The translations under genes and the position numbers were made by a program. Positions 1 to 64,000 of a stretch of DNA of 64,000 nucleotides are shown piece after piece. Under the pieces are notes generated by a model, which had not been told where the DNA came from, did no database searches, and was given only the letters and a program-made list of their open reading frames with translations. Source of the stretch: Streptomyces kanamyceticus. GTDB taxonomy: Bacteria > Actinomycetota > Actinomycetes > Streptomycetales > Streptomycetaceae. The number at the start of each line of letters is the position of its first letter. The stretch's first letter is position 1. Location of the stretch: contig NZ_CP023699.1 of the NCBI RefSeq assembly GCF_008704495.1, positions 3,844,001-3,908,000 on the forward strand, written 5' to 3'.

Positions 1-260
1 TTGCCCACCCGGAAGGAGATCCGCTTGTCGGCGACCGGCAGCGCCTGCTCGTAGAAGCAGTGCGAGGCGGTGAGGATCCACTGGCGAGCGACCGCTGTCC
101 CGGTGCACGCCGGTTTGCCGTCGACGAGCATGCGCACCGCCCACGGGCCGTAGGTGCTCTTCGACCCGCCGATGACGGCGGAGGCCGGAGCGGACGACAT
201 CACCGAGCCCGCGACCAGCACCAGGGTGGTCAGCAGCAGTGCACGAAAGCGACGCGCCAT
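1..260 (-). CDS. Secreted trypsin-like (S1 family) serine protease, N-terminal part only
   Basis: The gene runs off the left edge of the window; 86 codons are visible from an ATG at 260. Residues 1 to about 28 form a signal peptide with a basic start, a hydrophobic core and an ASA cleavage motif. Then comes IGGSKSTYGPW, the typical start of a mature chymotrypsin-fold domain. WILTASHC at residues 61-68 is the family motif around the catalytic His (H67), and Cys52/Cys68 match the conserved disulfide next to it. The Asp and Ser of the triad lie outside the window. Expected to be an exported endopeptidase. The fold assignment is secure; substrate, and whether the protein is catalytically complete, cannot be judged. 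Confidence 0.85.
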   Translation of the reverse strand, partial: MARRFRALLLTTLVLVAGSVMSSAPASAVIGGSKSTYGPWAVRMLVDGKPACTGTAVARQWILTASHCFYEQALPVADKRISFRVG

Positions 261-339
261 GCAGAACAACTCCTCTCACAGAGGTACAGCCGTACAGGTA
301 GTGAGAGACCCCGCCGGGCAAAAGCGTTCCGCCCGAGCG

Positions 340-987
340 CTACGACATCAGTGGCCAGTTCCGCAAGGCCGCGTCCGCCAGTTCCTGGAGTTCGTCGTGG
401 CCGACGCCGCTCGCGGCCTGTACCGCGATGCCGAACGTCAAGGTCGTGACGTAGCGGGCCAGTAGCCCCGGATCGGTTTCCGGGGGCAGGTCGCCGTCGT
501 CCACGGCTCGCCGGAAACGCTCCTCGACGCGGATGCAGCCGTCGTTGCGCCAGGCGGTTAGGAGGTCGCGGACTCCGTGGCCCGGGGCGCTGGTGGCCAG
601 GGCGCCCTGGACGCCCAGGCAGCCGCGGGGGCAGGCCGGGCGGGTGCTGGTTCGCACGGCGCCGGACAGGATCGCGGTGGCGACGGCGAGCGCGGTCGGC
701 TCATCGAGGGCCTGGGTCAGGTAGCCGCCGGGGCCTTCGCTGTAGCGCTCCAGGGCCTTGCGGAACAGCTCCTCCTTGCTGCCGAAGGCCGCGTACATGC
801 TGGTGGTCGAGATGCCCATCGCGCCCGTCAGGCGGGCCAGGCTCGCCCCCTCGTAGCCGTGCTCCCAGAAGACCAGCACGGCGCGCTCAAGGGCGTCGTC
901 GGCGTCGAATCCTCGCGGTCGGCCGATGGGGCCGGTGCCGGGGCCCGTGCCGGCGCCGGTGCCGGGGCCGCTCTTCTTCGTTGCCAT
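340..987 (-). CDS. TetR/AcrR-family transcriptional repressor
   Basis: 215 aa, the usual TetR length. Residues about 25-80 form the N-terminal helix-turn-helix, with the characteristic GISTTSMYAAFGSKEELF recognition helix; the C-terminal half is the variable ligand-binding domain. The first 23 residues are a Gly/Thr/Pro low-complexity tail written by a GGCACCGG-like repeat. It is divergent from the SDR gene at 1082, with 94 bp between the starts. That gap holds two palindromes (1003-1026 and 1036-1067) which are the obvious operators. The likely role, inferred from layout, is repressing itself and the SDR gene until a small ligand binds. The ligand is unknown. Confidence 0.9.
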   Translation of the reverse strand: MATKKSGPGTGAGTGPGTGPIGRPRGFDADDALERAVLVFWEHGYEGASLARLTGAMGISTTSMYAAFGSKEELFRKALERYSEGPGGYLTQALDEPTALAVATAILSGAVRTSTRPACPRGCLGVQGALATSAPGHGVRDLLTAWRNDGCIRVEERFRRAVDDGDLPPETDPGLLARYVTTLTFGIAVQAASGVGHDELQELADAALRNWPLMS

Positions 988-1002
988 CCCCGCAGCCTAC
1001 CT

Positions 1003-1067
1003 CTTCCGCATCGATCGATACGGAAGTGCTACGGTTCGACTTCCGCATCGATCGATGCGGAAGTCGA
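1003..1067. promoter_or_regulatory. Two palindromic operators between divergent TetR and SDR genes
   Basis: 1003-1026 is a 24-bp palindrome with one mismatched pair. 1036-1067 is a perfect 32-bp palindrome. Both share the core CTTCCGCATCGATCGAT plus its complement. TACGGT at 1030-1035, lying between them, fits a rightward -10 box, so a bound repressor would occlude the promoter. These are TetR-type sites by position; the protein that binds them is inferred. Confidence 0.8.
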
Positions 1068-1081
1068 GGGAGGCTATCCAC

Positions 1082-1831
1082 GTGGGATCACTTGAGGGCA
1101 AGACCGCGCTTGTCACCGGGGGCAGCGCCGGAATCGGTCTGGCCAGCGCCGTCCGGCTGGCGGCCGATGGCGCGCACGTGTTCATCACCGGCCGACGCAA
1201 GACCGAGCTCGACGCGGCCGTCGAAGCGATCGGTCCATCGGCCACCGCGTTGGTCGGCGACATCTCGGACCTGGCCGACCTGGACCGGCTCTACGAGGCG
1301 ATCCGCGACCGGGGACAGGGCCTGGACGTGCTGTTCGCGAACGCCTCCGTCGCCGAGTTCGGGACGCTTGAGCAGGTCACCGAAGAGCACTTCGACGCGC
1401 TCTTCGGCATCAACGCCCGGGGCACCCTGTTCACCGTGCAGAAGGCGCTGCCCCTGCTCAACGACGGCGCCTCGGTGATCTTGAACGGCTCCACCAGTGC
1501 GACCTCCGGCGACGAGGCGTTCGGCGTGTACGCGGCGACCAAGGCCGCCACGCGCTCGTTCGCCAGGACCTGGGCCAACGAACTCAAGGGCCGCGGCATC
1601 CGGGTCAACACGATCTCGCCGGGACCGACCGACACCCCCGGCCTGTCGGGACTCGCCCCCGACGCGGAACAGGCCGCGGACCTCAGGCGGCAACTGGCGT
1701 CACAGGTACCGCTCGGCCGCCTCGGCCGCCCGGAGGAGATCGCCGCCGCGGTGTCCTTCCTCGCCTCCGGGGAGAGCAGCTTCATCACGGGTGCGAGCCT
1801 GTACGCGGACGGCGGGCTGAACCAGATCTGA
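1082..1831 (+). CDS. Short-chain dehydrogenase/reductase (SDR)
   Basis: Classical SDR of 249 aa. The cofactor motif TGGSAGIG lies at residues 12-19, catalytic Tyr150 and Lys154 in YAATK, with the active-site Ser region about 13 residues before. The usual NNAG motif reads NAS here. PGPTDTPG follows, and DGGLNQI ends the protein as in many SDRs. The start is the GTG at 1082: a GGGAGG Shine-Dalgarno sits 9-14 bases upstream, and longer readings would run through the operator palindromes. NAD(P)-dependent oxidoreduction is expected; substrate unknown. Likely controlled by the divergent TetR repressor, as is common for TetR/SDR pairs. Confidence 0.92.
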   Translation: MGSLEGKTALVTGGSAGIGLASAVRLAADGAHVFITGRRKTELDAAVEAIGPSATALVGDISDLADLDRLYEAIRDRGQGLDVLFANASVAEFGTLEQVTEEHFDALFGINARGTLFTVQKALPLLNDGASVILNGSTSATSGDEAFGVYAATKAATRSFARTWANELKGRGIRVNTISPGPTDTPGLSGLAPDAEQAADLRRQLASQVPLGRLGRPEEIAAAVSFLASGESSFITGASLYADGGLNQI

Positions 1832-1891
1832 GTGCCGTGGCCGCACGCGCGGCGAGGCCCGCCCGGCCCTGAAGCCGAGCCGGAAGCTGGA

Positions 1892-2407
1892 TCAGTAATA
1901 GCTCTTCTTGCCGTCGAGGAGTTCCCTGACCAGGTCCGCGTGCCCCGCGTGCCTGGCCGTCTCCTCGACGAGGTGGGTCAGCATCCAGCGGAGGTTGGCG
2001 CCGCCGGACTCGAATCCGGTGTGGCGGCCCGAGTCGTCCAGGGACGCCGCCGCGGTGATCTCGTTGCTGCGGGCGCACTGAGCCTCGTACTCCGCGAGGA
2101 GCTCGGCGAGCGGGCGGCCGTCGGTGTACCAGTCGGCGTCCTCGCGCGACTCGTCGAACGACGGGTTCTGCTTCTCGTCGCCGCCGAGGAACAGCACTTC
2201 AAGCCACAGGTGTTCGGCCCAGCGCAGATGGGAGACGAGACCGGCCATCGTCACGGCCGGTGAGGTCGGGATGAGGGAGCGGTGCGCGTCCTCTTCGCTC
2301 AGGCCCTCGCACTTCCCGCGCACGATCTGCCGCTGCACGTCCAACCAGCCTATGAGCGCGGTGCGTTCGTCCGCCTGGAGCGGGGGGCGTACCAGTTCCG
2401 ATGTCAT
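1892..2407 (-). CDS. DinB-like / DUF664 family protein
   Basis: 171 aa, a typical length for the DinB four-helix superfamily. SHLRWAEHLWLE near residue 60 and THLVEETARHAGHADL near residue 145 carry the spaced histidines that bind a metal in this family; the second motif is diagnostic for the DUF664 branch. Actinobacterial relatives include mycothiol-dependent transferases, so a mycothiol-linked reaction is plausible but not shown. TAGCGT lies eight bases before the ATG with no Shine-Dalgarno, suggesting a leaderless transcript. It converges on the SDR gene. Confidence 0.85.
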   Translation of the reverse strand: MTSELVRPPLQADERTALIGWLDVQRQIVRGKCEGLSEEDAHRSLIPTSPAVTMAGLVSHLRWAEHLWLEVLFLGGDEKQNPSFDESREDADWYTDGRPLAELLAEYEAQCARSNEITAAASLDDSGRHTGFESGGANLRWMLTHLVEETARHAGHADLVRELLDGKKSYY

Positions 2408-2587
2408 GCCGCGGCACGCTACCGGGGCGACCGGAAGGCAGCACCTCGATTAACCCCGAGCCGATCAGCCGAGCCGTTCGGGGCGGACCCGCCCCGAACC
2501 TCCCATCGCAAGGACACCCTCGCGCCGAAGCCCCGTACGCAGGACACTTGTGACCGCAGGCAACTGTTGCTCTCGGAGGGGGACCAT

Positions 2588-5500
2588 ATGCGGGACAGCC
2601 ATCGGGCCGAGGCCGAGCGGCTGTTGGGACGGGCGGTCGAGGAGGAGGTCCGGCGTTCGGGCGGGCGCGTCGACGGGGGCGTGCTGCTCTCGCGGGCGCG
2701 CGGCGCGCTCGACGCCATGGCGGAGACGGCCGCCGAGGAGTACGCCGCGTACACCACCGCGCTCGACGAATCGCAGGCGGGACAGCTCACGTTCGGGCAG
2801 CGCTACGCCCGTGAGGGCTCGGGCACTCCCCTGCTGGTGGCCGTGGTCGCGGCGCTCGCCGCCGGGGTGTCCGACCTGTCGTTCGGCACCAGCGTGGGCA
2901 CGGCCCTCGGCACCGGCGCGGTCGTCGCCGTCGCGGGCGCCGCGGCCACCGTCCTGAAGGTGACGGCCTCGCACGTCCCCGCGGCCAGCAGGCACGCCGG
3001 TGCGCTCAACCAGCCAGGCGGACCCGAGCAGTTGAGGCTGCAGTGGCTGACCGCGCTCGAAGTGCGCGGCATCCGGCCCTTCCTCGACCAGCAGCGCGTC
3101 CTCGCCGCGTCGACCGGTACCCGTACGCAGAAGAAGACCGCGCCCCAGCTGCGCGGCACGGACAAGAGCGCGGCCGCGCGCAGGCGTTCCGTCCTGGAGC
3201 AGTCCTTCACCCAACTCCCGGAGAACGTCGGCCCCTTCGCGGGCCGCAGGGCCGAACTCGCGCGGATAGCCCAGCACGTGCACGCGGCGCGCGCCAGCAC
3301 CGACACCCGGCCCACCGTCGTCGTCCTGCACGGCGCGCCGGGCTCCGGGCGCACCTCGCTCGCGGTGCGGGCCGCGCACGAGCTGCGCGACCAGTTCCGC
3401 GGCGCGTGCGTGGTGGACCTGCGCGGCGACAACCCGCAGGAGTCGCCGCTGTCCACCCGCGACGCCCTGCTGCATCTGCTCAACCGCCTCGGCGCCCCGC
3501 GCGAACAGCTCCTCTTCCGCGAGCGCTCCTCGCAGGAACAGCAGGTGAAGCGGCTCAGCGAGCTCTACCACCAGTATCTGACCGGCCTCGCGGTGACGAT
3601 CGTCCTGGACGACGCGAGCGACGCCGAGCAGGTCCGCACGCTCATCCCCGAGCGCTCCGACAGCCTCGTCCTCGTCACCTCGCGCGAACCCCTCGACCTC
3701 CCCGACGACCTGCCCGCCTGGCTGCACCTGCTGCCGGTCGACGCCCTTGACGAGGCGGGCGCCGAGCAGCTCCTGCGCGAGAGCGCCGAGGATCTGCCAG
3801 GACCGTACGACGCTGAATCCGCCGACGCCGTACGGGAGTTGTGCGGCGGTCTGCCGCTCGCCCTGCGCGCCGCGGGTTCCTCGCTCGGTCCGCGCACGCC
3901 GCGCCAGCTGGCCGCCGACCTCGCGGCGTACGGCCCGGTCGACCCCGTGGAGCGCGTCCTGTGGCTGCGCTACACCGACCAGGCCGAGCCCGCCCGCCGT
4001 CTGCTGCGCCGCCTCGCGCTCGCCGGGCGGGCCTCGCTCGGCGCGGCCGCGGCGGCCGCGCTGCTGGCCACCGACGAGCAGGAGGCCGGGCGCCGCCTCA
4101 CCGAGCTGTCCCGCGCCGGGCTCGTCGACCACGTCCGCGGCAGCCGCTACCGCCTGCACGACCTCGTGCGCGCCTTCGCCCAGGCCCGCCTCCTGGACGA
4201 GGAGGAGCCCGCCGAGCGCAGCGCCGCGCAGGAACGTCTCATCGCCAGCTACGGCGAGCTTGCCGACACCGTCATCCGGCTCGTCGACGGCAAGACGTCC
4301 ACCCGCGCCGACCAGTTCGGCCAGCACGGCTTCGCGTCCCTGGACGCGGCGCTGCGCTGGCTCGACGACGAGTCGAGCTTCATCACCGCCGCGCTGCGGC
4401 ACGCGGAGGGCGTCGACCAGCAGGCCGTCCTCAACCTGCTCGGCGCCCTGTGCGACTACTGCCTGCTGCGCGGCGACCTCTACCGGCTCGGTGAGATCAA
4501 CGAACTCGCCCACGCCATCGACCAGGGCCTGCTCGGCCGCAGCGTGCAGTGGCGCACCGGCATCGCCGCCCGCCAGCTCGGCGAACTCGACCAGTCCCGT
4601 ACGACGCTGAACTCCGTCGTCGACCTCTACTTCGAGGCCCACCAGGACGCGGCGGCCGCCCGCGCGCTCGGCTCGCTCGGCATCACGCTGCACCACCAGG
4701 GCAACCTCAAGGAGGCGGCCGCGCGCCTCAACGACGCGCTGGAGCTCCAGTCCGCCGACGAACTGGCGGGCGACCGCGCCTGGACGCTGCACGCGCTCGC
4801 GGCCGTGGAGCGCGACCGCGCCCACCTCGGGCAGGCCCTCGACATGCTGGACAAGGCGCTGGTCCTGCACCGTGCGAGCGGCTCCGTGCACGGCGAGGCG
4901 TGGACGCACTTCCAGCTCGGCCAGCTCAATCTGCGCAGGGGCGACGTGCCGCGCGCGGAGACCGAGCTGCGCGACGCCCTGGAGCTGTACGGCCGCACCC
5001 ACGACACCCGCGGCGAGGCCTGGGCGATGACACAGCTGGCCCGGGCCCGCCTGGTGGACGGCGACCCCTCGCCCGCGGTCGACGGACTGCGCCAGGCGGT
5101 GTCCAGGCACCGCGACAACGAGGACGCGCGCGGCGAGGCCTGGTCCCTGTACTACCTCGGCCAGGCCCTGGAGGAGACCGGCAACCTCGACGAGGCGGTG
5201 CGCGATCTGGAGCGGGCCCGCACGATGTTCTCGCGGATGCGGGACGTGTACGGCCTGGCCTGCGCGCGCCACCACTCCGCGCGCGTCACCCGTGACCAGC
5301 GCGCCGCCCAGACGGGCTCACTGCGCAACTCCGGCTTCGCCCGCCAGCTCCTGGTGGACGCCCGCGCCGACTTCCAGCGGATCGGCGTCGCGCACGGCGA
5401 GGCCTGGACCTGTCTGGAGCTGGTCGTCGTGGACGCGGGCAACGCCCGCGCCCAGCAGGCACTCGCCCTCTGCGACGAGGCGATCGCGCTCTTCGGCTCG

Positions 5501-5797
5501 TACGGCGACCGGCGCGGCGAGGACTGGGCACGCTTCCTGCGCTGCACCCTGCTGCCGTACGCCTCGCCCGGCGGCTGGGAGATCGGCACGGCGGTCGCCC
5601 AGGAGGAACTGAGCCAGCTGGCCCGCGCGGGCCACCCGGTCCGCGACGGCAAACTCGACGAGTACATCCAGGCATACGACCTGCTCCTGGAGCGCGGCGC
5701 CGAGCTGGAGACGGGCTGGCAGGCCTGGCGCCTCGGCATGGTCCCGAACCGCCACGCACGGGAGGTGATGGGCGTCCCGGTACCCCAGCCCGGCTGA
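2588..5797 (+). CDS. STAND-type NTPase (NB-ARC/AAA-like) with N-terminal membrane segments and C-terminal TPR repeats
   Basis: 1,069 aa from ATG 2588, which has a strong GGAGGGGG Shine-Dalgarno. Residues about 79-123 give two hydrophobic stretches. A linker leads to a P-loop, GAPGSGRTS (249-257), and a Walker B-like TIVLDDASD near 337. LVLVTSREPL is the sensor region, and GGLPLALR is the GxP motif typical of NB-ARC/STAND proteins. From about residue 600 to 1010 there are tandem TPRs, many containing a repeated GEAW motif. STAND proteins are signal-triggered oligomerising switches; in Streptomyces some are regulators, in other bacteria some are antiphage sensors. No effector domain is recognisable, so the output is unknown. 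Confidence 0.85.
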   Translation: MRDSHRAEAERLLGRAVEEEVRRSGGRVDGGVLLSRARGALDAMAETAAEEYAAYTTALDESQAGQLTFGQRYAREGSGTPLLVAVVAALAAGVSDLSFGTSVGTALGTGAVVAVAGAAATVLKVTASHVPAASRHAGALNQPGGPEQLRLQWLTALEVRGIRPFLDQQRVLAASTGTRTQKKTAPQLRGTDKSAAARRRSVLEQSFTQLPENVGPFAGRRAELARIAQHVHAARASTDTRPTVVVLHGAPGSGRTSLAVRAAHELRDQFRGACVVDLRGDNPQESPLSTRDALLHLLNRLGAPREQLLFRERSSQEQQVKRLSELYHQYLTGLAVTIVLDDASDAEQVRTLIPERSDSLVLVTSREPLDLPDDLPAWLHLLPVDALDEAGAEQLLRESAEDLPGPYDAESADAVRELCGGLPLALRAAGSSLGPRTPRQLAADLAAYGPVDPVERVLWLRYTDQAEPARRLLRRLALAGRASLGAAAAAALLATDEQEAGRRLTELSRAGLVDHVRGSRYRLHDLVRAFAQARLLDEEEPAERSAAQERLIASYGELADTVIRLVDGKTSTRADQFGQHGFASLDAALRWLDDESSFITAALRHAEGVDQQAVLNLLGALCDYCLLRGDLYRLGEINELAHAIDQGLLGRSVQWRTGIAARQLGELDQSRTTLNSVVDLYFEAHQDAAAARALGSLGITLHHQGNLKEAAARLNDALELQSADELAGDRAWTLHALAAVERDRAHLGQALDMLDKALVLHRASGSVHGEAWTHFQLGQLNLRRGDVPRAETELRDALELYGRTHDTRGEAWAMTQLARARLVDGDPSPAVDGLRQAVSRHRDNEDARGEAWSLYYLGQALEETGNLDEAVRDLERARTMFSRMRDVYGLACARHHSARVTRDQRAAQTGSLRNSGFARQLLVDARADFQRIGVAHGEAWTCLELVVVDAGNARAQQALALCDEAIALFGSYGDRRGEDWARFLRCTLLPYASPGGWEIGTAVAQEELSQLARAGHPVRDGKLDEYIQAYDLLLERGAELETGWQAWRLGMVPNRHAREVMGVPVPQPG

Positions 5798-5829
5798 GCC
5801 CGCGCCCGCCCTGACGGCGAGGCGGCCGC

Positions 5830-6528
5830 TCAGGCGCCGTCGGCCTCCTGCGCGGCCGCCTCGATCAGGTCGCAGACGGGCCCGGGCTGGGAGGCCAGCG
5901 AGGCGTGGCTCGCGTCCAGCTCGATGGTCTTGCGCGGGGCCATCCGCCGCGCCATGTGGCGCTCGTTGTCGGGGTGGATCATGCGGTCGGCGGTGGAGAC
6001 CTGGTACCAGGTCGGCTTGGCACGCCAGGCCGGGGCCGTGATCGCGTCACCGAAGGTCGAGCCAAGCGGCGCCTTCTGCGTGACCGCCATGACCAGCGCC
6101 TCGTCGGCGGTCAGGTCCTGGGCGAAGCTCTCGTGGAACTTGTCCTGCTTGATCCACAGGTAGCCGTCGGAGTCCGGGGCGATGTTCTCGAAGGCAGCGG
6201 GCGGCTTCTCCTGGCTGAGCTGCCCCGGGCTCTCCCCGGCGTCGGGCGCGAACGCCGCGACGTAGACGAGCCCGGCGACGTTGGGCAGGTCACCCGCCTC
6301 GGTGATGACCGCCCCGCCGTAGGAGTGGCCGACGAGCAGCACGGGCCCTTCGATCTGCCGGACCATGGCGCGGGTGCGCGCGGCGTCGTCGGCCAGCGAG
6401 GTCAGCGGGTTCTCGACCGCGTGCAGGGAGCCGAAGCCCCGTCCGCGCAGTTCGACGATGACCTTGCCCCAGTGGGCGGCACCGCCCCAGAACCCGTGTA
6501 CCAGCACAATGCTCGGCTTGTCCGCCAT
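5830..6528 (-). CDS. Alpha/beta hydrolase (EstC/pyrethroid-hydrolase type)
   Basis: 232 aa from the ATG at 6528 (MADKPSIVLVHG); a start 13 codons earlier is possible but adds nothing conserved. HGFWGG near residue 11 is the oxyanion-hole region and GHSYGG at 67-72 the nucleophile elbow (Ser69). A late DASHASL supplies the catalytic His. Length and motifs match the small single-domain hydrolases annotated as pyrethroid hydrolase or salicylate esterase-like; the real substrate is unknown. It is convergent with the STAND gene, with about 30 bp between stops. Confidence 0.88.
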   Translation of the reverse strand: MADKPSIVLVHGFWGGAAHWGKVIVELRGRGFGSLHAVENPLTSLADDAARTRAMVRQIEGPVLLVGHSYGGAVITEAGDLPNVAGLVYVAAFAPDAGESPGQLSQEKPPAAFENIAPDSDGYLWIKQDKFHESFAQDLTADEALVMAVTQKAPLGSTFGDAITAPAWRAKPTWYQVSTADRMIHPDNERHMARRMAPRKTIELDASHASLASQPGPVCDLIEAAAQEADGA

Positions 6529-6696
6529 GACATCGCACCCATCCGCTCGGCCCCCCTGCGTAGGCATGACTCACGCTAGGCGGACCGGCGACCGGCCGCG
6601 ACCCGGGCTCGGCGGGACCGGCACCAGAACCGGAACCGGAACCGGCACCACCGCTATGTCACCCGGGGACCCGGGACGAGGAACGTCGGTCGCGCG

Positions 6697-6939
6697 CTAC
6701 TTCTCGCCGTCGGGACGCTTGCCCTCCGCGCCCGCTCCGGCGCCCACCGGCTCCTTCTCGGACGGCGACTCCTTGAAGTCGACCTTCCGCATGTGCCGGT
6801 TCATGGACTTCATCAGGCCCCAGACGGCCAGGGCCATCACCGCGAACACGATGAAGCCGAGGACGCCGGGAGTCACCTTGTTCTCGTCGACCTCTTTGGC
6901 GAGAGGGGCGAGCTGCGTCATTGCCAGATGTGCGTTCAC
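6697..6939 (-). CDS. Small single-pass membrane protein downstream of mca
   Basis: About 80 aa. The GTG at 6939 lies one base after the mca stop codon, which suggests translational coupling; ATG 6921 (MTQLAPLAKEV) is an alternative start. Neither has a good Shine-Dalgarno. A hydrophobic helix, GVLGFIVFAVMALAVWGLM, is followed by a basic MNRHMRKV stretch and a charged, Ala/Gly-rich tail, so the C-terminus should be cytoplasmic. This mca plus small-protein pair is a familiar Streptomyces arrangement. Function unknown; a link to mycothiol metabolism is only implied by position. Confidence 0.75.
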   Translation of the reverse strand: MNAHLAMTQLAPLAKEVDENKVTPGVLGFIVFAVMALAVWGLMKSMNRHMRKVDFKESPSEKEPVGAGAGAEGKRPDGEK

Positions 6940-6940
6940 G

Positions 6941-7822
6941 CTAGGCATTGTCGCGGATGCCCGCAAAGAGGTCGTCCTCGGGGAGGGAAGTATCGACGAG
7001 CGACTTCGCGAGCTCGTACTCCTCCGTGGGCCAGACCTCCTTCTGGAGCTCCATCGGGACGCGGAACCAGCCGCCGTCGGGGTCGATCTGCGTGGCGTGC
7101 GCGATCAGGGCCTTGTCGCGGATCTCGTAGAAGTCGGCGCACGGAACGTGCGTGGTCAGCGTGCGCTCGACCCGCTCGAACTCGTCCCAGCGCTTGAGCC
7201 AGTCCCCGTACGGCGACTCCATGCCGCGGTCGATCATCGCGTGGTGCAGCGCCTCGGTGCGCGGCCGGTTGAAGCCCTGGTTGTAGTAGAGCTTCTGCGG
7301 CTGGAAGACCGGGCCGAACTCCGGCTCCGGGTACTTCTCGGCGTCCGCGGCGCCGTCGAAGGCCACCATCGAGATCTTGTGGGTCATGATGTGGTCGGGG
7401 TGCGGGTACCCGCCGTTCTCGTCGTACGTCGTGATGACCTGCGGACGGAACGAGCGGATCTGCCGGACCAGCTCACCGGCTGCCTTGTCGACGTCCTCCA
7501 GGGCGAAGCAGCCCTCGGGCAGCGGCGGCAGCGGGTCGCCCTCGGGCAGGCCGGAGTCGACGAAGCCGAGCCAGTCCTGCTTGACGCCCAGGATCTCGCG
7601 CGCCTCGTCCATCTCCTTCCTGCGCACCTCGTGGATGTTCTCCTGGATGTACTTGTCACCCTGGAGCTTGGGGTTGAGGATGTCGCCGCGCTCCCCGCCC
7701 GTGCAGGTCACGACGTGCACGTCCACCCCCTCGGACACGTACTTGGCCATCGTGGCCGCGCCCTTGCTCGACTCGTCGTCGGGGTGGGCGTGCACGGCCA
7801 TCAGTCGCAGCTGCTCAGTCAA
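6941..7822 (-). CDS. mca: Mycothiol S-conjugate amidase Mca
   Basis: 293 aa. Mca hydrolyses mycothiol S-conjugates, releasing a mercapturic acid for export and GlcN-Ins for mycothiol recycling. HAHPDDE at residues 11-17 and a PHPDH motif near 142 are the zinc ligands and catalytic Asp of the LmbE/MshB/Mca family. CTGGERGDILNP and the length distinguish Mca from the deacetylase MshB. The start is a TTG at 7822 with GAGG eight bases upstream. Cytosolic; presence of mca implies an actinobacterium that makes mycothiol. Divergent from the DUF4307 gene. Confidence 0.95.
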   Translation of the reverse strand: MTEQLRLMAVHAHPDDESSKGAATMAKYVSEGVDVHVVTCTGGERGDILNPKLQGDKYIQENIHEVRRKEMDEAREILGVKQDWLGFVDSGLPEGDPLPPLPEGCFALEDVDKAAGELVRQIRSFRPQVITTYDENGGYPHPDHIMTHKISMVAFDGAADAEKYPEPEFGPVFQPQKLYYNQGFNRPRTEALHHAMIDRGMESPYGDWLKRWDEFERVERTLTTHVPCADFYEIRDKALIAHATQIDPDGGWFRVPMELQKEVWPTEEYELAKSLVDTSLPEDDLFAGIRDNA

Positions 7823-7938
7823 GACTCGATCCTCAGATAATCGGGCGCCCCTGGGTGCTTGTGCGCGATGGGCGGCTTCTATAGTGACGGAACCGGGGGG
7901 CGGAAAATTCCGGCATCCCCTGTTCCTGGAGGACGATC

Positions 7939-8346
7939 ATGGCGGCGGTGGGCTCGAAGGTCCCCGAGGGCCGATACGGCCGCTCGCGTACGGCCGACGA
8001 GGCCGCTGATCGCAAGCTCAAGCTGGTCGGCGCCGTGCTCGGCGTCCTCTTCCTCGGAGTCGTCGGCTGGTTCGGCTACGACTACATCAACGGTACGAAG
8101 ATCAGCGCCGAGATCATCAAGTTCGACGTCGTCTCCGACGACTCCGTCGAGGTGCACCTCGAAGTGCGCAAGGACGCCGACGCCAAGGGCTACTGCACGC
8201 TGCGCTCGCAGGCCGAGGACGGCGCCGAGGTGGGCCGCGCGGACTTCCGCTTCGACCAGCGGCAGGACCGCGTCGACAAGCGCGTCACGCTGCGTACGAA
8301 GGCCCGGGGCACCAGCGCCGAGCTGCTGGGCTGCCACTCCGACTGA
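7939..8346 (+). CDS. DUF4307 membrane protein
   Basis: 135 aa with one membrane helix near residues 30-48 (LVGAVLGVLFLGVVGWFGY), a short basic cytoplasmic N-terminus and a roughly 85-residue outer domain with two cysteines that could pair. The order mca / DUF4307 / greA is conserved in actinobacteria as I know them. GGAGGACGATC precedes the ATG, and TATAGT at 7876-7881 is a reasonable -10 box in the 116-bp divergent gap to mca. Molecular function unknown. Confidence 0.85.
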   Translation: MAAVGSKVPEGRYGRSRTADEAADRKLKLVGAVLGVLFLGVVGWFGYDYINGTKISAEIIKFDVVSDDSVEVHLEVRKDADAKGYCTLRSQAEDGAEVGRADFRFDQRQDRVDKRVTLRTKARGTSAELLGCHSD

Positions 8347-8513
8347 AGCCGCCCCGCCTTTGCGGCGCTCACCTGCGCTGACGATTTTCTGATGGCTTAT
8401 GTCCTCCCCCTGGCGCGCCTGAATTGTTAGGCTCGTGGTTTCGCCCACCCGTGAGGGAACATCCTTCTGGGTAGGGCGATGCTTTGTATTCCCAGTACCT
8501 ACGAGGAGCACCT

Positions 8514-9011
8514 GTGACCCAGACCAGCGAGAACGTCACCTGGCTGACCCAGGAGGCGTACAACCAGCTCAAGGCCGAGCTGGAGCACCTGTCTGGTCCT
8601 GCGCGCACCGAGATCGCGGCCAAGATCGCCGCGGCGCGCGAAGAGGGCGACCTGCGCGAGAACGGCGGGTACCACGCGGCCAAGGAGGAGCAGGGCAAGC
8701 AGGAGCTCCGCGTCCGCCAGCTGACCCAGCTCCTGGAGACGGCCCGGGTCGGTGAGGCCCCCGCCGACGACGGTGTGGTGGAGCCGGGCATGGTCGTCAC
8801 CATCGCCTTCGACGGCGACGAGGACGACACCGTGACCTTCCTGCTCGCTTCCCGTGAGTACGCGAGCGCCGACATCGAGACGTATTCGCCGCAGTCCCCG
8901 CTGGGCACCGGCGTGAACGGCAAGAAGATCGGCGAGGACGCGGAGTACGAGCTGCCGAACGGCAAGCTCGCCTCCGTCAAGATCCTCGCGGCCAAGCCGT
9001 ACCAGGCCTAG
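8514..9011 (+). CDS. greA: Transcription elongation factor GreA
   Basis: 165 aa from the GTG at 8514, chosen for its GAGGAG Shine-Dalgarno; it begins VTQTSENVTWLTQEAYNQL. Residues about 12-80 form the antiparallel coiled coil that enters the RNA polymerase secondary channel, with the acidic tip in EGDLREN. The C-terminal half is the FKBP-like domain. GreA stimulates cleavage of backtracked transcripts. The 167-bp gap upstream should hold the promoter (TAGGCT near 8430 is a candidate -10), and a strong terminator follows. Confidence 0.95.
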   Translation: MTQTSENVTWLTQEAYNQLKAELEHLSGPARTEIAAKIAAAREEGDLRENGGYHAAKEEQGKQELRVRQLTQLLETARVGEAPADDGVVEPGMVVTIAFDGDEDDTVTFLLASREYASADIETYSPQSPLGTGVNGKKIGEDAEYELPNGKLASVKILAAKPYQA

Positions 9012-9040
9012 CGTTTCCTTTCACGCTCCGGCCATGACTG

Positions 9041-9071
9041 AGCCCCCGGCACTCACGGTGCCGGGGGCTTC
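9041..9071 (+). terminator. Rho-independent terminator after greA
   Basis: AGCCCCCGGCAC (9041-9052) and GTGCCGGGGGCT (9058-9069) form a perfect 12-bp stem with a 5-base loop, about 30 bases after the greA stop. It sits between convergent genes and may also serve the ABC permease arriving from the right. Confidence 0.85.
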
Positions 9072-9082
9072 GTCGTACCCGG

Positions 9083-9952
9083 TCAGGCCGTCGCCGAGCG
9101 GTACTTGCGGACCGACAGCACGCGGAACACCAGGATGATCACGACGGACCAGATCAGCGACGCCCACACGGGGTGCTCCATGGGCCAGGCGCCGGTGACG
9201 GACTTCGGCACCCCGTCGATCGTGTTGCCGAACAGCTCACGGGCCGCCGCCACCGTGGCACTGAACGGATTCCATTCCGCGACGTACTGAAGGAACTTCG
9301 GCATTCCGTTGACCGGCACGAAGGCGTTCGAGATGAACGTCAGCGGGAACAGCCAGATCAGGCCTCCCGAGGTGGCCGCCTCAGGCGTACGCACGGAGAG
9401 GCCGATCAGCGCGCCGATCCAGGTGAACGCGTAGCCGAGCAGGAGCAGCAGGGCGAAGCCCGCGAGGACCTTGCCGATGTTCTCGTGGGTGCGCCAGCCG
9501 ACGAGCAGGGCGACGACCGCGAGGACGGCCAGGGTCACCGCGGTCTGGACGAGGTCGGCCAGGGTGCGCCCGGTGAGGACCGCGCCGCGCGCCATGGGCA
9601 GCGACCGGAAGCGGTCGATGAGGCCCTTGTGCATGTCGTCGGCGATGCCCGCGCCCGCACCGGCGGTGGCGAAGGTGACGGTCTGCGCGAAGATGCCCGC
9701 CATCAGGAATTCCTTGTAGGCGCCCGCGCTGCCCGACGGCGCCCCCGGGATGTTGATGGACCCGCCGAAGACGTACGTGAACAGCACCACGAACATCACC
9801 GGCTGGATGACCCCGAAGAGGATCATCTCGGGAATCCTGGTCATGCGGATCAGGTTCCGCTTGGCCACGACCAGGGAGTCCCTGATCGACTGTCCGACGC
9901 CCCCCGCGGGCAGCGGAGCCACGAGCTTGCGCGTGCCGGAAACGGTGCTCAC
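9083..9952 (-). CDS. ABC-2 type (DrrB-like) drug exporter permease
   Basis: 289 aa from a GTG at 9952 that overlaps the ATPase stop as GTGA, so the two are translationally coupled. Six hydrophobic segments and the ABC-2 layout are visible: a cytoplasmic start (RDSLVVAKRNLIRM), PEMILFGVIQPVMF, a DRFRSLPMARGAVLTGR coupling region, and the conserved PLTFISNAFVPVNGMP near residue 200. This matches DrrB-type permeases that export anthracyclines and other lipophilic compounds or lipids. Substrate cannot be predicted, since no biosynthetic cluster adjoins it. Confidence 0.92.
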   Translation of the reverse strand: MSTVSGTRKLVAPLPAGGVGQSIRDSLVVAKRNLIRMTRIPEMILFGVIQPVMFVVLFTYVFGGSINIPGAPSGSAGAYKEFLMAGIFAQTVTFATAGAGAGIADDMHKGLIDRFRSLPMARGAVLTGRTLADLVQTAVTLAVLAVVALLVGWRTHENIGKVLAGFALLLLLGYAFTWIGALIGLSVRTPEAATSGGLIWLFPLTFISNAFVPVNGMPKFLQYVAEWNPFSATVAAARELFGNTIDGVPKSVTGAWPMEHPVWASLIWSVVIILVFRVLSVRKYRSATA

Positions 9953-10962
9953 TTGTCGGCCTCCTTGTCGAGCCGGGACTCGCCGTCGGCGTCGGCGCTC
10001 TCGTCGCCGTTCCCGTCCGCCAGCTCGGCCACGTGGCCGGTCAGCGAGATGAAGACGTCGTCGAGGGTGGGGCGGCGCAGGCCGATGTCGTCGATCTCGA
10101 TGCCGCGGGTGTCGAGGTCGCGGATGACCTCGGCGAGCAGCTTGGCGCCGCCGGTGACGGGCACGGTCAGCTTGCGCGTGTGCTCGGCGACGGCGACCTC
10201 GCCCTTGCCGAAGCCGCGCAGCACCTCGGTGGCGGGGGCGATGTGCTCGCGCTCGTGCACCACGACCTCGACGCGCTCGCCGCCGGTCTGCGCCTTGAGC
10301 TGGTCGGAGGTGCCCCGCGCGATGACGCGGCCGTGGTCGACGACGCAGATGTCGTGCGCCAGGTGATCGGCCTCTTCGAGGTACTGCGTGGTCAGGAGCA
10401 GCGTCGTACCGCCCGCGACGAGCTCCTGGATGACCTCCCAGAGCTGCTGGCGGTTGCGCGGGTCGAGGCCGGTGGTGGGCTCGTCCATGAACATCACGGG
10501 CGGCGACACGACGAGCGCGGCGGCGAGGTCGAGGCGGCGGCGCATGCCTCCGGAGTACGTCTTGGAGGGCCGGTCGGCGGCGTCCGCGAGGTTGAACCTG
10601 TCGAGCAGCTCGCCCGCCCTGGCCTTCGCCTCCTTGGCCCGCAGCTGGTAGAGCTGACCGACCATCTGGAGGTTCTCGCGGCCCGTCAGGTACTCGTCCA
10701 CGGCGGCGAACTGGCCGGACAGGCCGATCGAGCGGCGCACTTCGTTCGGGTGTTTGAGGACGTCGATGCCCGCGACGACGGCCTTTCCGCTGTCGGGCGT
10801 GAGGAGCGTCGTCAGACAGCGGACCGCCGTGGTCTTGCCCGCGCCGTTCGGACCGAGGAGGCCGAGCACGGTGCCTTCCGGGACATCCAGATCGACGCCG
10901 TCCAGAGCCCTTACGTCGCCGAAGGTCTTCACCAGGCCTTCGGCGTAGATGGCGCCTGGCAT
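9949..10962 (-). CDS. DrrA-like ABC transporter ATP-binding protein
   Basis: 337 aa. Walker A GPNGAGKTT near residue 36, Q-loop in GLSGQFAAVDEYLTG, signature YSGGMRRRLDLA near 140, Walker B VMFMDEPTTGLDP and H-loop LLLTTQYLEEADHLA; Q instead of H at the switch position is usual for DrrA relatives. The C-terminal 100 residues resemble the DrrA accessory domain, followed by an acidic low-complexity tail. It pairs with the overlapping permease. An inverted repeat lies in the promoter region about 95 bp upstream, but no regulator gene is adjacent. Confidence 0.93.
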   Translation of the reverse strand: MPGAIYAEGLVKTFGDVRALDGVDLDVPEGTVLGLLGPNGAGKTTAVRCLTTLLTPDSGKAVVAGIDVLKHPNEVRRSIGLSGQFAAVDEYLTGRENLQMVGQLYQLRAKEAKARAGELLDRFNLADAADRPSKTYSGGMRRRLDLAAALVVSPPVMFMDEPTTGLDPRNRQQLWEVIQELVAGGTTLLLTTQYLEEADHLAHDICVVDHGRVIARGTSDQLKAQTGGERVEVVVHEREHIAPATEVLRGFGKGEVAVAEHTRKLTVPVTGGAKLLAEVIRDLDTRGIEIDDIGLRRPTLDDVFISLTGHVAELADGNGDESADADGESRLDKEADK

Positions 10963-11057
10963 GTGGGTTCTCCCAGTGGTGTGGGTGACTTCCTACGGAA
11001 AAGTTTAGATTTGCCGGACATCGCTCGCCCGGCGACCGGTGACGCTGGACACACCAT

Positions 11058-11075
11058 AACGCGATGTATCGCGTT
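11058..11075. promoter_or_regulatory. Inverted repeat in the promoter of the DrrAB-type operon
   Basis: AACGCGAT-GT-ATCGCGTT: two perfect 8-base arms around a 2-base centre. Read on the minus strand it is followed at once by TTATGGT, a plausible -10 box for the transporter operon. A repressor of TetR or PadR type would fit, but none is encoded next door. Confidence 0.6.
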
Positions 11076-11120
11076 GCCGTACAGGTTTTTCCCAAAGAGG
11101 TGCGGGTGCCGGGGGCGGGC

Positions 11121-12350
11121 TCAGCCGATGACCGGGTAGCCCGCGTCCCGCAGCGCCGCGCCGACCTCGACGCAGTGCGCGGGCCCCTTCGTCTCCAGGT
11201 GCAGCTCGACCTCCGCCTCCGTGAGTCCGAGCCGCGGATCGGTGCGCACGTGACTCACGTCGAGGACGTTGGCGTCCACCTCCGACAGGACCCCGAGGAG
11301 CGTGGCCAGGGCGCCGGGCCGGTCCGTCAGGCGCAGCCGCAGCGACAGGTAGCGGCCCGCCGCCGCCATGCCGTGGCGCAGGATCCGCTGCATCAGGAGC
11401 GGGTCGACGTTGCCGCCGGACAGCAGCGCCACCACCGGGCCTTCGAACGCCTCGGGAGCGCTCAGCAGGGCCGCGACGGGGCTCGCGCCCGCCGGTTCCA
11501 CGACCATCTTGGCCCGCTCCAGGCAGAGCAGCAGGGCGCTGGAGAGCGCGTCCTCGGAGACCGTGACGACGTCGTCCACCAGGTCCTCGACGAGGCGAAA
11601 CGGTACGTCTCCGGGGCGGCCGACCTTGATGCCGTCGGCCATCGTCGCGGGGTTCACGATCGACACCGGGTGCCCGGCGGCCAGCGAGGGCGGGTACGCC
11701 GCCGCGCCCGCGGCCTGCACGCCGACCACGCGTACGTCGGGGCGCAGCGCCTTGACCGCGACCGCGATGCCCGCCGCGAGACCGCCGCCCCCGACGCCGA
11801 CGAGGATGGTGCGCACCTCCGGGCACTGCTCCAGGATCTCCAGGCCGACCGTGCCCTGCCCGGCGATGATGTCGGGGTGGTCGAAGGGGTGGATGAAGAC
11901 CGCGCCCGTCTCGCGCGCGTACTCCTGCGCGGCGGCCAGGGTCTCGTCGACCACCTGGCCCCGCAGCCGCACCTCGGCGCCGTAGTCCCGGGTCGCCGCG
12001 ACCTTGGGCAGCGGCGCGCCCACGGGCATGAAGACCGTGGAACGCACCCCGAGCAGCGAGGAGGCGAGCGCCACGCCCTGCGCGTGATTGCCCGCGCTCG
12101 CGGCGACCACACCGGCCGCGCGCTCCTCGGGGAGCAGGCCCGCGATGCGCACGTAGGCGCCGCGCAGCTTGAAGGAGCCGGTCCGCTGGAGGTTCTCGCA
12201 CTTGAGGTGCACCGGGGAGCCGACGAGGCGCGACAGGTGCCTGCTGCCCTCCATCGCCGTCGAGCGGGCCACTCCGGAGAGCATCTTCTGCGCGCCGCGC
12301 ACGTCGTCGAGGGTGACCGTCGGCAAGGGGGCGCGCGTGCGGTAGCTCAT
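11121..12350 (-). CDS. ilvA: Threonine ammonia-lyase (threonine dehydratase)
   Basis: 409 aa from ATG 12350. PLP-dependent deamination of threonine to 2-oxobutyrate, the first step to isoleucine or a threonine catabolic step. The Schiff-base Lys is K61 in GSFKLRGAY. SAGNHAQG, a glycine-rich phosphate loop (GVGGGGLAAG) and SGGNVDP complete the fold-type II signature. Residues about 330-409 form one ACT domain (LRLTDRPGALATLL). The single ACT and length match the short TdcB-like form, so biosynthetic versus catabolic role is open. The next gene, a divergent MarR regulator, may control it. Confidence 0.93.
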   Translation of the reverse strand: MSYRTRAPLPTVTLDDVRGAQKMLSGVARSTAMEGSRHLSRLVGSPVHLKCENLQRTGSFKLRGAYVRIAGLLPEERAAGVVAASAGNHAQGVALASSLLGVRSTVFMPVGAPLPKVAATRDYGAEVRLRGQVVDETLAAAQEYARETGAVFIHPFDHPDIIAGQGTVGLEILEQCPEVRTILVGVGGGGLAAGIAVAVKALRPDVRVVGVQAAGAAAYPPSLAAGHPVSIVNPATMADGIKVGRPGDVPFRLVEDLVDDVVTVSEDALSSALLLCLERAKMVVEPAGASPVAALLSAPEAFEGPVVALLSGGNVDPLLMQRILRHGMAAAGRYLSLRLRLTDRPGALATLLGVLSEVDANVLDVSHVRTDPRLGLTEAEVELHLETKGPAHCVEVGAALRDAGYPVIG

Positions 12351-12507
12351 GCCGGCAAGTCTTGCAGCCGACGTCCGACTCCTCCTGCGGTGACCAAGGG
12401 CCGAGACTGTTCTCCCCGTAGGTTTGCGCAGCGCAGGTACGGTACGCGCTCCGGCCGCGTACCCTGTCCCCCAACCCACTGCCCTCGCATGAAGTGAGCC
12501 CCCGGCC

Positions 12508-13026
12508 ATGCCCACAACTCCGGACATGACGACCGCCAGCGACCCCGGCCTTCTCGACAGCCTGCAGCACCAGGTGGCCGTGTTCGCCCGCCGCGCGGAG
12601 CAGACCCGCCTCGGCGGCGTAGGCCAGGTCCGCAACTCCATGGACCGTGCCGCGTATCTGCTGCTCAACCGCCTCGACAAGGAAGGCCCGATGGGCGTCA
12701 AGGCGCTCGCCGCGAGCATGGGCATCGACTCGTCGACGGTCACCCGGCAGGTCGCCCCGCTGGTCGACACCGGACTCGTCAAGCGCACCTCGCACCCCGA
12801 GGACGGCCGGGCCGTGGTGCTCCAGCTGTCGCCGCGCGGTCAGGCCCGGCTCGACGAGGTGCGCTCCTCGCGGCGCGAACTGATGGCCGAGCTGACGCAG
12901 GACTGGGACCCGGTGGAGCGCGAAAGCTTCTGCGCGCTCCTCACGCGCTTCAATTCCGCCCTCTCGGCACGCCAGACGTCACAGACGGCGCCCGGCGGAG
13001 AGGTTCCGGCCACTCCGGAGTCTTGA
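12508..13026 (+). CDS. MarR-family transcriptional regulator
   Basis: 172 aa, a winged helix-turn-helix. DKEGPMGVKALAASMGIDSSTVTRQVAPL (about residues 55-83) spans the HTH and recognition helix; SHPEDGRAVVLQLSPRG is the wing, including the conserved DGR-type turn. The ATG at 12508 has no convincing Shine-Dalgarno; ATG 12526 is an alternative. Divergent from ilvA with a 157-bp gap, in which I see no clear inverted repeat. Targets unknown; autoregulation is usual for the family. Confidence 0.9.
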   Translation: MPTTPDMTTASDPGLLDSLQHQVAVFARRAEQTRLGGVGQVRNSMDRAAYLLLNRLDKEGPMGVKALAASMGIDSSTVTRQVAPLVDTGLVKRTSHPEDGRAVVLQLSPRGQARLDEVRSSRRELMAELTQDWDPVERESFCALLTRFNSALSARQTSQTAPGGEVPATPES

Positions 13027-13089
13027 CCCCGGCCCGCGTCTGGCCTCAGATGAGACCGGGATCCCCCTTCCTTGTGGCCGGGAGGTGCG

Positions 13090-13572
13090 GTGCGCGAACG
13101 GCAGGCGTTCCAGAACGCCCGCCGAGCCCGGGAGTTCGAGGCGTTCGTCGCGGGCGCGGCAGGGCGGCTGCTGCATGCCGCCACGCTGCTCACCGCCGAG
13201 CCCGCCGACGACAATCCACGCGCGCGTGCCCTGCTGACCGCGTCCCTCGCGCACACGTACGCGATCTGGGACCGGCTGCGCGGCGAGGACCCCTATGACC
13301 GCACCCGCCAGCAGCTCGCCCTGCGCTTCGGCCGCGCGGCCTGGCGCGGGCACCGCGGCCGCGGCGGCGTCCTGGAGCGGCTCGGCACGCAGGAACGGCT
13401 GATCCTCGTCCTGCGGATGTACGAGGGCGTGGCCGAGGAGCAGACGGCGGCGCTCCTGGGGCTGCCCGCCGACCGGGTCCACACGATCTGCGCCCGCGCG
13501 ATGGCGACGGTCCTGCACCCCCCGCGCGGTCCCGCGCCCACGCGCGCCCTGAGCGAAGCGGCACCCTCATGA
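13090..13572 (+). CDS. Sigma-70 region 4-like protein (ECF sigma-related)
   Basis: 160 aa from GTG 13090 with GGAGG four bases upstream. The C-terminal part, from about residue 98 (LGTQERLILVLRMYEGVAEE) through AALLGLPADRVHTICARAMATV, is a convincing sigma region 4 HTH. The N-terminal half is helical but does not show a clear region 2. It could be a divergent ECF sigma factor or a region-4-only adaptor. The next gene encodes a small single-pass membrane protein that might act as its partner; that pairing is inference only. Confidence 0.7.
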   Translation: MRERQAFQNARRAREFEAFVAGAAGRLLHAATLLTAEPADDNPRARALLTASLAHTYAIWDRLRGEDPYDRTRQQLALRFGRAAWRGHRGRGGVLERLGTQERLILVLRMYEGVAEEQTAALLGLPADRVHTICARAMATVLHPPRGPAPTRALSEAAPS

Positions 13573-13588
13573 TCCTGGCGGCACGCCG

Positions 13589-13840
13589 ATGAGTCAGTAC
13601 GAGCGCAAGGAAATGGCCGTACGGCGCCTTCTGGAGGGCACTCCGCCGCCGGTGCCGCCCGAGCTGTACGACGAAGCGGTACGGCGCGGCGGGCGGATGC
13701 TGCGGCGCCGTACCGCGGCGCGGCGGCTGTTCTGGATGCTGCTCCTGACCGCCGCGGTCGCCTTCGCCGTCTGGGCGTCCGTCGCACAGCCGTGGGTGGA
13801 GCCGCCCTCGCGGACGACTCCACCGCTCACCCGCTGGTAG
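13589..13840 (+). CDS. Small membrane protein following the sigma-like gene
   Basis: 83 aa. Cytoplasmic basic N-terminus with RRLLEGTPPPVPPELYDEAVRRG, one helix at about residues 48-68 (LFWMLLLTAAVAFAVWAS) and a short proline-rich outer tail. It begins 16 bases after the sigma-like stop, so the two are probably one operon. Anti-sigma factors with a cytoplasmic domain and one helix have this layout, but the domain here is too short to recognise a zinc-binding anti-sigma (ZAS) motif. Function unknown. Confidence 0.7.
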   Translation: MSQYERKEMAVRRLLEGTPPPVPPELYDEAVRRGGRMLRRRTAARRLFWMLLLTAAVAFAVWASVAQPWVEPPSRTTPPLTRW

Positions 13841-13852
13841 CGGGCGCGGGCT

Positions 13853-15007
13853 CTAGCCGAGCGCCTGCTGGAGGTCGGCGATGAGGTCGTCCGCCGACTC
13901 GATGCCCACGGAGAGGCGCACCAGGGCCGCGGGGACCTCCAGGGCGGAGCCCGCCACCGAGGCGTGCGTCATGCGGCCCGGGTGCTCGATGAGGGACTCG
14001 ACGCCGCCCAGGGACTCGCCCAGGGTGAAGAGCTTCGCGCGGTCGCAGACCTCGACGGCCGCCTCCTCGCCGCCCTCGACCAGGAAGGAGACCATGCCGC
14101 CGAACGCCTTCATCTGCTTGGCGGCGATCTCGTGGCCGGGGTGCTCCGGAAGGCCCGGGTACAAAACGCGCGTCACGCGCGCGTGCCGGGTCAGCATCTC
14201 GGTGACCTTCGTGGCGTTCTCGCTGTGCCGGTCCATGCGCACCGCGAGGGTCTTGATGCCGCGCAGCACCAGCCAGGCGTCGAAGGGCCCCGCGACGGCG
14301 CCCATCGCGTTCTGGTGGTACGCCAACTCCTCGCCGAGGGCCGCGTCGTTGACGACGAGGGCGCCGCCGACGACGTCCGAGTGGCCGCCCATGTACTTCG
14401 TCATGGAGTGCACGACGACGTCCGCGCCGAGCGCGAGCGGCTGCTGGAGGTAGGGGCTCGCGAAGGTGTTGTCGACGACCAGGCGGGCACCGGCCTCGCG
14501 GGCGATCTGCGCGACCGCCGCGATGTCGGTGATGCCCAGCAGCGGGTTGGAGGGGGTCTCCACCCAGATCGCCTTCGTACGGTCGGTCAGCGCGGCCCGC
14601 ACCGACTCCGGGTCGGAGGTGTCGGCCACCGACCACTCCACGCCCCAGCGCGAGACGACCTTGTCGAACAGGCGGAAGGTGCCGCCGTACGCGTCGTTGG
14701 GGATGACCACGTGGTCGCCGGGGGCGAGCAGCGTGCGGAGGAGGCAGTCCTCCGCGGCGAGGCCGGAGGCGAAGGCCAGGCCGCGGGTGCCGCCCTCCAG
14801 TGCGGCCAGGTTCTCTTCGAGGGCGGTGCGCGTCGGGTTGCCGCTGCGGCTGTACTCATAGCCGCCGCGCAGGCCGCCGACACCGTCCTGCTTGTACGTG
14901 GAGACCTGGTAAATGGGCGGGACGACGGCGCCCGTGAGGGGATCCGCGGTGTTGCCCGCGTGGATCGCCACCGTTTCGAAGCTCTGCGTGCTGTGCGAGT
15001 CACTCAT
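13853..15007 (-). CDS. metB: Cystathionine gamma-synthase
   Basis: 384 aa from ATG 15007. Cys/Met-metabolism PLP enzyme that joins an activated homoserine with cysteine to make cystathionine for methionine synthesis. The PLP Lys is in HSMTKYMGGHSDVVGG near residue 200; YSRSGNPTR near 50 and ETPSNPLL near 155 are family motifs. Family members grade into gamma-lyase and beta-lyase; length and motifs favour the synthase or a bifunctional enzyme. It ends 13 bp from the opposing small membrane gene. I see no SAM riboswitch-like structure in the 101-bp upstream gap. Confidence 0.9.
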   Translation of the reverse strand: MSDSHSTQSFETVAIHAGNTADPLTGAVVPPIYQVSTYKQDGVGGLRGGYEYSRSGNPTRTALEENLAALEGGTRGLAFASGLAAEDCLLRTLLAPGDHVVIPNDAYGGTFRLFDKVVSRWGVEWSVADTSDPESVRAALTDRTKAIWVETPSNPLLGITDIAAVAQIAREAGARLVVDNTFASPYLQQPLALGADVVVHSMTKYMGGHSDVVGGALVVNDAALGEELAYHQNAMGAVAGPFDAWLVLRGIKTLAVRMDRHSENATKVTEMLTRHARVTRVLYPGLPEHPGHEIAAKQMKAFGGMVSFLVEGGEEAAVEVCDRAKLFTLGESLGGVESLIEHPGRMTHASVAGSALEVPAALVRLSVGIESADDLIADLQQALG

Positions 15008-15108
15008 GCGGCCTGAGCGTAATGCGCGCACGGGTCCTTCCGCCGGGTCGGTACGGGTACGTCCCGCCAGGTTGGCCAATTGTCGGACGCGTCTGGTTCG
15101 CTTGTGTC

Positions 15109-16227
15109 ATGGAGATTCTCTGGGTCCTGATGGCAGTGATCATGATGGGCGCGGTCCTCGGGCCCGTGCTGCTGCGCAGGCGCGGCGGAATCCGGCAGGT
15201 CGCGCCGGGCTCCCCGGACGCCGCGGACCCGGCGAACTACGGCTTCCTGCGCCAGGAGGAGCTGGACATCCGCATGCCGGGCCCGGACGGCGACCTGCTC
15301 GACGTCCTCGACCACGTGCAGCGCTCGCAGGCCTGGGAGGCGGCCTCGCAGCTCCTCGCGGGCACCGAGACGCACGGCGAGCGGCGCTGGCAGCGGGTGC
15401 AGGCGTTCGCGGGCGCGGCCTCCCTGGAGCTGCAGCAGCGGCCCGGTGGCGTGAGCGAGGGCCCCGGCGGGCAGTGGCTGCGGGTGTGGCGGGCCGAGAA
15501 GCCCAAGGACGCGGGCGGCGCCGCGGTGCACGCGGAGTTCCTCGTCCAGCAGGCGTGGCGCACCTCGTCGCAGGGCACGGACGAGTTCCGGATCATCCTG
15601 GAGGAGGCCAAGGAGGCGTGCGGGCAGGCGGCGCTGCTCTCCCCCGGCGACCCCGTTCCGTACATCATCGAGCTCTCCATCGCGCGCGGACTCGCGTACT
15701 CCCGCGAGGAGTTCGAGCAGCTGTGGCTGAAGATCCTGGACCGCGCGCCCGCGCACATGGGCGCGCATCTGGCGGCGCTGCACTACTGGTGCGAGAAGTG
15801 GCACGGCTCGCGCGACCTGGCGTACAGCTTCGCGGAGGCCGCGGCGGCCCGCGCCCCGCGCGGCTCCCTGCTCGCCGCGCTGCCGCTCTTCGCGGTCTAC
15901 GAGCACCTGCCCGAGGTCAATCTGGTCCGCGGCTTCTACCAGAGCGAGGTCGTCACCAAGGCCGTCGAGGGCGCGCTCTTCGCGGTGCACGCCGCGCGCG
16001 CGGACGACCCGATGCTGGCGCACGTCCGGCACCTCCTGGTCTTCTTCCTGGTGCGCTGCGAGCGCTGGTCCGAGGCGATGAACCAGCTGGTGCTGGTGGA
16101 CGGCCACGTGGGCGCGCTGCCCTGGACGCTGTCCGCCGACCCGGCCGCGGACTACGCGGTGTACCGCGCGCTGGCGGTCGCGGGGTACGAGGCGAACGGC
16201 GGCAGCCCGGCGACGCTGTCGCACTGA
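15109..16227 (+). CDS. Membrane-anchored TPR-like protein of unknown function
   Basis: 372 aa from ATG 15109. One N-terminal helix ([20 protein letters not shown]) followed by RRR points to a short outer N-terminus and a large cytoplasmic domain. The rest is helical with alternating Ala/Leu patterns ([43 protein letters not shown]), like degenerate TPR repeats. No catalytic motif is visible. It is divergent from metB and upstream of msrA, about 85 bp apart. It may bind a partner protein; nothing indicates which. Confidence 0.75.
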
Positions 16228-16312
16228 GCCCCGGGGCGGACCGGGGCGGAATGCCCGGGGCCGTACGCACGTTCTTGCCTACGACCCCTGTCACGCACGA
16301 GGAGAGACCCAC

Positions 16313-17020
16313 ATGATCTTCGGCCGCACGCCCGAGCTCCCCACCCCCGAGCAGGCCCTGAAGGGCCGGGCGACCCCGGAATTCGAGGTCCCCTCGCGCC
16401 ACACGGTCCTCGGCAACCCGCTGCTCGGCCCCTACCCCGATGGCCTGGAGGTCGCCGACTTCGCCCTCGGCTGCTTCTGGGGCGCCGAGCGCAAGTTCTG
16501 GCAGACCGCGGGCGTCTGGACGACGTACGTCGGCTACCAGGGCGGATACACCGAGAACCCCTCCTACGAAGAGGCGTGCTCGGGCCTGACGGGGCACACC
16601 GAGGCGGTCCGCGTCGTCTTCGACCCGTCCAAGGTGTCGTACGCGGCGCTCCTGAAGCTGTTCTGGGAGTCCCACAACCCCACGCAGGGCTTCCGGCAGG
16701 GCAACGACGTCGGCACGCAGTACCGCTCGGCGATCTACACCCACTCCGCCGACCAGCAGGCGATCGCGGCGGCGTCCCTGGAGGCGTACCAGAAGGTCCT
16801 GACGGCCTCCGGGCACGGCACGATCACCACGACGGTGCTTCCGGCCGACAACAAGCCGTTCTGGCCCGCCGAGGCGTACCACCAGCAGTACCTGGACAAG
16901 AACCCCGACGGGTACTGCGGGATCGGCGGGACGGGCGTCACGCTGGCGGAGCCCTTCGAGACGAACTGGGGCGTGTCCTGCCCGACCGGTGTCGCCGCCG
17001 CTCCCGAGCCCACCGAGTAA
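16313..17020 (+). CDS. msrA: Peptide-methionine (S)-S-oxide reductase MsrA
   Basis: 235 aa with GAGGAGAG upstream of ATG 16313. GCFWG at residues 53-57 holds the catalytic Cys54; it is followed by the typical TYVGYQGG and [13 protein letters not shown] segments. A later YCGIGGTG and VSC near the C-terminus can supply resolving cysteines. The protein repairs oxidised methionine using thioredoxin. It has the N-terminal extension common in actinobacterial MsrA. Cytosolic, probably monocistronic. Confidence 0.95.
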
Positions 17021-17076
17021 CAGGGCTCGCGGCAAGGCGGGGCGGATCGCGCCCCTCCCCTCCTACGATGACCCGC

Positions 17077-18012
17077 ATGATGCTGCTGCGCAGAATGGTG
17101 CGGGTCGTCATGGTTGTCGCGCTGGCCCTGGTGGGGGCGGTACAGGGGAGCGCGACGGTGCGGGCCGAGGAGGGGAGACCTTCCTCCGACCGGCAACTGC
17201 TGTTCTACAACCACGCCTACGGAGTGCTCGACCGGGAGACCGCCGACGCCATCGAACACTCCGCCTACCTGCGGGACTTCGCCAACTTCCAGGTCCGCAC
17301 CACGACCGGATCCGACGGGCAGACCTGGACGGGCCGCTATCTGATGGGCCGCGAGACCTATCTCGAACTCTTCGGCATCGGGGACGTGTCAGGGCCCGAC
17401 GGCACGCTCGGGTCCGCCGGGATGGGCGTCTCGACCGAGCGCGCCGGTGACATGGCGACGGTCCTGAAGCGGCTGCGCGACCTCGGCGTCGAGAAGCCGG
17501 TCGAGTTCCGCCAGACGCGGGACTTCGGCGACGGCGTGCCGGTGCCGTGGTTCGACGCGGTCTTCACCTCCGACCAGTACGACGCCTTCGGCGCGTGGGG
17601 GATGGAGTACCGGCCCGAGTACTTCGCCGACCCGCGCAGCAACACCGAACCGGCCAACTATCCCGGTGACGTGGGCCGCGAGCGCTACCTGTCCGACGCC
17701 TACCGCGACCACCTGATGCGCGACGTGACCTCCGTCCGCCTGGGGATCACCCCGCGCGACCTCGGCAACACGGTGCCGCTGCTGCGGGCCGGCGGGTTCG
17801 ACGTCAAGGCCACGCCGGACGACGGCGTCGTCGCGCGCGGGGGCGGCACCACGATCCGCCTCGACCCGGTCCCGCGCGACCGGGCGGGCCTGCGCCAGGT
17901 CACGATGTCCCTCAACCACCCCGTGAAGCGCCACGTGGAACAGATCGGCAGCTCCACCCTCACGGTCGGCCCCGGCGCCCGCGCCGTATGGACCTTCGAC
18001 ACCCCGAAGTAG
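17077..18012 (+). CDS. Secreted DUF5829-like protein
   Basis: 311 aa from ATG 17077 (17068 is an alternative). It starts with an Sec signal peptide (MMLLRRMVRVVMVVALALVG) cleaved near AEEG. The mature domain has LLFYNHAYGVLDRETADAIEHS, then GRYLMGRETYLELFG, resembling the glyoxalase-like DUF5829 family; the assignment is from memory and moderate. TACGAT at 17064-17069 seven bases before the start, with no Shine-Dalgarno, suggests leaderless translation. No catalytic residues are evident. Upstream of, but probably not in, the clpP operon, which has its own regulatory region. Confidence 0.75.
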   Translation: MMLLRRMVRVVMVVALALVGAVQGSATVRAEEGRPSSDRQLLFYNHAYGVLDRETADAIEHSAYLRDFANFQVRTTTGSDGQTWTGRYLMGRETYLELFGIGDVSGPDGTLGSAGMGVSTERAGDMATVLKRLRDLGVEKPVEFRQTRDFGDGVPVPWFDAVFTSDQYDAFGAWGMEYRPEYFADPRSNTEPANYPGDVGRERYLSDAYRDHLMRDVTSVRLGITPRDLGNTVPLLRAGGFDVKATPDDGVVARGGGTTIRLDPVPRDRAGLRQVTMSLNHPVKRHVEQIGSSTLTVGPGARAVWTFDTPK

Positions 18013-18040
18013 CGCCGCGGAGCACCACCACCGAGACTCC

Positions 18041-18070
18041 TCTGCCCTCGGCGAATCTGCCGCGGGCAGA
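18041..18070. promoter_or_regulatory. Tandem PopR-type boxes upstream of the clpP pair
   Basis: 18056-18070 is exactly TCTGCC-GCG-GGCAGA, the 15-bp palindrome described as the PopR target in S. lividans. Directly abutting it, 18041-18055 is a degenerate copy, TCTGCC-CTC-GGCGAA. Two successive boxes ahead of clpP are the published arrangement. They end 82 bp before the first clpP start. Confidence 0.85.
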
Positions 18071-18152
18071 GATCTCTGACAGGCGCGGCCTCGGCGGGCA
18101 ACAGTGAGGTCACGGCGCGGCGTCGGGAGCCGCGGGACTTCAGGGAGGACCG

Positions 18153-18809
18153 ATGTCTGTACTCGACAGCGGCTGGGACGTGGCGCGGCCACGGGGTGAG
18201 GACGGCGAGAGCGTCCCTTCGCGCTTCGACGACCATCTCGCGGCCCAGCTGCTCAACCAGCGGATCGTGCTCCTCGGGACGCAGGTCGACGAGGTGTCCG
18301 CCAACCGCGTCTGCGCGCAGTTGCTCGTGCTGTCCGCGGAGGATCCCAAGACCGACATCGGGCTCTACATCAACAGCCCGGGCGGGTCCGTCTCCGCGGG
18401 CCTCGCCATCTACGACACCATGCGGCTGATCCCGAACGACGTGGCCACGCTCGCCATGGGATTCGCCGCCAGCATGGGCCAGTTCCTGCTCAGCGTCGGC
18501 ACCCCGGGCAAGCGGTTCGCGCTGCCCAACGCGCGGATCATGATGCACCAGCCGTCCGCGGGCATCGGCGGCACCACCGCGGACATCGCCATCCAGGCCG
18601 AGAACCTGGAGTTCACCAAGAAGGCCATCGAGCGGATCACCGCCGAGCACACGGGACAGAGCGAGGAGACGATCTCGCGCGACGGGGACCGCGACCGGTG
18701 GTTCACGGCCGAGCAGGCCAAGGAGTACGGCATGGTCGACCGCGTCGTCGAGTCGATGGAGGACGTACGGCCCGGCGGGACCAAGCGGCCCATCGGGCTC
18801 GGAATCTGA
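18153..18809 (+). CDS. clpP: ATP-dependent Clp protease proteolytic subunit (ClpP3-like)
   Basis: 218 aa with a GGGAGGA Shine-Dalgarno. Full catalytic triad: Ser107 in GFAASMGQ, His132 in IMMHQPS, Asp177 in ISRDGDRD. The fold signatures [18 protein letters not shown] and the handle region are intact. It is first in a two-gene operon with a second clpP 14 bp downstream and convergent popR after that. The layout, tandem PopR boxes and sequence match the clpP3-clpP4 system, which in S. lividans is switched on when ClpP1/ClpP2 fail. It should form mixed tetradecamers with a Clp ATPase partner such as ClpX or ClpC. Confidence 0.93.
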
Positions 18810-18823
18810 GGGGGGATCAGGAA

Positions 18824-19432
18824 ATGAGCCAGTACACCATTCCCACCGTCGTCGAGCGCACCCCGCAGGGCGAGCGCTCCTACGACGTCTACAGCCGCCT
18901 GCTCTCCGAGCGCATCATCTTCCTCGGCACGGAGATCGACGACGGGGTGGCCAACGTGGTCATCGCGCAGCTGCTCCACCTGGAGTCCTCCGCCCCGGAG
19001 CGCGAGGTCGCCATCTACATCAACTCGCCCGGCGGATCGTTCACTTCGCTCATGGCGATCTACGACACGATGAGCTTCATCACCGCGCCGATCTCGACGT
19101 TCTGCGTCGGCCAGGCCGCCTCCACCGCCGCCGTGCTGCTCGCCGGGGGCGATCCGGGCCGACGGTTCGTGCTCGACCACGCGCGCGTGCTGCTCGGGCA
19201 GCCCGCGAGCCGGGGCCGGCAGGGGACGGTGTCCGACCTCAGCCTCCAGGCCAAGGAGATGCTGCGCATCCGCTCCCAGGTGGAGGAGGTGCTTTCCCGG
19301 CACACGGGGCACGACGCGGCGACCCTGCGCGCCGACATGGACCGGGACAAGTTCTTCACCGCGCAGGAGGCCGTCGCGTACGGGCTCGCGGACCAGGTGC
19401 TCAGCAGGCGGTCCCTGCCCGCCGCCGCCTGA
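18824..19432 (+). CDS. clpP: ClpP-family subunit lacking the catalytic histidine (ClpP4-like)
   Basis: 202 aa. The fold motifs are present ([19 protein letters not shown]), Ser100 sits in GQAASTAA, and Asp171 in [11 protein letters not shown]. But the position of the catalytic His reads Gly: RVLLGQPA, G125, against RIMMHQPS in the upstream paralogue. Peptidase activity of this subunit alone therefore looks unlikely. It may be a structural or regulatory partner in a mixed ClpP ring, as known for other two-ClpP bacteria. The start is ATG 18824, 14 bp after the first clpP, so co-translation is likely. Confidence 0.9.
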
Positions 19433-19436
19433 CCCG

Positions 19437-19868
19437 TCAGGCGGCCAACCGCACCTCGCCCTGGAACGACGCTCCGGCGGGCCTCGCACGGGGGAGGCCC
19501 GCCAGGCGGCTCTGGGCCAGGGAGAGCAGGTCGGGCAGGCCGAGACCCAGCGCGCGGGCGGCGGCCGCGAGGACCTCGGAGGAGGCCTCCTTGCGGCCTC
19601 GCTCCAGCTCGGAGAGGTAGGGCATGGAGATCCGGGCGGCGTCCGCCACGTCCTTCAGGGTGCGCTCCTGCGCGAGGCGCTCGCGGCGCAGGACGTCGCC
19701 GACGAGGTCCCGCCAGAGGGGCTCCCGCCGCTGCTGCTCGGCCTCCTTGCCCGGTGGGCGCAGAGGAATCACACGGGCTTCGTTCGGCTGGGACTTCGGC
19801 CGGGAACTCTGCTGGGAACTCTGCTGGGGCTTCGGCTTCTGCGGCGCTCGCGCCTCGTCGCTGCTCAC
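19437..19868 (-). CDS. popR: PopR-type XRE transcriptional activator of clpP genes
   Basis: 143 aa from GTG 19868. A Gln/Ser/Pro-rich N-terminus, part of it written by a 12-bp tandem repeat, precedes an XRE helix-turn-helix at about residues 62-112 (RLAQERTLKDVADAARISMPYLSELERG), the same HTH class as ClgR. The protein ends LAA, mimicking the ssrA degradation tag. In S. lividans PopR the terminal alanines make it a substrate of ClpP1/P2, so loss of those proteases stabilises PopR and turns on clpP3-clpP4. TACGCT six bases before the GTG suggests a leaderless message. Convergent with the clpP pair. Confidence 0.87.
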   Translation of the reverse strand: MSSDEARAPQKPKPQQSSQQSSRPKSQPNEARVIPLRPPGKEAEQQRREPLWRDLVGDVLRRERLAQERTLKDVADAARISMPYLSELERGRKEASSEVLAAAARALGLGLPDLLSLAQSRLAGLPRARPAGASFQGEVRLAA

Positions 19869-19933
19869 TCCCCCAGCGTAGGAGCGGTACGACCATGAGG
19901 GGAGTACGAGGCGTTCTGCCGCCCGCGAAACCG

Positions 19934-20824
19934 CTACGTCGTCCCCGACCCCACCGACGACGCGTCCCGCCCCCAGCTCGCGAGCAGCCGCAGCCCCTGC
20001 GCCGACGCCGAGTCCGGCTCCGCGTGGTACATCATCAGGGACTGGTCGCAGTCCTCCGGCAGGCGCAGCGTCTCGAACGACAGGGTCAGTTCGCCGACCA
20101 GGGGGTGGCGGATGCGCTTGGTGCCGTGGCCCTTCTCCAGGACGTCGTGCGTGGCCCACAGGCTCCTGAACTCCTCGCTCTTCACGGAGAGTTCGCCGAC
20201 GAGGGCGGACAGCTGCGGGTCGTTCGGATAGCAGCCCGCGTCCATGCGCAGATAGCTGACGATGTCCGAAGCCTTCTGCTCCCAGTTCACGAAGAGCTCG
20301 CGCGAGCGCGGGTCGAGGAAGCAGATGCGCGCCCAGTTCCGGTCGGCGGGGGCGAGCTCGCCCCAGTCGCCGAAGAGCGCGGCCGCGAGCGCGTTCCAGC
20401 CGAGGATGTCGGAGCGGCGGCCGACCACGTACGCGGGCACGCCCTCGATGGAGTCGAGGAGCTGCTGCAGCACGGGCCGCATGTACTGCTGGCGTACGGC
20501 TTTCTTCTTCTTGTGGGCCTTGGGCTTGGCGAGGTGCGTCAGGTGCGCGTGCTCGGCGTCGGTCAGGCGCAGCGCGCGGGCGATGGCGTCGAGCACCTCC
20601 GCCGAGACGTTGCGGCCGTTGCCCTGTTCGAGGCGGGTGTAGTACGCGACGGAGACCCCGGCGAGCTGCGCGAGCTCCTCGCGGCGCAGCCCGGGCACCC
20701 TGCGGTGGCGCCCGAAGTTCGGCAGCCCGACGTCCTGGGGCTGCAGCCGCGCCCTGCGGGTGCGCAGGAACTCGCTCAGCTCGGCCCTGCTGTCCAGGGG
20801 GCGGCCCTCGGGGATCTCGTCCAT
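19934..20824 (-). CDS. XRE-family regulator with MmyB-like ligand-binding domain
   Basis: 296 aa. N-terminal HTH at about residues 30-85 ([25 protein letters not shown]), a Lys-rich hinge ([10 protein letters not shown]), then an MmyB-like domain containing [17 protein letters not shown] and a [15 protein letters not shown] end. This is a common Streptomyces family, often divergent from an oxidoreductase it controls. Here it is divergent from the zinc alcohol dehydrogenase at 20952; the 127-bp gap contains a 12-bp palindrome (20850-20861). The MmyB domain is thought to bind a fatty-acid-like ligand; that is family knowledge only. Confidence 0.92.
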
Positions 20825-20849
20825 GCGTTCCAGTATCCCCAGTATTCAG

Positions 20850-20861
20850 GGTCGTACGACC
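20850..20861. promoter_or_regulatory. 12-bp palindrome between XRE regulator and alcohol dehydrogenase
   Basis: GGTCGTACGACC is a perfect palindrome 25 bp upstream of the regulator start and about 90 bp before adh. A further ACAGCGGTCGTAGG stretch repeats the half-site GGTCGTA at 20892-20898. Position suggests an operator of the MmyB-type regulator. Confidence 0.5.
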
Positions 20862-20951
20862 GTGAGCCTGACCCCGCCAGTGGTAGGCACAGCGGTCGTA
20901 GGCAGAACAGGTGTCTGGGTAAGTCCGCAGGTCACCGGCAGGCTCGTAGCC

Positions 20952-22004
20952 ATGACTGAGCAGATCACCACCGTTTCCGCGTATGCCGCCGCCGCCCCCG
21001 GTGCGCCCCTGGAGCGCACCACCGTCCCGCGCCGCACCGTCGGCGAGTCCGACGTCCTGATCGACATCAAGTACGCCGGTATCTGCCACTCGGACATCCA
21101 CCAGGCCCGCGACGGCTGGGGCGAGGGCATCTACCCGATGGTGCCGGGCCACGAGATCGCCGGTGTCGTGACCGAGGTCGGTCCCGGTGTCACCAAGTTC
21201 GCCGTCGGTGACCGCGTCGGCGTCGGCTGCATGGTCGACTCCTGCCGCGAGTGCGAGAACTGCGAGGCGGGCCTGGAGCAGTACTGCGCGCAGGGCAACA
21301 TCGGCACGTACAACGCCCTCGACAAGAACGGCGAGCCGACGTACGGCGGCTACTCCACGCACATCGTCGTGGACGAGGCGTTCACCGTCCGCATCCCCGA
21401 CGGGCTCTCGCTCGACGTGGCCGCGCCGCTGCTCTGCGCCGGAATCACCACGTACTCCCCGCTCGCGCACTGGAACGCGGGCCCCGGCAAGAAGGTCGCC
21501 GTCGTCGGCCTGGGCGGTCTCGGCCACATGGCCGTCAAGATCGCGAACGCCATGGGCGCCGAGGTGACCGTCCTGTCGCAGTCCCTGCGCAAGAAGGACG
21601 ACGGCCTGAAGCTGGGCGCCGAGCACTACTACGCGACCAGCGACGACGCCACCTTCGAGGCCCTCGCGTCCACCTTCGACCTGATCGTCTCGACGGTCTC
21701 CGCGCCGCTGCCCCTGGACAAGTACCTGGGCCTGCTGCGCACGGACGGCGCCTTCGTGAACGTCGGCGCGCCCGAGGAGCCGGTCTCGCTCAACCTGTTC
21801 TCCGTGATCGGCGGCCGCAAGACCCTCGCGGGCTCCGGCATCGGCGGCATCCAGGAGACCCAGGAGATGCTGGACTTCTGCGCGACGCACGGGCTCGGCG
21901 CGGAGATCGAGCTGATCCGTGCCGACCAGATCAACGAGGCGTACGAGCGGGTGCTCGCCAGCGACGTGCGCTACCGCTTCGTGATCGACAACGCGACGAT
22001 CTGA
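20952..22004 (+). CDS. Zinc-dependent NAD(P)-dependent alcohol dehydrogenase (CAD/AdhC type)
   Basis: 350 aa from ATG 20952. Catalytic zinc ligands are in GICHSD near residue 40 and GHEIAGVV near 63. The structural zinc cysteines are in [15 protein letters not shown] near 100, and [11 protein letters not shown] near 180 is the Rossmann glycine motif. The sequence matches the cinnamyl-alcohol-dehydrogenase-like group of the medium-chain family, which reduces a range of aldehydes with NADPH. Substrate unknown. A 13-bp-stem terminator follows directly. Confidence 0.94.
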
Positions 22005-22018
22005 GGACGTGGCGATGT

Positions 22019-22048
22019 GCTGACGCGGCGGGCGGCCGCCGTGTCAGC
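22019..22048 (+). terminator. Terminator hairpin after alcohol dehydrogenase
   Basis: GCTGACGCGGCGG (22019-22031) pairs with CCGCCGTGTCAGC (22036-22048), giving a 13-bp stem with one G-U pair and a 4-base loop, beginning 14 bases after the stop. There is no U-tract, as is common in Streptomyces. Confidence 0.8.
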
Positions 22049-22204
22049 TCACCGTGGCCGGAACCGGACTGGGCCCCGCGCCCTAGGCCGCAATGCGCAG
22101 CCCACCGGGTCCCTGTGACCGATACGGCGCCGGGGCGCCCGCGCCTACCGTTGTCCATCTCACCGCGGCACAGCGGGAGTCACGGCAATCGAGGAGGTCG
22201 CACG

Positions 22205-22591
22205 GTGTCCATCGAGCTGAACCACACGATCGTCACGGCCAAGGACAAGAAGGAGTCCGCGCACTTCCTCGCGGACCTCCTCGGCCTGGCGGTGAGCCCG
22301 CAGTACGGCCCGTTCATCCCCGTCACGATCCCCAACGGGGTCACCCTCGACTACGCCGACGGCGACGGCGGCCCGATCGTGCCGCAGCACTACGCCTTCC
22401 TCGTGTCCGAGGGCGAGTTCGACGCGATCTTCGGGCGCATCAAGGACCGCGGTCTCACCTACTGGGCCGACCCGTACCACCAGCACAAGAACGAGATCAA
22501 CACGCACGACGGCGGCCGGGGCGTCTACTGGGAGGACCCGAACGGCCACAACCTGGAGATCATCACCAGGGCCTACGGCTCCGGGGACTGA
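22205..22591 (+). CDS. VOC-family (glyoxalase/dioxygenase fold) protein
   Basis: 128 aa from GTG 22205 with GAGGAGG upstream. LNHTIVTAKDKKESAHFLADLLGL is the first beta-alpha-beta unit with a metal-site His; WEDPNGHNLEIITR near the end supplies the typical C-terminal His and Glu ligands. Members include glyoxalases, bleomycin-resistance proteins and dioxygenases; this one cannot be placed further. Its last 19 bp overlap the end of the opposing hydrolase gene. Confidence 0.88.
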   Translation: MSIELNHTIVTAKDKKESAHFLADLLGLAVSPQYGPFIPVTIPNGVTLDYADGDGGPIVPQHYAFLVSEGEFDAIFGRIKDRGLTYWADPYHQHKNEINTHDGGRGVYWEDPNGHNLEIITRAYGSGD

Positions 22592-23379
22592 GCGAGGAAC
22601 GCGAGCACCGGCTCCGTGGCCACGTCCGCGAACTCCTCGAAGTAGGCGTGCCGGGCACCGGGCACCAGCAGTGTCCGCGCGTCCGGGATGCGGCCTGCGA
22701 GCAGCGAGGCGTTGGCGGTCGGGTTGAACGCGTCGTCCGTGCCGTGCACGACGAGCGTCGGGGCCTTGATCCGGGGCAGCGCGTCCCAGGCGTCGTGCCG
22801 GGCGCTGGCCCGCAGGTGCCTGCGGCGGGCGTACCCGGGCATGGTGGGATCGCCCAGCGTGTGGAACTCCCGGCCGGGGCGGGCGCGTTCCTGCTCGGCC
22901 AGCCAGCCCGGGGTGTACATGAGTTCCAGCAGAGCGCGGCGCACGGCGTCCGGATCGGCCTGGGTCAGGGCCTTGCGGACCTCGGGCCCGCGCTCGACGC
23001 CGTGCGGGCCGCCGGGCGACGTACAGCCCAGCACGAGCCGCTCGACGCGCTCGGGAAAGTCGGCGGCGAGCCACTGCGCGACGCGCCCGCCCATGGACGT
23101 GCCGTAGACGTGGGCGCGTCCGATTCCCGCGTGGTCGAGGACCGCGAGCACGTCACGGGCGAATCCGGGGGTGCTGTACGTGTCGGTGTCGGGCCGCTCG
23201 CTGCGTCCTGTCCCCCGGTGGTCCATGACGACGGTGGTGAAGCGCGCGGCGAAGTCGGCGCGCACCGGATCCCACCAGTGGTGGTCGTTGGACTGCCCGC
23301 TGAGCAGCACCAACGGCGCGCCGCTGCCGTGCAGTTCATAGTGGATCGCGACGCCGTCGGCCGCCTCGGCGAAGGGCAC
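22573..23379 (-). CDS. Alpha/beta hydrolase
   Basis: 268 aa from GTG 23379. LSGQSNDHHWWDPV is the oxyanion-hole segment, DHRGTGRS the usual following loop, GTSMGGRVAQ near residue 95 the nucleophile elbow (Ser), VHGTDDAFNP the Asp region, and PGARHAYFEE the catalytic His. Length and motifs match the 3-oxoadipate enol-lactonase/haloperoxidase-like group, so esterase or lactonase activity is likely but unassigned. It starts six bases after the ASCH gene ends, in one likely operon, and its tail overlaps the VOC gene on the other strand. Confidence 0.9.
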   Translation of the reverse strand: MPFAEAADGVAIHYELHGSGAPLVLLSGQSNDHHWWDPVRADFAARFTTVVMDHRGTGRSERPDTDTYSTPGFARDVLAVLDHAGIGRAHVYGTSMGGRVAQWLAADFPERVERLVLGCTSPGGPHGVERGPEVRKALTQADPDAVRRALLELMYTPGWLAEQERARPGREFHTLGDPTMPGYARRRHLRASARHDAWDALPRIKAPTLVVHGTDDAFNPTANASLLAGRIPDARTLLVPGARHAYFEEFADVATEPVLAFLAQSPEP

Positions 23380-23385
23380 GACCGC

Positions 23386-23808
23386 TCACTTCTCCCGCAG
23401 GTCGGCCACGAGCCGGAACCGTTCGAGGACGAGCTCGGTGGTGTCGTCCACGGTGAAGTCCTCGTCGCCGAGCGCGGCCCGCATCTCAGGCCCGTGCCAG
23501 AACTCCTCGTGCCCGGCCCGCCACTGCGCGACCGTCGTGAACCCTTCGCCCTCGTCCACGGCGTGCGCGAGATCCACGTCGGCGAGCGCCGCGATCCGCA
23601 CCTCGGTGATCTCGATGACGCCGACGTCCCGCCCTTCGGAGTCCACGACCACGGACCGCTCACCCACCTGGGGCAGCGGATCCCCCTCGTGCTCGTAGTC
23701 GGCCACGAGACCGGTCGTGGAGATCTTGGACCCGTCCAGGATCGCCGCGACGAGCTGGTCGCGGAGCGGCCCGGGGAAGGCGAACTCGGCCTTGGGGAGC
23801 GACGTCAT
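23386..23808 (-). CDS. ASCH-domain protein
   Basis: 140 aa from ATG 23808. FAFPGPLRDQLVAAILDGSKISTTGLVADYEHEGDPLPQVGERSVVVDSEG has the ASCH/PUA-like pattern: a conserved Lys and Thr, then G-x-x-x-x-V-x-D. The C-terminal part contains FTTVAQWRAGHEEFW, also typical of bacterial ASCH proteins. The fold binds RNA or nucleotides; the E. coli relative YqfB is an N4-acetylcytidine amidohydrolase. Which activity applies here is unknown. Likely co-transcribed with the following hydrolase. Confidence 0.82.
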   Translation of the reverse strand: MTSLPKAEFAFPGPLRDQLVAAILDGSKISTTGLVADYEHEGDPLPQVGERSVVVDSEGRDVGVIEITEVRIAALADVDLAHAVDEGEGFTTVAQWRAGHEEFWHGPEMRAALGDEDFTVDDTTELVLERFRLVADLREK

Positions 23809-23854
23809 GGGATCACAGTAATCGGCCCGCGACGGCGCCCCCGCGGTCCTTCGC

Positions 23855-24244
23855 TCAGGGCCGGTACGGCGGGGCGGCGGCGCCCCAGTCCCAGAGCGCC
23901 TGAAGGACGGGGCCGAGGTCCCGGCCGCGCGCGGTGAGTTCATAGGTGACCGCCGAGGGCCACCCGGGCGTACGCACGCGCCGGACGACGTCGGCGGCGG
24001 CGAGCCGCGCGAGACGTTCCGAGAGGACCTTGTCCGACAACTCGGGCAGTGCGGCGGCCAGTTCGCCGTACGCGAAGCGATCGCCGCGCAGCAGCTCGCG
24101 CACCAGCAGGGTGGTCCAGCGGCCGCGCAGCGCGGCGAGGGTGATCTCGACGGGGCACTCGGGGCTCGGCGCTCTCACCCCGGCCCGCGCGTCGTCGGGC
24201 AGCCCGGGCTCGGGACCCGCGCCGCTTACCGTTCGGTGAGTCAC
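23855..24244 (-). CDS. HxlR-family transcriptional regulator
   Basis: 129 aa from GTG 24244. The HxlR signature is clear: CPVEITLAALRGRWTTLLVRELLRGDRFAYGELAAALPELSDKVLSERLARL, with the conserved Cys near residue 32 that many redox- or aldehyde-sensing members use. PSAVTYELTARGRDL is the wing. It is divergent from the NTF2-like gene with only 24 bp between starts, so the promoters must overlap the regulator's own coding start, and binding there would affect both genes. Confidence 0.92.
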   Translation of the reverse strand: MTHRTVSGAGPEPGLPDDARAGVRAPSPECPVEITLAALRGRWTTLLVRELLRGDRFAYGELAAALPELSDKVLSERLARLAAADVVRRVRTPGWPSAVTYELTARGRDLGPVLQALWDWGAAAPPYRP

Positions 24245-24268
24245 GAGAGGGCCTCCTACGGTGCAGCC

Positions 24269-24664
24269 ATGACGACCACGACGATAACCACCCCGTTCAC
24301 CCTGCCCACCCGCGCCGAGGACGTCCCCGCCGCCTTCGCCGAGCGCTTCAACAGCGGCGACGCCGACGCCGTGCGGGAGCTCTACGAGGAGCGGGCCGCG
24401 TTCGTGCCCGAGTCGGGCGAGGCGGTGCACGGCAGCGCGCGGATCTCCGCCGCGAACGCCCCCTTCCTCGCCCTCGGCCGGCCGATCTCCGTACGCCCCC
24501 GGCAGGTGCACGTCGCCGGGGACATCGCGCTGCTCGTCGTCGACTGGGAGATCGGCGGCGCGGTGCGCTCCACGGCCACGGACGTGGCACGACGCGGCGC
24601 CGACGGGTACTGGCGATACGTGATCGACAGTCCCTTCGGCGCCGCGCCGGTGTCAACGCACTAG
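24269..24664 (+). CDS. NTF2/SnoaL-like small protein
   Basis: 131 aa. VPAAFAERFNSGDADAVRELYEERAAFVPESGEAVHG is the start of an NTF2-like cone fold (DUF4440/SnoaL group), followed by an antiparallel sheet ending YWRYVIDSPFG. Such proteins are small isomerases, cyclases or binding proteins; no catalytic assignment is possible. TACGGT at 24257-24262 six bases before the ATG, with no Shine-Dalgarno, points to a leaderless transcript. It faces the HxlR regulator across a 24-bp gap and is presumably its target. Confidence 0.85.
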   Translation: MTTTTITTPFTLPTRAEDVPAAFAERFNSGDADAVRELYEERAAFVPESGEAVHGSARISAANAPFLALGRPISVRPRQVHVAGDIALLVVDWEIGGAVRSTATDVARRGADGYWRYVIDSPFGAAPVSTH

Positions 24665-24685
24665 CCGCGCGTCACCCCGAGAAGC

Positions 24686-27600
24686 TCACTTCCCGTAGTA
24701 CGCGTTGTAGATCGACAGCGTCGACTTGTTGCCCTTCTTGTCCGCGACCTTGGCGTGGAAGGAGATCCCCTCGCCCTTGGGCGGGTTCTTCACGGAGATC
24801 TTCCCGCCGCTGACCGTGGCCTTCTTCCAGGTCTGGCCGTAGTCGTAGGAGACGTACACCGCGAGGGACTTGAGGTTCGACCCGGCCGCCGCGCCGAGCA
24901 CCGTGACCGGCACGGACTGCTTCTTGTCCGCCTCCGCCCTGCTGCTCAGGTCGACCGCGGGGCTGAACCGGACCGTGGAGACCGGCAGCTTGGCGCTGTC
25001 GACCTTCTTGGAGCGGAAGGTGAAGCCGGCGTCGATGCGCGTGGAGGCCGCGGCCACCTTGACGCTGCGCTTCACGGACGTCGTCAGCTTGTACTCCGCG
25101 TCGGCCGACGGGACCTTGAACGGCTTCTCACCGGCCAGCGGGTCGTCGTTCTCGCCGACCTTGGTGCCGTTGCGGTACAGCGTCGACTTCACCGACGAGT
25201 ACAGCGAGGAGCCCGCGTGCGTCTTGCCGTCGGCGAACAGCGGCAGGTAGCCCGTGATCTCGTTGCCCTGCCGGAGGACGCCGTAGTCGCCGCCGATCCG
25301 CGGGCCGAAGACGGCCGTGTTGAACGTCTTCTCGTAGCTCTGGCCCGCCTTGAAGGTCTGCGGCGTGCCCAGCGAGTAGCGTGCCTCGGTGGTCGGGAAG
25401 CCGTCCTGGTCGGGGGCGCCGTACTGCTCGAACTCCAGGCCCCACTTCACCTTGTCCGCGGTGGACACGTAGAGCGTGCGTTCGCTGCGGAGCTTGGTCG
25501 GGACGGAGACGGACCAGCCGCCGCCGCTGGAGGGCAGCTCGCCGTAGGCGCGCAGCGAACCGGTCTTGCCGCTGCTGGACGCGCCGAGCCCGGCCTTCAC
25601 CGTGGCGAGCTCGCTCGCCTTGTACTTCTTGGTGTAGCCGGTCGCGATCTGCTTGACCGGTCCACCGGCGATGGTGTTGTACTCGGTGTTGTCGCCCTTG
25701 GTCCAGACGGCCGACCACTGCTGGTCGAGCGTCACGCCGGTCGGGGCCGCGCCGATCGAGGCGGTGTTGAAGCCCTTGTACTCGTCGAGCAGCCAGCCGA
25801 AGCCGGTGCCGCCGTCCGCCGTCCCGACCGTGTACTCGGGCGCGGCGAGGACGCCCTTGACGCCCGGGTCCGGCACGGTGACGTCCACCGGCTTGGCCGT
25901 CCGCGCGTCGATCGTCACCGTCGTGTCCTTGGTGACGTCGAGCTTCGGCTGGGCGATCCAGTCGATGCCCTTGGTCGAGTCCGCCGGGTCGACGACCACG
26001 TTGGCGTTGAGGACGTAACCGCCCTTGGGCACGCGGACCTTGACGGTCCCCGACGCGTCGTACGGCGAGAAGTCCCTGTCGACCCCGGATCCGGTGATGC
26101 CCACCATCAAGACGTCGTAGTTCTTGGTCGGCTGACCGTCACGGCCGAGGCTCTTGAGGGTGACGTCGTACGACTCCACCTCCCGGTCGACCGCGGCCGC
26201 GGTGCGCACGGACTGGCCGCCGCCGCTCGCCACGACGTACGCGGAGTAGGTCCCGTCGACCGTGCCGCCCAGCTTGGAGTTCGCGGTCAGGTCGACGGAG
26301 GCGGTGCCGCCCGCCGGGACGGTCACCTTCGTCGCGCCGAGCGTGAAGAAACCGGCCGGGGCCGGACGGCCCTTGGGGTCGGTGCCCGCGGCGGTCAGGT
26401 CGAGGGTGACGGGGTCCTTGCCGAGGTTGCGGTAGGTGACCTTCTTGGTGATCGGCTTGTCGTCGGTGTGGGGCCACTGCTGCGTACCGAAGCTGACCGA
26501 GACCGGGTCCGCGATCACGGACTGCTTGATGGCCTTGTCGACCGCGATCCGGCCCGAACCCTGCTGGAACGGCGTGTACTTGCCCGGCTTGGTGGACCCG
26601 GTGAGCGCGCCCTTGAGCTCGGAGTACTTCCAGTCGGGGTGCTGCTGCTTGAGCAGCGCGGCGGCGCCCGCCACGTGCGGGGTCGCCATCGACGTGCCGG
26701 AGATCGTCAGATAGCCCTCGGGGTTCTGGCCGACCTCCTTCTCGATGACGCTGCCCGGCGCCGCGGCCGCGGTGATGTCCACACCGGGGGCCGTCACGTC
26801 GGGCTTGATGGCGCCGTCGCCGACCCGCGGACCCTGGCTGGAGAAGTCCGCGAGCTTGTCGTTGTCGTCGACCGCGCCGACGGTCAGGGCGGCGTCCGCG
26901 CTGCCGGGCGAGCCGACGGAACCGGGCTCCCCGTCATTGCCCGCGGCGATCGCGAAGAGGACGCCCTTGTCGGCGGAGAGCTTGTTGACCGCGGCTTCCA
27001 GCGGGTCGACACCGGGGGTGTCGCCGCCGCCGAGGCTGAGGTTGACGACGTCGGCCTTCTCGGCCGCCGCCCACTCCATGCCCGCGATGATCTCGGAGTC
27101 CTCGCCGTAGCCGTCGTCGCTGAGGACCTTGCCGTTGAGCAGCTTGGCGCCGGGCGCGACGCCCTTGAACTTGCCGCCGGACTTGGCGCCCGTACCGGCC
27201 GCGATGGAGGCGACGTGGGTGCCGTGGCCGTAGCGGTCCTTGGCGTCGGGCGAGGTGGAGAAGTTCTTCTCGCCGACGACCTGGTCCTTGAGGTCCGGGT
27301 GGGTGGCATCGATGCCGGTGTCGAGGACGGCGATCTTCACACCCTTGCCGTCATAGCCCGCGGCCCACGCCTTGTCGGCGCCGATCTGCTTGACGCTCTT
27401 GTCCAGGCTCGCCTTGCGGGTGCCGTCGAGCCAGACGTGCGCGATGCCGGACGCGGCCGCACGGGCGCCGTCCCGCTCGCTGGTCAGCGCCTTCCACAGG
27501 TCGCCCGCGTCCCGCTTGGGAGTGGTGAGGGCGTCCGCGTTCAGCGCCTTGAGTGAGCGGCGGACGGTGGTGTCACCGGCGGCCCTGACGTCGGCCTTCG

Positions 27601-28033
27601 CGGTGGCCTGGGAGGCACCCTTGTAGCCGACGATCAGCTTCAGGCCCTTGGCCTGCGCCGTCCGGTTGCGCTTCTTGTTCAACTCCGTGACGTCGAACAG
27701 CCGTTGGTCGATGCGCCCGTCGGCTATCAGGCGTCGCGCGTCGGCGGGTATGAGCAGCGTGTGGCCTTCGGTGCGCCGCACCTGTACGGGGATGTGCTCG
27801 CGGCCCTTGGCCCTGTCGAGTCCGACGACCCGGCCCTTGGCGTCGAGCACCGCGCGGTCGCCGGTGATCAGCGTGACGTGGCTCTTGCCCGTCAGCTCAC
27901 CCGCCGCCGTGCCCTTCGACCCCCCTGCGGCTGCCGGACTCGCGGTCGCCGAGCTGGTCATGCCCGCCGCGAGTGCCACGGCGACCGCCGTGGCGATGGT
28001 GGCCCCGCACGCTCTCTTCACTTGTCTGTGCAA
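24686..28033 (-). CDS. Large secreted subtilisin-like serine protease (S8 family)
   Basis: 1,115 aa. It begins at TTG 28033, with a GGGGGAG stretch just upstream; GTG 28021 is an alternative. An Sec signal peptide with an AAG/ASP-type end leads to a propeptide of about 170 residues. The catalytic domain has Asp238 in AVLDTGID, His270 in GHGTHVAS and Ser448 in GTSMATPH. After it come about 600 residues of beta-rich Fn3/C-terminal domains. This matches the large Streptomyces extracellular peptidases of 1,100-1,250 aa. It should be exported and self-processed. The long divergent gap to 28192 likely holds its promoter. Confidence 0.95.
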   Translation of the reverse strand: MHRQVKRACGATIATAVAVALAAGMTSSATASPAAAGGSKGTAAGELTGKSHVTLITGDRAVLDAKGRVVGLDRAKGREHIPVQVRRTEGHTLLIPADARRLIADGRIDQRLFDVTELNKKRNRTAQAKGLKLIVGYKGASQATAKADVRAAGDTTVRRSLKALNADALTTPKRDAGDLWKALTSERDGARAAASGIAHVWLDGTRKASLDKSVKQIGADKAWAAGYDGKGVKIAVLDTGIDATHPDLKDQVVGEKNFSTSPDAKDRYGHGTHVASIAAGTGAKSGGKFKGVAPGAKLLNGKVLSDDGYGEDSEIIAGMEWAAAEKADVVNLSLGGGDTPGVDPLEAAVNKLSADKGVLFAIAAGNDGEPGSVGSPGSADAALTVGAVDDNDKLADFSSQGPRVGDGAIKPDVTAPGVDITAAAAPGSVIEKEVGQNPEGYLTISGTSMATPHVAGAAALLKQQHPDWKYSELKGALTGSTKPGKYTPFQQGSGRIAVDKAIKQSVIADPVSVSFGTQQWPHTDDKPITKKVTYRNLGKDPVTLDLTAAGTDPKGRPAPAGFFTLGATKVTVPAGGTASVDLTANSKLGGTVDGTYSAYVVASGGGQSVRTAAAVDREVESYDVTLKSLGRDGQPTKNYDVLMVGITGSGVDRDFSPYDASGTVKVRVPKGGYVLNANVVVDPADSTKGIDWIAQPKLDVTKDTTVTIDARTAKPVDVTVPDPGVKGVLAAPEYTVGTADGGTGFGWLLDEYKGFNTASIGAAPTGVTLDQQWSAVWTKGDNTEYNTIAGGPVKQIATGYTKKYKASELATVKAGLGASSSGKTGSLRAYGELPSSGGGWSVSVPTKLRSERTLYVSTADKVKWGLEFEQYGAPDQDGFPTTEARYSLGTPQTFKAGQSYEKTFNTAVFGPRIGGDYGVLRQGNEITGYLPLFADGKTHAGSSLYSSVKSTLYRNGTKVGENDDPLAGEKPFKVPSADAEYKLTTSVKRSVKVAAASTRIDAGFTFRSKKVDSAKLPVSTVRFSPAVDLSSRAEADKKQSVPVTVLGAAAGSNLKSLAVYVSYDYGQTWKKATVSGGKISVKNPPKGEGISFHAKVADKKGNKSTLSIYNAYYGK

Positions 28034-28191
28034 GTCTCCCCCTGGAGGTTAAGGGGCTGCCGCCCCTCGGACGTCGAAGTATGCCGAGGGGCGAACATCT
28101 GCTCAATAGTGAGACAGATGTGGGGAGTTGATACGCGACGGAATTCATGACGCCTTAACGGAGGTTGGCCCGGATCGAGCCAATGTGCCTC

Positions 28192-28884
28192 TCACCCCGC
28201 CGCGTTTTCCGCGACCGAAATGCGGCCGCCCCTGATCATGGCGAGCCGCGGCGCGATAACGCCGTTACGTGCGACAACGCTGTCACGCGTAACCATCACA
28301 AAGGTCAGGCCGTGCGCTTTCCACACCCCTTCGAGCAATTCCATGATCTCGTCGCGCACGGCCCCTTCGAGATCACCGGCCGGCTCGTCGGCGAGCAGCA
28401 CCTTGGGGCGTTTGACCAGGGCGCGGGCGATGGCCACGCGCCGCGTCCCGCCGTCGCGGAGCTCACCGGGCAGCCGGTCGCCGCACGCCCCGAGGCCCAC
28501 CGACTCCAGTGCGGCGGCGGCCCGTTCGCGGCGGGCGGCGCCGTCGAACCCCAGGGGCGCGAGCGCCGACTCGACGTTCTCCAGGACGCTCAGCGCGGGG
28601 CTCAGGTCGCGGTCCCCGCAGACGTAGCCGATCGACTCGGCACGGACCGCGGCGAGCCGTGCCTCGGGCAGCGCGGCCAGATCGGTGCCGTCCAGTTCGA
28701 CGCTGCCCGCCGTGGGCCTGCCGTAGCCGCCGAGCAGCCGCAGGAGCGTGGACTTGCCGCTCTTGGCGGGGCCCTGGACGACGAGCCGGTGCCCGTCGCC
28801 GACGACCAGATCGACACCGGCGAGCGCGTCCACCGTCCCCGCGCCGCACCAGTACCGCTTGGTGACGCCTCTGAGCTCGTACAT
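28192..28884 (-). CDS. Degenerate orphan ABC-type ATPase (MacB/LolD-like)
   Basis: 230 aa from ATG 28884. Walker A GPAKSGKST and Walker B VLLADEPAGDLE are intact, so nucleotide binding is expected. The rest of the motor looks damaged. The Q-loop, normally YVFQ, reads IGYVCGDRDLSP. The LSGGQ signature reads LRDGGTRR. The switch His in VTH reads VMVTRD. No permease gene is next to it. It may be a regulatory ATP-binding protein, work with a permease elsewhere, or be decaying. The reading frame is open and codon use is normal, so I do not call it a pseudogene. Confidence 0.85.
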   Translation of the reverse strand: MYELRGVTKRYWCGAGTVDALAGVDLVVGDGHRLVVQGPAKSGKSTLLRLLGGYGRPTAGSVELDGTDLAALPEARLAAVRAESIGYVCGDRDLSPALSVLENVESALAPLGFDGAARRERAAAALESVGLGACGDRLPGELRDGGTRRVAIARALVKRPKVLLADEPAGDLEGAVRDEIMELLEGVWKAHGLTFVMVTRDSVVARNGVIAPRLAMIRGGRISVAENAAG

Positions 28885-28949
28885 GGTCGCGACGGTAGAT
28901 ACGCCCGGTGATGAACGGATAAGGCGCGCTTGAGAGCAGCATGAGAACG

Positions 28950-28987
28950 GCGGTGGCCCGCACCCCCGAGGGGATGCGGGCCACCGC
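28950..28987 (-). terminator. Terminator after the L,D-transpeptidase gene
   Basis: GCGGTGGCCCGCA (28950-28962) and TGCGGGCCACCGC (28975-28987) form a perfect 13-bp stem, with a CCCC/GGGG pairing possible inside the loop. It lies about 30 bases past the stop at 29016 on the minus strand. Confidence 0.85.
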
Positions 28988-29015
28988 GTCGTACGGAAAC
29001 GGAAGGGGAGCGGGA

Positions 29016-30272
29016 TCAGACGGCGGAGCCGGCCTTCCACTGCGCCCAGTCCATGTTCCAGCCGTTGAGGCCGTTGTCCGGGGCGATCACCTTGTCACCG
29101 GTGTTGCGGACGTCCACGACGTCACCGGTGATGGAGTTCTCGTAGAACCAGGAACCCGGGGTGCTCTTGTCGTTCGCACCCTTGGCGTCCTGGAGGCCGA
29201 TGCAGCCGTGGCTGGTGTTGGCGCCGCCGAAGATGGAGGGCGAGCCCCAGTAGTTGCCGTGGATGAAGGTGCCCGAGTTCGAAAGGCGCATGGCGTGCGG
29301 CACGTCCTTGATGTCGTACTCGCCCTTGCCGTCGCCGTCCTTGAAGCCGACGGTCGCGCCGTCCATCCGGGTCTCCTTGAACATCTCGGAGACGACCATC
29401 TTGCCGTTGTACGTCTTGTTCTCGGGCGAGCCCGCGGAGATCGGAATGGACTTCACGACCTTGCCGTCGCGCGTGACCTTCATCGTCTTGGTCTTGGCGT
29501 CGACGATGGAGACCTGATTGCGGCCGATCTTGAACTGGACGGTCTTCTCCTGCACGCCGTAGACGCCGTCGGCGCCCTCGACGCCGTCCAGGCTCATCTT
29601 CAGCGTGACGGTGGAGTTGCCCTTCCAGTAGTCCTCGGGCCGGAAGTCCAGGCGGTTCGCGCCGAACCAGTGGCCGACGACTTCCTGGCCGCTGCTGGAC
29701 GAGACCTTGATCGCGGACTGGACGTCCTTCTTGTTGCTGATCGCCTTGTCGAAGTTGATCGACACGGGCATGCCGACGCCGACGGTGGAGCCGTCCTCGG
29801 GCGTGAAGTTCCCGATGAAGCTGTTGGCCTTCGAGACGGTGGTGAACGACGAGTTCTCGTGCGCCTTGCGGCCCTCGGAGTCCTCGGCGGTGGCCGCGAT
29901 CTTGTACTTCGTGGCGCGCTCGAGCTGGGCGCTGGGCTGCCAGCTCTTCTTGTCGGGAGATATCTTCCCGGCGACCGCCTTGCCCGCGTCGTTCGTCATG
30001 CTGACGTCCGAGAGCGTGCCGTCGCTGACCGTGACCTTGGCCGCGCTGTTGATGCTTGCGTTGTCGGAGCCGTTCTTCGGCGCGATCTTGATCTGGGCCG
30101 CCGAGGTCTTCTTGGCCGCCGCCTCGTCGACCTGGTTCTGCGACTCCTTGCCGCCCGACGCCTTGTCGCCGTCGTCGCTGCTGCAGGCCGAGAGCACCAG
30201 GACGCCGCCCACCAGGGCGGACACGGCCGCCAGGCCCTTGCGACCGGGCCCACGACGCCTACTGTCCGTCAT
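29016..30272 (-). CDS. Lipoprotein L,D-transpeptidase with Ig-like domains (YkuD catalytic domain)
   Basis: About 418 aa from ATG 30272; GTG 30275 and ATGs at 30281 and 30287 are alternatives beside a GGAG. The signal peptide ends in a lipobox LSAC with the lipidated Cys30. Two Ig-like domains follow (from about residue 50 to 260), then the YkuD domain: HGNYWGSPSIFGG...TSHGCIGLQDAKG, with the catalytic Cys in SHGC. The enzyme makes 3-3 peptidoglycan cross-links outside the membrane, as in mycobacterial LdtMt2. A terminator follows. The upstream 170 bp hold a hairpin at 30477-30502. Confidence 0.94.
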   Translation of the reverse strand: MTDSRRRGPGRKGLAAVSALVGGVLVLSACSSDDGDKASGGKESQNQVDEAAAKKTSAAQIKIAPKNGSDNASINSAAKVTVSDGTLSDVSMTNDAGKAVAGKISPDKKSWQPSAQLERATKYKIAATAEDSEGRKAHENSSFTTVSKANSFIGNFTPEDGSTVGVGMPVSINFDKAISNKKDVQSAIKVSSSSGQEVVGHWFGANRLDFRPEDYWKGNSTVTLKMSLDGVEGADGVYGVQEKTVQFKIGRNQVSIVDAKTKTMKVTRDGKVVKSIPISAGSPENKTYNGKMVVSEMFKETRMDGATVGFKDGDGKGEYDIKDVPHAMRLSNSGTFIHGNYWGSPSIFGGANTSHGCIGLQDAKGANDKSTPGSWFYENSITGDVVDVRNTGDKVIAPDNGLNGWNMDWAQWKAGSAV

Positions 30273-30476
30273 CACACGCATCTCCATAGTTGCCGAATCC
30301 CCAACATCCAACCCCGAGAGTCCCCGTAATCCCGCCCGCATAACGCCTGCCCGGTTCGTCCCGTTCCACAATCGCGGAGAATGTGGGGAACACCACGTCC
30401 GCGGTGCTGGAATGACGGCCGGTCATCACTGTGCGGGATGTGACGGCCACCCGCCGTGCATCCTGAGACGACGGAA

Positions 30477-30502
30477 CCCCGGACGACGGTTGCCGTCCGG
30501 GG
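30477..30502 (-). terminator. Hairpin downstream of the acidic small gene
   Basis: CCCCGGACGAC (30477-30487) pairs with GCCGTCCGGGG (30492-30502) with one mismatch and a 4-base loop. It lies 37 bp past the stop of the minus-strand gene at 30539, so it is best read as that gene's terminator; the L,D-transpeptidase promoter must lie to its left. Confidence 0.65.
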
Positions 30503-30538
30503 CCCCTGATTCCACTTTGTTTCCGGTACCCGGGAGCG

Positions 30539-30871
30539 CTACACGTCGTCGTCCTCGCCGCCATCATGCTCGTCCGGGTCCCAGTCCGGCGAATCGGGGT
30601 CGTAGTCGATCGCCTCGCTGCTCCACGACGCCTGGCTGAGCTCGACCCCGGGGACCTGGCTGACCAGGTCGAACGGGTCCACGAGATAGGCGAGCGCCTC
30701 CGCGGCGTCCTCCTTGACGGCGGCCTCGGCGTGCGCGCGCTCCTCGGCGGGCATCTGCTCGTCCTCGGCGATGCGGGCCAGCGCGGCGCCGGTCAGCTTC
30801 TCCGCGTCGCCCACCTCGACGACCATTTCGACCCTCAGGCGTACAAACCGTGATGTCTCATCTGTGCTCAT
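30539..30871 (-). CDS. Small acidic protein of unknown function
   Basis: 110 aa from ATG 30871. It begins MSTDETSRFVRLRVEMVVEV, a helical Ala/Glu-rich middle follows, and it ends in an extremely acidic tail (DPDSPDWDPDEHDGGEDDDV). No membrane segment or signal peptide. I do not recognise the family. The N-terminal two thirds have regular codon-position bias and a sensible alpha/beta pattern, so it looks real. It is divergent from the LAETG gene across 110 bp. Confidence 0.65.
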   Translation of the reverse strand: MSTDETSRFVRLRVEMVVEVGDAEKLTGAALARIAEDEQMPAEERAHAEAAVKEDAAEALAYLVDPFDLVSQVPGVELSQASWSSEAIDYDPDSPDWDPDEHDGGEDDDV

Positions 30872-30981
30872 ACGACGGAGCGTAAGGCCCGCGTCCCCCG
30901 CGACTTTCCCGCGACCCGCGGCTTTCACTACCATCGCCCCACACGGCCAATTCGCCAGCACCACAAGGGGGATCCGATTCC

Positions 30982-31293
30982 GTGTCCGCACGCCGATCGT
31001 TGCTGACCGCCACCGCCGCAGGAGCTCTCCTCGGTGCCATGTGGTTCGTCCCCTCCGCGAACGCGACCTCCCCCGCGACGCACGGAATACCCCGCGAGCG
31101 CCCGGCGGCGACCGCCACCGCGCACCAGGAGACCGACGCGTACACCGCCGCGGACGAGAGCGACCGCCTGGCCGAGACGGGCGGCTTCGACACCACGCCG
31201 TACGTGATCGGCGGAACGGCCTTCCTGGGCTTGGGGGCGGGCTTCGTGGCCTTCTCGGTACGCAGGGAGAGGTCGGGCGGGACGGCTTACTGA
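30982..31293 (+). CDS. Very small LAETG sortase-anchored surface protein
   Basis: 103 aa from GTG 30982 with AAGGGGGA upstream. Residues 1-28 are a signal peptide (twin Arg, hydrophobic core, SANA end). LAETG at 63-67 is a class E sortase (LAxTG) sorting signal, followed by a hydrophobic helix (TPYVIGGTAFLGLGAGFVAF) and a basic RRERSGG tail. After both cleavages only about 37 residues would remain attached to peptidoglycan, Thr/Ala-rich and acidic with no Cys. Function unknown. Streptomyces SrtE substrates include chaplins, but this lacks a chaplin domain. Confidence 0.8.
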   Translation: MSARRSLLTATAAGALLGAMWFVPSANATSPATHGIPRERPAATATAHQETDAYTAADESDRLAETGGFDTTPYVIGGTAFLGLGAGFVAFSVRRERSGGTAY

Positions 31294-31311
31294 GGGGCCG
31301 CGTCCCTGTGG

Positions 31312-31815
31312 TCACGCGGCGCCCGTCGGGTGCGCCGCGTGGCGCCCCAGCTCGCACCACAGCAGCTTTCCGCCGCGCCCGAAGAGGTCGTCACCCAACG
31401 GATAGCCGCCCCACGCGTCCGCGTAATGGCATACGAGGAAGAGCCCACGCCCGCCGTCCGCCTCGACCGGCACGGAGCACAGCCCCGCGCCGCCGGGCCG
31501 CCCGTCGAACGGGGGTGGGATGTGCGGATTCGAATCCCACACACTCACCCGCAACCGCCGCCCTCCGTCCAGCGCGCGCAGCCGCAGGGTGGCGTCTCCT
31601 TCGGCGTGCAGATAGGCATTGCTGACGAGCTCCGACGTCAGCAGTTCGGCGGCGTCGGCGAGTGCCGTGAGCCCGTGCGTGGCCAGGACCACGCGGAGCG
31701 TGCTGCGGGCGACGCGCGGGGCGCGGGCGTCGTGCGGCAACTGGAGGGCGTACGCCCATGGGGCGGGTTCGACGAGCGGGGCCGAGGTGGGCCTCGGCGG
31801 GGATACGGTGACCAT
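31312..31815 (-). CDS. ATP-binding protein of the GHKL (RsbW-like anti-sigma) superfamily
   Basis: 167 aa from ATG 31815 with AGGAGG upstream. The N-box is in ADAAELLTSELVSNAYLHA (conserved Glu and Asn). The G1 box is degenerate, VWDSNPHIPP, as usual in this Streptomyces subfamily, and GRGLFLVCHYADAWG is the G2 region. RsbW-like members can be Ser/Thr kinases or anti-sigma factors. It is divergent from an XRE-DUF5753 gene followed by a DUF397 gene, the standard trio of whiJ-type loci, which suggests a shared regulatory role. Confidence 0.87.
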   Translation of the reverse strand: MVTVSPPRPTSAPLVEPAPWAYALQLPHDARAPRVARSTLRVVLATHGLTALADAAELLTSELVSNAYLHAEGDATLRLRALDGGRRLRVSVWDSNPHIPPPFDGRPGGAGLCSVPVEADGGRGLFLVCHYADAWGGYPLGDDLFGRGGKLLWCELGRHAAHPTGAA

Positions 31816-31969
31816 GAATGCCTCCTGCGGTGGCGGGACTTGGGCGCTCTTCGGCTGCGCCGGGCGGTGGCAGTGTCGCGGGCTTGTGTTGGCTCGCGGT
31901 GCGCTTCCGGCTTGTGGGCGGGGCCAGTTGAGCGGTTCGGGTTTCACCGTAGACTGCGCTTGCTGAATG

Positions 31970-31989
31970 TTTTGCACGCATACGCAAAA
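31970..31989. promoter_or_regulatory. Inverted repeat in the whiJ-like divergent intergenic region
   Basis: TTTTGC and GCAAAA arms separated by 8 bp (TTTTGC-ACGCATAC-GCAAAA), strikingly AT-rich for this genome, 66 bp upstream of the XRE gene and 155 bp from the ATPase gene. A likely operator of the DUF5753 regulator. Confidence 0.5.
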
Positions 31990-32054
31990 TAAACAGCAGC
32001 TTCCTTCGTGTGGGTGACGTCCCGCATGGGGTGTACGGAACGGAGCGAGGAACC

Positions 32055-32906
32055 ATGGCACCGAGGAGCGCACCCTCAGCGCGCCGCCAGCGCATCGGCG
32101 TCGAGCTGCGCCGACTACGCGAACGCGCGGGGATGACCGCAGCCGAGGCATCCCGTGCACTGGGCACCACACAAGGCCAGATCAGCAACATCGAGGCCAA
32201 CCGCTTCGGCGTGAACCCCGAGCGAGTCCGCACGCTCGCCCGCATCTACGGCTGCACCGACACCCAACTGGTCGACGCTTTGGCCGATATGGCAGCGGAG
32301 CGCACACGCGGGTGGTGGGAGGAGTACCGCGAGATTCTGCCGCAACGGCTCTTGGACCTCGCGGAGATGGAGCACCACGCCGCCTCGCTGCGAGTCGCTC
32401 AAGTCATCAACATCCCGGGCCTGCTGCAGACTCCTGAGCACGCTCGCGCGCTCTTCCGTGAAGCAGTCCCGGAACTGCGCCCGCACGAGATCGAGCACCG
32501 CATCTCCCACCGCATCAAACGCCAGGCCGTCCTGTTCCGCGAGCAGCCGGTGCCGTACACCGCGATCATCCATGAGGCCGCGCTGCGGATGCAGTTCGGT
32601 GGCCGCGAGGTAGTCAGGACGCAGCTGGAACACCTGCTCCGGATCGAGGAGGAGCCGAACGTAACCGTCCGCGTCATCGCCTTCGATGGCACGTCATTCC
32701 CCACCAGCGGCCACGGGGTGGACTACGCCTACGGCCCCGTGACCGATCTCGACACCGCGCAGCTGGACACCACGCATGGCGTTCAAGTGATCGACGCTGG
32801 TGGGCAGTTGGCGAAGTACCGTCTGGTACTGGACCGCATGGAGAAGGTGGCCCTGAAGCCAAGCGCCTCACGCGACCTCATCCACCGCCTCATCCAGGAC
32901 GCCTGA
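32055..32906 (+). CDS. XRE-DUF5753 (WhiJ-like) DNA-binding protein
   Basis: 283 aa from ATG 32055. Residues about 15-70 are an XRE HTH (LRRLRERAGMTAAEASRALGTTQGQISNIEANRFGVNPERVRTLARIYG). The remainder is DUF5753, including the characteristic EHHAASLRVAQVINIPGLLQTPEHARALF and ending near DRMEKVALKPSASRDLI. S. coelicolor encodes dozens of such proteins; WhiJ and AbaA-cluster members affect sporulation and antibiotic production. A DUF397 gene follows after 12 bp, its usual partner. Confidence 0.94.
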   Translation: MAPRSAPSARRQRIGVELRRLRERAGMTAAEASRALGTTQGQISNIEANRFGVNPERVRTLARIYGCTDTQLVDALADMAAERTRGWWEEYREILPQRLLDLAEMEHHAASLRVAQVINIPGLLQTPEHARALFREAVPELRPHEIEHRISHRIKRQAVLFREQPVPYTAIIHEAALRMQFGGREVVRTQLEHLLRIEEEPNVTVRVIAFDGTSFPTSGHGVDYAYGPVTDLDTAQLDTTHGVQVIDAGGQLAKYRLVLDRMEKVALKPSASRDLIHRLIQDA

Positions 32907-32918
32907 AGGAAGCCCTAC

Positions 32919-33119
32919 GTGACCAATCTGAACTGGCAGAAGTCCACCTACAGCGAGGAGGGAGCCTCCTGCGTCTACGTCGCCGCAGCCCTCACCGGAA
33001 CAATCCACATCCACGAAAGCGACGACCACCCCGAAGCCATCCTCACCACGGGGCCACGCCAGCTCCGCGCCCTGATATCCGGCATCCGGAACCGAACAGA
33101 GGGCCCCACCGGCAGGTGA
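32919..33119 (+). CDS. DUF397 small protein, partner of the XRE regulator
   Basis: 66 aa from GTG 32919. The DUF397 pattern is complete: LNWQKSTYSEEGASCVYVAAALTGTIHIHESDDHPEAILTTGPRQLRALISGIR. DUF397 proteins are encoded directly downstream of XRE-DUF5753 genes and are thought to bind and counteract them, toxin-antitoxin-like in layout but regulatory in the whiJ case. The 12-bp gap supports one operon. Confidence 0.93.
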   Translation: MTNLNWQKSTYSEEGASCVYVAAALTGTIHIHESDDHPEAILTTGPRQLRALISGIRNRTEGPTGR

Positions 33120-33132
33120 GCGCCTTCACGCC

Positions 33133-34152
33133 CTACCGCAAGGTCGTGTGCACCCGGTGCAGATAGCTGAAGTCATGGTCCTGGCGACGCCGCGTCACCG
33201 GGCGGATCTCGCGTGTCGCGACGTTGAGGGCGAAGCCGCCGACCACGCCGAGGCACCAGTCCAGACCCGGCAGCAGCTGGGAGCCGACCGCCGCCGCGGC
33301 GAGGCCCACCGTCGCTGTCACCGACCGGTGCACCCAGACGATCCTGCTGTCGCGCGCCGCGGACCGGTAGTCCGCCACCGCTTCGTCGAGCTCTACCCGG
33401 AGTTGGGCGACGACGTCGGCGGGGTGTTCGTAGTCGCGTCGCAGGTCACCGAGAAGGCGGTGCAGCGCGCGCATCAGCCGTCGGCGTTCGTCCGCGTACT
33501 TCTCCCGGAAGGCGAGCACGTCGTTCAGCGAGGCGGCGACAGCGGGCACGGGCAGCAGCTGGCCCAGCTCCATCTCCCAGGCGAGGCCACGGTTGTTCGG
33601 GGCGGGTCGCAGGGCCCGCCGCTGGGCGTCCACACGCTCGGTGTAGGGAAAGAGGTGCCGGTCGCGCCTGCGCCAGGCGATCTCCCGGGCGAGCATCCCG
33701 ACGACCAGCTCCTGCACCTCCCTCGTCATGGCCAGACCGCGACCACCCGGCAACCGTTCGGCCAGGCGCGACTCGGTGAGTTCCGCCTCGAGCCACGCCT
33801 CGGTCTTGCTCGGGAGCAGGAAAGCCTCATGCGGCACCGGGCCGGGCAGCGGCCTTTCGCGGGCGAAGGACCGGAGCTCTTCCCCTAGGACCTCGCGGAG
33901 TTGCCGGGAGGGCGGCGGGCCGTCGTCGGGCTCCTCGTCGATGAGTTGGCGGGGCATGGTGAGAGGGGTGTAGAGCTGTCGTTGTTCCAGTGCCTGTAGC
34001 GGGGGCGCGATGGCGGCCTCGCGAATCTCCGGGTCCAGGGGGACCACAGAAGCGAGGCCGTCCCAGTACAGCAGCGCCTGATGCACCACTTCAGTGGGCG
34101 GGTTCACCAACGGGTAGTACAGCAGGACAGCCACCGCGGCACCCTCGTCCAT
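33133..34152 (-). CDS. Unknown protein, possibly DUF6236 family
   Basis: 339 aa from ATG 34152. It opens VAVLLYYPLVNPPTEVVHQALLYWDGLASVVP, a motif I associate with the DUF6236 family in actinobacteria, at low certainty. The middle is helical and charged; residues about 285-315 contain a hydrophobic patch (VTATVGLAAAAVGSQLLPGLDWCLGVVGGFAL) that may be a membrane hairpin. No catalytic motif. It converges on the DUF397 gene within 13 bp. The location beside a whiJ-like trio and the scattered distribution of such genes suggest accessory DNA. Confidence 0.65.
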   Translation of the reverse strand: MDEGAAVAVLLYYPLVNPPTEVVHQALLYWDGLASVVPLDPEIREAAIAPPLQALEQRQLYTPLTMPRQLIDEEPDDGPPPSRQLREVLGEELRSFARERPLPGPVPHEAFLLPSKTEAWLEAELTESRLAERLPGGRGLAMTREVQELVVGMLAREIAWRRRDRHLFPYTERVDAQRRALRPAPNNRGLAWEMELGQLLPVPAVAASLNDVLAFREKYADERRRLMRALHRLLGDLRRDYEHPADVVAQLRVELDEAVADYRSAARDSRIVWVHRSVTATVGLAAAAVGSQLLPGLDWCLGVVGGFALNVATREIRPVTRRRQDHDFSYLHRVHTTLR

Positions 34153-34243
34153 CGTCCATCGTCCCTAATGGGAGATCACCGTAGCGACAGAACGCGAGGG
34201 GTACGGCTGAAGCACGCGATTCACCGGAAAACGCCCCACCTCC

Positions 34244-35548
34244 CTACCGCTCCGCCCCCTCCCTGGGCGACCCCACCCCCTCCGACGGAGCAGCCCGCTC
34301 CGAAGGAGGAGCAACCCCCAACCGCGCCGCCCGCAACGCGGGAAACCTCGCGGCCACCGCCAGCGTCGCCACCACGCACACCACCCCACCCGTCACCACC
34401 GCGAAGCGCGCCCCGCTCAACTCCGCGAGGAAGCCGACCGCCGCGTTGCCGAGGGCGGGCGAGACCGTGGCCTGGACCATCCAGAGTCCGCTGACCCGGC
34501 CTCGTAGTTCGTCGGGGGTGCCGTGCTGGAGCAGGGCCGAGCGGAGCGTCTCCGAGATCAGGTCGCCGAGTCCCGCGAGCGCGAGCAGCGCGAGGGCCAG
34601 CGGCAGGACCGTCGTCAGGCCGAAGCCGACGAGCGAGAGCCCCCACAGGAGTACGGCCCCGATCAGCGCGTGTCCGCCCGCACGCGCCGTCCAGCCACTG
34701 GTGGCGGCGCCGACGAGCGCGCCGAGCGCGGGCGCCGCGTAGAGCAGCCCGACCACGCCGGGGCCGCCGCCGAACTGCTCGTCGGCGAGGACCGGATACA
34801 GCGCCTGCGGCATGGTGAAGACCATCGCCGCCGCGTCGACGAGCAGCAGGCCGACGATGAGCCGGTGCCCCCGGACGAACCGGACGCCGTCCGCGACGGC
34901 ACCGAAGGCCTGCCGCAGCCCCTTGCCCGTGGCGCTCGCCTGCGGCGCGGGCAACGGGCGTACGAACAGCAGCGCCACCGAGAAGACCAGGAACCCCGCC
35001 GCGTCCACCGCGAAACAGGCGGCGAGCCCGGGCCCCGCGACGAGCACGCCGCCGAGCGCGGGCCCGAGCAGGGCCGCGAGCTGGGTGGACGCCGCCGTCA
35101 ACGCGCCCGCCGCGGCGAGGCGTTCGGTGCCGACGAGGGCGGGGATCGCCGCGAGCATGGCGGGTCCGCCGAGCCCCGCGAAAAGACCGGTGAGGCCGGT
35201 GGCCACGTAGATCACCCACAACTGCGGCTGCGGGAGCAGGGCGTTGACCATGAGTCCGGCGGCGACGAGGGTCAGCGGGAGCCGGGTGACGAGCATCAGC
35301 GTGCGGCGGTCACCCCGGTCGGCGAGCACGCCGCCGATCAGCACGCCGACGACCAGCGGAAGCGCCCTGGCGAGGCTGACCAGGCCGATCTGCGCGGGTG
35401 ATCCGGTGAGGTCGTAGACCTGCACGGCGACCGCGACGCTCGTCATGAGGGTGCCGATCAGGGCGCCGAGGAATCCGGCGTACAGCAGACGGAAGTCGCG
35501 GCTCTCGCGGAGCGGGGTGAGGTCCATGGCAAGACCGGAACGGGGCAT
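34244..35548 (-). CDS. MFS exporter, EntS-like, with iron-box promoter
   Basis: 434 aa from ATG 35548, which has CTGGAG six bases upstream (35527 is an alternative). Twelve hydrophobic segments; the cytoplasmic loop VLADRGDRRTLML is the MFS motif A region, and the whole resembles EntS-type siderophore exporters (TMSVAV-like helix 2, GLGGPAMLAAIPALVG). An iron-box-like sequence sits 22-40 bp upstream, supporting a siderophore or iron-stress role. The C-terminus is a polar tail. A TetR gene is divergent across 138 bp and may also take part in control. Confidence 0.88.
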   Translation of the reverse strand: MPRSGLAMDLTPLRESRDFRLLYAGFLGALIGTLMTSVAVAVQVYDLTGSPAQIGLVSLARALPLVVGVLIGGVLADRGDRRTLMLVTRLPLTLVAAGLMVNALLPQPQLWVIYVATGLTGLFAGLGGPAMLAAIPALVGTERLAAAGALTAASTQLAALLGPALGGVLVAGPGLAACFAVDAAGFLVFSVALLFVRPLPAPQASATGKGLRQAFGAVADGVRFVRGHRLIVGLLLVDAAAMVFTMPQALYPVLADEQFGGGPGVVGLLYAAPALGALVGAATSGWTARAGGHALIGAVLLWGLSLVGFGLTTVLPLALALLALAGLGDLISETLRSALLQHGTPDELRGRVSGLWMVQATVSPALGNAAVGFLAELSGARFAVVTGGVVCVVATLAVAARFPALRAARLGVAPPSERAAPSEGVGSPREGAER

Positions 35549-35569
35549 GAGCGGCTCCAGGAAAGGGAG

Positions 35570-35588
35570 TTAGGTCAGCCTTACTTGG
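35570..35588. promoter_or_regulatory. DmdR/IdeR-type iron box
   Basis: TTAGGTCAGCCTTACTTGG. Read on the minus strand it matches 14 of 19 positions of the actinobacterial iron-box consensus TTAGGTTAGGCTAACCTAA, including GGCT and CCTAA. It lies 22 bp upstream of the EntS-like exporter start, where a Fe-loaded DmdR1 repressor would block transcription. Confidence 0.7.
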
Positions 35589-35686
35589 ATCACCCTGCCG
35601 ATCGGCTCCCTTAAAGTCAACATGTGTGAAGTTCTGGCGCGACGGGGCGCGCACACATCTGGCAGCCCTTGCTAACGTCATCGCCG

Positions 35687-36418
35687 ATGACCACCGACCC
35701 CGCGCCCGCCAGGCGCCGTCCGACCCACCGCAAGGGGCGCGCCACCCTCACCCGCGCCTCCGTGGGGCAGGCCGCGCTCGACTTCCTCGGGCGGCACGGG
35801 CCCGCCGAGCTGACCATGCGTGCGCTCGCGACGGAGCTCGGCGTCTCGCCACGCGCGCTCTACAACTACGTCGAGGACCGGCGGGACTTGATCACGGTCG
35901 CCGCCGAGATCTTCCAGTCCGAGTGGCGTCCCCCGACCCTCGACCCGGCCCCGGACCGCTGGCGCGAGACCCTGCGCGCGTACTGCCACGACCTGCGCGC
36001 GCACTACCGCCGCCACCCCGGCATGACCACGCTGGCGCTCAGCGAGAACATCACGATGGCCCGCCACCCGGTGATGCTGCGGAACGTGGACGCGCTCATC
36101 GGCTTCTTCACCGAGATCGGGGGGACCGGCCTGCCGCCCCGCGAGGCCTACCTCGCCTGCATGGAGACCATCCGCCAGATCGTCGGATTCGTGGAGTTCC
36201 AGGACCGCCCGCACGACCGGCCGCCCGAGGACCTCGACCCCGCAGAGCTGCGGCAGACGCCCCCGCCCTGGCTGCGCGAAGGGGCCGACGACCTCCCCCA
36301 TCTCCGTAGGGCCGCCGAGGACCAACACTCCGAACTCCCGGACGAGGTCTTCGAGTTCACCCTCGACGTACTGGTCGATGGCATCGCCGCGACTGCCGTG
36401 AAGAGGCGTGACCTCTGA
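35687..36418 (+). CDS. TetR-family regulator (TetR_C-type)
   Basis: 243 aa from ATG 35687. HTH at about residues 24-70 (VGQAALDFLGRHGPAELTMRALATELGVSPRALYNYVEDRRDLI), the tetracycline-repressor-like subgroup. The C-terminal domain has WRETLRAYCHDLRAHYRRHPGM, typical of TetR_C ligand domains. TAACGT lies eight bases before the ATG without a Shine-Dalgarno. Divergent from the MFS exporter and upstream of the APC permease; its target is probably one of these. Confidence 0.92.
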   Translation: MTTDPAPARRRPTHRKGRATLTRASVGQAALDFLGRHGPAELTMRALATELGVSPRALYNYVEDRRDLITVAAEIFQSEWRPPTLDPAPDRWRETLRAYCHDLRAHYRRHPGMTTLALSENITMARHPVMLRNVDALIGFFTEIGGTGLPPREAYLACMETIRQIVGFVEFQDRPHDRPPEDLDPAELRQTPPPWLREGADDLPHLRRAAEDQHSELPDEVFEFTLDVLVDGIAATAVKRRDL

Positions 36419-36519
36419 CCTCTTGACGTAGTTGGTCAGCCCCCTTAACCATGTCGCCCAGTCCGCGCACCGACAGGTCCGCCCCGGCCCTGCCCCCTCT
36501 CCCGCGGCCTGGAGGATCC

Positions 36520-38022
36520 GTGTCCGGAGCCCCACCGCCCGCCCCCGACAGCAGCCACGGCTCCGACCGCTCCGACGGCAAGGGCTTCGTCCGCCGCGTC
36601 GGCCCCTTCCAGGCCACCGCCATCAACATGAGCCAGATGTGCGGCATCGGCCCCTTCGTCACGATCCCGCTGATGGTCGCCGCGTTCGGCGGGCCGCAGG
36701 CCGTCATCGGCTTCGTCGCGGGCGCGCTGCTCGCGCTGGCCGACGGGCTCATCTGGGCGGAGCTCGGCGCGGCCATGCCCGGTTCCGGCGGGAGTTACGT
36801 CTATCTGCGCCAGGCGTTCCAGTACCGCACGGGACGCCTGATGCCGTTCCTGTTCGTGTGGACGGCGATGCTGTTCATCCCGATCGGCATGTCGACCGGG
36901 ATCGTCGGCCTCGTCCAGTACCTCGGCTATCTCGCGCCGGGCATGGGACAGACGACCGGGGACCTCGTCGGGCTCGGCGTCATCGCCCTGGTGATCGCGC
37001 TCCTGTGGCGGGGCATCGAGCACATCGCCCGGATCACCGCCGTGATGTGGGTCGTCATGCTCGTCTCGGTCGGGGCCGTGATCCTCGCGGCGGCCACGCA
37101 CTTCGACCCGGACCTGGCCTTCACCTACCCCGCGCACGCCGTGGAGTTGACGAGCAATCACTTCTGGATCGGCTTCGCCGGGGGCCTGACCATCGGCATC
37201 TACGACTACCTCGGCTACAACACCGCCGCGTACATGGGCGCCGAGATCAAGAACCCGGGCCGCACCCTGCCCCGCGCCATCATCTTCTCGATCCTCGGCA
37301 TCATGGTGATCTACCTGCTCCTGCAGATCGGCACGCTCGGCGTCATCGACTGGCACCGCATGACGGACCCGACCGACATCGCCTCAACGTCTGTGGCCTC
37401 GGCGGCACTTGAGGAGACCTGGGGCAAGAGCGCGGCGAACGTCGTCACGGTCCTCATCCTCATCACCGCCTTCGCCTCGGTCTTCGCGGGGCTGCTCGGC
37501 GGCTCACGGGTGCCCTACGACGCCGCGCGCGACCGCGTCTTCTTCAGGCCGTACGCCAAGCTGCACCACCGGCACCGCTTCCCGACGCTCGGCCTCGCGA
37601 CCATGGGCGTGGTGTGCGCCATCGGCTTCATGATCGGCAGGCACACCGACCTGGCCACGCTCATCCAACTCCTCACCACAGTGATGGTGCTGGTCCAGGC
37701 ACTCGCCCAGATCGCCGCCGTGACGGTGCTGCGCAGACGGCAGCCGGGGCTCCGAAGGCCCTACCGCATGTGGCTCTACCCGGTGCCGAGCCTGGTCGCC
37801 CTCGTCGGCTGGCTCGTCATCTACGGGTACGCCGACAAGAACTCACCGGGGCGGCACCCCATCGAATGGTCGCTCGCCTGGCTGGGGCTGGGGTGTGTGG
37901 CGTTCCTGCTGTGGGCGCGCTTCGAGAAGGTGTGGCCGTTCGGCCCGAAGGAGATCTCGGAGGAGTACCTGGAGGCTCCGGAAGGAGGACCGCCACGCCG
38001 GACGGATACCGTCGCCCCGTGA
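36520..38022 (+). CDS. APC-family amino-acid/polyamine permease
   Basis: 500 aa from GTG 36520, selected for the GGAGG four bases upstream; ATG 36451 is an alternative without one. Twelve membrane segments. FQATAINMSQMCGIGPFVTIPLMVAAFGGPQAV has the helix 1 unwound GIG motif where APC transporters bind the amine, and SGGSYVYLR is the usual loop before helix 3. Likely proton-coupled uptake of an amino acid or amine. hutH is close but convergent, so histidine as a substrate is only a guess. Its stop overlaps the next gene's start (GTGA). Confidence 0.9.
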   Translation: MSGAPPPAPDSSHGSDRSDGKGFVRRVGPFQATAINMSQMCGIGPFVTIPLMVAAFGGPQAVIGFVAGALLALADGLIWAELGAAMPGSGGSYVYLRQAFQYRTGRLMPFLFVWTAMLFIPIGMSTGIVGLVQYLGYLAPGMGQTTGDLVGLGVIALVIALLWRGIEHIARITAVMWVVMLVSVGAVILAAATHFDPDLAFTYPAHAVELTSNHFWIGFAGGLTIGIYDYLGYNTAAYMGAEIKNPGRTLPRAIIFSILGIMVIYLLLQIGTLGVIDWHRMTDPTDIASTSVASAALEETWGKSAANVVTVLILITAFASVFAGLLGGSRVPYDAARDRVFFRPYAKLHHRHRFPTLGLATMGVVCAIGFMIGRHTDLATLIQLLTTVMVLVQALAQIAAVTVLRRRQPGLRRPYRMWLYPVPSLVALVGWLVIYGYADKNSPGRHPIEWSLAWLGLGCVAFLLWARFEKVWPFGPKEISEEYLEAPEGGPPRRTDTVAP

Positions 38023-38618
38023 CAGAGACCCCCTGGGACGTCCTGCTGCTCGGCGGCGCGTCCGGCATCGGCAAGAGCCTGTTGGCGGCCCGACTGGCCG
38101 ACGAGCACAAGGCGTTCGTGGTGGAGTTCGACGACGTCGTGGAGGCGGTGCGGGCGATCACGACGCCGAAGCAGCACCCCGGACTGCACCTCTTCGACGC
38201 GTACGAGGATGTCGAGGCGGAGCTGCCGGAGGACCGCGTGCTCGCCCTCCAGATCGCCACCGCCCGCGCGCTCGAACCCGCCGTCACCGGTGTCGTACGC
38301 AACCGTCTGACGGTCGACGCGCCCGCGGTGATCGAGGGCGACTACCTCACCCCGGCCGCGGCGGCGCGGGCCGTCCGCGAGGGAGCGGCGGCGGGCCGCC
38401 GCGTCCGGGCCGTGTTCCTGCACGAGGGCGACGCCGAACAGATCACCGCCAACTACGCGGCGCGGGAGCCCGCGGCGGGCCGCCAGCCGGAACGGGCGCG
38501 GGTGGGCGCGGCGTACTCCCACTGGCTGGCGGAGCAGGCCAGGGAGCACGGGCTGCCCGTGGTGGACGCCCGCCCCTGGCCCACACTCGCGAACCGCGTA
38601 CGAAAGGCGACCGCCTAG
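38019..38618 (+). CDS. P-loop kinase-like protein
   Basis: 199 aa from GTG 38019, overlapping the permease stop by four bases (GTGA), so translation is coupled. Walker A GGASGIGKS at residues 12-20, then a short-kinase layout (EFDDVVEAVRAITT, VIEGDYLTPAAAARAV, VFLHEGDAEQI). It resembles 2-phosphoglycerate kinase-like and AAA_33 proteins that phosphorylate small molecules. Substrate unknown. Coupling to the permease suggests it acts on the imported compound. TACCGT at 38007-38012 also gives a leaderless-type promoter inside the permease end. Confidence 0.75.
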   Translation: MTETPWDVLLLGGASGIGKSLLAARLADEHKAFVVEFDDVVEAVRAITTPKQHPGLHLFDAYEDVEAELPEDRVLALQIATARALEPAVTGVVRNRLTVDAPAVIEGDYLTPAAAARAVREGAAAGRRVRAVFLHEGDAEQITANYAAREPAAGRQPERARVGAAYSHWLAEQAREHGLPVVDARPWPTLANRVRKATA

Positions 38619-38642
38619 GGCCTGTCCGGCGGACGGGCCCTA
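38616..38642. terminator. Bidirectional terminator whose ends are the two convergent stop codons
   Basis: A 27-base palindrome of 13-base arms (TAGGGCCTGTCCG / CGGACGGGCCCTA) with a single mismatch and a 1-base centre. The TAG at its left end stops the P-loop gene; the TAG read on the other strand at its right end stops hutH. Confidence 0.85.
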
Positions 38643-40193
38643 GCTCAACGGCCCCGTGACCGGCTCGACCGCCGCCACCAGCGCACCGGTTCGTACGAAC
38701 GACTCCGCCGCGGCCAGATCGGGAGCGAGGAACCGGTCGGGGCCAGGACCCTCGACGCCCGCCTTGCGGACCGCGTCGATGACGGCCCGGGTGGCGGGCG
38801 CGGGGGTGAGGCCCGCGCGAAGCTCGACGGCGCGCGTGGCGGCGTACAGCTCGACGGCGACGATGCGGGTCAGATTGTCCACGGCCGTACGGAGCTTGCG
38901 GGCGGCCGACCAGCCCATGGAGACGTGGTCCTCCTGCATCGCGGAGGACGGGATGGAATCGGCGGAGGCGGGCACCGCGAGCCGCTTCATCTCGCTCACC
39001 AGGGCGGCCTGCGTGTACTGGGCGATCATCAGCCCCGAGTCGACCCCCGCGTCGTCCGCGAGGAACGGCGGAAGCCCGTGCGAACGGTTCTTGTCGAGGA
39101 GCCGGTCGGTGCGGCGCTCGGCGATCGAGCCGAGGTCGGCGGCGGCGATCGCGAGGAAGTCCAGGACGTACGCGACGGGGGCGCCGTGGAAGTTGCCGTT
39201 GGACTCCACGCGCCCGTCGGGCAGTACGACCGGGTTGTCGACGGCGGCGGCCAGCTCCCGCTCGGCGACCGTGCGCGCGTGCGCGATCGTGTCCCGGCCC
39301 GCGCCCGCGACCTGCGGGGCGCAGCGCACCGAGTAGGCGTCCTGCACGCGCGGCGCGTCGTCCTGGTGGTGCCCGGTGAGGCCCGACCCCGCGAGCACGG
39401 CGGCCATGTTGGCGGCGGACGCGGCCTGCCCCGGGTGCGGCCGGATGGCGTGCAGCTCGGGCGCGAGGACCTTCTCCGTACCGAGCAGCGCTTCGAGGGT
39501 GAGCGCCGCCGTGACGTCGGCGGACTTGTAGAGCATGTCCAGATCGGCGAGGGCCATCACCAGCATGCCGAGCATGCCGTCCGTGCCGTTGAGGAGGGCG
39601 AGCCCCTCCTTCTCGCGCAGCTCGACGGGGCTGATGCCGTGCGCGGCGAGCAGCTCGCCCGCGGGCCGCAGCTCCCCGTCGGGCCCCTCCGCGTCGCCCT
39701 CGCCCATCAGCGTCAGCGCACAGTGGCTGAGCGGCGCGAGGTCGCCGGAGCAGCCGAGCGAGCCGTACTCGTGGACGACCGGCGTGATGCCCGCGTTCAG
39801 GACATCGGCCATGGTCTGCGCGACCTCGGGGCGTACGCCCGTGTGGCCCGAGCAGACCGTCTTCAGCCGCAGGAACATCAGCGCACGGACCACTTCGCGC
39901 TCCACGCGCGGGCCCATGCCCGCCGCGTGCGAACGGACGATGTTGCGCTGCAGCTGGGCGCGGAGATCGGGTCCGATGTGCCGACTGGCGAGCGCGCCGA
40001 AGCCGGTAGACACGCCGTACACGGGTTCGGGCTTGGCCGCGAGCGCGTCGACGATCTCGCGGGACGCGGCGAGGGCGGTCCGCGCCTCGGCGGTCAGTTC
40101 GATCCGCGCGTTGCCGCGCGCGACGGCGATGACGTCGGCGGCGGTCGTTCCGGATGTCCCTAGGGCCACAGTGCCCACGCTGTGCATATCCAT
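38640..40193 (-). CDS. hutH: Histidine ammonia-lyase
   Basis: 517 aa from ATG 40193. Converts histidine to trans-urocanate and ammonia, step one of histidine use. YGVSTGFGALASRHI near residue 59 holds the catalytic Tyr. GSLGCSGDLAPLSH supplies the MIO prosthetic group; the triad here is Cys-Ser-Gly instead of the usual Ala-Ser-Gly, a variant seen in some histidases and chemically able to form MIO. QEDHVSMG and NGNFHGAPVAY are family motifs. The other hut genes are not in the window, fitting the scattered hut organisation of Streptomyces. Confidence 0.96.
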   Translation of the reverse strand: MDMHSVGTVALGTSGTTAADVIAVARGNARIELTAEARTALAASREIVDALAAKPEPVYGVSTGFGALASRHIGPDLRAQLQRNIVRSHAAGMGPRVEREVVRALMFLRLKTVCSGHTGVRPEVAQTMADVLNAGITPVVHEYGSLGCSGDLAPLSHCALTLMGEGDAEGPDGELRPAGELLAAHGISPVELREKEGLALLNGTDGMLGMLVMALADLDMLYKSADVTAALTLEALLGTEKVLAPELHAIRPHPGQAASAANMAAVLAGSGLTGHHQDDAPRVQDAYSVRCAPQVAGAGRDTIAHARTVAERELAAAVDNPVVLPDGRVESNGNFHGAPVAYVLDFLAIAAADLGSIAERRTDRLLDKNRSHGLPPFLADDAGVDSGLMIAQYTQAALVSEMKRLAVPASADSIPSSAMQEDHVSMGWSAARKLRTAVDNLTRIVAVELYAATRAVELRAGLTPAPATRAVIDAVRKAGVEGPGPDRFLAPDLAAAESFVRTGALVAAVEPVTGPLS

Positions 40194-40314
40194 ATTCAGC
40201 AGCGTACGGACTGAATCGCCAGGTGTCACGGGTAGATCTGCCCCGGACCACTTACCGCGACCGCGCCAGGGGCCCGGGGAGCCCGGCCCCCACCGGGCCG
40301 CAGCCGCCCGCGCT

Positions 40315-40433
40315 CCCGAGGGACGTGGGGGTATGTGCGAACGGAGCACAGTGGAGACCGGGGCAAGGAAGCAAGGCCAGTGGCCTCCGCCCCGGGATGG
40401 CGAGTACGCACATACCCCCGCGGCCCCGCCCCC
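40315..40433. repeat. Structured repeat, copy A (divergent copy)
   Basis: Intergenic, between hutH and the GGDEF gene (286 bp without a gene). GGGGGTATGTGCG (40327-40339) and CGCACATACCCCC (40407-40419) are perfect inverted arms 67 bases apart, flanked by GACGT and GCGGCCCCGCCCC exactly as in copies B (44034) and C (57047). The loop shares only short blocks (CGGAGCAC, GCAAGG, GGCGAG) with them, so this copy is old or of another subtype. Confidence 0.75.
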
Positions 40434-40479
40434 AAGACGAACCCAAGGCACAGACCCCAGCCCAAAGGAAACCCGCCAG

Positions 40480-41634
40480 CTACCGCCCCCGGAACCTCCG
40501 CCGCTCCCCCACCTCCCGCTCCCCCGACACCGAATCCGCCAGCCGAACCACCGGATCCTCCCCACCCACACCCCCACCGCGCCCCGCAACCACCGGTTTA
40601 GCCGCCCGCGCCGCCTTCGCCCGGTACTGCGCCGCATCCGCGAGCCGGAAGAGACGACGAGCCGACCGCACCGCACCGATCGGATCGCCGGTGGACGCGA
40701 CCCCGCAGGCCACCCCGTCGCCGAGCTCCAACTCACCGGCCCGTACGCACAGTTCCTCGGCCACCCGTACCACCTCATCAGCCGCGGGCCCCACCGAAAG
40801 CAGACAGAACTCGTCGCCGCCGAGCCGCGCGGCGAGCGCCCCCGGCAGCATGGCGCCGCAGAGCGAGAGGACCGACCCGAACCGTTCCAGAAGGCGGTCG
40901 CCGACGGCATGACCCCGGGTGTCGTTGACCCGCTTGAGCCCGTTCACGTCGCAGACGACGAGGCTCACCACGACACCGTCCACCCGATGCCGCTCCACCG
41001 CCTCGTCGAGCCGCAGATCGACCGCGCGCCGGTTGGCGAGCCCGGTGAGCGCGTCGGTGAAGGCGAGCCGCCGCGCCTCTTCGAGGCGTTCGGTCTGGGC
41101 GATCCCGGCGGCGACCACGGCCGCGAGGACCGTGGCGAAGTCGGCGTCGGCCCGGTCGAAGACCGGCGCGCCCACCGGCCGCGCCACGTACAGCTCGCCC
41201 CACGCGCGCCCGTGCAACACGATGGGCGCGACCACACAGCAGCCGCGCCCGCGCCGACGCAGCGCGGTGACGCGCTCGTGGCAGTAGCCCGCGCTCCTGC
41301 CACCCGCGGGCCCCTCGACGGTCTCGACCCAGGCGTGCGGCTCACCGCCACCGGCCCAGCGTTCGTGCAGGAACTCGGCGATCTCCGGGAACTGGTTGAC
41401 GGGGTAGGACTCCCGCTCCGGGAACTCCTCCTCGCCCTCGGCCCGTTCGCCCGCGTTCACGAGCACCCGCAGCCGCCCCAGATCGCGTTCCCACACGGAG
41501 AGCGCGGCGAAGCTCCCGTTCAGCGCGCGGCAGGCACCGAGGGCGGCCGCGCGCCAGGACTCACGCGGAGCATGCGCCGCGGCCATCCCCTGCGCCAGCT
41601 CCACGACGGCCCGCAGCCGGACATCCTCACCCAT
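40480..41634 (-). CDS. GAF-GGDEF diguanylate cyclase
   Basis: 384 aa from ATG 41634. Residues about 10-185 form a GAF-like sensor domain (cytosolic, no membrane segment). Residues about 190-345 are GGDEF: AFTDALTGLANRRAVD at the start, DVNGLKRVNDTRGHAVGD with the metal Asp, and an intact LGGDEFCLL active site. The RxxD inhibitory I-site is absent. It should make c-di-GMP, which in Streptomyces holds development in vegetative growth by dimerising BldD. The last 30 residues are a basic, disordered tail. Confidence 0.93.
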   Translation of the reverse strand: MGEDVRLRAVVELAQGMAAAHAPRESWRAAALGACRALNGSFAALSVWERDLGRLRVLVNAGERAEGEEEFPERESYPVNQFPEIAEFLHERWAGGGEPHAWVETVEGPAGGRSAGYCHERVTALRRRGRGCCVVAPIVLHGRAWGELYVARPVGAPVFDRADADFATVLAAVVAAGIAQTERLEEARRLAFTDALTGLANRRAVDLRLDEAVERHRVDGVVVSLVVCDVNGLKRVNDTRGHAVGDRLLERFGSVLSLCGAMLPGALAARLGGDEFCLLSVGPAADEVVRVAEELCVRAGELELGDGVACGVASTGDPIGAVRSARRLFRLADAAQYRAKAARAAKPVVAGRGGGVGGEDPVVRLADSVSGEREVGERRRFRGR

Positions 41635-41729
41635 GACCCCAGGCTAGAAGATTTACGACATTTAGGAACTTCGGGACGCAGCCCGAGCCGCACCCGCCAC
41701 TCACCCGCGACGAGCCCGCCCCGCCCCCA

Positions 41730-42527
41730 CTACTCCCCGGGCCACTCCGGCTTCCGCTTCTCGTTGAACGCGGCGACGCCCTCCACCCGGTCCCCGGAGA
41801 ACGCCACATCGCGCCACGCCGCGTCCTCCACCTCAAGCCCCGCACGCAGGTCGAGCCCCTGCCCGAGGCGCAGCGCGCGCTTGGCGGCGCGCAGCCCGAC
41901 GGGCGAGTTGGCGGCCATGCGGGCGCCGAGCGCGAGCGCTTCCGTGCGGGCCTCGTCCCCCTCGACCAGCACGTCCACCAGACCCAACTCCCGCGCCTCC
42001 GCGGCCTCCACGCGCCGCGCGGAGAAGATCAGCTCGGCCGCGCGGGCGGCCCCGACGCGGCGCGGCAGCAGCTGGGTGCCGCCGCCACCGGGGATGACGC
42101 CGACCGACACCTCGGGGAGCCCGACCACCGCGGTCGAGTCGGCGACGATCACGTCGCACGACAGCGCGAGCTCGAACCCACCGCCAAGGGCGAAGCCGTG
42201 CACGGCGGCGATCGTCGGCATGGGCAGTTCGAGCACACCGCCGTAAGCACCACGCGAAGTGGGCCGCTGACGGCGCAACTCGGCGTCGCTGAAGGAGTTC
42301 CGCTCCTTGAGGTCGGCGCCGACGCAGAAGGCCCGCTCATGGGTGGAGGTCAGGACGACGACGCGGGCGGCGCGGTCGTCCGTCAGCGCGGCGCAGGCGG
42401 CGGCGATGGAGCGCCCCATCTCCGCCGAGACGGCGTTCATGGCCTTCGGCCGGTCGAGAACGAGCTCGACGACGTGCCCGTGCCGCCTGACCGCCACGTA
42501 CTCCCCGTACCGCTGCTCGTCACCCAT
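41730..42527 (-). CDS. Enoyl-CoA hydratase/isomerase (crotonase family)
   Basis: 265 aa from ATG 42527 with GGAGGAG upstream. HGFALGGGFELALSCD near residue 110 forms the oxyanion hole and carries the first catalytic Glu; GLPEVSVGVIPGGGGTQLLPR near 137 has the second. Both catalytic glutamates are present, so hydration of 2-enoyl-CoA in beta-oxidation or amino-acid breakdown is expected. It sits between the GGDEF and adenylate cyclase genes on the same strand, about 80-100 bp from each. Confidence 0.93.
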   Translation of the reverse strand: MGDEQRYGEYVAVRRHGHVVELVLDRPKAMNAVSAEMGRSIAAACAALTDDRAARVVVLTSTHERAFCVGADLKERNSFSDAELRRQRPTSRGAYGGVLELPMPTIAAVHGFALGGGFELALSCDVIVADSTAVVGLPEVSVGVIPGGGGTQLLPRRVGAARAAELIFSARRVEAAEARELGLVDVLVEGDEARTEALALGARMAANSPVGLRAAKRALRLGQGLDLRAGLEVEDAAWRDVAFSGDRVEGVAAFNEKRKPEWPGE

Positions 42528-42605
42528 GACGCCTCCTCCACCCGGTTAACGACCGTTACCGAAGGATCATGTCAGCCGCCCCGACCCCAGTGGAAGGGCC
42601 TGCGG

Positions 42606-43736
42606 TCAGCTCCTGCGGGCGAGCAGCCAGGGCTCGACGACCCCGAGCCCGCGCACCGGCCGCTGCCACATCGGCTGCAGGGCGAAGCGGTAGGTGGGCG
42701 GCTCCTCGCCCTCCTTCTCCGCACGCTCGGCCAGCGCGGCGGCGTCCGCCTCGGAGGCGGGCGCGTCACGGGTGCGCGTCAGCTCCTCGGCGAAGGCCCC
42801 GTCCACGAGGACGGCGTCCCGGGGAGCTATCGACGTGAGCCGGGACGCGAGGTTCACGGTCGTGCCGAAGACGTCGCCCATGCGCGTGGTCACGGTCCCG
42901 AAGGCGATGCCGACGCGCAGCTCGGGCATGGTCTCGTCGTTGGCCATGGTCTCGATAAGCCGCAGCGCGATCTCCGCGGCGGTCCCGGCGTCGTCGGCGG
43001 CGTACAGCACCTCGTCGCCCAGCGTCTTGATGAGCCGCCCGCCGTGCGCGGCCACCAGGTCGGCGGCGGTGGTCTCGAAGGCCTCGACGAGCTCCCCGAG
43101 CTCCTCTTCCTCCATACGCCGGGTCAGCCGCGTGAAGCCCACGAGATCGGCGAATCCGACCGCGAGCCGCCGGTCGACCATCTCCTCGTCGTCGGCGGCC
43201 TGCACCACCCGCCCCGTGGCCGCGGCGAGCTGGCGCCGCCACACATAGACGAGGAACTCCTCCAGCTCGGGCAGGAGCAGCTCGACGAGCGGATAGGTGA
43301 CTTCCGTACGGGTCATCCCGGGCTCGGGCGGTTCGGTGAGGCCCTCCAGGAACGAGTCGATCTGCCACTCCGCGAGCCGCGCGGTGGTCTGCCCCGTCGA
43401 CCGCGCCACCTGCACGGCCATGGCCTCGCTCAGCAGCCCCGCCTCGACGAGCCCTGCGAGCCGCCGCAGCGCGAGGACGTCGGCCTCGGTCAGCGCCTTG
43501 GCCTGCCCGATGTCGGGGAAGCCCATGGCCCGCCAGAACCGCGAGGCCAGCTCCATGGACACGCCCGCGCTGCGAGCCGCCTGGAAGGGCGTATAGCGAC
43601 GATCGGCCCCGAGGATCAACTGCTCAAGCCTGAGAGCGAGGGGATCCTTCTCCGGATCCTCGGACTTCTCGTCCACTTCGGGGACCCCGGCGCCCACTTC
43701 CGGTACCTCGCCGGATCCCGTGTCGTCGACGGTCAC
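42606..43736 (-). CDS. cya: Class III adenylate cyclase (cytosolic)
   Basis: 376 aa from GTG 43736. An acidic N-terminus, a helical pH-sensor-like regulatory domain (about 45-165: SMELASRFWRAMGFPDIGQAKALTEADVLALRRL), then the cyclase domain from about 190. Metal-binding Asp in VGFADLVGFTRL and in KTLGDEVLYAADD, the latter with the adenine-selecting Lys; transition-state Asn and Arg in TTVNLASRL. No membrane segments. In S. coelicolor the cAMP from Cya is needed for normal germination. Likely the organism's main cAMP source. Confidence 0.93.
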   Translation of the reverse strand: MTVDDTGSGEVPEVGAGVPEVDEKSEDPEKDPLALRLEQLILGADRRYTPFQAARSAGVSMELASRFWRAMGFPDIGQAKALTEADVLALRRLAGLVEAGLLSEAMAVQVARSTGQTTARLAEWQIDSFLEGLTEPPEPGMTRTEVTYPLVELLLPELEEFLVYVWRRQLAAATGRVVQAADDEEMVDRRLAVGFADLVGFTRLTRRMEEEELGELVEAFETTAADLVAAHGGRLIKTLGDEVLYAADDAGTAAEIALRLIETMANDETMPELRVGIAFGTVTTRMGDVFGTTVNLASRLTSIAPRDAVLVDGAFAEELTRTRDAPASEADAAALAERAEKEGEEPPTYRFALQPMWQRPVRGLGVVEPWLLARRS

Positions 43737-43908
43737 GCCTGCTGCCCTTCCGATCTGCCGCGGTCAGGTATCGACCGGCGCCAACTTTACGGCAGGTGTG
43801 CCGCACCTCACTCCCGACTCCCGTGACGTTCCTCTTGACCTACGCCCCGAGCGTCGGCGACGGCGCTTGCGCCCACCCGCCCGCACCGTGGCCGGTGCCC
43901 CCGTTCCC

Positions 43909-44150
43909 GCCCCTCGGCGCCGGGGGCTGTGCCCACCCTTCCCCAAGCTCTCGGCTCCGCTCGAGCAGGGGAGACCCCACTCGCCCTGCGGCACGATTGC
44001 CCACAGCAGAGCGCGCCCGCAGCCGCCATCCGGCCCGAGGGGACGTGGCGGTATGTCCGCCCGGAGCACTGGGGGCCACGAGCCGAGGTGCCCAAAAGGT
44101 GGCAAGGCTCTGGGACGGCGAGGACGGACATACCGCCGCGGCCCCGCCCC
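43909..44150. repeat. Composite structured repeat, copy B
   Basis: Fills most of the 430-bp gene-free gap between cya and birA. The left block (43909 to about 43990) reads GCCCCTCGGC, GGGGGCTGTGCCCACCC, CCCCAAGCTC and TCGAGCAGGGGAGACC, as in copy C. After a variable linker, the right block (44034-44150) has perfect 13-bp arms GGCGGTATGTCCG (44047-44059) and CGGACATACCGCC (44125-44137) around a 65-base core with an inner GAGCC/GGCTC stem. The rest of the gap (43737-43908) shows no gene and no clear signal. Confidence 0.85.
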
Positions 44151-44166
44151 TACGACGACGAGGCGC

Positions 44167-45030
44167 TCACCCGGCCCCCCGCAGATGCACGATGTCCCCG
44201 GCCCCCACCGGCTGCTGCACCCCGTCCTCCGTGGCAAGCACGAGCCGCCCGTCCCCGTCGACGGCGACGGCCTCCCCCGTGATCGACCGGTCCCCCGGCA
44301 GCTCGGCCCGCACCGTACGCCCCAAGGTCGCGCACCCCGCCGCGTACGTCTCCTGAAGCCGGGAGGCCCCCGGATCCCCGCCCGCGGCCCGCCAGTCCCC
44401 GTACCACTGCTCGAACGACCGCAGCACGGCCCGCAGCAACGGATCCCGGTCCGTGGTGGCCGCCCCCGCAAGACCCAACGACCCCGCGGTCGGCACCGGC
44501 AGCTCGTCCTCGCGCAGCGTCACGTTGAGCCCGACGCCCACCACGACACCGCCCCCGTCGACGGGCCCGGCCCGCTCCGCGAGGATCCCCCCGGCCTTGC
44601 GTTCGGCGCCCTTCACAGTCACCAGCAGGTCATTGGGCCACTTGAGTGCGGTGTCCACCCCGGCCGCCCGCGAGAGCCCCGTGGCGACGGCGACACCGGT
44701 GAGCAGCGGCAGCCACCCCCACCGCTCGACGGGCACTTCGGCGGGCTTGAGCAGCACGGAGAAGAAGAGCCCCGACCGGGCGGGAGCGGACCACTGCCGA
44801 TCGAGCCGCCCCCGCCCCGCGCTCTGCTCCTCGGCGACGAGGACGGCCCCTTCGGGGAGCTCACCGGCCCGCCCCACGAGATCGCTGTTGGTGGACCCGG
44901 TACTGGCGACCACGTCCAAGGAGGTCCACAGACCGCCCTCGCGAACGAGAGCGCGCCGCAGCGAAGCGGCGTTCAGCGGCGGCCTGTCCAGGTCGGACCA
45001 GCGATTGTCTTCAGCATCTGACGACGTCAT
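44167..45030 (-). CDS. birA: Biotin-[acetyl-CoA carboxylase] ligase BirA
   Basis: 287 aa from ATG 45030. Activates biotin with ATP and attaches it to the carboxylase carrier Lys. SAGRGRLDRQW near residue 70 is the biotinyl-AMP binding loop, LKWPNDLLV near 128 and KAGGILAE follow, with a C-terminal SH3-like domain (GDRSITGEAVAVDGDGRLVL). No N-terminal DNA-binding domain, so it is a class I ligase and not a repressor. TAGGGT lies seven bases before the ATG with no Shine-Dalgarno, suggesting leaderless translation. Divergent from its likely client operon. Confidence 0.95.
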   Translation of the reverse strand: MTSSDAEDNRWSDLDRPPLNAASLRRALVREGGLWTSLDVVASTGSTNSDLVGRAGELPEGAVLVAEEQSAGRGRLDRQWSAPARSGLFFSVLLKPAEVPVERWGWLPLLTGVAVATGLSRAAGVDTALKWPNDLLVTVKGAERKAGGILAERAGPVDGGGVVVGVGLNVTLREDELPVPTAGSLGLAGAATTDRDPLLRAVLRSFEQWYGDWRAAGGDPGASRLQETYAAGCATLGRTVRAELPGDRSITGEAVAVDGDGRLVLATEDGVQQPVGAGDIVHLRGAG

Positions 45031-45070
45031 GCAAGCCACCCTAGGTGTGGTAAACGCCGCACTGCCGATC

Positions 45071-45088
45071 CGTATCGGCGCCGATACG
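45071..45088. promoter_or_regulatory. 18-bp palindrome upstream of the carboxylase beta subunit
   Basis: CGTATCGGCGCCGATACG is a perfect palindrome in the divergent birA/carboxylase gap, 41 bp from birA and about 100 bp before the beta-subunit start. TACGCT at 45084-45089 could be a rightward -10 within it. Probably a repressor site for one or both genes; regulator unknown. Confidence 0.6.
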
Positions 45089-45189
45089 CTACGGGTCAGT
45101 AGCAAGCCGCACCGCAGGCCGCCACCGGCCGCAAGCAGCCGCCAGAAGTCGCCAGAAGCCCCGATGAGCAGGCAGGGAGCCGCATCCCT

Positions 45190-46764
45190 ATGTCCGAGAT
45201 CGACATCCACACGACCGCAGGCAAGCTCGCCGATCTGCAGCGCCGCATCGAGGAGGCCAAACACGCGGGTTCGGCGCGAGCGGTCGAGAAGCAGCACGCC
45301 AAGGGGAAGCTGACGGCGCGCGAGCGGATCGAACTCCTCCTCGACGAGGGGTCCTTCGTAGAACTGGACGAGTTCGCGCAGCACCGCTCGACCAACTTCG
45401 GTCTTGACCAGAACAGGCCGTACGGCGACGGCGTGGTGACCGGTTACGGCACCGTGGACGGCCGCCCGGTGGCCGTGTTCTCACAGGACTTCACGGTCTT
45501 CGGCGGCGCGCTCGGCGAGGTCTTCGGACAGAAGATCGTCAAGGTCATGGACTTCGCGCTGAAGACCGGCTGCCCGGTCATCGGCATCAACGACTCCGGC
45601 GGCGCCCGCATCCAGGAGGGCGTCATGGCCCTCGGCATGTACGGCGAGATCTTCCGCAGGAACACGCACGCCTCGGGCGTGATCCCGCAGATCTCCCTCG
45701 TCGTGGGGCCCTGCGCGGGCGGCGCGGTCTACTCCCCGGCGATCACCGACTTCACGGTGATGGTCGACCAGACGTCGCACATGTTCATCACGGGCCCGGA
45801 CGTCATCAAGACGGTCACGGGAGAGGACGTCGGCTTCGAGGAACTCGGCGGCGCCCGCACCCACAACTCCACGTCGGGCGTGGCCCACCACATGGCGGGC
45901 GACGAGAAGGACGCGATCGACTACGTCAAGTCCCTGCTCTCCTACCTGCCTTCGAACAACCTCAGCGATCCCCCGGCCTTCCCCGAGGAGGCGGACCTGG
46001 CGCCGACGGACGAGGACCGCGAGCTCGACACCCTCATCCCGGACAGCGCCAACCAGCCGTACGACATGCACACGGTGATCGAACACGTCCTGGACGACGC
46101 CGAGTTCTTCGAGACGCAGTCGCTGTTCGCGCCGAACATCCTCACCGGCTTCGGCCGGATCGAGGGCCGCCCGGTGGGCATCGTCGCCAACCAGCCGACG
46201 CAGTTCGCGGGGTGCCTGAACATCGACGCCTCCGAGAAGGGCGCCCGCTTCGTCCGCACCTGCGACGCGTTCAACGTCCCGGTCATCACCTTCGTCGACG
46301 TGCCGGGCTTCCTGCCGGGCGTCGAGCAGGAGCACACGGGCATCATCCGGCGCGGCGCGAAGCTGATCTACGCGTACGCGGAAGCCACCGTCCCCCTCAT
46401 CACCGTCATCACGCGCAAGGCGTTCGGCGGCGCGTACGACGTGATGGGCTCCAAGCACCTGGGCGCCGACCTCAACCTGGCCTGGCCGACCGCGCAGATC
46501 GCGGTGATGGGCGCGCAGGGAGCGGTGAACATCCTGCACCGCCGCACGATCGCGGCGGCGGAGGACCAGGAGGCGACGCGGGCCCAGCTGATCCAGGAGT
46601 ACGAGGACACGCTCCTCAACCCGTACACGGCGGCCGAGCGCGGCTACATCGACGCGGTCGTCATGCCGTCGGAGACCCGCGCCCACCTCGTACGCGGCCT
46701 GCGTCAGCTGCGGACGAAGCGGGAATCCCTCCCCCCGAAGAAGCACGGCAACATCCCCCTCTAG
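45190..46764 (+). CDS. pccB: Acyl-CoA carboxylase beta (carboxyltransferase) subunit
   Basis: 524 aa. Transfers CO2 from carboxybiotin to acetyl- or propionyl-CoA, giving malonyl- or methylmalonyl-CoA for fatty acids and polyketides. The crotonase-fold halves are visible: [20 protein letters not shown] and [12 protein letters not shown] in the first, [35 protein letters not shown] and [18 protein letters not shown] in the second. The residue corresponding to the AccB/PccB specificity Asp/Ile position cannot be aligned by eye, but the tight pairing with an epsilon gene and the neighbourhood match the PccB complex of S. coelicolor. Confidence 0.92.
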
Positions 46765-46808
46765 TCCCCCAGCCCTCTCCCAGTCCCCCAGTCCCCCACG
46801 GAGCGGTC

Positions 46809-47015
46809 ATGATCAAGGTCGTACGGGGCAACCCGACCCCGGAGGAGCTCGCCGCCGCCTTGGCGGTGGTCCAGGCGCGCGCCGCGGCGGTGGCGAACCA
46901 GCCGTCCGGCGCGCCCACGCCCCCCGACGCGTGGGCCGACCCCGCGCGCGTGGCCCGCCACCGGCTGCCCGCGCCGGGCCCCACGTCCTGGGGCCGCAGC
47001 TACTGGCCCGGCTAG
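46809..47015 (+). CDS. pccE: Acyl-CoA carboxylase epsilon subunit
   Basis: 68 aa. [26 protein letters not shown] is the conserved helical core of the small epsilon subunit found only in actinobacterial acyl-CoA carboxylases; the C-terminus [27 protein letters not shown] is also typical. It stabilises and stimulates the alpha-beta complex. GGAG precedes ATG 46809, 44 bp after the beta-subunit stop, so both are one operon. Confidence 0.93.
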
Positions 47016-47058
47016 TACTGCCGTACCCGCCCAACTCACCGAGCGGGCCCGGGGAACT

Positions 47059-47074
47059 TGAGTACGCGTACTCA
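47059..47074. promoter_or_regulatory. 16-bp palindrome before small membrane gene and maf
   Basis: TGAGTACGCGTACTCA, perfect, 35 bp upstream of the start at 47110. The centre TACGCGTA resembles, but is not the same as, the CTACGCGCGTAG palindromes at 56013 and 61237. Likely an operator or part of a promoter; binder unknown. Confidence 0.5.
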
Positions 47075-47109
47075 GGCGCCCCGGCCTCGCCGGCCGCAGT
47101 ATCGAAGGC

Positions 47110-47238
47110 ATGCTGTGGTCGGACCCGGAGAACAACCCGCCCAAGGACATGCGGGACATGCAGGCGAAGATGCGCCGTGCGGGACTCGTCCTTGCCCTGG
47201 CCATGGTGGTGGCGATGTTCGTCCTGGGCATCAGCTGA
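47110..47238 (+). CDS. 42-residue membrane peptide
   Basis: ATG 47110 to TGA 47238. [19 protein letters not shown], a short charged KMRRAG, then one helix [18 protein letters not shown] to the end. Short, but with strong codon-position GC bias and a sensible topology (cytoplasmic N-terminus). I recall equivalents between pccE and maf in other Streptomyces. Function unknown; maf starts 40 bp later. Confidence 0.75.
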
Positions 47239-47278
47239 CGCGTGCCCCGCGCAACCGGCGGCTCGCTACCCTGGCCGC

Positions 47279-47884
47279 ATGAGTGATCCGCGCCGCCGTC
47301 TCGTGCTCGCCTCCCAGTCCCCCGCCCGCCTCGGGCTGCTCCGCCAGGCGGGCCTCGCCCCCGAGGTGATCGTCAGCGGGGTCGACGAGGACGCGGTCTC
47401 CGCACCCACCCCCGCCGAGCTCGCCCTGGCCCTCGCCGAGGCCAAGGCATCGGTGGTCGCTGCGCGCCCCGACGTCAAGGGCGCGCTGGTCATCGGCTGC
47501 GACTCGGTGCTCGAACTGGACGGACAGGCGCTCGGCAAGCCCGCCGACGCCGAGGAGGCGACCGCCCGCTGGAAGTCGATGCGCGGCCGCGCGGGCGTCC
47601 TGCAGACGGGCCACTGCGTCTACGACACCGCCTCCGGGCGGTACGCGTCGGGCACGGCGTCGACCGTGGTCCGCTTCGGCGAGCCCTCGGACGACGAGAT
47701 CGCCGCGTACGTCGCGAGCGGCGAACCGCTGCACGTGGCGGGGGCGTTCACGCTGGACGGCCGCTCGGCCCCGTTCATCGAGGGCATCGAGGGCGACCAC
47801 GGAAACGTCATCGGCCTCTCTCTGCCGCTCCTTCGCCGCCTGCTCGCGCAACTGGGCGTGGGCATCACGGAGTTGTGGGCCTGA
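47279..47884 (+). CDS. maf: Maf-family nucleotide pyrophosphatase
   Basis: 201 aa from ATG 47279. [19 protein letters not shown] at the start is the signature phosphate-binding segment, [22 protein letters not shown] holds the metal/catalytic Asp, and [37 protein letters not shown] closes the site. Members hydrolyse dTTP/UTP or modified nucleotides and affect septation. Actinobacterial maf sits in the carboxylase cluster, as here. TACCCT at 47267-47272 six bases before the ATG suggests a leaderless transcript. Confidence 0.94.
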
Positions 47885-47924
47885 CCCCTCAGGCGGCCCC
47901 TCAGACGGCCCCTCGGGCGACTTC

Positions 47925-48380
47925 TCAGGCGGGCTGCGGGGCCCCGTCCTGGGGCACCTGACCCTCGCCGCCGCCCTCGTCCTGCCGCGCCTTCTTGTCG
48001 TACGCGACGAGCGTCAGGACGAGCAGGCCGAGGACGACCATCATGAACGCGAACGCGGGCCAGCCCGCCAGGCCGACGGAGAACGCGCCGAGCAGCGCGT
48101 GCACGACGGCGCAGCTGATCAGAAGCAGCCGCCCGAAGGTGCCGGGAGCGCGGTCGAGGGCGGCCGCGCGGATCAGGACGATGCCGCACAGCACGAGGTA
48201 GCCGCCGAAGAGGATGCCCGCGATCCAGGTCGACACGGTCATCGCGCGCGGGTCGAGACCGGCCAGGGACATGTCTTGCTTGTCGACGACGAGGCCGAGG
48301 AACCAGTTGAGGAGCGCGATGCCGACCGCCTCCGCGAAGAGAACGATCGCGCCCACCCAGGCCACCGGTCTGCGCGCCAC
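47925..48380 (-). CDS. Four-helix integral membrane protein, unknown function
   Basis: About 151 aa with the GTG at 48380 as start (GGTGGGG upstream); the frame stays open to a TTG at 48521, so an N-terminal extension is possible. Four hydrophobic segments follow: WVGAIVLFAEAVGIALLNWFL, ISTW-like IAGILFGGYLVLCGIVLI, LLLISCAVVHALLGAFSVGL and AFMMVVLGLLVLTLV. A charged tail ends EGQVPQDGAPQPA. Convergent with maf. Conserved neighbour of accA/maf in Streptomyces as I recall; no enzymatic motif. Confidence 0.75.
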   Translation of the reverse strand: MARRPVAWVGAIVLFAEAVGIALLNWFLGLVVDKQDMSLAGLDPRAMTVSTWIAGILFGGYLVLCGIVLIRAAALDRAPGTFGRLLLISCAVVHALLGAFSVGLAGWPAFAFMMVVLGLLVLTLVAYDKKARQDEGGGEGQVPQDGAPQPA

Positions 48381-48741
48381 GGCGCCCCACCCACTTTCCG
48401 CTGCTTCCGCTGTTACCCCAAGTACGTTCGAGCCATCGCGAACGCTACTAACGGGTAAACCCGGGGACAAGGGCTGCGCCGAAGGCAAAGAATCATTGGG
48501 CCATTCGTAGGGACTCCACAAAGAAAGGCGTCCCGCCGCAGCGCGGACTCACAGAGACCTTGGCCACACCGGAGGGCTAGGCTGCCGAGCAGGAAGCCTG
48601 CGTACCGTGGTACGACAAGGGATTTCACGGATCGGGCGAGCCTCGAATCACACTCCGTGTGGGCAAGCTCACCCTTGGGGACGGGTCGTAAGCCCGTGTC
48701 GGCAGTCCCTAAACTCGGCTTGTTTCAAGGAGGGAGCCATC
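48381..48741. promoter_or_regulatory. Gene-free region upstream of the carboxylase alpha subunit
   Basis: 361 bp. Contains CGTACC-GT-GGTACG, an inverted repeat at 48601-48614; TAAACT at 48710-48715, a fair -10 box 27 bases before the alpha-subunit start; and AAGGAGGGA (48727-48735), its Shine-Dalgarno. The left part may instead be an extended N-terminus of the membrane protein. No RNA gene recognised. Confidence 0.5.
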
Positions 48742-50517
48742 GTGCGCAAGGTGCTCATCGCCAACCGTGGCGAAATCGCTGTCCGTGTTGCTCGGGCATG
48801 CCGGGACGCAGGGATCGCGAGCGTAGCCGTCTACGCAGATCCCGACCGGGACGCTCTGCATGTACGGGCGGCCGATGAGGCGTTCGCGCTGGGCGGTGAC
48901 ACTCCGGCCACCAGCTACTTGGACATCTCCAAGGTGCTGGCCGCGGCCAAGGACGCGGGGGCGGACGCGATCCACCCCGGCTACGGATTCCTTTCGGAGA
49001 ACGCCGAGTTCGCGCAGGCCGTCATCGACGCGGGTCTGACCTGGATCGGCCCGCCGCCGCAGGCCATCCGTGATCTGGGCGACAAGGTCGCTGCGCGACA
49101 CATCGCGCAGCGTGCCGGTGCCCCGCTGGTCGCGGGCACCCCGGACCCGGTCTCGGGCTCCGACGAGGTCGTGGCCTTCGCCGAGGAGCACGGCCTGCCG
49201 ATCGCCATCAAGGCGGCGTTCGGCGGCGGCGGCCGCGGCCTGAAGGTCGCGAGGAACCTCGAAGAGGTCCCCGAGCTGTACGACTCCGCGGTGCGCGAGG
49301 CGGTGGCCGCCTTCGGCCGCGGCGAGTGCTTCGTGGAGCGCTACCTGGACAAGCCGCGGCACGTGGAGACCCAGTGCCTGGCCGACCAGCACGGCAACGT
49401 GGTCGTCGTCTCGACCCGTGACTGCTCGCTGCAGCGCCGCCACCAGAAGCTCGTCGAGGAGGCCCCCGCGCCGTTCCTCTCCGACGCCCAGGTCGAGGAG
49501 CTGTACAGCGCCTCGAAGGCGATCCTGAAGGAAGCCGGTTACGTCGGCGCGGGCACCGTCGAGTTCCTCGTCGGCGCCGACGGCACGATCTCCTTCCTGG
49601 AGGTCAACACCCGTCTGCAGGTCGAGCACCCGGTCACCGAAGAGGTGGCGGGCATCGACCTCGTACGCGAGATGTTCCGCATCGCCGACGGCGAGGAGCT
49701 GGGCTACGGCGACCCCGAACTGCGCGGCCACTCCTTCGAGTTCCGCATCAACGGCGAGGACCCGGGCCGGGGCTTCCTGCCCGCGCCCGGCACCGTCACC
49801 GCCTTCGCGCCGCCGTCGGGACCCGGTGTCCGCCTGGACGCGGGCGTCGAGTCGGGATCGGTCATCGGCCCGGCCTGGGACTCGCTCCTGGCCAAGCTGA
49901 TCGTGACGGGCGCGACGCGTGAGCAGGCGCTGCAGCGTGCCGCGCGTGCCCTGGACGAGTTCAACGTCGAGGGCATGGCCACGGCCATCCCGTTCCACCG
50001 TGCCGTCGTCAGGGACCCGGCGTTCGCGCCCGAACTGACCGGCTCCGACGCCCCGTTCACGATCTTCACGCGCTGGATCGAGACCGAGTTCGTCAACGAG
50101 ATCCCGGCCTTCGCCGCGCCCGCGGTGGACGCGGACGCCGACGAGGAGCCGGGCCGCGAGACGGTCGTCGTCGAGGTCGGCGGCAAGCGCCTCGAGGTGT
50201 CCCTCCCGTCCTCCCTGGGCATGACGATCGCGCGCACCGCGGCGGCGGGCGGCGCCCGTCCCAAGCGGCGCGCGGCCAAGAAGTCGGGCCCCGCCGCCTC
50301 CGGCGACACCCTCGCCTCGCCCATGCAGGGCACGATCGTCAAGGTCGCGGTCGAGGAGGGCCAGGAGGTCAACGAGGGCGACCTGATCGTCGTCCTGGAG
50401 GCCATGAAGATGGAACAGCCCCTGAACGCGCACCGTTCGGGCACGATCAAGGGCCTCACGGCGGAGGTGGGCGCGAGCCTTACCTCCGGTGCGGTCATCT
50501 GTGAGATCAAGGACTGA
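48742..50517 (+). CDS. accA2: Acyl-CoA carboxylase alpha subunit (biotin carboxylase + BCCP)
   Basis: 591 aa from GTG 48742 with AAGGAGGGA upstream. The biotin carboxylase domain starts [32 protein letters not shown] near residue 165 is the ATP-grasp loop, and [14 protein letters not shown] near 293 has the catalytic Glu/Arg. A linker with KRRAAKK leads to the biotin carrier domain, ending with EAMKMEQP, biotinylated at Lys556. It serves as shared alpha subunit for acetyl- and propionyl-CoA carboxylases, with PccB/PccE and BirA all encoded within 5 kb. Confidence 0.96.
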
Positions 50518-50579
50518 CTCGGCGACGGGGTCGCTGGGGCTCGGCGACGGGGGCTCCTGAAACTCGGCGACGGGGCCCC

Positions 50580-50713
50580 CTGGGGCTCCGCCCCAGACCC
50601 CGCTCCTCAAACGCCGGAGGGGCTGGATTTTCGCCCCGCCGGGCTGAGTACTCGCTGGTCGGGCTGAGTCGAATACGTGCCGGGCCGAGCTGGATGATCC
50701 AGCTCGGCCCGGC
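50580..50713. terminator. Hairpins after the carboxylase alpha gene
   Basis: CTGGGGC-TCC-GCCCCAG (50580-50596) is a 7-bp hairpin 63 bases after the stop, joined to CCTCAAACGCCGGAGGGGC, a dispersed element I know from many Streptomyces intergenic regions. A much stronger hairpin follows: arms GCCGGGCCGAGCTGGA (50679-50694) and its exact complement (50698-50713), 16 bp with a 3-base loop. These are the likely transcription stop. Confidence 0.7.
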
Positions 50714-50809
50714 GGCATTTCCGGCGCGACCCGGCGCACTTCCGGCCCGGCCCGGCGGTATTTCAGACTCGCCCGGCGGCACTTCAGACTCGGCCCGGCG
50801 GTATTTCAA
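50708..50809. repeat. Five tandem degenerate repeats, 21-22 bp period
   Basis: The unit CCCGGCGGYAYTTCA starts at 50708, 50730, 50751, 50772 and 50794, with spacings of 22, 21, 21 and 22 bp. The second unit lacks one G. The array begins inside the right arm of the 16-bp hairpin and ends in GTCCGGCGATTGAGGACGAACT, another dispersed Streptomyces motif. Together with the hairpins it fills the 427-bp gap 50518-50944; I see no gene there. Confidence 0.75.
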
Positions 50810-50944
50810 GCCCGTCCGGCGATTGAGGACGAACTCGGCGGAGCCGGTGATCGGCATCAGCCACGGCGCCGACCCGCATGCAACCGCCCCCAGCCCCACC
50901 GCGTCCTACCCCCACGTAGAACCGAAGACCACGGGGGGACTTCA

Positions 50945-51811
50945 GTGACACGCACGGGGGACGTACTCTGCCTGCCGCCCGCCGCAGGCGCCATCGCGAG
51001 CGCCGCCTGGTACGCGGCGAACGCGGACACCGGACAGCACTACGAAGCGGGCCTGATCCTCGGCATCGCCGCGGCTCTGACCGTGGCCCTGCTGCGCCGA
51101 TTCACCACACTGCCGCTGGGCCGCCGCCGCCCCTACACCTTCGCCCTGCCGCTGCCCGCGCCCGACTGGCGCGCCCCGCTGCCGGATCCGCGGGGCGATC
51201 CCGAGGCGCTGCGCGGATACGCCGAGGAACGCGCCGCGCTCCTGAGCGACGCTTCCGCGCTCGGCGACAGCCTGCGCGACACCTGCTCCCTGACACCGCC
51301 ACTGCGCACGGAGCTGACCTCGTTCGCGACGACGGCGTCGATCCAGGCGAGCAACTCGGTGATCCTGCCCGCCTTCGAGGGCCCCGCGAGCCCCGATCCC
51401 GCGTACGACGCCGCGCACGCGGTCGGCGAGCTCGTCGCGGGCATCGAGTTCAGCCGCATCGGGATGCGGGCCATCGAGGCGCTGGTGACGGAGCAGCCGC
51501 TGCGCCCCGACCCGCCCTGCTACTTCAACCCACTGCACGCACGCGGGCACGCGCGCGTGGCACCGCCCGTCGTCCTGGAGGGCGCCGCGGTGGAGGTGGC
51601 CGCCTGCGACGCCTGCACGCGCGAACCGGCGCCGCTGCTGGTGCCGTCGGCGGCGGGACCCGTGCCGTACTACGAGAGCGACGCCGTGGATCCGCGCTGG
51701 CGGCTGCTCGGCTACGGCGCGGTGGTGCCGGACAACGGGGCGACGATGATCGCCACGGCGCACGACGGACTCCGTCCCGGCGCCAAGCGGCAGCGGACGA
51801 AGGTGGGTTGA
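50945..51811 (+). CDS. Membrane-anchored protein with conserved Cys/His region, unknown function
   Basis: 288 aa from GTG 50945 with GGGGGGA upstream. Near the N-terminus are hydrophobic segments (LCLPPAAGAIASAAWYAA; GLILGIAAALTVALL). The C-terminal half holds PPCYFNPLHARGHARVAPPVVLEGAAVEVAACDACT, an arrangement of Cys and His residues that could bind a metal and that I have seen in other actinobacterial membrane proteins of unknown role. The next gene starts three bases after its stop. Confidence 0.72.
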   Translation: MTRTGDVLCLPPAAGAIASAAWYAANADTGQHYEAGLILGIAAALTVALLRRFTTLPLGRRRPYTFALPLPAPDWRAPLPDPRGDPEALRGYAEERAALLSDASALGDSLRDTCSLTPPLRTELTSFATTASIQASNSVILPAFEGPASPDPAYDAAHAVGELVAGIEFSRIGMRAIEALVTEQPLRPDPPCYFNPLHARGHARVAPPVVLEGAAVEVAACDACTREPAPLLVPSAAGPVPYYESDAVDPRWRLLGYGAVVPDNGATMIATAHDGLRPGAKRQRTKVG

Positions 51812-51813
51812 GG

Positions 51814-51993
51814 ATGTTCACGGGGGATCTGGCCGCCGGCGTACTGAGCGGACTCGTCGTAGGCACCTGCGTCACGTATCCACTGCTGCTCTGGCTGGCG
51901 CGGAACCTGCGCGGCGGCACCCTGCCGCCGCGCAGGCGCGAGCGCAGGGCCCGCGCGGAGCTGGACACGTTCTTCGGCCGCGGAGCGGCCTGA
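51814..51993 (+). CDS. Small single-pass membrane protein
   Basis: 59 aa from ATG 51814, two bases after the upstream stop; AGGTGGG lies six bases before it. MFTGDLAAGVLSGLVVGTCVTYPLLLWLARN is one membrane helix, then a very basic PPRRRERRARAELDTFFGRGAA tail, so the C-terminus is cytoplasmic. Co-translated with the preceding gene, suggesting a complex. Function unknown. Confidence 0.72.
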   Translation: MFTGDLAAGVLSGLVVGTCVTYPLLLWLARNLRGGTLPPRRRERRARAELDTFFGRGAA

Positions 51994-52063
51994 ACACCGT
52001 CGCCGACCGACCGGGCCCGAGTGGCATCCTTGAGGGACGCGTACGTTCACGAAGGGTGCGGGG

Positions 52064-52681
52064 ATGACGACCGGCACGGAACAGCAGGCGAGAGCGCCAC
52101 AGGAGTCCGCGCGCGCCATGCGGGCCGACGCACGCCGCAACTACGAGCGGCTGCTCACCGAGGCGCGCACCGCCTTCGCCGAGCACGGCACGGGCGCGTC
52201 CCTGGAGGACGTGGCACGCCGCGCGGGCGTCGGCATCGGCACGCTCTACCGGCACTTCCCGAACCGGCACGCGCTGATGAGCGCGGTGTGGGAGGACGCG
52301 GTCTGCGACCTGCTCACGCGCTCGCACGCGCTGCTCGACGACCCGCAGCCCTGCGCGGCCCTGGTGGCGTGGCTGCGTGCCATCGTCACTCATGCGGGTG
52401 AGTATCGCGGCCTGTCGAGCGCCCTCATGTCGGCGTCGCACGACGACAGTTCGGCGCTCGCGCGGTGCAGCAAGCCGATGAGCGAGGCGGGCTCGACACT
52501 GCTCGCCCGCGCGCAGGAGGCGGGGGCCGTACGACCCGACGTCTCCATCTCCGACCTGCTCCAGCTGACCAACGCGATCTCACTGGCGGCCGAGGAGACC
52601 CCGGACGACCCGGAGCTGGCCGACCGCCTGCTGCTCCTGACCCTGCGGGGCCTGCGGGCGGACGAGCAGCCGACGGCGTAG
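52064..52681 (+). CDS. TetR/AcrR-family regulator
   Basis: 205 aa. HTH at about residues 22-70 (NYERLLTEARTAFAEHGTGASLEDVARRAGVGIGTLYRHFPNRHAL), a textbook TetR/AcrR pattern. The C-terminal domain (LVAWLRAIVTHAGEYRGLSSALM) resembles the SbtR-like C-domain group. GGTGCGGGG lies before ATG 52064. It stands alone, 70 bp after the small membrane gene and convergent with DeoR, so its target is unclear. Confidence 0.92.
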   Translation: MTTGTEQQARAPQESARAMRADARRNYERLLTEARTAFAEHGTGASLEDVARRAGVGIGTLYRHFPNRHALMSAVWEDAVCDLLTRSHALLDDPQPCAALVAWLRAIVTHAGEYRGLSSALMSASHDDSSALARCSKPMSEAGSTLLARAQEAGAVRPDVSISDLLQLTNAISLAAEETPDDPELADRLLLLTLRGLRADEQPTA

Positions 52682-52723
52682 CACCCGCCGCCGGGCAGGT
52701 CGCGTCACCCGCAGGCCCGACGA

Positions 52724-53692
52724 TCAGCGTCGCCGTAGATCGGCGACCCGCGCGGACCGCTCCCCGGGCGGCTGTTCCCCGAGAAGCGCGTTGCGCAGCT
52801 GGCCAGGACCCGCCCCGTGGTTGCGACGCTGACCCGGCAGGGGCACGTCCCGGCGCGGCTGGCGCCCCGCCGGGACGGAATCGACACCGGGCCCTGCGTT
52901 AGGGCTGGCGGAGCCGCCCGCCACCGCGATCTGCACGCCCTGGTCGGCCAGTGCCTGCAGTTCGGTGGCCGCGCGGTCGTCGTGCGCCGGCGGCTCGTCC
53001 GTGACAAGGCGGGTGATGACGTCCGTCGGCACCGTCTGGAACATCGTGTCGGTACCGAGCTTGGTGTGGTCGGCGAGGACCACGACCTCGGCGGCCGCCT
53101 GGACAAGGGCGCGGTCCACGCTCGCGGAGAGCATGTTGGACGTGGACAGGCCGCGCTCGGCGGTCAGGCCACTGCCCGAGAGGAAGGCCCTGGAGACCCG
53201 CAGCCCCTGGAGGGACTGCTCGGCCCCGCTGCCCACCAGCGCGTAGTTGGAACCGCGCAGGGTGCCGCCTGTCATGACGACTTCGACCCGGTTGGCATGC
53301 GCCAGCGCCTGTGCCACCAGGAGCGAATTGGTGACGACGGTCAGACCGGGTACCCGCGCGAGCCGTCGGGCCAGCTCCTGCGTGGTCGTACCCGCCCCGA
53401 CGACGATGGCTTCGCCTTCTTCGACGAGTCCCGCCGCGAGATCGGCGATGGCCGTCTTCTCGGCGGTCGCGAGATGTGATTTCTGCGGAAAGCCGGACTC
53501 CCGCGTGAATCCGCCCGGCAATACCGCACCGCCATGTCGGCGGTCGAGGAGTCCTTCTGCCTCCAGCGCGCGCACGTCCCGCCGTACGGTCACTTCGGAG
53601 GTCTGGACGACGCGGGCGAGCTCACGGAGCGATACCGCTCCGTTGGCTCGCACCATTTCGAGGATCAATTGGCGACGTTCTGCAGCGAACAC
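52724..53692 (-). CDS. DeoR-family transcriptional regulator
   Basis: 322 aa from GTG 53692. The N-terminal HTH is canonical: ERRQLILEMVRANGAVSLRELARVVQTSEVTVRRDVRALEAEGLLDRRHGGAV. The sugar-phosphate-sensing domain follows, with AIVVGAGTTTQELARRL, TVVTNSLLVAQAL and VLADHTKLG. A Gly/Pro/Arg-rich tail of about 60 residues, beyond the usual 250-260 aa, looks disordered. DeoR proteins sense phosphorylated sugars; its position 2.4 kb from PNP makes nucleoside catabolism a candidate target, but no PNP-type palindrome is seen at its own start. Confidence 0.9.
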   Translation of the reverse strand: MFAAERRQLILEMVRANGAVSLRELARVVQTSEVTVRRDVRALEAEGLLDRRHGGAVLPGGFTRESGFPQKSHLATAEKTAIADLAAGLVEEGEAIVVGAGTTTQELARRLARVPGLTVVTNSLLVAQALAHANRVEVVMTGGTLRGSNYALVGSGAEQSLQGLRVSRAFLSGSGLTAERGLSTSNMLSASVDRALVQAAAEVVVLADHTKLGTDTMFQTVPTDVITRLVTDEPPAHDDRAATELQALADQGVQIAVAGGSASPNAGPGVDSVPAGRQPRRDVPLPGQRRNHGAGPGQLRNALLGEQPPGERSARVADLRRR

Positions 53693-53868
53693 GAAACTGA
53701 CAGTAACCCCAACGACCGTCTGCTTTCAGCAGTTTGCGCCGAATTACAGAAGTTGTTCGCACGGCAGGGTGGGAAGTGGTATAGGTGCCTACTCACTCCG
53801 AGTATGCCGCGCGAATGCGCGACAACACTGCGTGACCTGCGAAGAGTTGATTCAGGCCGCTCCGTGGA

Positions 53869-55317
53869 TCAGCTCTCGCCCGCCGTCTTCCGGGTGTGAA
53901 GTTGACGCGCCACCTCGGCGATCGACCCCGAAAGCGATGGGTACACGGTGAACGCATTCGCGATCTGCTCGACCGTCAGATTGTTGTCGACGGCGATCGA
54001 GATGGGATGGATCAGTTCCGAAGCGCGCGGCGCGACGACCACTCCGCCGACCACGATGCCCGTGCCGGGACGGCAGAAGATCTTGACGAAACCGTCGCGG
54101 ATGCCCTGCATCTTCGCGCGCGGATTGCGCAGCAGCGGCAGCTTCACCACGCGCGCGTCGATCTTGCCCGCGTCGACGTCGGCCTGGCTGTAGCCGACGG
54201 TCGCGATCTCCGGGTCGGTGAAGACGTTCGAGGACACGGTCTTCAGGTTCAGCGGCGTCACCGCGTCGCCGAGGAAGTGGTACATCGCGATGCGCCCCTG
54301 CATGGCCGCGACGGAGGCGAGCGCGAAGATCCCGGTCACGTCACCGGCGGCGTACACACCGGGGGCGGAGGTCCGCGAGACCTTGTCGGTCCAGATGTGC
54401 CCGGAGTCCTTCAGCTTGACCCCGGCCTCCTCCAGACCCATGCCGCTGCTGTTCGGGATGGCGCCGACGGCCATCAGGCAGTGCGTGCCGGAGATGACGC
54501 GGCCGTCGTTGAGCGTGACCTCGACCCGGTCGCCCACCCGCTTGGCGGAGGCGGCACGGGAGCGGGACATGACGTTCATGCCGCGGCGCCGGAAGACGTC
54601 CTCCAGGACGGCGGCGGCGTCCGGGTCCTCACCCGGCAGCACCCGGTCACGGCTGGACACGAGGGTGACGTTCGACCCGAGCGCCTGGTAGGCACCGGCG
54701 AACTCGGCGCCGGTCACGCCGGAGCCGACGACGATGAGTTCCTCGGGCAGCTCGTCGAGGTCGTACACCTGGGTCCAGTTGAGGATCCGCTCGCCGTCGG
54801 GCTGGGCGTCGGGAACCTCGCGCGGATGCCCACCGGTGGCGATCAGCACGGCATCGGCGACGAGGGTCTCCTCGCTCCCGTCGGCCGCCCGCACGACGAC
54901 CTTCCGCGAGCCGTCGATGTCCTGCTGGCCCTCGAGCCGTCCACGCCCGCGCAGGACGCGCGCACCGGCCCTGGTCACCGAGGCGGTGATGTCGTGGGAC
55001 TGGGCGAGCGCGAGGCGCTTCACACGGCGGTTGACCTTCCCCAGATCCACACCCACCACGCGCGCGGGGCTGTCGATGTGCGGAGTGTCGTCCGCGACGA
55101 TGATCCCCAGCTCCTCGTACGAAGAGTCGAAGGTGGTCATCACCTCGGCCGTCGCGATCAGAGTCTTCGACGGCACGCAGTCGGTGAGCACCGACGCCCC
55201 GCCCAGACCGTCGCAATCGACGACGGTCACCTCCGCGCCGAGCTGGGCCGCCACAAGGGCCGCCTCGTATCCGCCGGGTCCGCCGCCAATGATCACGATC
55301 CGAGTCACGTAACTCAT
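53869..55317 (-). CDS. lpdA: NAD(P)H-quinone oxidoreductase of the flavoprotein disulfide reductase family (LpdA-like)
   Basis: 482 aa from ATG 55317. FAD site IIGGGPGGYEAALVAAQLGA, NAD site VVGSGVTGAEFAGAYQALG and second FAD motif GVYAAGDVTGIFALA are all present. The redox-active CxxxxC is broken: DGLGGASVLTDCVPSKTL keeps only the second Cys, the first being Ser. This excludes disulfide reductase chemistry and matches M. tuberculosis LpdA (Rv3303c), a quinone reductase that also lies near PNP and phosphomutase genes. Probably protects against quinone and oxidative stress in the cytosol. Confidence 0.92.
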   Translation of the reverse strand: MSYVTRIVIIGGGPGGYEAALVAAQLGAEVTVVDCDGLGGASVLTDCVPSKTLIATAEVMTTFDSSYEELGIIVADDTPHIDSPARVVGVDLGKVNRRVKRLALAQSHDITASVTRAGARVLRGRGRLEGQQDIDGSRKVVVRAADGSEETLVADAVLIATGGHPREVPDAQPDGERILNWTQVYDLDELPEELIVVGSGVTGAEFAGAYQALGSNVTLVSSRDRVLPGEDPDAAAVLEDVFRRRGMNVMSRSRAASAKRVGDRVEVTLNDGRVISGTHCLMAVGAIPNSSGMGLEEAGVKLKDSGHIWTDKVSRTSAPGVYAAGDVTGIFALASVAAMQGRIAMYHFLGDAVTPLNLKTVSSNVFTDPEIATVGYSQADVDAGKIDARVVKLPLLRNPRAKMQGIRDGFVKIFCRPGTGIVVGGVVVAPRASELIHPISIAVDNNLTVEQIANAFTVYPSLSGSIAEVARQLHTRKTAGES

Positions 55318-55421
55318 TGTCCCGCACGCTTCAAGGAGGTTCGCCCCGGGGCCCTCCGTCCGTGGCCCCGGCCCTTCTGTTACGGGAGAGGCCCAGGTCT
55401 CGCTGCCGTACCCTCGACCAC

Positions 55422-55859
55422 ATGTCGCTCTACGCCGCGTACGCCGGCAATCTGGATCCGCGGCTCATGTCACGCCGCGCCCCGCACTCACCGCTGCGCG
55501 CGACCGGCTGGCTGAACGGCCACCGGCTCACCTTCGGCGGGGAGCACATGGGATGGGAGGGCGCGCTGGCGACCATCGTCGAGGCGCCCCGCTCCCAGGT
55601 CTTCGTGACGCTCTACGACATCGCCCCCATGGACGAGGACTCCATGGACCGGTGGGAGGGCGTGGGCCTGGACATCTACCGCCGCATGCGGGTGCGGGTG
55701 CACACGCTGGAGGGCGAGGAACCGGCGTGGGTGTACGTCCTGAACGGGTACGAGGGCGGGTTGCCTTCGGCGCGTTACCTGGGCGAGCTGGCCGACGCGG
55801 CGGAATCGGCGGGCGCCCCCCACGACTACGTCATGGAACTGCGGAAGCGGCCCTGCTGA
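55422..55859 (+). CDS. Gamma-glutamylcyclotransferase-like protein
   Basis: 145 aa from ATG 55422. LYAAYAGNLDPRLMSRRAP corresponds to the YGSN-type substrate loop of the GGCT fold (Asn instead of Ser-Asn); the catalytic acid is probably the Glu in MDRWEGVGLDIYRR, followed by a beta-barrel ending PSARYLGELADAAESAG. GGCT enzymes release 5-oxoproline from gamma-glutamyl compounds; in a mycothiol organism the true substrate is unclear. TACCCT at 55409-55414 seven bases before the ATG suggests leaderless translation. Confidence 0.87.
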   Translation: MSLYAAYAGNLDPRLMSRRAPHSPLRATGWLNGHRLTFGGEHMGWEGALATIVEAPRSQVFVTLYDIAPMDEDSMDRWEGVGLDIYRRMRVRVHTLEGEEPAWVYVLNGYEGGLPSARYLGELADAAESAGAPHDYVMELRKRPC

Positions 55860-55901
55860 GCGCTCCGCGGGACATGCGGTACCCATCCGCGGGCCCGTCG
55901 T

Positions 55902-55928
55902 GGCTGGCCGCGCAGTTCCCCGCGCCCC
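55902..55928. repeat. Dispersed REP-like element, single copy (reverse orientation)
   Basis: GGCTGGCCGCGCAGTTCCCC then GCGCCCC: the reverse complement of GGGGCGCGGGGAACTGCGCG, which recurs three times at 60998-61162. A small CCCC-TTCG-GGGG hairpin adjoins it. I know this motif as a common intergenic element in Streptomyces genomes. Confidence 0.7.
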
Positions 55929-56012
55929 TTCGGGGCACACCCGAACCGCACCGCACCTCCACTCTCGTCGGAAACGACAAGACAACGATCGCGATCCCGT
56001 AAGCATCGTCAT

Positions 56013-56024
56013 CTACGCGCGTAG
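56013..56024. promoter_or_regulatory. CTACGCGCGTAG operator at the PNP promoter
   Basis: A perfect 12-bp palindrome, identical to the one at 61237 before deoC. It lies where the -35 region should be: the -10-like TACTCT is at 56037-56042, followed by seven bases and the GTG start at 56050. Confidence 0.75.
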
Positions 56025-56049
56025 GGCGTGACCGGCTACTCTCATCGGC

Positions 56050-56874
56050 GTGAACGCTTCAGTTATTCCGGACGACATCCAGGGCGACCCCTACGCCGCC
56101 GCCGACGCCGCCGCCGCGCGCCTGCGTGAGCTGACGGGCGCCGAGACCCACGACGTAGCCCTCGTGATGGGCTCCGGCTGGGCGCCGGCCGTCGACGCGC
56201 TCGGCGAGCCCGATGCCGAGTTCCCGGTCACCGAGCTGCCCGGCTTCCCGCCCCCGGCCGTCGAGGGCCACGGCGGCCGCATCCGCTCCTTCAAGGTCGG
56301 CGACAAGCGCGCGCTGGTCTTCCTGGGCCGCACCCACTACTACGAGGGCCGTGGCGTGGCCGCCGTCTCGCACGGCGTGCGCACCGCCGTGGCCGCGGGC
56401 TGCAAGACCATCGTGCTGACCAACGGCTGCGGCGGCCTGCGCGAGGGCATGCGCCCCGGTCAGCCGGTGCTGATCAGCGACCACCTCAACCTCACGGCGA
56501 CGTCCCCGATCATCGGCGCGAACTTCGTCGACCTCACGGACCTGTACTCGCCGCGGCTCCGGGCGCTCTGCAAGGAGATCGACCCGACCCTCGAAGAGGG
56601 CGTCTACGCGCAGTTCCCCGGCCCGCACTACGAGACCCCGGCGGAGATCCGCATGGCCCGCACCATCGGTGCGGACCTGGTCGGCATGTCCACCGTCCTC
56701 GAGGCGATCGCCGCGCGCGAGGCGGGCGCGGAGGTGCTCGGCATCTCCCTCGTCACGAACCTTGCCGCGGGCATGACGGGTGAGCCGCTGAACCACGAGG
56801 AAGTCCTCCAGGCGGGCCGCGACAGTGCTACCCGCATGGGTGAGCTGCTCGGTAAGGTCCTGGGCCGCATCTGA
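56050..56874 (+). CDS. Purine-nucleoside phosphorylase (trimeric type)
   Basis: 274 aa from GTG 56050. Splits purine (deoxy)ribonucleosides with phosphate to base plus (deoxy)ribose-1-phosphate. [14 protein letters not shown] is the phosphate loop, [19 protein letters not shown] and [11 protein letters not shown] are family motifs, and [26 protein letters not shown] is the signature of the trimeric (PunA/human-like) class. The GTG probably opens a leaderless message. First step of the route that continues with the phosphomutase and deoC downstream. Confidence 0.95.
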
Positions 56875-56910
56875 CAGCCCCTTCGGCGACGGGTGGGCGC
56901 CCCCTGTCAC

Positions 56911-57162
56911 GCCCCTCGGCAACGGGGGCTGTGCCCACCCTTCCCCAAGCTCTCGACTTCGCTCGAGCAGGGGAGACCCCACTCGCCCTGCGGAACATCT
57001 GCCCACAGCGGCGGAACCCCCACCGGCCCGCAGGCGCCGAACCGGCCCGAGGGGACGTGGCGGTATGTCCGCCCGGAGCACTGGTGGCCACGAGCCGAGG
57101 TGCCCAAAGTGTGGCAAGGCTCTGGGACGGCGAGGACGGACATACCGCCGCGGCCCCGCCCC
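56911..57162. repeat. Composite structured repeat, copy C
   Basis: Fills the 348-bp gap between PNP and the phosphomutase. The left block (56911 to about 56995) nearly matches copy B; after a linker the right block (57047-57162) has perfect 13-bp arms at 57059-57071 and 57137-57149 with a 65-base core that differs from copy B at only a few positions. An inner GAGCC/GGCTC stem is kept. The remaining 60 bp before the phosphomutase start show nothing obvious beyond its ribosome site region. Confidence 0.85.
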
Positions 57163-57222
57163 ACATCCGAACCCAAGGCGCACCAGCCAGGACGAAACCC
57201 GCACACGAGAGGCTGAAGACAC

Positions 57223-58911
57223 GTGCAGGACCACGCCGAACGCGACGGACACGACGGACGCGACGGACTCATCGCACGGGCCCAGGCATGGCTCGCCGAG
57301 GACCCGGACCCCGAGACCCGCGAAGAGCTGGCCAAGCTCATCGACGCCGAGGACACCGACAACCTGGCGGACCGCTTCAGCGGCACCCTCCAGTTCGGCA
57401 CCGCGGGCCTGCGCGGCGAACTCGGCGCCGGCCCCATGCGCATGAACCGCGCCGTGGTCATCCGCGCCGCCGCGGGCCTCGCCGCGTACCTCAAGTCCAA
57501 GGGCCAGACCGACGGCCTGGTCGTCGTCGGCTACGACGCCCGCCACAAGTCCGCCGACTTCGCCCGCGACACCGCCGCCGTGATGACCGGCGCGGGACTC
57601 AGGGCGGCCGTCCTCCCCCGCCCCCTCCCCACCCCCGTACTCGCCTTCGCCATAAGGCACCTCGGCGCGGTCGCGGGCGTAGAGGTGACGGCCAGCCACA
57701 ACCCCCCGCGCGACAACGGCTACAAGGTCTACCTCGGCGACGGCTCCCAGATCGTCCCGCCCGCGGACGCGGAGATCGCCGCGCAGATCGACGCCATCGC
57801 GTCGCTCCACGACGTGCCCCGCCCCGAGAGCGGCTGGGAAACCCTCTCCGAGGACGTCCTGGAGGCCTATCTGGCGCGCACGGACGCCGTCCTGGCCCCG
57901 GACTCCCCCCGCACCGCCCGCGTCGTCTACACGGCGATGCACGGCGTCGGCAAGGACACCCTCCTCGCGGCGTTCGCCAGGGCGGGCTTCCCCGAGCCGA
58001 CGCTCGTCGCCGAACAGGCCGAGCCCGACCCGGACTTCCCGACGGTCGCGTTCCCCAACCCGGAGGAGCCGGGCGCGATGGACCTGTCCTTCGCGACGGC
58101 GGCCCGCACCACCCCGGCCCCCGACCTGATCATCGCCAACGACCCGGACGCGGACCGCTGCGCGGCGGCGGTCAAGGACGGCACAGACGGCGCGAACGGC
58201 GCGGACTGGCGGATGCTCCGCGGCGACGAGGTGGGGGCGCTCCTCGCAGCACACCTGGTCAAGCGCGGCGCCCAGGGCACCTTCGCGGAGTCGATCGTGT
58301 CCTCGTCCCTCCTGGGCCGCATCGCGGAGAAGGCGGGCCTCGCGTACGAGGAGACCCTGACCGGCTTCAAGTGGATCGCCCGCGTGGACGGCCTGCGCTA
58401 CGGCTACGAGGAGGCGCTCGGCTACTGCGTGGACCCCGAGGGCGTACGCGACAAGGACGGCATCACGGCGGCGCTGCTGCTCACCGAACTCGCGTCCGAG
58501 CTCAAGGAGCAGGGCCGCACCTTCCTCGACCTCCTCGACGACCTGGCCGTCGAGCACGGCCTGCACGCCACCGACCAGCTGTCGGTCCGCGTGGAGGACC
58601 TGTCCCTGATCGCGGACGCGATGCGCCGCCTGCGCGAGCAGCCGCCGACGGAGCTCGCGGGCCTGCCCGTGACCCTGGCGGAGGACCTGACCCGGGGCAC
58701 GGACAAGCTGCCGCCCACGGACGGCCTGCGCTACACGCTCGACGGCGCCCGCGTCATCGTCCGCCCGAGCGGCACGGAGCCGAAGCTCAAGTGCTACCTG
58801 GAGGTGGTGGTCCCGGTGTCGGCGAAGCAGGAGCTCCCCGCGGCGCGCGCCAGGGCCACGGAACTCCTCGCCGCGATCAAGCGGGACCTGTCGGCGGCGG
58901 CGGGCATCTGA
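57223..58911 (+). CDS. Phospho-sugar mutase (alpha-D-phosphohexomutase family)
   Basis: 562 aa from GTG 57223. FGTAGLRGELGAGPMRMN at the start, active-site phosphoserine S158 in TASHNPPRDNGYK, metal loop NDPDADR near residue 306, sugar-binding GEEALG-type loop GYEEALGY near 390, and phosphate-binding RPSGTEPKLK near 510. This long subgroup (PmmB/PGM2-like) includes enzymes acting as phosphopentomutases. Between PNP and deoC it most likely converts (deoxy)ribose-1-phosphate to the 5-phosphate; phosphoglucomutase activity is also possible. Confidence 0.92.
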   Translation: MQDHAERDGHDGRDGLIARAQAWLAEDPDPETREELAKLIDAEDTDNLADRFSGTLQFGTAGLRGELGAGPMRMNRAVVIRAAAGLAAYLKSKGQTDGLVVVGYDARHKSADFARDTAAVMTGAGLRAAVLPRPLPTPVLAFAIRHLGAVAGVEVTASHNPPRDNGYKVYLGDGSQIVPPADAEIAAQIDAIASLHDVPRPESGWETLSEDVLEAYLARTDAVLAPDSPRTARVVYTAMHGVGKDTLLAAFARAGFPEPTLVAEQAEPDPDFPTVAFPNPEEPGAMDLSFATAARTTPAPDLIIANDPDADRCAAAVKDGTDGANGADWRMLRGDEVGALLAAHLVKRGAQGTFAESIVSSSLLGRIAEKAGLAYEETLTGFKWIARVDGLRYGYEEALGYCVDPEGVRDKDGITAALLLTELASELKEQGRTFLDLLDDLAVEHGLHATDQLSVRVEDLSLIADAMRRLREQPPTELAGLPVTLAEDLTRGTDKLPPTDGLRYTLDGARVIVRPSGTEPKLKCYLEVVVPVSAKQELPAARARATELLAAIKRDLSAAAGI

Positions 58912-58981
58912 CGGTCCTGTCCCACCCGGAACCCGAAGCGGAGCCACCCGCGAGAGTGGTTCCACTACGGCAGCTGACGCA

Positions 58982-59037
58982 GTGATCCGGTGCGCTGCCG
59001 GTCCCCCAGGAAGGGTCGACCGGTAGCGCACGATCAC
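58982..59037 (+). terminator. Imperfect hairpin before the membrane glycosyltransferase
   Basis: 58982-59003 pairs with 59018-59037 (GTGATC, GTGCGCT and CCGGTC blocks all complementary, with a two-base bulge and one mismatch) around a 14-base loop. It lies 70 bases after the phosphomutase stop, so it is most simply its terminator, but it ends 19 bp before the next start and could be a 5' structure of that gene. Confidence 0.55.
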
Positions 59038-59055
59038 GTTCCGGGAGCTGCCGCA

Positions 59056-60270
59056 GTGCCGTACGGAATCTCCGAGCCCTCGACCGCCGCCCCGTCCCGC
59101 GTCCCCGCGTCCAGGCGCCCCCGCAACGCCGCACACCCGTCCCCCGCACTCCGCGCCCGCGCGGTCCGCGCCCTGCGCCACGCCTCCCCCGCGCTCCTCG
59201 CGTACGCGGCCGTCCGCACGCTCGGCCTGCTGGTGTTCGGGGCGTGGGCGCACCACAAGCACCGCGGGGTCCGGCACCTCCTGATGGAGTCGTGGGACTG
59301 CGACTGGTACCTGAAGATCGCCGAGCACGGCTACGCGCACACGCTCGGCACCCAGTTCGACGCGAACAACCTCGCGTTCTTCCCGCTGCTCCCGTCCCTG
59401 ATCAGGGCGGGCGACGCGCTCGTGCCCGGCCTGCCGCGCGGAGCGGTGGGCCTGGGGATCGCGCTGGTCTGCTCGTTCGCCGCGGCGTGGGGGATCTTCG
59501 CGGTGGGCGACCGGCTGTACGGCCGCAGGGCGGGCGTCGTCCTCGCGGTGCTGTGGGGCAGCCTGCCGGTGGCGCTGGTGCAGTGGATGGGCTACACGGA
59601 GTCGCTGTTCACGGCGCTCACGGCGTGGTCGCTGTACGCGGTGCTCACGGGCCGCTGGCTGTGGGCGGGCTCCCTGGCGGCGCTGGCGGGCGTGACGCGC
59701 CCCACCGGGGTGGCACTGGCGGCGGCGGTGTCGCTGACGGCCCTGCTCTCCCTCCGCCGCCGAGCCCCCTTCGCCGTACGCCCGCTGCTCGGCGCCCTGC
59801 TGGCCCCGCTCGGCTGGCTCGCGTACGTCGGGTGGGTGGGCCTGCGCCTGGGCCGCTGGGACGGCTACTTCGCCGTACAGAAGCTGTGGCACAACGAGTG
59901 GGACGGCGGCGTGGAGACGCTGCGCCGGATGCACGCGCTGTTCGTGATCGAGCGGCCGCAGCTGTTCCTCGCGATGGTGACGGCGGTGCTGCTCGGCTCG
60001 GTGGTGCTCTTCGTGCTCTCGGCGGGCGACCGCCAGCCGCTGCCGCTGCTGGTCTTCACGGGCCTGCTCCTGCTGATCGTCCTCGGCAGCAGCGGCGTCT
60101 ACTTCCCGAGGGCACGCTTCCTGCTGCCGGGCTTCCCGCTGCTGCTGCCGGTCGCGGTGGCGCTGGCGCGGGCGAGGACGCACGTGCTGGTGACGGCGCT
60201 GACGGCCCTTGCCCTCACGTCGGCCGCGTTCGGCGGGCACATGCTCCTGGCGTGGCTGGGGCCGCCGTAA
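59056..60270 (+). CDS. Polytopic membrane mannosyltransferase-like protein (PIG-V/GT-C type)
   Basis: 404 aa from GTG 59056 with GGGAG upstream; earlier starts would lie in the hairpin. A polar Pro/Arg-rich N-terminus precedes about nine hydrophobic helices. The first outer loop holds MESWDCDWYLKIAEHGY, the WDxxWY motif with the acidic catalytic residues of GPI mannosyltransferase II-like GT-C enzymes, then NNLAFFPLLPSLIR. GT-C enzymes use polyprenyl-phosphate mannose to glycosylate lipids or proteins outside the membrane. The acceptor is unknown. Confidence 0.85.
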   Translation: MPYGISEPSTAAPSRVPASRRPRNAAHPSPALRARAVRALRHASPALLAYAAVRTLGLLVFGAWAHHKHRGVRHLLMESWDCDWYLKIAEHGYAHTLGTQFDANNLAFFPLLPSLIRAGDALVPGLPRGAVGLGIALVCSFAAAWGIFAVGDRLYGRRAGVVLAVLWGSLPVALVQWMGYTESLFTALTAWSLYAVLTGRWLWAGSLAALAGVTRPTGVALAAAVSLTALLSLRRRAPFAVRPLLGALLAPLGWLAYVGWVGLRLGRWDGYFAVQKLWHNEWDGGVETLRRMHALFVIERPQLFLAMVTAVLLGSVVLFVLSAGDRQPLPLLVFTGLLLLIVLGSSGVYFPRARFLLPGFPLLLPVAVALARARTHVLVTALTALALTSAAFGGHMLLAWLGPP

Positions 60271-60302
60271 CCCCTACGGAGGCCCTACGGACAGGGACCG
60301 GC

Positions 60303-60938
60303 TCAGGTCACCGCGAGCAGTACGACGAGCAGCACGGCCCCCGCCGCGCACGGCGCGAGGATCTCGTACGCCCAGCGCACCACGGGCTCCCCCTGCGCCG
60401 ACTCGGCGTCGGCCTGCCGCTCGGCGAGTTCGCGGAGGCTGTCCATGGACTGGTCGCCCGTGGAGCGCGTGGCCCGCGTCGTGGGGTCGAGGAAGGACTT
60501 GCCGCTCGTCGGGTCACCGGCCGCGGCGGCCTGCGACTGCCTGCGCGCCGCCTTCTTGCGGCCGCGCAGCGAGACGGGGATCGCCCAGAGCTGGAACTTG
60601 GTGCCGTCGTTGGTGAGGACCTCGTTGGAGTATCCGGAGCGGAGCGTGGCGACGGACGCCCACGGCAGCGTGATGCTCCGGAAGGGGTTGCGGATGCGCA
60701 GCCGGTCGTCGTTGGCGTAGACGCAGGGCCGCACGGTGTACGCGACGACCAGCGGCACGGCGAGCAGCAGTCCGGCGAGCGCGAGCCACGGGGTGCGGCC
60801 CTCGCCGCGGATGGCGGCGTCGACGCCGAGCCAGGTGCCCAGGGCGAGCAGCAGGACGCCACCGGCGATACCGGCCGGGGACCGGAAGGTGCGGTCCTGA
60901 TAGGCGGGCTCCGCCACGGGGTTCTGAGGGTCGCTCAT
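60303..60938 (-). CDS. PH-domain membrane protein
   Basis: 211 aa from ATG 60938. Two membrane helices near the N-terminus (AGGVLLLALGTWLGVDAAI; WLALAGLLLAVPLVVAYTV), then a bacterial PH-like domain, RPCVYANDDRLRIRNPFRSITLPWASVATLRSGYSNEVLTNDGTKFQLWAIPVSLRGRKKAARR, a charged linker, and a C-terminal helix. Such proteins are common in actinobacteria and have no established role. It is convergent with the mannosyltransferase-like gene within 33 bp. Confidence 0.85.
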   Translation of the reverse strand: MSDPQNPVAEPAYQDRTFRSPAGIAGGVLLLALGTWLGVDAAIRGEGRTPWLALAGLLLAVPLVVAYTVRPCVYANDDRLRIRNPFRSITLPWASVATLRSGYSNEVLTNDGTKFQLWAIPVSLRGRKKAARRQSQAAAAGDPTSGKSFLDPTTRATRSTGDQSMDSLRELAERQADAESAQGEPVVRWAYEILAPCAAGAVLLVVLLAVT

Positions 60939-60997
60939 ACCCTGATTCTGCCTGAAGCCCACGCGGGCCCCTCCTTCGGTCCGCCCCGGCCCCGATA

Positions 60998-61162
60998 GGG
61001 GCGCGGAGAACTGCGCGAATCCCCGGGTGACTCGCGCCTGACGTGGGCAGTGGGCCATGGGCCAAGGGGCGCGGGGAACTGCGCGAATCCCCGGGTAGCT
61101 CGCGCCTGACGTGGGCAGTGGGCCATGGGCCAAGGGGCGCGGGGAACTGCGCGACCGGCCCC
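60998..61162. repeat. 68-bp tandem repeat built on the REP-like element
   Basis: Two full 68-bp units (60998-61065 and 61066-61133) differ at only a few bases, with a third truncated copy (61134-61162). Each unit starts GGGGCGCGGGGAACTGCGCG and ends in GGGCCATGGGCC, itself a palindrome. The array fills about half of the 323-bp gap before deoC; the rest (61163-61236) shows nothing clear. Confidence 0.85.
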
Positions 61163-61236
61163 GCACGGCACGGGCCCGACGTGCGGACCGACCCCGGAGC
61201 GGACCCTCCCCGGCCAACCCCACCCCTGTACAGCAG

Positions 61237-61248
61237 CTACGCGCGTAG
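61237..61248. promoter_or_regulatory. CTACGCGCGTAG operator at the deoC promoter
   Basis: Same perfect 12-bp palindrome as before PNP. Here it lies one base upstream of TATGCT (61250-61255), the likely -10 box, which is followed by six bases and GTG 61262. A bound repressor would cover the promoter. Confidence 0.75.
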
Positions 61249-61261
61249 ATATGCTCCCCTC

Positions 61262-62206
61262 GTGACCATGCCCACTGCATTCGCTGACGTGACAGCGTCC
61301 GACAGCACGCTCCGCCGCTTCCTTCACGGGCTGCCCGGCGTCGACGCGGTCGGCCTGGAGGCGCGTGCCGCCTCGCTCGGTACCCGTTCGATCAAGACCA
61401 CGGCGAAGGCGTACGCCATCGACCTGGCCATCTCGATGATCGACCTGACGACCCTTGAGGGCGCCGACACCCCGGGCAAGGTCCGGGCGCTCGGCGCGAA
61501 GGCCGTGCATCCGGACCCCACGGACCGTGACACGCCCCGCACCGCCGCCGTCTGCGTCTATCCGGACATGGTGGCCACCGCCAAGGAGGCCGTCGCGGGC
61601 AGCGGCGTGCAGGTCGCGTCCGTCGCGACCGCCTTCCCCGCGGGCCGCGCCGCCATCGACGTGAAGCTCGGCGACGTGCGCGAGGCCGTCGCCGCGGGCG
61701 CCGACGAGATCGACATGGTCATCGACCGGGGCGCGTTCCTGTCCGGCGACTACATGACGGTGTTCGAGCAGATCCGCGCCGTGAAGGAGGCCTGCGGCAC
61801 CGCCCGCCTGAAGGTCATCTTCGAGACCGGCGAACTCTCGACGTACGACAACATCAGGCGCGCCAGCTGGATCGGCATGATCGCGGGCGCCGACTTCATC
61901 AAGACCTCGACCGGCAAGGTCGGCGTCAACGCCACCCCGGCCAACACCCTGCTCATGCTGGAGGCGGTCCGCGACTTCCGCGCGCAGACCGGGGTACAGA
62001 TCGGCGTGAAGCCCGCGGGCGGCATCCGCACCACCAAGGACGCGGTGAAGTTCCTCGTCCTGGTGAACGAGACCGCGGGCCCCGACTGGCTGGACAACCA
62101 CTGGTTCCGCTTCGGCGCCTCGTCGCTCCTGAACGACCTGCTGATGCAGCGCCAGAAGCTGGCCACCGGCCGCTACTCCGGCCCCGACTACGTGACGGTG
62201 GACTGA
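61262..62206 (+). CDS. deoC: Deoxyribose-phosphate aldolase
   Basis: 314 aa from GTG 61262 (ATG 61268 possible). Cleaves 2-deoxyribose-5-phosphate to glyceraldehyde-3-phosphate and acetaldehyde. DFIKTSTGKVGVNAT holds the Schiff-base Lys214; IDMVIDRGAFLSGDY and KVIFETGEL line the site; GVKPAGGIRTTKDAVKFL is the phosphate-binding segment with the second Lys. Longer than E. coli DeoC, like the human-type long class. First gene of an operon with two aldehyde dehydrogenases that begin 3 bp later and overlap. Confidence 0.95.
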   Translation: MTMPTAFADVTASDSTLRRFLHGLPGVDAVGLEARAASLGTRSIKTTAKAYAIDLAISMIDLTTLEGADTPGKVRALGAKAVHPDPTDRDTPRTAAVCVYPDMVATAKEAVAGSGVQVASVATAFPAGRAAIDVKLGDVREAVAAGADEIDMVIDRGAFLSGDYMTVFEQIRAVKEACGTARLKVIFETGELSTYDNIRRASWIGMIAGADFIKTSTGKVGVNATPANTLLMLEAVRDFRAQTGVQIGVKPAGGIRTTKDAVKFLVLVNETAGPDWLDNHWFRFGASSLLNDLLMQRQKLATGRYSGPDYVTVD

Positions 62207-62209
62207 CCC

Positions 62210-63649
62210 ATGACCTCCACTCCCTTCGAGTACGCACCGGCGCCCGAGTCCCGCTCCGTCGTCGACATCGCCCCTTCGTACGGCCTGTTCATCGACGGCG
62301 AGTTCACCGAGGCCGCCGACGGCAAGGTCTTCAAGACGGTCTCCCCGTCGACCGAAGAGGTCCTCTCCGAAGTCGCGCGGGCCTCCTCCGAAGACGTCGA
62401 CCGCGCGGTGAAGGCCGCCCGCAAGGCGTTCGAGAAGTGGTCGGCGCTGCCGGGCGCCGAGCGCGCCAAGTACCTGTTCCGGATCGCCAGGATCATCCAG
62501 GAGCGCAGCCGCGAGCTGGCCGTCCTGGAGACCCTGGACAACGGAAAGCCCATCAAGGAGACGCGCGACGCCGACCTCCCCCTGGTCGCCGCGCACTTCT
62601 TCTACTACGCGGGCTGGGCCGACAAGCTGGACCACGCGGGCTACGGCCCGAACCCCGCGCCCCTCGGCGTCGCGGGCCAGGTCATCCCGTGGAACTTCCC
62701 GCTCCTGATGCTGGCCTGGAAGATCGCCCCGGCCCTCGCGACGGGCAACACGGTCGTCCTGAAGCCCGCCGAGACCACTCCCCTGAGCGCCCTGTTCTTC
62801 GCGGACATCTGCCGCCAGGCGGGCCTGCCCAAGGGCGTCGTCAACATCCTCCCCGGGTACGGCGACGCGGGCGCGGCCCTGACCGCCCACCCCGACGTCA
62901 ACAAGGTCGCCTTCACCGGCTCCACCGCCGTCGGCAAGGCGATCGCACGCCAGGTGGCGGGCACCGACAAGAAGGTCACGCTCGAACTGGGCGGCAAGGG
63001 CGCGAACATCGTCTTCGACGACGCCCCCATCGACCAGGCGGTCGAGGGCATCGTCACGGGCATCTTCTTCAACCAGGGCCAGGTCTGCTGCGCGGGCTCG
63101 CGCCTGCTGGTCCAGGAGTCGATCCAGGACGAGCTGCTCGACTCGCTCAAGCGCCGCCTGACGACGCTGCGCCTGGGCGACCCGCTCGACAAGAACACGG
63201 ACATCGGCGCGATCAACTCCGCCGAGCAGCTCGCCCGCATCACCGCGCTCGCCGAGACCGGCGAGGCGGAGGGCGCCGAGCGCTGGTCGGCGCCGTGCGA
63301 ACTGCCGTCCTCCGGCTACTGGTTCGCGCCGACGCTCTTCACGAACGTGACGCAGGCGCACACCGTCGCCCGCGACGAGATCTTCGGCCCGGTCCTGTCG
63401 GTGCTCTCCTTCCGTACGCCGGACGAGGCGGTCGCCAAGGCGAACAACTCGCAGTACGGGCTCTCGGCGGGCATCTGGACGGAGAAGGGCTCGCGCATCC
63501 TCGCGGTCGCGAACAAGCTCCGGGCGGGCGTCGTCTGGGCCAACACATTCAACAAGTTCGACCCGACCTCGCCGTTCGGCGGCTACAAGGAGTCGGGCTT
63601 CGGCCGCGAGGGCGGCCGGCACGGGCTGGAGGCGTACCTCGATGTCTGA
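62210..63649 (+). CDS. Aldehyde dehydrogenase (first of tandem pair)
   Basis: 479 aa, starting three bases after the deoC stop. NAD(P)-dependent oxidation of an aldehyde to the acid. IPWNFPLLMLAWKIAPALATGNTVVLKPAE (cofactor and catalytic Asn), FTGSTAVGK (Rossmann loop), ELGGKGANIV (general base Glu) and NQGQVCCAGSRLLV (catalytic Cys) are all intact. Operon position suggests it oxidises the acetaldehyde produced by DeoC, which is inference. The 3' end overlaps the next gene by eight bases. Confidence 0.93.
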   Translation: MTSTPFEYAPAPESRSVVDIAPSYGLFIDGEFTEAADGKVFKTVSPSTEEVLSEVARASSEDVDRAVKAARKAFEKWSALPGAERAKYLFRIARIIQERSRELAVLETLDNGKPIKETRDADLPLVAAHFFYYAGWADKLDHAGYGPNPAPLGVAGQVIPWNFPLLMLAWKIAPALATGNTVVLKPAETTPLSALFFADICRQAGLPKGVVNILPGYGDAGAALTAHPDVNKVAFTGSTAVGKAIARQVAGTDKKVTLELGGKGANIVFDDAPIDQAVEGIVTGIFFNQGQVCCAGSRLLVQESIQDELLDSLKRRLTTLRLGDPLDKNTDIGAINSAEQLARITALAETGEAEGAERWSAPCELPSSGYWFAPTLFTNVTQAHTVARDEIFGPVLSVLSFRTPDEAVAKANNSQYGLSAGIWTEKGSRILAVANKLRAGVVWANTFNKFDPTSPFGGYKESGFGREGGRHGLEAYLDV

Positions 63650-64000
63650 CCGACTCACGGTGTTCAAGACCTACAAGCTGTACGTCGGGGGCAAGTTCCC
63701 GCGTTCCGAGAGCGGTCGGGTGTACGAGGTGACGGACTCCAAGGGCAAGTGGCTGGCGAACGCGCCCCTCTCCTCCCGCAAGGACGCGCGTGACGCCGTC
63801 GTGGCCGCCCGCAAGGCGCAGGGCGGCTGGGCCGGCGCGACCGCGTACAACCGCGGCCAGGTCCTCTACCGCGTCGCCGAGATGCTGGAGGGCCGCCGCG
63901 AGCAGTTCGCACGCGAGGTCGCGGACGCGGAGGGCATCTCCAAGTCCAAGGCCGCCGCCCAGGTCGACGCGGCGATCGACCGCTGGGTCTGGTACGCGGG
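63642..64000 (+). CDS. Aldehyde dehydrogenase (second of tandem pair), N-terminal part
   Basis: Runs off the right edge; about 119 residues are visible from ATG 63642, which overlaps the previous stop by eight bases. TYKLYVGGKFPRSESGRVYEVTDSKG is the typical ALDH start, followed by ARDAVVAARKAQGGWAGATAYNRGQVLYRVAEMLEGRREQFAREV. It is clearly a diverged paralogue of its neighbour. Catalytic Cys and Glu lie outside the window. Such tandem ALDH pairs after deoC may form hetero-oligomers; not shown here. Confidence 0.9.
   Translation, partial: MSDRLTVFKTYKLYVGGKFPRSESGRVYEVTDSKGKWLANAPLSSRKDARDAVVAARKAQGGWAGATAYNRGQVLYRVAEMLEGRREQFAREVADAEGISKSKAAAQVDAAIDRWVWYA

Follow-up and report, generated by a model that had tools for sequence, protein, structure and literature searches.

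What maintains a hairpin that recurs between the genes of Streptomyces, and what spreads it? Within a 64,000-nucleotide stretch of DNA from Streptomyces kanamyceticus (hereafter the window; bases 3,844,001-3,908,000 of a 10.13 Mb single-contig genome), three intergenic sequences, referred to here as copies A, B and C, are each bounded by inverted repeats. A first-pass annotation, made without database searches, had claimed that each copy carries two perfect 13-base arms, that two arm positions differ between copy A and the other two copies with matching changes in their partners, and that the paired structure itself is maintained, whether as RNA, as a DNA hairpin or as a protein site. It knew of no named Streptomyces element with such a consensus, and proposed both a covariance model search of Streptomyces genomes and a covariation test.

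Here we describe a family of hairpins that is real, structurally constrained and widespread in Streptomyces, and that resembles REP, BIME and REPIN elements in kind. The combination of up to 40 copies per genome with strong compensatory change makes the structural code of the hairpin readable from natural variation, and poses the question of what spreads such a family without a Y1 transposase. These hairpins lie beside the genes of antibiotic producers, where they could affect transcript ends, genome assembly and annotation.

Structure of the element

Copies A, B and C are all intergenic, and the coordinates and spacers (65 or 67 bases) of their perfect 13-base arms agree with those first given. 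The two compensated C/G swaps that separate the arms of copy A from those of copies B and C are present as claimed, and the flanks GACGT and GCGGCCCCGCCCC are kept in all three copies. The features within the window are as follows.

40317..40432, + strand: copy A (A-type); arms 40327-40339 and 40407-40419, spacer 67
44036..44150, + strand: copy B (B-type); arms 44047-44059 and 44125-44137, spacer 65
44039-44042 and 44142-44145, + strand: feet of copy B (GGGG and CCCC, respectively), with an A.G mismatch at 44043/44141
57048..57162, + strand: copy C (B-type); arms 57059-57071 and 57137-57149, spacer 65
40288..40303, + strand: left-flank motif CCCCACCGGGCCGCAG, common to many copies
57018..57033, + strand: left-flank motif CCCCACCGGCCCGCAG
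40438..40451, + strand: right-flank motif CGAACCCAAGGCAC
57168..57181, + strand: right-flank motif CGAACCCAAGGCGC
43926..44010, + strand: adjoining repeat module upstream of copy B, GCTGTGCCCACCC ... GCCCACAGC
56928..57010, + strand: adjoining repeat module upstream of copy C, the same as at copy B

The stem exceeds 13 bp: the helix containing the arms comprises 22 pairs in all. In it GGGG-A-CGUGGSGGUAUGUSCG is matched to the 3′ arm, interrupted by an A.G mismatch and including one U.G pair, and the last two of the 22 pairs lie beyond a second mismatch. The foot carries a run of three G's in copy A versus four in copies B and C. Most copies of the family measure ∼112-122 nt, typically ∼115 nt.

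Copies were compared in two alignments, A1 (37 copies from the S. kanamyceticus genome and three named relatives) and A3 (62 copies from across the genus), and in a palindrome scan that returned 331 matches on both strands, from which 157 reverse readings and 14 unorientable matches were omitted to leave 160 oriented elements; the scanner requires at least 15 of 17 pairs, which biases its paired percentages upwards. Both alignments have a single architecture on the + strand, in which a 5′ foot (RAGGGG) is followed by the A.G mismatch (A opposite G, in 142/160 elements), CG, a U.G pair (117/160), a variable mid-stem, a second mismatch that is mostly C.A, and two more pairs, the outer of which occurs as G-C, C-G and A-U in A1. 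An internal loop (GGA or GCAGC opposite GA) and a variable inner part of ∼50 nt complete the element, together with a 3′ foot that reads CGGCCCCG(C/A)CCC in A1 and A3. The flanks are partly common among copies, the left resembling CCCCACCGGCCCGCAGCCGC and the right, near the 3′ foot, resembling CGAACCCAAGGCGC. The module adjoining copies B and C is a second, hairpin-like repeat.

Conservation of the fold

Within the three copies of the window alone, the two swaps amount to one divergence between two subfamilies, and wider data are needed. Covariation was measured against shuffles on A1 and A3. Among the 62 genus-wide copies of A3, 12 of 23 pairs have two-sided changes, 97.9% of cells pair, two-sided changes occupy 133 cells (40.4 in shuffles) and the score is 0.288 (0.096 in shuffles); none of 500 shuffles reached any of five measures, and sliding the partner columns by 1-3 lowered pairing to 40-52%, with loss of the signal. 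For A1 the paired cells amount to 98.0%, and 47 cells of two-sided change are spread over five pairs; no shuffle out of 500 reached four of the measures, and 57/500 reached the other, the number of pair types. The folded shape is kept in this family while the sequence changes, as the first-pass annotation had proposed. Of the two positions that it named, one (pair 22/97 of A1) is the weakest pair among close relatives, being unpaired in 15/37 copies; the claim of covariation rests more securely on the other pairs.

The strand that folds

A G.T pair on one strand corresponds to A.C on the opposite strand. In the 56 distinct stems found among the 160 elements, variable positions 1-16, less the fixed U.G pair, contain 33 G.T or T.G versus 2 A.C, a count that omits stem position 17, where shorter stems have the fixed C.A mismatch. 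The stem columns of A3 contain 61 G.T versus 2 A.C in 59/62 sequences, with the fixed U.G pair included and three sequences with unequal arms left out. The C.A mismatch at position 17 is T.G on the other strand and points the opposite way; when this position is counted too, the totals become 34 versus 34. We take the variable positions to be the informative ones. Covariance model scores for the + reading far exceed those for the − reading (112 versus 26 bits in one example), partly since the model was built on the + strand. The wobble asymmetry at variable positions favours a single strand that folds over a protein site in duplex DNA, with one fixed position speaking against it. One particular strand thus seems to fold and, on balance, selection acts on the folded + strand, as RNA or as single-stranded DNA.

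Distribution and copy number

Further copies exist in number. BLAST with copy B gave 39 matches in the S. kanamyceticus genome (itself included; E<1e-8), far above chance, and copy A retrieved A-type copies from the same genome. Covariance model R2 identified 40 copies there (14 A-type, 23 B-type and 3 divergent), none of them outside 1.99-8.25 Mb, so that the outer 1.9-2 Mb at each end of the 10.13 Mb sequence is empty. Across Streptomyces, model R1 matched at least 63/392 genomes, both positives and copy numbers being lower bounds with nine candidates scored per genome. R2, with 12 candidates scored per genome and hence again as lower bounds, matched at least 116/293 genomes in an order-level draw (with positives in two of nine genera) and at least 10/296 in a class-level draw, all of them Streptomyces (one of 114 genera). 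When 150 candidates were scored, eight genomes had 9-40 R2 matches: 40 in S. kanamyceticus and 9-31 in the seven others, a few of those in G128 being two readings of a single palindrome. Hosts recovered by an exact-pattern scan were S. huasconensis (5 stretches), S. atriruber (1) and Streptomyces sp. G44 (10), the last with tandem copies spaced 218-223 bp.

No match to the element was found in a phage collection or in viral contigs, and phage cargo was rejected. Plasmid cargo was likewise not supported: 18 Streptomyces plasmid records match, each only within part of the module adjoining copy B. A known RNA family was also rejected, as nothing exceeded an Rfam gathering score, with no matches across the window and, among 16 loci searched at E<=1, one sub-threshold match, outside the element; a separate Rfam search gave one sub-threshold match, a chance similarity in the adjoining module. 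Open PMC papers yielded no description of the hairpin family, which is apparently undescribed; of the three outcomes that the first-pass annotation named as refuting it, an absence of further copies and an absence of covarying pairs beyond chance did not occur, and for the third, identity with a known repeat or MITE, these searches gave no match, but the family's general kind, interspersed palindromic repeats, is familiar. Hairpins in G018 (L177) combine the same feet with a longer stem of unrelated sequence, which suggests that the models miss part of a wider superfamily.

Turnover at fixed sites and paired copies

Copies amplify within lineages: for 108/140 elements the nearest relative lies within the same genome, versus a mean of 5.6% and a maximum of 12.9% in shuffles. 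Between identical gene probes at the copy A site, S. kanamyceticus has 269 nt with the element and the relative G247 has 64 nt without it; G093, G163, G161 and G280 also lack an element there (G081 is unreadable across the site). At the copy B site, elements occur in three of six readable genomes, namely S. kanamyceticus and, in the same orientation but from another subfamily, G280 and G161, with none in G093, G247 or G163. Among 26 relatives readable at the copy C site, G009 has an element of another subfamily in the same orientation, G018 has a hairpin whose feet and left flank agree but whose stem is unrelated, probably a distant relative of the family, and the palindrome scanner found no element in the others. 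The presence and the type of an element vary at a given gene pair, whether through insertion and loss, through conversion, or through both; the same-orientation elements at the copy B and C sites are as compatible with old insertions that conversion has homogenised as they are with repeated insertion. Short versions (GAGGGGACG-GACAT-CGGCCCC) also occur at the copy B site of G280 (L252), in tandem with the left-flank motif and adjoining the full element, as though a deletion had removed the hairpin between its feet.

Ten pairs of copies in S. kanamyceticus lie 155-302 bp apart, all head-to-head and each consisting of one A-type and one B-type copy; because the elements are related to one another, binomial values for this arrangement cannot be taken as strict probabilities. 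A comparable head-to-head pair is present in G297. The members of an eleventh inverted pair, both B-type, are 2.7 kb apart, and a carrier transposon between them was not supported by the open reading frames listed for that interval.

Gene context

Using a composition-based gene finder made for this study, neighbours were called on both sides of 128 of the 160 distinct elements (32 lack one or both calls). Of these 128, 45 lie between convergent and 18 between divergent genes, while 39 have both genes along the direction of the element and 26 have both against it. A same-strand gene precedes 84/128, so that on the folding strand the ends of genes are preferred, which favours a role in RNA; the remaining 44/128, which have no same-strand gene upstream, are awkward for such a function. 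The elements prefer gene ends but have no fixed link to them.

Comparison with known repeat systems

REP sequences and the BIME mosaics that contain them are intergenic palindromes, present in many copies, in which mismatches mark the strand and inverted pairs occur (PMC8266576 and PMC3733652, in the portions available). The hairpin family shares with REP/BIME elements and their transposase TnpAREP (RAYT), as these are described there, an intergenic location, multiple copies, a mismatch-marked strand and inverted pairs, and the available part of PMC8266576 reports that the bulge of the E. coli REP is required by its transposase. The ten head-to-head pairs of S. kanamyceticus, with an inner module, have the arrangement of a BIME. 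However, the hairpins measure ∼115 nt, versus 20-50 nt for REPs, and have RAGGGGACG at the foot (A1 and A3) instead of the GTAG of GTAG REPs, whose link to a Y1 transposase is also absent.

No Y1 transposase (PF01797) was found in the S. kanamyceticus genome. Among order-level genomes, it is present in 39/116 element-positive versus 55/177 element-negative genomes (p=0.70), a comparison that assumes the same draw of 293 genomes in both searches, and in nine of the 41 genomes whose 12 scored candidates all matched. A REP driven by a Y1/RAYT transposase was rejected on both grounds. Since tag, length and Y1 link all fail to correspond, the family lacks the defining features of REP families that were tested.

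REPINs, according to the available text of PMC3116915, consist of a variable spacer flanked by two conserved ends in inverted orientation, form a long hairpin with compensatory changes, and also occur in tandem arrays. Conserved inverted ends, a variable spacer and compensatory changes are likewise found in the hairpin family, but its arms are not REP palindromes, being on inspection not self-complementary (A1 and A3), and the S. kanamyceticus genome has no RAYT. CGTC-tagged REPs have no known dedicated transposase and many of their families favour heterodimers, two points of likeness to the hairpin family; they have been described from five phyla, Actinobacteria not among them, and they carry an unpaired CGTC tag at one end and a loop of 4-5 bases (all from the accessible portion of PMC3733652). 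The hairpin family has neither: its minus-strand ACGTC lies mostly inside the paired foot, and its inner part is ∼50 nt. That portion of PMC3733652, which surveys REP families broadly, mentions neither Streptomyces nor Actinobacteria. ERIC, NEMIS, Ype and Efa are intergenic repeats able to form RNA hairpins (PMC1590033, as far as available), a likeness by description only, in hosts that differ from those of the hairpin family.

A proposed mobile hairpin and its alternatives

The reading we favour, with confidence somewhat short of even, takes the family to be a non-autonomous interspersed hairpin element, amplified within lineages of Streptomyces and working in the manner of REP, BIME and REPIN elements. 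Its recognised form would be the folded + strand, with a foot GAGGGG-A-CG containing the A.G mismatch, a compensating stem, the second mismatch (mostly C.A), an internal loop that is small and conserved (GGA/GA or GCAGC/GA), and an unconstrained inner part. A trans-acting protein would recognise the foot, the mismatches and the internal loop of the single strand, and this putative protein would spread units of ∼115-210 bp through intergenic DNA, either alone or in head-to-head pairs of unlike type. The reading draws on the observed structure, the wobble at variable positions, the copy number, the genome-specific amplification, the presence and absence at fixed sites, and the pairs. What we infer is that single-stranded DNA is the active form, that spread involves transposition and not merely gene conversion, and that a mobilising enzyme exists, as well as its nature. 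Against the reading stand the lack of a Y1 transposase in S. kanamyceticus and of a Y1 association in 293 genomes, the same-orientation elements at the copy B and C sites, the preference for positions after a same-strand gene, and the fixed C.A mismatch. No exact ends were established, and no target duplication was seen in the shared flanks or at the copy A site.

Integron attC sites, in which structure is kept above sequence and one strand is recognised via unpaired bases, bear a likeness to the hairpin family. A more specific proposal, that these hairpins are mobile DNA recognised as a single strand by shape (purine mismatch, second mismatch and internal loop), with no sequence tag, and moved by an enzyme other than Y1/RAYT, is possible but on present indications unlikely.

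The best-surviving alternative, doubtful yet still a serious contender, is a structured RNA: a + strand hairpin that acts in transcripts, whether by stabilising mRNA 3′ ends, as a site of processing or as a small RNA bound by protein, and that has spread as a repeat. It would explain the same wobble asymmetry, the internal loop is purine-rich in a manner typical of RNA, and the excess after same-strand genes and between convergent genes accords with it. RNA-seq of S. coelicolor found that 3′ UTR stem-loops yield abundant fragments, probably decay intermediates according to the authors (PMC4681348, in the part available), an observation on stem-loops generally. Against such an RNA stand the elements that follow no same-strand gene, the head-to-head pairs, in which one member is antisense to the other, the shared flanks, which by eye contain no evident promoter-like motif, and the variation in presence between species at the same gene pair. 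The mobile single-stranded DNA hairpin is narrowly preferred.

A terminator-like or DNA-architecture element (a site of transcription end, or for gyrase or a nucleoid protein) appears improbable: the excess between convergent genes and the confinement of all 40 S. kanamyceticus copies to the interior of the genome fit it, but no T-run follows the stem in inspected copies, a terminator needs neither conserved mismatches nor an internal loop, every gene arrangement occurs, and presence differs among species at the same gene pair. To a conventional MITE, whose double-stranded terminal inverted repeats would be the substrate of a DDE transposase, we give equally little credence, for despite inverted ends, a variable interior, small size and many copies, neither the wobble asymmetry at variable positions nor the conserved A.G mismatch is expected of duplex ends, and no target duplication was seen at the sites compared.

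Other repeats in and around the window

Two further repeats were noted. On the minus strand at 60998-61147 of the window, GTTCCCCGCGCCCC occurs three times at a spacing of 68 bases, in one case with a mismatch, and the same sequence is present between genes at the copy B site in relatives. At 50603 (minus strand) and 50808 (plus strand) lie two sequences close to CAGCCCGTCCGGCGTTTGAGGAC, in inverted arrangement; in several relatives this repeat also occupies the intergenic space at the copy C site.
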